Assembly (NCBI GenBank): GCA_003164275.1
Contig: PLSY01000011.1
Location: 1 to 10,231 of the forward strand
Source: Acidimicrobiaceae bacterium
GTDB taxonomy: Bacteria > Actinomycetota > Acidimicrobiia > Acidimicrobiales > RAAP-2
Direction: 5' to 3'
DNA: 10,231 nucleotides
Positions 1-10,231 of the stretch are shown here, one piece after another (the first letter of the stretch is position 1; each line of letters opens with the position of its first letter). Position numbers and translations under genes: made by a program. A model generated the notes under the pieces. It was not told the DNA's origin, made no database searches, and was given only the letters and a program-made list of their open reading frames with translations.

Positions 1-585
1 TTGCAGCGACCGTTGGGATTCGCCAAGCATGCCCTTCATGATGATGTCAGCGTCACCGAGAGAACCATCGAGAGACTGCATTCGCGGCCGGGGCACTGCA
101 CGGACCAACACAAGTTCAGCGCCAAGCTCGTCTCGGAACGGATCACCGAGATGAAAGGGGATTTGGCGAGACTCCGCGATCAGCAGAGTGCCATCAATGT
201 CGAGACTTACCGTGGGCGCACAGGTTCTTGGTACACGCAGTTGCGCAAGACCTGGGAGCGGGCCATCGAAGAGGTCGTGGTCGGCGAGATCCTCACAAGG
301 GACAGCTTCGAAGTTCATCCCAAGAGAGTCCGCGCGCTCGTGTTGTTTACGGCCCAAGACAATCGTGACCTCCAGCACGGCTACGGGCGCGCGACGGAAC
401 TTAGTGAGGTCCACGACGAAAGTCCCATCATCAACTCGGCGCCTCCATCTCCTGACGATCTCGCCACTGACCTTGCAGCATTCGAGGAGTGGTACAAGCG
501 CGTGTCGAGGCGCAATGGACTGGGCGAGCAGAAGATTTACGAAATGGCGGCCTCAGCGGCGCCACCGTCTGGGACGCCAGCCTGA
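1..585 (+). CDS. AAA family (AAA_13/RloC-like, SMC-type) ATPase, C-terminal part, cut by window edge
   Basis: About 194 residues are visible. The frame is open at base 1, so the TTG there is probably internal and the gene begins upstream. No Walker A is present, as expected for a C-terminal piece. Residues ~78-150 carry the pattern I associate with the tail of AAA_13/RloC-like SMC-type ATPases: an 'LRKTWERAIEEVV' segment, then 'RVRAL', then the 'SEVHDESP' segment (near 136-143, SxxxHD type), and a final acidic/aromatic helix around 'DLAAFEEWYKRV'. Members are coiled-coil ATPases, often of anti-phage or anticodon-nuclease type, so the ATPase core and any effector domain should lie to the left of the window. 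It ends 14 bp before the stop of the convergent 362-aa gene, so it is not in the same operon. The family call rests on remembered motifs. A short independent gene starting at base 1 is possible but less likely. Confidence 0.6.
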   Translation: MQRPLGFAKHALHDDVSVTERTIERLHSRPGHCTDQHKFSAKLVSERITEMKGDLARLRDQQSAINVETYRGRTGSWYTQLRKTWERAIEEVVVGEILTRDSFEVHPKRVRALVLFTAQDNRDLQHGYGRATELSEVHDESPIINSAPPSPDDLATDLAAFEEWYKRVSRRNGLGEQKIYEMAASAAPPSGTPA

Positions 586-608
586 AAATATCGCGCAAGT
601 CAGTTGGC
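576..608. terminator. Imperfect hairpin spanning two convergent stop codons (possible bidirectional terminator)
   Basis: The arms GCCAGCCTGA (576-585) and TCAGTTGGC (600-608) pair over 9 positions, with one bulged C and one G-T wobble, around a 14-nt loop. The structure covers the TGA of the + strand ATPase (583-585) and the stop of the - strand 362-aa gene (600-602). No U-tract follows on either strand, so it is a weak terminator candidate only. Confidence 0.25.
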
Positions 609-1688
609 CTGGAGCTCGTCTCTGATTGCATCGCACGCATCGGCAACGGCAAGTTGAATCTGCCGCCATGCGGCCGACCAGTCAGCAACTGGGTATGCCA
701 AGTGCAGGCGTCCGTATGCATCGATGGTCTGCGCTCTTGCTTCAACGTGCTGGGCACCAGCACGAAGACTCCGAGCTGAGTCGAGGACGGCGACCGCTGC
801 TCGGATGCGTGGATGCGCTTCGGCGGGAAGTTCAGCCTCCAAGAAGGGCGCCAAGCGCTGCAATGGGTGCCCGTCGATTCCGGGCATTCCCGGTACCTGG
901 AGTCCTTTGAGTAGTTCGGCGAGCGCACTCAGGCAGGAATCTGCCTCCTCCGGACTCGCGGCATCGAACGCGAGCCGGCCTGATCGTTCTACGCCCGGTG
1001 CGACCACCAGCGACTTGTCGAACCGCAGTTGCCAGACGGTATCGAGATAGTCAATGGCCGCAGGGAGAGTGAACGGTGAGTGGAACAACCTCGTGGACTC
1101 TGGTTCGACAGGAGACAGATAGCTGCGAAGACGCTCAAGGTAGTCCTCGACAGTGCGTACACCGGCAAACCGTCGGATCTCCGGACTGAGTTCAACCGTT
1201 TCCCAGAACTCGGTGACGGGAGAGAGCACGCAATGCCAGGTAGCCGGTTCCTTCGCCAGCAATGGAACTACAAGTGACTCGAGCGCGGTCGCCGGCAGTC
1301 GGTCAGCCATCACCTGGTCACGATTGAAAGTGGGGCGCGTCTCCGAAAACGGATCGAGCCGCGCTCCGGCGCGTATGGTTCCCAGCGCATCAACCAGGTT
1401 GAGGAAGTGACTCACGAGCTGTTCGGCCGGCTCGACGTGGGCCAATCCTGCGACAGTGAGTCCAACTCGATCTTGGGGGGTGGGGGCTGATTGCCTCGTT
1501 GGCCACAGATAGCCGTAGCCGACGGAGAACTCCCGAGGGAATCCCGCCAAGATTTCACTTGCGCTAAGACTCTGCCGGTCGAGCGTCTCCTCAAGCCAAG
1601 CCCAGGTTGGCCATTGGCCGTACTTCAGGTAGACGGGGGCAACCGTGTCCAGTACCATCTGCTGCTCTCGGGTCGGCATTCCCAACAT
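600..1688 (-). CDS. Conserved-looking hypothetical protein, 362 aa, unknown function
   Basis: I do not recognise a named domain. The N-terminus (residues ~4-50, 'PTREQQMVLDTVAPVYLKYG' followed by 'QWPTWAWLEETLD') is predicted helical and reads like a small wHTH-type module seen in uncharacterised actinobacterial proteins. The C-terminus (~305-362) has a regular helical pattern, 'RAGAQH...A..A' then 'DWSAAWRQIQLAV' and 'IRDEL'. No signal peptide, membrane segment, cysteine cluster or nuclease motif is visible. The ATG at 1688 is preferred over the one at 1679. It lies 6 nt after a TAGCCT hexamer on the same strand, suggesting a leaderless transcript, and neither ATG has a good Shine-Dalgarno. 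The gene lies on the helicase strand 155 bp downstream of the helicase stop, so it may be an independent unit or an accessory cistron of the system. The role is unknown; a DNA-binding accessory protein is only one possibility. Confidence 0.75.
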   Translation of the reverse strand: MLGMPTREQQMVLDTVAPVYLKYGQWPTWAWLEETLDRQSLSASEILAGFPREFSVGYGYLWPTRQSAPTPQDRVGLTVAGLAHVEPAEQLVSHFLNLVDALGTIRAGARLDPFSETRPTFNRDQVMADRLPATALESLVVPLLAKEPATWHCVLSPVTEFWETVELSPEIRRFAGVRTVEDYLERLRSYLSPVEPESTRLFHSPFTLPAAIDYLDTVWQLRFDKSLVVAPGVERSGRLAFDAASPEEADSCLSALAELLKGLQVPGMPGIDGHPLQRLAPFLEAELPAEAHPRIRAAVAVLDSARSLRAGAQHVEARAQTIDAYGRLHLAYPVADWSAAWRQIQLAVADACDAIRDELQAN

Positions 1689-1694
1689 CAGGCG

Positions 1695-1700
1695 AGGCTA
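1695..1700 (-). promoter_or_regulatory. -10-like hexamer TAGCCT, putative leaderless promoter of the 362-aa gene
   Basis: On the - strand TAGCCT fits TAnnnT and ends 6 nt before the ATG at 1688, so transcription would start at or next to the start codon. I see no convincing -35 box upstream. The case rests on the same spacing recurring at two other genes in this window. Confidence 0.35.
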
Positions 1701-1728
1701 TCCGGGAACTGCGCCGCCACCTCAGCGC

Positions 1729-1791
1729 CGCGGACAAGGCCAGGGCGAGCACAGTGTCGGGAGGCACTATTGAATGGCGGCCTTGTGCGCG
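1729..1791. repeat. 13-nt inverted repeat with one mismatch in the helicase/362-aa gene gap
   Basis: Arms at 1729-1741 and 1779-1791 pair as CGCG, one G/G mismatch, then ACAAGGCC with GGCCTTGT, enclosing 37 nt. Inside, - strand AGTG...CACT (around 1754-1768) can form a smaller nested stem. It lies in the 155-bp gap after the helicase stop and upstream of the 362-aa gene. It could be a terminator-like or processing structure, an operator, or a relic of an insertion. No U-run follows it on the - strand. Confidence 0.5.
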
Positions 1792-1843
1792 ATGAACACT
1801 GGCCGTACAAGTCCTGCCAACACGTTCTCAGCTTTCGATTCCG

Positions 1844-4800
1844 TCAGCCCTTACGCTTCGGTGGCCTTAGGTCGATACGGAGGTCCTCAACCTCGGAAGG
1901 ATCCATATCCCTCGCGGCAAGAACGGCCATGAGGTCTTCCTGGCGCGGCTGACCGAAGGCGAGCCGGTAGATCGCACGTTCACGCCGAAGTCGCTCTTCG
2001 CGTCCCTTGTCCTTGCTGAGCGGCATATAGGGAACCCAGCACTCAACCTTGGCCTCTCCGGGGTAGACCCACCCTGGCCATAGGTCGTTCATATCATCTG
2101 GGCGAAGCTGACCGGCGGCCTCGAAGGCAGCGGCCCATGGGTCGGCTTCGGATGAGCGGAGTGCCTCACCTCGGTGCTTCCTGGCCACATTCTTGCGCAC
2201 GGCGTGCCCTTTGTACCGATGGACGCGACCCTCGCGTTGCTCAAGATCCACTACGTTCGCGGGCTGGTTCCAGTGGATGAGCGAGTGGCACCACCAATGG
2301 AAGTCGATGCCCTCCTGCCCTACCGAGGTGCTGGCCAGCACGAACGGCCAGAAGGGCGAGTTGAAGGCCGCCTGAATCTCACTTGCACGCTCGGCAGCTG
2401 TGTCGTCCACTGACAACTTTCCTTTGGCGCTTCCATAGCGAACAGCGAATCTGGTATTCAGTCGAAAGGACTCTCCTCCAACTGGGTCGAGCGCTTCCAC
2501 CCGTCCACGACCGAACGCAACCGTGTCCGCGATGCTCTTCGCCATAGCCACGAGGTCGCGGTCGTCCCTAGGACTGGCATTGCCAACCAGGTGATGAAGG
2601 TACTCGTCAAGAACGGCCTGAAGGTTGTGCGTCAGACAGTAGGTCAACACCCGTTGCCAATACACCTCATCCTTCGATGCCACTGGTCCATCGACAAGGC
2701 GCATGACCTCTTCCCGATTGAACAGGCTTCTGAATCCCTCTCCAATAACTATCGATCCTTCCAGGATCGCGTCCTCGCTGAACTGCACGTGCTCCCTCGT
2801 GACGCGTCGCAATGCCCGCCAAGCGCAGTTCGCGGGAGACGCTAGGCCGACCATGGCGGCCCAGCGAGCTAGGTCTGTAGGTCGCGCTCCTAACGAAGGG
2901 ACGTCACGCATCGCGCTGTCGGCCATTTCGAGATGCCGGCGCAGCCCACCTGCTGCATCCCTGTCGGCTCCAGAGAAATGCTGGCGGAGGTCCGCGTATT
3001 GACCGACGTGTCCATCCCATCCAAGCGTGGCAAACCAGTACCAACTGTCGCTGCTTCCTCTCGAACTCCCCAAGTCGGCCGAGGGAAGCTCCCGATCGAC
3101 GTACTCCTTTGCACGCGCAATCACTTCGTCCGCTGAGAACATCTCGTCTGGACCTTGCCGAGCGATCGCTAGTGGATCGCACAGAACGGCTAGCCCAGGC
3201 TGTGGAGCGCCGAGGATGAGCGTCGACATCCGATCGGGTCGGTTGTCCGAAGAAAGGGCATACGTGAGTCGTGGTGAAACTCGTCCGGCTGACGGGCCCA
3301 CGATGTCGCGGATCGCCTCATGGCTGAGCAATGCGGCGATTGCCGAGGGGGCGGCCGCCCAACTCGAGAAGATCAGCCTCTTGGTGACCTTCTCGCCTGC
3401 GATGTGGCTCTCGGTCCCTTGGTAGTAGGGCATGGAGGGTGGCATCCAGAGCATTCGGTGCAATCCGGATCGGATGATCTCGGATTGGAGAACTCGAAGG
3501 CGCGGGTTCCCTGGCTCGATCGTTCGACGCTCTCGAATATCGACTCGTCGGATATGCGGGGTCTTGCGCACTGCTGCCTTCACTTCTTCATCTTCCATGT
3601 GCCCTCGAAGTCGCTCAGAAAACTGGTACCCGTCCATGAAGTTCAAGAAATAGGGGACTGACTTCCAGTAGTCGACTGACATCTGCGCCTCCACATGGGT
3701 GGCAAGGCGTTTGGTCAGGACATAGCTCACCAAGTCATCCTCCGTCGGCGATCCGACGCCGCCATCGCGATCCGACAGGATGTTTGCGCTGCCACTTGCC
3801 GGTCGCTCAGACCGGCACATCACAGACCGCAGCATTTCCTGTGCGTTGTCCCGATCCTCACGCGATTCACCACCCGAGACGAGTTGATCACGGAATCCGC
3901 TGAGCGCGACACCGAGTCCTTGTGCCACATCCTCACCACGGGGAAAGGCAAGGAATTCCACCGTCTTCAGAAGGTCCTTGTAGTGATCGTCGCCCGTGAG
4001 TTCACGCTCCTCAGGAAGTGTGACGAACTTGTACGGCGTGGCAGAGAGCAGTAGCACTTTTGCCCCTTCGGCGTTGAAGAGATCATTGGCCAGTTGGCTT
4101 ACCTCGGCTTCAGCACCATCGTCCGGGGAATCGAGCAGATGCCGGAAGCGCTGGAACTCGTCGAGGATGATCAAATCCGGCTCGAGTGCATCAACACTTG
4201 CGCGGGCAAGCAGATGCCGCATCTCTCCGATGACGACGTTGATCCCTGTTGAGGTGTCAGCCGATAGTTTCCCCGGGCCTACGGAATGGTCGACGAGGTG
4301 CCGGAGCTTGGCGAGCGTCTCACTCTCGTGGAGCAAATCCCGGTACCTCCTGCCGATATGAGGATCTGGAAGATTCTCCATCCATTCGAAGCGGGCCAGC
4401 TCCCGTTTCCATCGGTCAAGCCCCACGTCTTGGCGCAAGAGCCGGCGCAACGCATTGCGGCGCGCCTTTCCACGGAACAACTGGGTGGTGAAATGCACGA
4501 GGAGGGCACGCTCCTCGACCTTGCCACGCCTGTTGCCTTTTTGGAATGACGTTCCTGGGGTGAACGCGACGAGGTTCACCGTCTTGCGGCCTTCTGGATC
4601 CTTCCGGTTCAACTCGGCGACATCGTGAGCCAAGAGCGAGATCCGGGTGGAGAGCGAGGTCGCCCCGGCACCCCTTACGCCCAACTTGGCGAGGTTCTGT
4701 GCGGCAATACTCAAGTTCGAGCAGATGTAGAGGATGTCGATACGCTCCACTCCACTGCTCGGAGCTTCGAGCCGCTCGACCAGTCCGCTGATGACGCCAG

Positions 4801-4948
4801 CAGCCACCAGCGTCTTTCCCATGCCGACCTCATCAGCAACGAGGAACCTCGACGTTGGTTCGTCCCCGAAGAACCGGTCGAGCACATGGTCGACCGTGTC
4901 GGCCTGGAAATCCATGAGCGATGTGAATCGCCTACCTCCAGTGCTCAC
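1844..4948 (-). CDS. Large SNF2-like superfamily 2 helicase/translocase, 1034 aa
   Basis: An ATP-dependent nucleic-acid translocase by motif. Numbered from the GTG at 4948: a Q-motif-like FQ at 14-15; motif I 'ADEVGMGKT' at 38-46 (K45, T46); motif II 'ILDEFQRF' around 261-268 (D263, E264); motif III 'LSATPYKF' at 301-308; motif IV 'KRLIFSSWA' at ~523-531; motif V 'STSVGQEGIDFH' near 873-884; motif VI 'QREGRVHR' at ~904-911 with its arginines intact. The length exceeds a minimal SF2 core mainly because roughly 340 residues separate motifs IV and V. I choose the GTG at 4948 rather than the in-frame ATG at 5008. It has GGAGAGG just upstream and its GTGA overlaps the PLD stop by 4 nt, the classic translational-coupling arrangement; the ATG would intrude 64 nt into the PLD gene. 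The family is common beside PLD proteins in defence loci. The motor assignment is strong; substrate and polarity cannot be read from sequence. Confidence 0.93.
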   Translation of the reverse strand: MSTGGRRFTSLMDFQADTVDHVLDRFFGDEPTSRFLVADEVGMGKTLVAAGVISGLVERLEAPSSGVERIDILYICSNLSIAAQNLAKLGVRGAGATSLSTRISLLAHDVAELNRKDPEGRKTVNLVAFTPGTSFQKGNRRGKVEERALLVHFTTQLFRGKARRNALRRLLRQDVGLDRWKRELARFEWMENLPDPHIGRRYRDLLHESETLAKLRHLVDHSVGPGKLSADTSTGINVVIGEMRHLLARASVDALEPDLIILDEFQRFRHLLDSPDDGAEAEVSQLANDLFNAEGAKVLLLSATPYKFVTLPEERELTGDDHYKDLLKTVEFLAFPRGEDVAQGLGVALSGFRDQLVSGGESREDRDNAQEMLRSVMCRSERPASGSANILSDRDGGVGSPTEDDLVSYVLTKRLATHVEAQMSVDYWKSVPYFLNFMDGYQFSERLRGHMEDEEVKAAVRKTPHIRRVDIRERRTIEPGNPRLRVLQSEIIRSGLHRMLWMPPSMPYYQGTESHIAGEKVTKRLIFSSWAAAPSAIAALLSHEAIRDIVGPSAGRVSPRLTYALSSDNRPDRMSTLILGAPQPGLAVLCDPLAIARQGPDEMFSADEVIARAKEYVDRELPSADLGSSRGSSDSWYWFATLGWDGHVGQYADLRQHFSGADRDAAGGLRRHLEMADSAMRDVPSLGARPTDLARWAAMVGLASPANCAWRALRRVTREHVQFSEDAILEGSIVIGEGFRSLFNREEVMRLVDGPVASKDEVYWQRVLTYCLTHNLQAVLDEYLHHLVGNASPRDDRDLVAMAKSIADTVAFGRGRVEALDPVGGESFRLNTRFAVRYGSAKGKLSVDDTAAERASEIQAAFNSPFWPFVLASTSVGQEGIDFHWWCHSLIHWNQPANVVDLEQREGRVHRYKGHAVRKNVARKHRGEALRSSEADPWAAAFEAAGQLRPDDMNDLWPGWVYPGEAKVECWVPYMPLSKDKGREERLRRERAIYRLAFGQPRQEDLMAVLAARDMDPSEVEDLRIDLRPPKRKG

Positions 4949-6774
4949 GAGCCTCTCCGTGCTGTGTGATGACGTGCTGCCAATAGTGCCGACCACAACT
5001 CGCCCCAACCCTCGGGAAGCACGCCTTGTCCTTCTTCGGTGGCCGCGAGTCGGGCCACCAGACCATCGATGTCATCAATCGCCTGAGGGTGATCAGCAAG
5101 GGCAGCAACCAGGGATTCGAGAACTCCGCTAGCGCCGAAACCAAATTCACGGCCGGTGGGATTCCGCGCAGAAGTCAGGACTGCGAACTGCGTCAAGTCG
5201 CCGCCGCTGATCTGCAGGAGTAACTGCAGGAATCGAAGAAAGTCCTCTTCGGAACCGACTTGGCGGGCGATCAGCCGATCGAGCCGATCCTCCGGACCCC
5301 CAATTAGGGACGCCAGGACCACGCACGACACTCGGACGGCACTACTCCCAACTCCTGCAGTCAGTTCAAGCGTCGCAAAGGGAGTGATGTCTTCAGTGGA
5401 AATGCTCGGCCAGATCACGTCGATCAAAGTGCCCGCTTCCACATCCCGGTTCGGCACTCCATCGGCCAGCAGTCGGACCCGCATGACCGCCCCATCGGGA
5501 AAGCTTGCCTGGAGCTCTTTCAATCCCTCAAAACGCACATTCCAGCGACCGTCGTCCGCTTCTGATGCCATCGCCGTGAACGCCTGGCTGGCAGCATCAA
5601 CCAGAGCCCACTCGAGGCGTTGCTCCAGCGACGGCAACTCCGGATTCGCTTCGGCGGTGCCCTCGTATTGTCGAAGAATATGGCTCAGACCTCCCTCGGC
5701 GTCGGCCAACGCAGCTTGAACACCGAACTTCGTGGTTGGTCCAATGATCTCGACGACGAACTCGGTATTGCCACCCCATGCACTCGAAGTCGCATTTGCG
5801 GAGCCGACGAACACGTGCGTCCTACGCCCTCGTTCGAGCACGATCACTTTGGCATGCAGACCACGAAGGGACCACCGCACCGCACTGTCTCTGTCGTCCT
5901 CGTCAGGAAGAGCTGCTCCGTCATCAAGCTCGCGAAACTGGAAGCCCCGCGCCTGCTGAAGTTCGTCCAATGCTTCGGCCCCAAGAGCTGCGATGGACTC
6001 TGGTCGAGACACGATGACGCACCCTTCGCCATCGGGACACACAACCTTCAGCCCATCGACGTTCAGGAAGGGAGAGACAACCAATCGGCGTCCAGTGCCG
6101 GCGAGTAGGTCCTTCGACACCCGTTCGCCCTCCAGCCAATGAAAGGCAAGCCAATCACGGTCGGAGATGCCAGCCGGTGGTTCCCACTCGGCGAATCGAA
6201 CTGCTTCAGCCAAGTCCAGTACGCGCCTCTTCCGATCGGGCAGGACTCCGTTTGGAACGCGCCCGGGGAGCGAACCGACAAACGCCGACAGTGCCCTGTT
6301 TTGACGTCGGGGAGCGCCCCGTTGCACTCCTTCCAGACTCACGATTGCGTCCCACGCGCGATCACCCGTGAGGTTTCGCGAGCCACAGAGCAAACGGAAC
6401 TTTCGACCACCTTCGGAATCAACGTATGACACGAGCCAGACCTTGGGATGGAATAGCCGACCCGACCGCGGTCGCTCCACCTGGTGGACCACCGCCTCCA
6501 AGAGACCGAGGAGAGGATTGGGGCGAGCGGGAACGTGCAGCATCCCGGCCTGACAGAACACGTCAATTCGATCCGCGCACGCACGTACGGCTTCCATGAC
6601 GCCGAGGGGATCCGACGTATCAGTCCACTCAGCGCCAAAGACGGCCAGCGGGATCCGTAGGAGCGAATCCAACTGCATGGTGAATGTTGTACCGACCGCC
6701 TGCTCGAGGCGGTGGTCGGGCGTAGGAGGCGTGAGCAGATCTACGAGGAGCGCCCGCTCGTCAGTCCTCAGCAT
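4945..6774 (-). CDS. Phospholipase D-family (two-HKD) nuclease-like protein, 609 aa
   Basis: Two PLD-type half-sites are visible, numbered from the ATG at 6774. The first is 'LFHPKVWLV' (H109, K111) followed by 'CGSRNLT' (G131, S132, N134). The second is 'GLHAKVIVLE' (H307, K309) followed by 'GSANATSSAW' (G324, S325, N327). Two HxK sites in one chain would form one pseudo-symmetric active site; bacterial homologues of this size are mostly DNA phosphodiesterases rather than lipases. The canonical Asp of HxK(x4)D is Ser in the first site and Glu in the second. No signal peptide or membrane helix is seen, so a cytoplasmic role is expected. The ~270-residue C-terminal part is unassigned. The ATG at 6774 is chosen because GGAG lies 6 nt upstream and it overlaps the DUF6361 end by only 14 nt; the longer open frame to 7080 merely shadows DUF6361. 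It overlaps the helicase start by 4 nt, which argues for stoichiometric co-expression. Confidence 0.9.
   Translation of the reverse strand: MLRTDERALLVDLLTPPTPDHRLEQAVGTTFTMQLDSLLRIPLAVFGAEWTDTSDPLGVMEAVRACADRIDVFCQAGMLHVPARPNPLLGLLEAVVHQVERPRSGRLFHPKVWLVSYVDSEGGRKFRLLCGSRNLTGDRAWDAIVSLEGVQRGAPRRQNRALSAFVGSLPGRVPNGVLPDRKRRVLDLAEAVRFAEWEPPAGISDRDWLAFHWLEGERVSKDLLAGTGRRLVVSPFLNVDGLKVVCPDGEGCVIVSRPESIAALGAEALDELQQARGFQFRELDDGAALPDEDDRDSAVRWSLRGLHAKVIVLERGRRTHVFVGSANATSSAWGGNTEFVVEIIGPTTKFGVQAALADAEGGLSHILRQYEGTAEANPELPSLEQRLEWALVDAASQAFTAMASEADDGRWNVRFEGLKELQASFPDGAVMRVRLLADGVPNRDVEAGTLIDVIWPSISTEDITPFATLELTAGVGSSAVRVSCVVLASLIGGPEDRLDRLIARQVGSEEDFLRFLQLLLQISGGDLTQFAVLTSARNPTGREFGFGASGVLESLVAALADHPQAIDDIDGLVARLAATEEGQGVLPEGWGELWSALLAARHHTARRGS
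4952..4958 (-). promoter_or_regulatory. Shine-Dalgarno GGAGAGG deciding the GTG start of the helicase
   Basis: On the - strand GGAGAGG ends 3 nt before the GTG at 4948 (GGAG core 6 nt away). It lies inside the last codons of the PLD gene, so helicase translation probably depends on ribosomes finishing PLD. Confidence 0.6.
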
Positions 6775-8029
6775 CAGCCGCTCCGTTGGAATCTTGTCTC
6801 CATGTCGAACGGATCTGCGTACCGTGAAGTCCGTCGGAGAGATCCGCGAGGAACCCCCAAACCCTGTTCCATCGATACCCGAGGGGGACAAGGCCAGACG
6901 ACCCATTCCACGCCCTGAGGCGAGCCGGATTATTGAATCGCGCCTGGCTTCTCTTGTGGTCGAGCTCACGATTGCGCACCAATTCGATCGCCCTCGCCTC
7001 ATTGAATTTGCCATTCGGGATCGATGCGACTTGTTCGCACCAGGCGGATACAAACCGATACGTAGGCCCTGCACTCCCACCTGCGGTACGCACGCTCTTC
7101 CAGAACGGACGCAGATCCGACGACCATGCCTGGATCACTTTGCTATCGCATTCTCGAATCCAGGCATCCATTTCATCGCGGAGAACGTCTGTCCTCTCCG
7201 GGTCACCCAACTCACGGTCGTTCCGTTGTGTGGAGAGAAGGAGGTTGTAGAGGATGGATGCTCCGTGCATGGCCATCGAGAAGGATCGCGCGTGGTCCAC
7301 CAGTTCCTCGGTCGCTGGGTCCGTGTCTTGGGGAAGTGGTTGGTCCCAGAACGCGTCTCTCGAGATTTCCAGTCCCGTGTGGAGCGCACGGACATAGGCG
7401 GTGAGGAGAGTGGGCCCGGTACGGATTTCAGTTGACAGCACTCGCTCAGAGAGCCAATCCGACTCCTCTCGGGTCAGAGTGAAATTGACTTCACCGAATG
7501 CGAAGAACTCGTTTGGAGGTTCGGGCATGTCGCGATGCCAGTACGAGCGGCCCCGGACATTCACCTCTCCCTCGTCTTCCCGTACGTGACCTTCTGCGGC
7601 TGCTGCCTTTCCGTACTGTGCAAGCGTCAGTCCCGATGATAGGAAGATCTCGTATTGGGCGAGGCCGGTCCAATAGATGGCCGATGGGAGCGTCTTGATG
7701 TCCTTGCCCGATTGTCGTCCGATCAGGCCCTCGAGATCTCCTCCGTTTCGCAACGCCCCGATCAGTTTCTTCTCGAAGACCTCACCCCGGGCCACGAGTT
7801 GGGGCCGTCGCGTTGACTCAGCCCGTTGGTAGATCCAGGGGATGAACAAGAAGTACCGGGCACGGGTCTGAATGGTTGACGTACCGGGGAAGAGGCGGTT
7901 GCTAATCGCATCCCTGACCGTGCCGATGCCAAGGTCATCAACTGTGCCCCGATCAGACATGAACTGCATCAGCTCTCGTACTTGGCGCTGTTCCTCCTCG
8001 CTGAAGTCAAGCCACCCGAAGAAACTCAT
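6761..8029 (-). CDS. DUF6361 family protein, 422 aa
   Basis: The N-terminus carries the family signature: 'FFGWLDFSEEE' right after the start, then 'TVDDLGIGTVRDA' (~29-41), then 'LFPGTSTIQTRARYFLF' (~46-62) and 'PWIY'. The rest is mostly soluble helical sequence; the C-terminal part has 'LDHKRSQARFNNPARLRAW' followed by a 'YRWNRVWGFLADL' segment, also typical of the family as I recall it. Biochemistry is unknown; I see no nuclease or nucleotide-binding motif. The ATG at 8029 has GGGGAG upstream with a short 3-nt spacer, and the protein begins exactly where the signature begins, so the start is firm. It is the first of three overlapping genes (DUF6361, PLD, helicase). This gene order suggests a dedicated partner, for example a sensor, clamp or scaffold for the nuclease-helicase pair. 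The family call is strong; the role is inferred from context only. Confidence 0.88.
   Translation of the reverse strand: MSFFGWLDFSEEEQRQVRELMQFMSDRGTVDDLGIGTVRDAISNRLFPGTSTIQTRARYFLFIPWIYQRAESTRRPQLVARGEVFEKKLIGALRNGGDLEGLIGRQSGKDIKTLPSAIYWTGLAQYEIFLSSGLTLAQYGKAAAAEGHVREDEGEVNVRGRSYWHRDMPEPPNEFFAFGEVNFTLTREESDWLSERVLSTEIRTGPTLLTAYVRALHTGLEISRDAFWDQPLPQDTDPATEELVDHARSFSMAMHGASILYNLLLSTQRNDRELGDPERTDVLRDEMDAWIRECDSKVIQAWSSDLRPFWKSVRTAGGSAGPTYRFVSAWCEQVASIPNGKFNEARAIELVRNRELDHKRSQARFNNPARLRAWNGSSGLVPLGYRWNRVWGFLADLSDGLHGTQIRSTWRQDSNGAADAED
6781..6784 (-). promoter_or_regulatory. Shine-Dalgarno GGAG deciding the ATG start of the PLD gene
   Basis: GGAG on the - strand lies 6 nt before the ATG at 6774 and within the DUF6361 coding end. 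It supports the short PLD reading (609 aa) over the open frame extending to 7080. Confidence 0.55.
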
Positions 8030-8032
8030 GCA

Positions 8033-8038
8033 CTCCCC
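8033..8038 (-). promoter_or_regulatory. Shine-Dalgarno GGGGAG of the DUF6361 gene
   Basis: GGGGAG on the - strand lies 3 nt before the ATG at 8029. There is no TAnnnT at the leaderless spacing here, unlike the 282-aa gene upstream. That fits DUF6361 being an internal cistron of a transcript started further upstream. Confidence 0.45.
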
Positions 8039-8080
8039 GACTCACGCAATATCAACTCGGCGGCCACGCTACATCCAGAG

Positions 8081-8105
8081 GAATCACCGGCATCGACCGG
8101 TATTC
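8081..8105 (-). terminator. Hairpin at the 3' end of the 282-aa gene (weak terminator or attenuator)
   Basis: On the - strand GAATACCGG and CCGGTGATTC pair over 9 bp with one bulged base around a 6-nt loop, beginning inside the TGA of the 282-aa gene. No U-tract follows. It may reduce rather than abolish read-through into DUF6361, or stabilise a processed 3' end. Confidence 0.3.
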
Positions 8106-8952
8106 ACACGTGGGCAACCGGCCCAGACTGCTCAATTGAAAACCTGAGTTCAGTCGGCGATGGAACGTGAAGATGCTTCACCAGCGTCGTGATCACAAGC
8201 AAGACGGGCTCGACGATAGCGAGGGGATCGTCCCATTCGGCCCGGTAGGTGCCGCCGACGACCCTCCAACCAAGTTCGACCATCGCGCTCGAGTCGACTT
8301 CCTCTTCGCCAGACAACTGAACGGACAGGTTGCCGACGCTGTCGACCTCGAATTCGATCCTGAAGGAATCCTCTGCACCGGTCCCCTGCATTGTGAGGAT
8401 GCAGTCGTGATCGATAATCATGCGGCCGAGGTCACCCGCCAATTCGGTCGAGAACTCGTCGAAGCGCGCTGAGCTGTGCCAGAGACCGTCGTCGACCAAG
8501 GTCGTCGGTTCGTTGACCAGCTTCAACGCCACCACGGCTGCTCGGTCGGACCTCACTGTCTCGTCAGTGTGCGTCAGGGAGGCAGACAGCCCGATGCACA
8601 GGGCTGCGATCCGCCGCATCCAGCGTTCCACCTCCGTAGCGGCAACCGAACTCGCCTCGAGTGCTGCCTCCAGCTTCTCTTCTGATGTCGCGTCGAACTC
8701 CTGGCGAAGCAGCAGCAGGACAGTGTCAGCCGCATTGCACGAGTCGGTGCAGCTATCCCCCATCATACGAACGGCAGTGAAGAGACCTGGGGCTGGCGTG
8801 TTGCCTTCCATCGGCGCCATCATGAGATCTTGCGCCTCGGCGGCCAGACCGCGCCCGATGAGCCAGTTCTGGGTGGCTCTCGCTGCTCGCTGATTCGCCT
8901 GCCAGCGAATGTCCTCCCTCGATTCTTCGAGGAAGAGAATCTCGTCACTCAT
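8104..8952 (-). CDS. Hypothetical protein, 282 aa, C-terminus faintly TY-Chap/YbjN-like
   Basis: No firm family. Residues ~1-50 are charged and helical; ~85-125 form further helices containing 'EKLEAALEASSVAATEVERW'. The last ~85 residues alternate strand-like segments ('FRIEFEVDSVGNLSVQLSGE') with 'VELGWRVVGG...W' and a helix plus 'VPSPTELRFSI'. That layout recalls actinobacterial TY-Chap/YbjN-type domains, in which an LGW turn precedes a Trp and a helix ending in a P..L motif. This resemblance is weak and from memory. No catalytic motif, signal peptide or membrane helix is seen. The ATG at 8952 lies 6 nt after TAGAGT, has no Shine-Dalgarno and fits a leaderless start. It lies 74 bp upstream of DUF6361 on the same strand, so it is plausibly the first gene of the defence-like operon, perhaps a chaperone or regulator. 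The 3' hairpin leaves independent transcription possible. Confidence 0.75.
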   Translation of the reverse strand: MSDEILFLEESREDIRWQANQRAARATQNWLIGRGLAAEAQDLMMAPMEGNTPAPGLFTAVRMMGDSCTDSCNAADTVLLLLRQEFDATSEEKLEAALEASSVAATEVERWMRRIAALCIGLSASLTHTDETVRSDRAAVVALKLVNEPTTLVDDGLWHSSARFDEFSTELAGDLGRMIIDHDCILTMQGTGAEDSFRIEFEVDSVGNLSVQLSGEEEVDSSAMVELGWRVVGGTYRAEWDDPLAIVEPVLLVITTLVKHLHVPSPTELRFSIEQSGPVAHV

Positions 8953-8958
8953 CCAAGC

Positions 8959-8989
8959 ACTCTAAGGGACTGGTTCCGGCTTGGTTCAA
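8959..8989 (-). promoter_or_regulatory. Putative leaderless promoter of the 282-aa gene and perhaps the whole operon
   Basis: On the - strand a -35-like TTGAAC (8984-8989) and a -10-like TAGAGT (8959-8964) are separated by 19 nt. The -10 ends 6 nt before the ATG at 8952, so the transcript would start at or beside the start codon. The spacer is slightly longer than ideal. Confidence 0.45.
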
Positions 8990-9035
8990 GGCAGCCATTT
9001 GTGGATCAATCCGAAAGCCGGACACACCCTTCGGT

Positions 9036-9041
9036 TACGTT
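9036..9041 (+). promoter_or_regulatory. -10-like hexamer TACGTT, putative leaderless promoter of the NERD gene
   Basis: TACGTT fits TAnnnT and ends 6 nt before the ATG at 9048. Only a weak AGG abuts the start codon. No clear -35 box is visible. It would be divergent from, and share 95 bp with, the promoter of the 282-aa gene. Confidence 0.4.
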
Positions 9042-9047
9042 CCTAGG

Positions 9048-9932
9048 ATGGCAAACAGCAGGGTGCTCAACGTGCGAAAGCCGGATGTCTGCACGATGTG
9101 CCGAACGGCGATTCAGCGTGGCGAAGCGGCGTGGTGGGATGCCGATGCCAAGGTCGTATGGTGCCTCAAGGGCCGAGGCGATGAGCCTTCGAATGCGGGA
9201 GCATTCGACGTGGACGCCGGCACCACCGAGCCGCCTGAGTCTCCCCCGCCAACACTTGGTCCGATCCCAACGTTCCAGCCCGTCGACCGAGGAGATGCCG
9301 GCGGATCGGCCCAGAGAGAGTTCGATCGCAGACACCAATCCGAGATCCGTCGACTCCAGGAGCGATGGGGGCGCCTCTCCGGGGTGGCCAGGTTCTTCCA
9401 TGAGGATGCTAACTCCACGACCGCCTACGCCAAGGGGGCCGCCGGCGAGCGCAGGGCCGCCGGATTCCTCGAGCGCACTGTCGGTGGCTCGGGAATCGTG
9501 CTGCACGATAGGACCGTACCCGGCACCAAGGGCAACATCGACCACATCGTCGTAGCGACGTCAGGGGTCTGGATCGTCGATGCCAAGAACTACAAGGGCA
9601 AGGTCGAGCAACGGGACGTCGGGGGCATCTTCAAGACGGACCTCCGCCTCTATGTGGGCGGAAGAGACCGGACCTCGATTGCCGAAGGTCTGGGCTGGCA
9701 AGTCCTTGCCGTCGCAATGGCCCTCGAAGACCCTGACATCCCGATCCGCCCAGCGCTCTTGTTCGTGGAGAGCGACTGGGGACTCTTCCCCCGGACGTTC
9801 GAGCAGTCTGGCGCCCTGATCGCCACACCGAAGAAGTTGGCTGCCCAAATCACCACGCCCGGTCCACTGGCGGGGTCAATCATCGAGGGTGTCGCCGCCT
9901 TGCTTGCACGGGCGCTTCCAGCGAAGCGATGA
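9048..9932 (+). CDS. NERD (nuclease-related) domain protein with N-terminal Cys knuckle, 294 aa
   Basis: The N-terminus has CxxC (C15, C18) and a further cysteine, C39, in 'VVWC'. This looks like a treble-clef-type zinc knuckle, but no fourth cysteine follows. A Pro/Gly-rich linker (~42-85) and a charged helix (~90-115, 'REFDRRHQSEIRRLQERW') lead to the NERD domain at ~127-240. Its landmarks are 'KGAAGERRAAGFLE' with E134, 'KGNIDHIVV' with D165, and 'IVDAKNYKGKV' with D178 and K180. Together these match the PD-(D/E)xK-like core (E...D...DxK), so the catalytic residues appear intact. NERD proteins are thought to be nucleases or nucleic-acid processing factors and often occur near mobile or defence genes. 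It is divergent from the 282-aa/DUF6361/PLD/helicase block across 95 bp and may be an independent neighbour. The start follows a -10-like hexamer at leaderless spacing. The family call is confident; activity is inferred. Confidence 0.9.
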   Translation: MANSRVLNVRKPDVCTMCRTAIQRGEAAWWDADAKVVWCLKGRGDEPSNAGAFDVDAGTTEPPESPPPTLGPIPTFQPVDRGDAGGSAQREFDRRHQSEIRRLQERWGRLSGVARFFHEDANSTTAYAKGAAGERRAAGFLERTVGGSGIVLHDRTVPGTKGNIDHIVVATSGVWIVDAKNYKGKVEQRDVGGIFKTDLRLYVGGRDRTSIAEGLGWQVLAVAMALEDPDIPIRPALLFVESDWGLFPRTFEQSGALIATPKKLAAQITTPGPLAGSIIEGVAALLARALPAKR

Positions 9933-9951
9933 CTGACCACGGCCAGTCATC
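9928..9951 (+). terminator. Perfect 8-bp hairpin overlapping the NERD stop codon
   Basis: GATGACTG (9928-9935) and CAGTCATC (9944-9951) pair perfectly around an 8-nt loop. The left arm contains the TGA at 9930-9932. TAAGGG rather than a U-run follows, so if it terminates it does so as a non-canonical, U-poor terminator. Confidence 0.4.
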
Positions 9952-10078
9952 TAAGGGACCGAAGATCCGGTCAATTCCAAGCATCCAGTGGAGCAATCTG
10001 GAGCGGAGTTGCCAGGACTCGCCCATTGGTCGGTCAGCACCAACGAGATCTGGATCTACTGCTGACTCCCGAGTGGTC

Positions 10079-10094
10079 CCGAGGGGCTCCTCGG
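10079..10094. repeat. Short perfect hairpin CCGAGG-GGCT-CCTCGG
   Basis: A 6-bp GC-rich stem with a 4-nt loop, 146 nt after the NERD stop. No U-run follows on the + strand, and the - strand has none either. Its function is unclear; it may be a terminator for a gene lying outside. Confidence 0.35.
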
Positions 10095-10102
10095 AGGATC
10101 TC

Positions 10103-10146
10103 GGCCTATATCTGGGCCTATATTTTCGAGTCCGACATTGTCCGAC
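10103..10146. repeat. Two pairs of short direct repeats (GGCCTATAT x2; GTCCGAC x2)
   Basis: GGCCTATAT occurs at 10103-10111 and 10115-10123 (period 12). GTCCGAC occurs at 10130-10136 and 10140-10146 (period 10). The near-helical-turn spacing and the AT-rich patch would suit a protein-binding or promoter region, but no adjoining gene is visible. Confidence 0.4.
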
Positions 10147-10231
10147 CCTGCTACATCGTGCCTGGCAGGCCACTTGCGTGTTCGGAGATCCGTGCCTGAG
10201 TCCCGCGATTCGCTGGTTAGCAGTGAGTCCG

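Follow-up and report, generated by a model that had tools for sequence, protein, structure and literature searches.

Organization of the zacABC operon

Three adjacent, co-directional genes occupy the minus strand of the 10,231-nucleotide stretch of DNA analysed here, which we call the window. zacA (6761..8029, 422 aa, ATG at 8029) encodes a DUF6361 protein, zacB (4945..6774, 609 aa, ATG at 6774) a PLD-superfamily protein, and zacC (1844..4948, 1034 aa, GTG at 4948) an SNF2-like helicase. On this strand, zacA and zacB overlap by 14 nt (6761..6774), and zacB and zacC by 4 nt (GTGA, 4945..4948). Re-reading of the sequence reproduced the coordinates, strand, and overlaps of the original prediction. 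A GGAG motif directly precedes the starts of zacA, zacB, and zacC, with spacings of 3, 6, and 6 nt, respectively. Since GGAG is expected within ~8 positions at only ~4% per start at this base composition (an arithmetic estimate, without shuffling), its occurrence at all three starts is unlikely to be due to chance. Among related loci, with starts picked by a distance rule, zacA overlaps zacB in 79 of 91 and zacB overlaps zacC in 71 of 83. The overlapping frames, their recurrence in relatives, and the GGAG motifs bear out the earlier proposal of a co-translated module. For zacC, alternative in-frame starts are present farther upstream (TTG 5008 and GTG 4996). We prefer GTG 4948, because the ZacC profile match begins at residue 8 of the resulting protein and short overlaps recur in the relatives.

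Identification as Azaca

Profile searches against PADLOC yielded matches for all three proteins: ZacA with PDLC03828 (380 bits, E 3.7e-114, profile 3-394/396), ZacB with PDLC03829 (487 bits, E 2e-146, profile 1-582/586), and ZacC with PDLC03830 (1023 bits, E 0, profile 10-1017/1019). The DUF6361 assignment of ZacA is real, with 178 bits against PF19888, for which the cut-off is 25. Judging from these matches and the gene order A-B-C, the trio is almost certainly an Azaca (ZacABC) anti-phage operon, and it probably stems from an actinobacterium related to the acidimicrobia. By its sequence it is a new, divergent copy of an already catalogued system, and a reading as a candidate new system therefore falls. 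The closest ZacA cluster beyond the window's own entry shares 79% identity, and the best taxon-named cluster, from an Acidimicrobiia MAG, 56%. Azaca reportedly goes back to Millman et al. 2022. Two papers that cover it list its mechanism as unknown.

Conserved motifs of ZacC and ZacB

ZacC carries a Walker A motif (4811..4825, minus strand; G42-M-G44-K45-T), in which G42, G44, and K45 are conserved in 78/78 aligned rows, and a motif II (4151..4162, minus strand; D263-E-F-Q266), all four residues of which are conserved in the same 78 rows. In motif VI (2216..2239, minus strand; Q904-R-E-G-R908-V-H-R911), Q904 and R908 are found in 76/78 rows and R911 in 77/78. Outside its own family, the best PADLOC relatives of ZacC are PDC-M27C, DrmD, DpdE, and DrmA.

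ZacB contains two PLD-type half-sites on the minus strand. The first (6373..6450) comprises H109-P-K111, R127, and N134, and the second (5761..5856) H307-A-K309, G324-S325-A-N327, and N336-x-E338. H109, K111, R127, and N134, as well as H307, K309, G324, S325, N327, N336, and E338, are conserved in all 84 ZacB rows, including that of the window. Each HxK half-site is followed by a downstream Asn motif (S-R-N and G-S-x-N, respectively), as is characteristic of the PLD superfamily. The Asp of HxK(x)4D is absent from both half-sites in the window: its position is taken by Ser116 in half-site 1 (Arg in 72/84 rows) and by Glu314 in half-site 2 (Glu in 63/84 and Asp in 15/84 rows). The original prediction of a protein with two HKD motifs thus holds for the paired HxK and Asn residues, but the motif is HxK...N rather than canonical HKD. 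Tdp1 also lacks the HKD Asp, so the kinship of ZacB with PLD enzymes by fold stands despite this loss. The predicted model of ZacB places a PLD fold in the N-terminal 380 residues, followed by a beta-rich and a helical C-terminal region, and ZacB would accordingly belong to the PLD fold class. Together, the profiles and conserved residues of ZacB and ZacC uphold the predicted pairing of a PLD-type enzyme with an SNF2-like helicase.

Rows from loci L027 and L083 are included in the alignment counts for ZacB and ZacC but were excluded from the tree. An apparent ZacB fusion in L027 and an apparent ZacC fusion in L083 were rejected, because the stored sequences hold long masked stretches.

Synteny, distribution, and neighbourhood

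The synteny of ZacABC is near-obligate. ZacB follows ZacA in 91/91 related loci, and ZacC comes next, with the genes co-directional, in all 83 of these in which zacB is not cut off by the end of the contig. DUF6361 was found in 13 of 794 sampled genomes (8/396 and 5/398, two centre genomes included) and in 0/14 control genomes. It is adjoined by ZacB in 10 of the 13; of the remaining three, one is a copy at a contig end, one is a fragment, and one is an N-terminal part in a different context. DUF6361 is thus not mostly separated from its partners; had it been, the original proposal would have been refuted. Plasmid copies occur in 45 of 72,556 records. The one match among 50,697 INPHARED records is a faecal scaffold, which is unverified. 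IMG/VR, searched with a single ZacA protein, returned no relative, which is a weak negative, since the patterns were specific to that one protein.

The window copy has its own surroundings. At 1..585 (plus strand), the edge of the window truncates the gene of a PDC-S06-like candidate defence protein, leaving the C-terminal part (PDLC04891, 98 bits, profile 696-856/858). This gene lies outside Azaca. It is followed by a 362-aa gene (600..1688, minus strand) with no match above cut-off in the profile searches. Directly upstream of zacA on the same strand is a 282-aa gene (8104..8952, minus strand), whose product matched TY-Chap3 weakly, below cut-off, and 17 proteins at E <= 0.001. Beyond it lies a NERD-domain gene of 294 aa (9048..9932, plus strand; PF08378, 54.5 bits). 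BLAST gave no relative of any of these four genes in the sequences flanking the 91 loci. The seven window proteins searched matched neither a methyltransferase family nor DUF1998, in agreement with the earlier remark that the window holds no modification gene.

A dedicated AddAB-like nuclease-helicase pair, with both genes present, lies beside Azaca in 19/91 loci and is absent from the window. We rejected AddAB as an obligate Azaca partner, as the dedicated AddA also occurs away from Zac genes. In the class of the genome carrying locus L029, dedicated AddA was found in 8 of 376 genomes (9 places). It is adjoined by ZacA in three of the eight, two of which (G004 and G802) were known before the class survey, and by ZacC in one; in the other four (5 places), no Zac gene lies within the 5.7-25 kb inspected. 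The neighbours of the Zac-less AddA include Shango SngA/SngC, BrxC, AbiEii, and a weakly PbeA-like protein. A separate housekeeping AddA copy was seen in six alphaproteobacterial genomes, to which this observation is confined: with a different query, only the Azaca-linked AddA was detected in the Chloroflexi and Lyngbya genomes, and just a weak second match beyond it in the Sphingopyxis genome.

Proposed mechanism

We lean towards helicase-driven, modification-independent DNA cleavage as the likeliest explanation of ZacABC. ZacC would load onto foreign DNA as an ATP-driven SNF2-like translocase and travel along it. ZacB would act as a PLD-superfamily phosphodiesterase whose two HxK...N half-sites form one active site, cleaving the DNA that ZacC presents. 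The all-helical ZacA, made from the same transcript, would serve as a partner and gatekeeper that couples ZacB to ZacC or restrains ZacB; it is also a possible sensor. The window contains no linked modification gene, so the most likely way for host DNA to escape is structure-dependent loading, which would require either a DNA end or another unusual DNA structure.

An alternative that we consider unlikely, while giving it real weight, is damage-sensing abortive infection of the Hachiman type, in which ZacC detects broken or unusual DNA and frees ZacB, host and phage DNA are both degraded, and the infected cell dies. Hachiman was shown to act in this way (PMC12278908). The helicase-plus-nuclease logic is the same, the window has no linked self-protection gene, and ZacA, with the three frames overlapping, could serve as the brake. 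Up to E 1, however, the matches of the Zac proteins include no HamA, HamB, or DUF1837, and the closest outside relatives of ZacC named above are others; these findings argue against a common origin but do not bear on whether the logic is similar.

Going beyond helicase-driven cleavage, Azaca might form the centre of a modular defence that works independently of modification and recognises DNA ends. Here a Tdp1-like HxK...N phosphodiesterase, ZacB, would be steered by the translocase ZacC, gated by a helical ZacA of possibly new fold, and repeatedly joined by a portable, defence-dedicated AddAB-like pair. This pair, also present beside Shango and BREX genes, would then be a so far unrecognised accessory common to several defences built on helicases. 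We regard this composite proposal as doubtful.

It seems improbable that ZacB is instead a Tdp1-like end-cleaner, stripping proteins or adducts from DNA ends (e.g., terminal-protein or capped phage ends) and so letting in either a host nuclease of the AddAB/RecBCD type or ZacC. In structure, the ZacB model matches Tdp1 best, half-site 1 lacks the HKD Asp, and the AddAB-like pair is a recurrent neighbour. Nevertheless, PLD3, PLD4, and phospholipases D score within ~1-4 Z units, which leaves Tdp1-like chemistry as one option among others, and the complete AddAB-like pair was seen in only 19/91 loci and not in the window.

A housekeeping DNA-repair operon is very unlikely and was set aside: PLD, helicase, and AddAB-like enzymes serve repair too, but DUF6361 is patchily present, plasmid copies exist, and some defence genes adjoin. 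Patchy presence and defence neighbours likewise agree with the defence part of the originally proposed anti-mobile-element role, while we found no pointer to an anti-plasmid rather than an anti-phage function. A reduced DISARM system, suggested by the PLD protein, the SNF2-like helicase, and weak DrmC and DrmD matches, is scarcely credible and was likewise set aside, given full-length ZacABC matches, NCBIfam scores far below cut-off (DrmC, 23 bits against 133; DrmD, 49.6 against 610), and no methyltransferase or DUF1998 protein (DrmB) among the matches of the seven window proteins; the earlier exclusion of DISARM was correct.

The window operon is ordinary as a find and useful as an Azaca test case. 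Azaca is widespread, and the conserved ZacB and ZacC residues now allow point-mutant tests. The AddAB-like companion offers a concrete handle on how phage and host DNA might be discriminated without a linked modification gene.

Comparison with known systems

The window trio shares with Azaca the same three proteins, with near-full-length profile matches, in the same order, and differs from catalogued copies in its divergent sequence and its own neighbours. Hachiman (HamAB) likewise combines a helicase and a nuclease, with a formerly unknown DUF partner, whereas the Zac proteins have no HamA/DUF1837 or HamB match among the matches listed. DISARM (DrmA/B/C, DrmD, methyltransferase) also has a PLD protein and an SNF2-like helicase, and the C-terminal helicase part of ZacC is weakly similar to DrmD/DrmA; neither its DUF1998 nor its methyltransferase component was found in the window. 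In the PADLOC candidate PDC-M27 (compared through M27B and M27C), PDC-M27C is the best match of ZacC outside the Azaca models (66.8 bits) and PDC-M27B matches ZacB weakly (20.8 bits), both over short stretches. The N-terminal 380 residues of ZacB share the predicted PLD fold and the HxK half-sites with the PLD-type restriction nucleases SauUSI and BfiI and with Tdp1 and PLD3. SauUSI unites PLD and helicase parts in one chain, whereas ZacB adds beta-rich and helical C-terminal regions and stands with a separate ZacC and ZacA.

Identification of the Trio as Azaca

The trio on the minus strand of the window comprises zacA (6761–8029, 422 aa), zacB (4945–6774, 609 aa), and zacC (1844–4948, 1034 aa, counted from the GTG start). 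Consecutive genes share 14 and 4 nt, and each start has a GGAG immediately 5' of it, confirming the coordinates, overlaps, and Shine-Dalgarno sites of the original prediction. Promoter-like and terminator-like sites in the window showed no excess over shuffled sequence. PADLOC-DB 2.0.0 profiles covered nearly the whole protein and profile for ZacA (380 bits), ZacB (487 bits), and ZacC (1023 bits). Pfam identified DUF6361 in ZacA (178 bits), a PLD domain slightly below its cut-off in ZacB, and DEAD/Helicase_C in ZacC.

The source paper of Azaca is reportedly Millman et al. 2022. The Zac names are linked to Azaca in print, because the methods of PMC12278908 name "Azaca (ZacC)" among defense helicases and a table of PMC10952713 places Azaca under PLD-like domains; PMC10925250 is a preprint of the former, judging from its title and abstract. 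Passages in two papers describe the mechanism as unknown, and one published table lists the system in its nucleic-acid degradation class (validated or predicted). No mention of "DUF6361" was found in the literature searched. The trio is a new, divergent member of Azaca; the original prediction rightly took it for a candidate defense module, but the PADLOC profiles place it in an already-known system. Its nearest rows on a zacA+zacB tree are contigs labelled actinobacterial (L012–L014). Among 8,000 candidates scored, the closest named ZacA, from an Acidimicrobiia MAG, shares 56% identity, and at least 2,496 protein clusters matched at E ≤ 1e-10. Two records with archaeal labels also contain Azaca, namely a Halomarina plasmid (L003) and a Methanotrichaceae MAG (L051).

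Conservation of the Trio Across Genomes

When a ten-sequence ZacA alignment was used to scan genome contigs, at least 593 pattern matches were obtained, at least 575 of them encoding a relative. The best 80 contig loci, 10 of 45 plasmid records, and one phage record (the last two sources via tblastn) were compared, 91 loci altogether. ZacB was encoded downstream of ZacA on the same strand in all 91, within 40 nt in 89. The two exceptions have a broken zacA frame, attributable to either decay or sequencing error. In these loci (L008:9001–10239 and L015:9953–11220), zacA is split into several open frames, and zacB and zacC are uninterrupted. ZacC followed ZacB in 83 of the 91 loci, and in the remaining eight the contig ends inside zacB.

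Since these loci had been ranked by likeness to Azaca-type ZacA, whole-genome samples were added. PF19888 was present in 8 of 396 genomes from the phylum of a Microbacterium genome (L022) and in 5 of 398 from that of a Hansschlegelia genome (L029), each count including the known-carrier centre genome. ZacB adjoined it in 10 of the 13 carriers (8 of 11 without the two centres). Among the others, one gene runs off the contig end (L096) and another is a 76-residue stretch within a 92-aa frame (L099). In the third (L097; wider view L112), an N-terminal DUF6361 part in a 261-aa protein (8137–8922) lies 5' of MzaA-like (12120–13937) and DrmA-like (13934–16999) genes; neither ZacB nor ZacC was matched within 18 kb. 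This case counts against strict obligateness of the DUF6361-ZacB pairing, and its context suggests that the N-terminal half of DUF6361 may be a module shared beyond Azaca. Conversely, 5 of the 396 genomes in the first sample had a ZacB match above 400 bits, with DUF6361 adjoining in all five; two further matches there were weak (~40 bits, in frames >900 aa). Because ZacB adjoins DUF6361 in most carriers and the five strong ZacB matches stand beside DUF6361, the domain does not occur mostly without its PLD and helicase partners in these samples, the pattern that the original prediction named as contrary evidence.

Conserved Residues and Active Sites

Residues were counted after dropping rows shorter than 370 aa (ZacA, 3 of 92), 520 aa (ZacB, 8 of 92), and 900 aa (ZacC, 6 of 84). 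In ZacB, H109, K111, R127, N134, and D142, and in the second half H307, K309, G324, S325, N327, N336, and E338, are invariant in 84/84 rows, window included. The description of ZacB as a two-HKD protein holds for the two conserved halves but not for the classical HKD Asp, which is absent from half 1 (Arg in 72/84 rows, Ser in the window) and in half 2 is usually replaced by Glu (63/84), with Asp in 15/84. ZacC retains Walker A (G42, G44, K45), DEFQ (263–266), and SAT (302–304) in 78/78 rows, and motifs V and VI in 76–77 of 78. The invariant positions of ZacA (89/89 rows) are G34, F47, P48, Y59, G104, W120, Y261, E355, K359, W374, and R386. The motif names are those that we take to apply to these ZacABC positions.

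Genomic Neighbors

On the plus strand, the window also contains the C-terminal portion of a candidate defense protein resembling PDC-S06 (1–585, PADLOC), truncated by the window edge, and a NERD-domain gene (9048–9932, Pfam). Directly 5' of zacA on the same strand lies a 282-aa gene (8104–8952) whose product matches a T3SS-type peptide-binding chaperone family below threshold and has 17 protein matches at E ≤ 0.001; the flanks of the 91 loci yielded no relative of it.

Each ZacA cluster (60% identity) was represented by a single Azaca locus, and the immediate neighbors, no more than one on each side, were scanned, 84 in total. Some are defense genes. At E ≤ 1e-20, PADLOC matched UvrD (GajB-like) helicases (3/84), DrmD (2/84), HKD+Snf2 proteins (2/84), and, once each, BrxC, a type I restriction enzyme, Cas3, and DruE; Pfam at the same threshold matched Mrr (3/84) and AIPR (1/84). 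Ordinary genes were present too, including aldehyde dehydrogenase, HSP70, and UPF0182 (Pfam), and the tallies, taken from the 25 commonest families per database with no background set, are descriptive rather than a measure of enrichment. No methyltransferase was among the families matched by at least two of the 84 neighbors; rarer ones are possible. By eye, an HsdM-looking protein cluster appears in the flanks of six loci.

Relatives of a single-chain HKD+Snf2 protein of the PADLOC C3a139 type (from L077) lie within 10 kb of Azaca, downstream in L049 and L077 and upstream in L031, L043, L029, L061, L069 (partial), and L075, placing another PLD-helicase design beside it. ADP-ribosylglycohydrolase genes adjoin Azaca at L046:7202–8695 and L072:7213–8316, in a BLAST cluster covering five loci.

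An AddAB-Like Companion

A pair of genes, one for an AddB-like protein with a C-terminal PDDEXK_1 domain and one for an AddA-like UvrD helicase (PDDEXK_1-tailed in several cases), occurs in the flanks of 19 of the 91 loci (L002, L004, L005, L029, L035, L040, L045, L047, L060–L062, L065–L067, L071, L072, L075, L086, and L090), or 8 of 53 ZacA clusters, the 53 counting the window's own. The window has no such pair. The taxon labels of these loci are Pseudomonadota, Chloroflexota, and Cyanobacteriota. In 14 of the 19, the AddA-like frame overlaps zacA by up to 4 nt or stops at most 183 nt upstream of it, and a WYL-domain gene accompanies the pair in 10 of the 19. On the zacA+zacB tree (79 rows, 63 labelled), carriage of one or both genes of the pair (20/63 rows) requires a minimum of 12 changes, of which starred branches force 10; therefore, the pair was gained or lost many times. 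Shuffled labels need 17.3 changes on average, so the real label is the more clustered of the two, as expected from near-copies.

A second, diverged AddA (~28–30% identity) is encoded elsewhere in all six alphaproteobacterial genomes tested, which makes the copy beside Azaca an additional one; in three further genomes, a different query found no clear second copy. Conversely, this dedicated AddA occurred in 8 of 376 genomes from the class of the Hansschlegelia genome, adjoining ZacA in three and ZacC in one, with no Zac gene in the DNA examined in four. Zac-less copies neighbor Shango genes (SngC directly upstream), BrxC, AbiEii, or a weakly PbeA-like protein. The dedicated AddA is thus better described as a portable companion of several defense systems than as an Azaca subunit. 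Loci L125–L127 show this AddA family with Shango, BREX, and AbiE neighbors. No paper joining AddAB with Azaca or Shango was found in a co-mention search.

Proposed Mechanism and Comparison with Known Systems

The protein anatomy is most simply read as nucleolytic attack on phage DNA, in which ZacC would be an ATP-driven translocase and ZacB a PLD-type phosphodiesterase, both with conserved active sites, and ZacA a putative helical partner staying with them. Because the window has no linked modification gene, as originally noted, discrimination of phage DNA could be supplied by loading at ends or abnormal structures. The AddAB-like end-processing companion found elsewhere fits end-loading without proving it. 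The main rival is a damage sensor like Hachiman that would degrade DNA indiscriminately. The original prediction correctly observed a system of a known kind, and the worth of the analysis lies in the named residues, the corrected description of the active site, and the AddAB-like companion.
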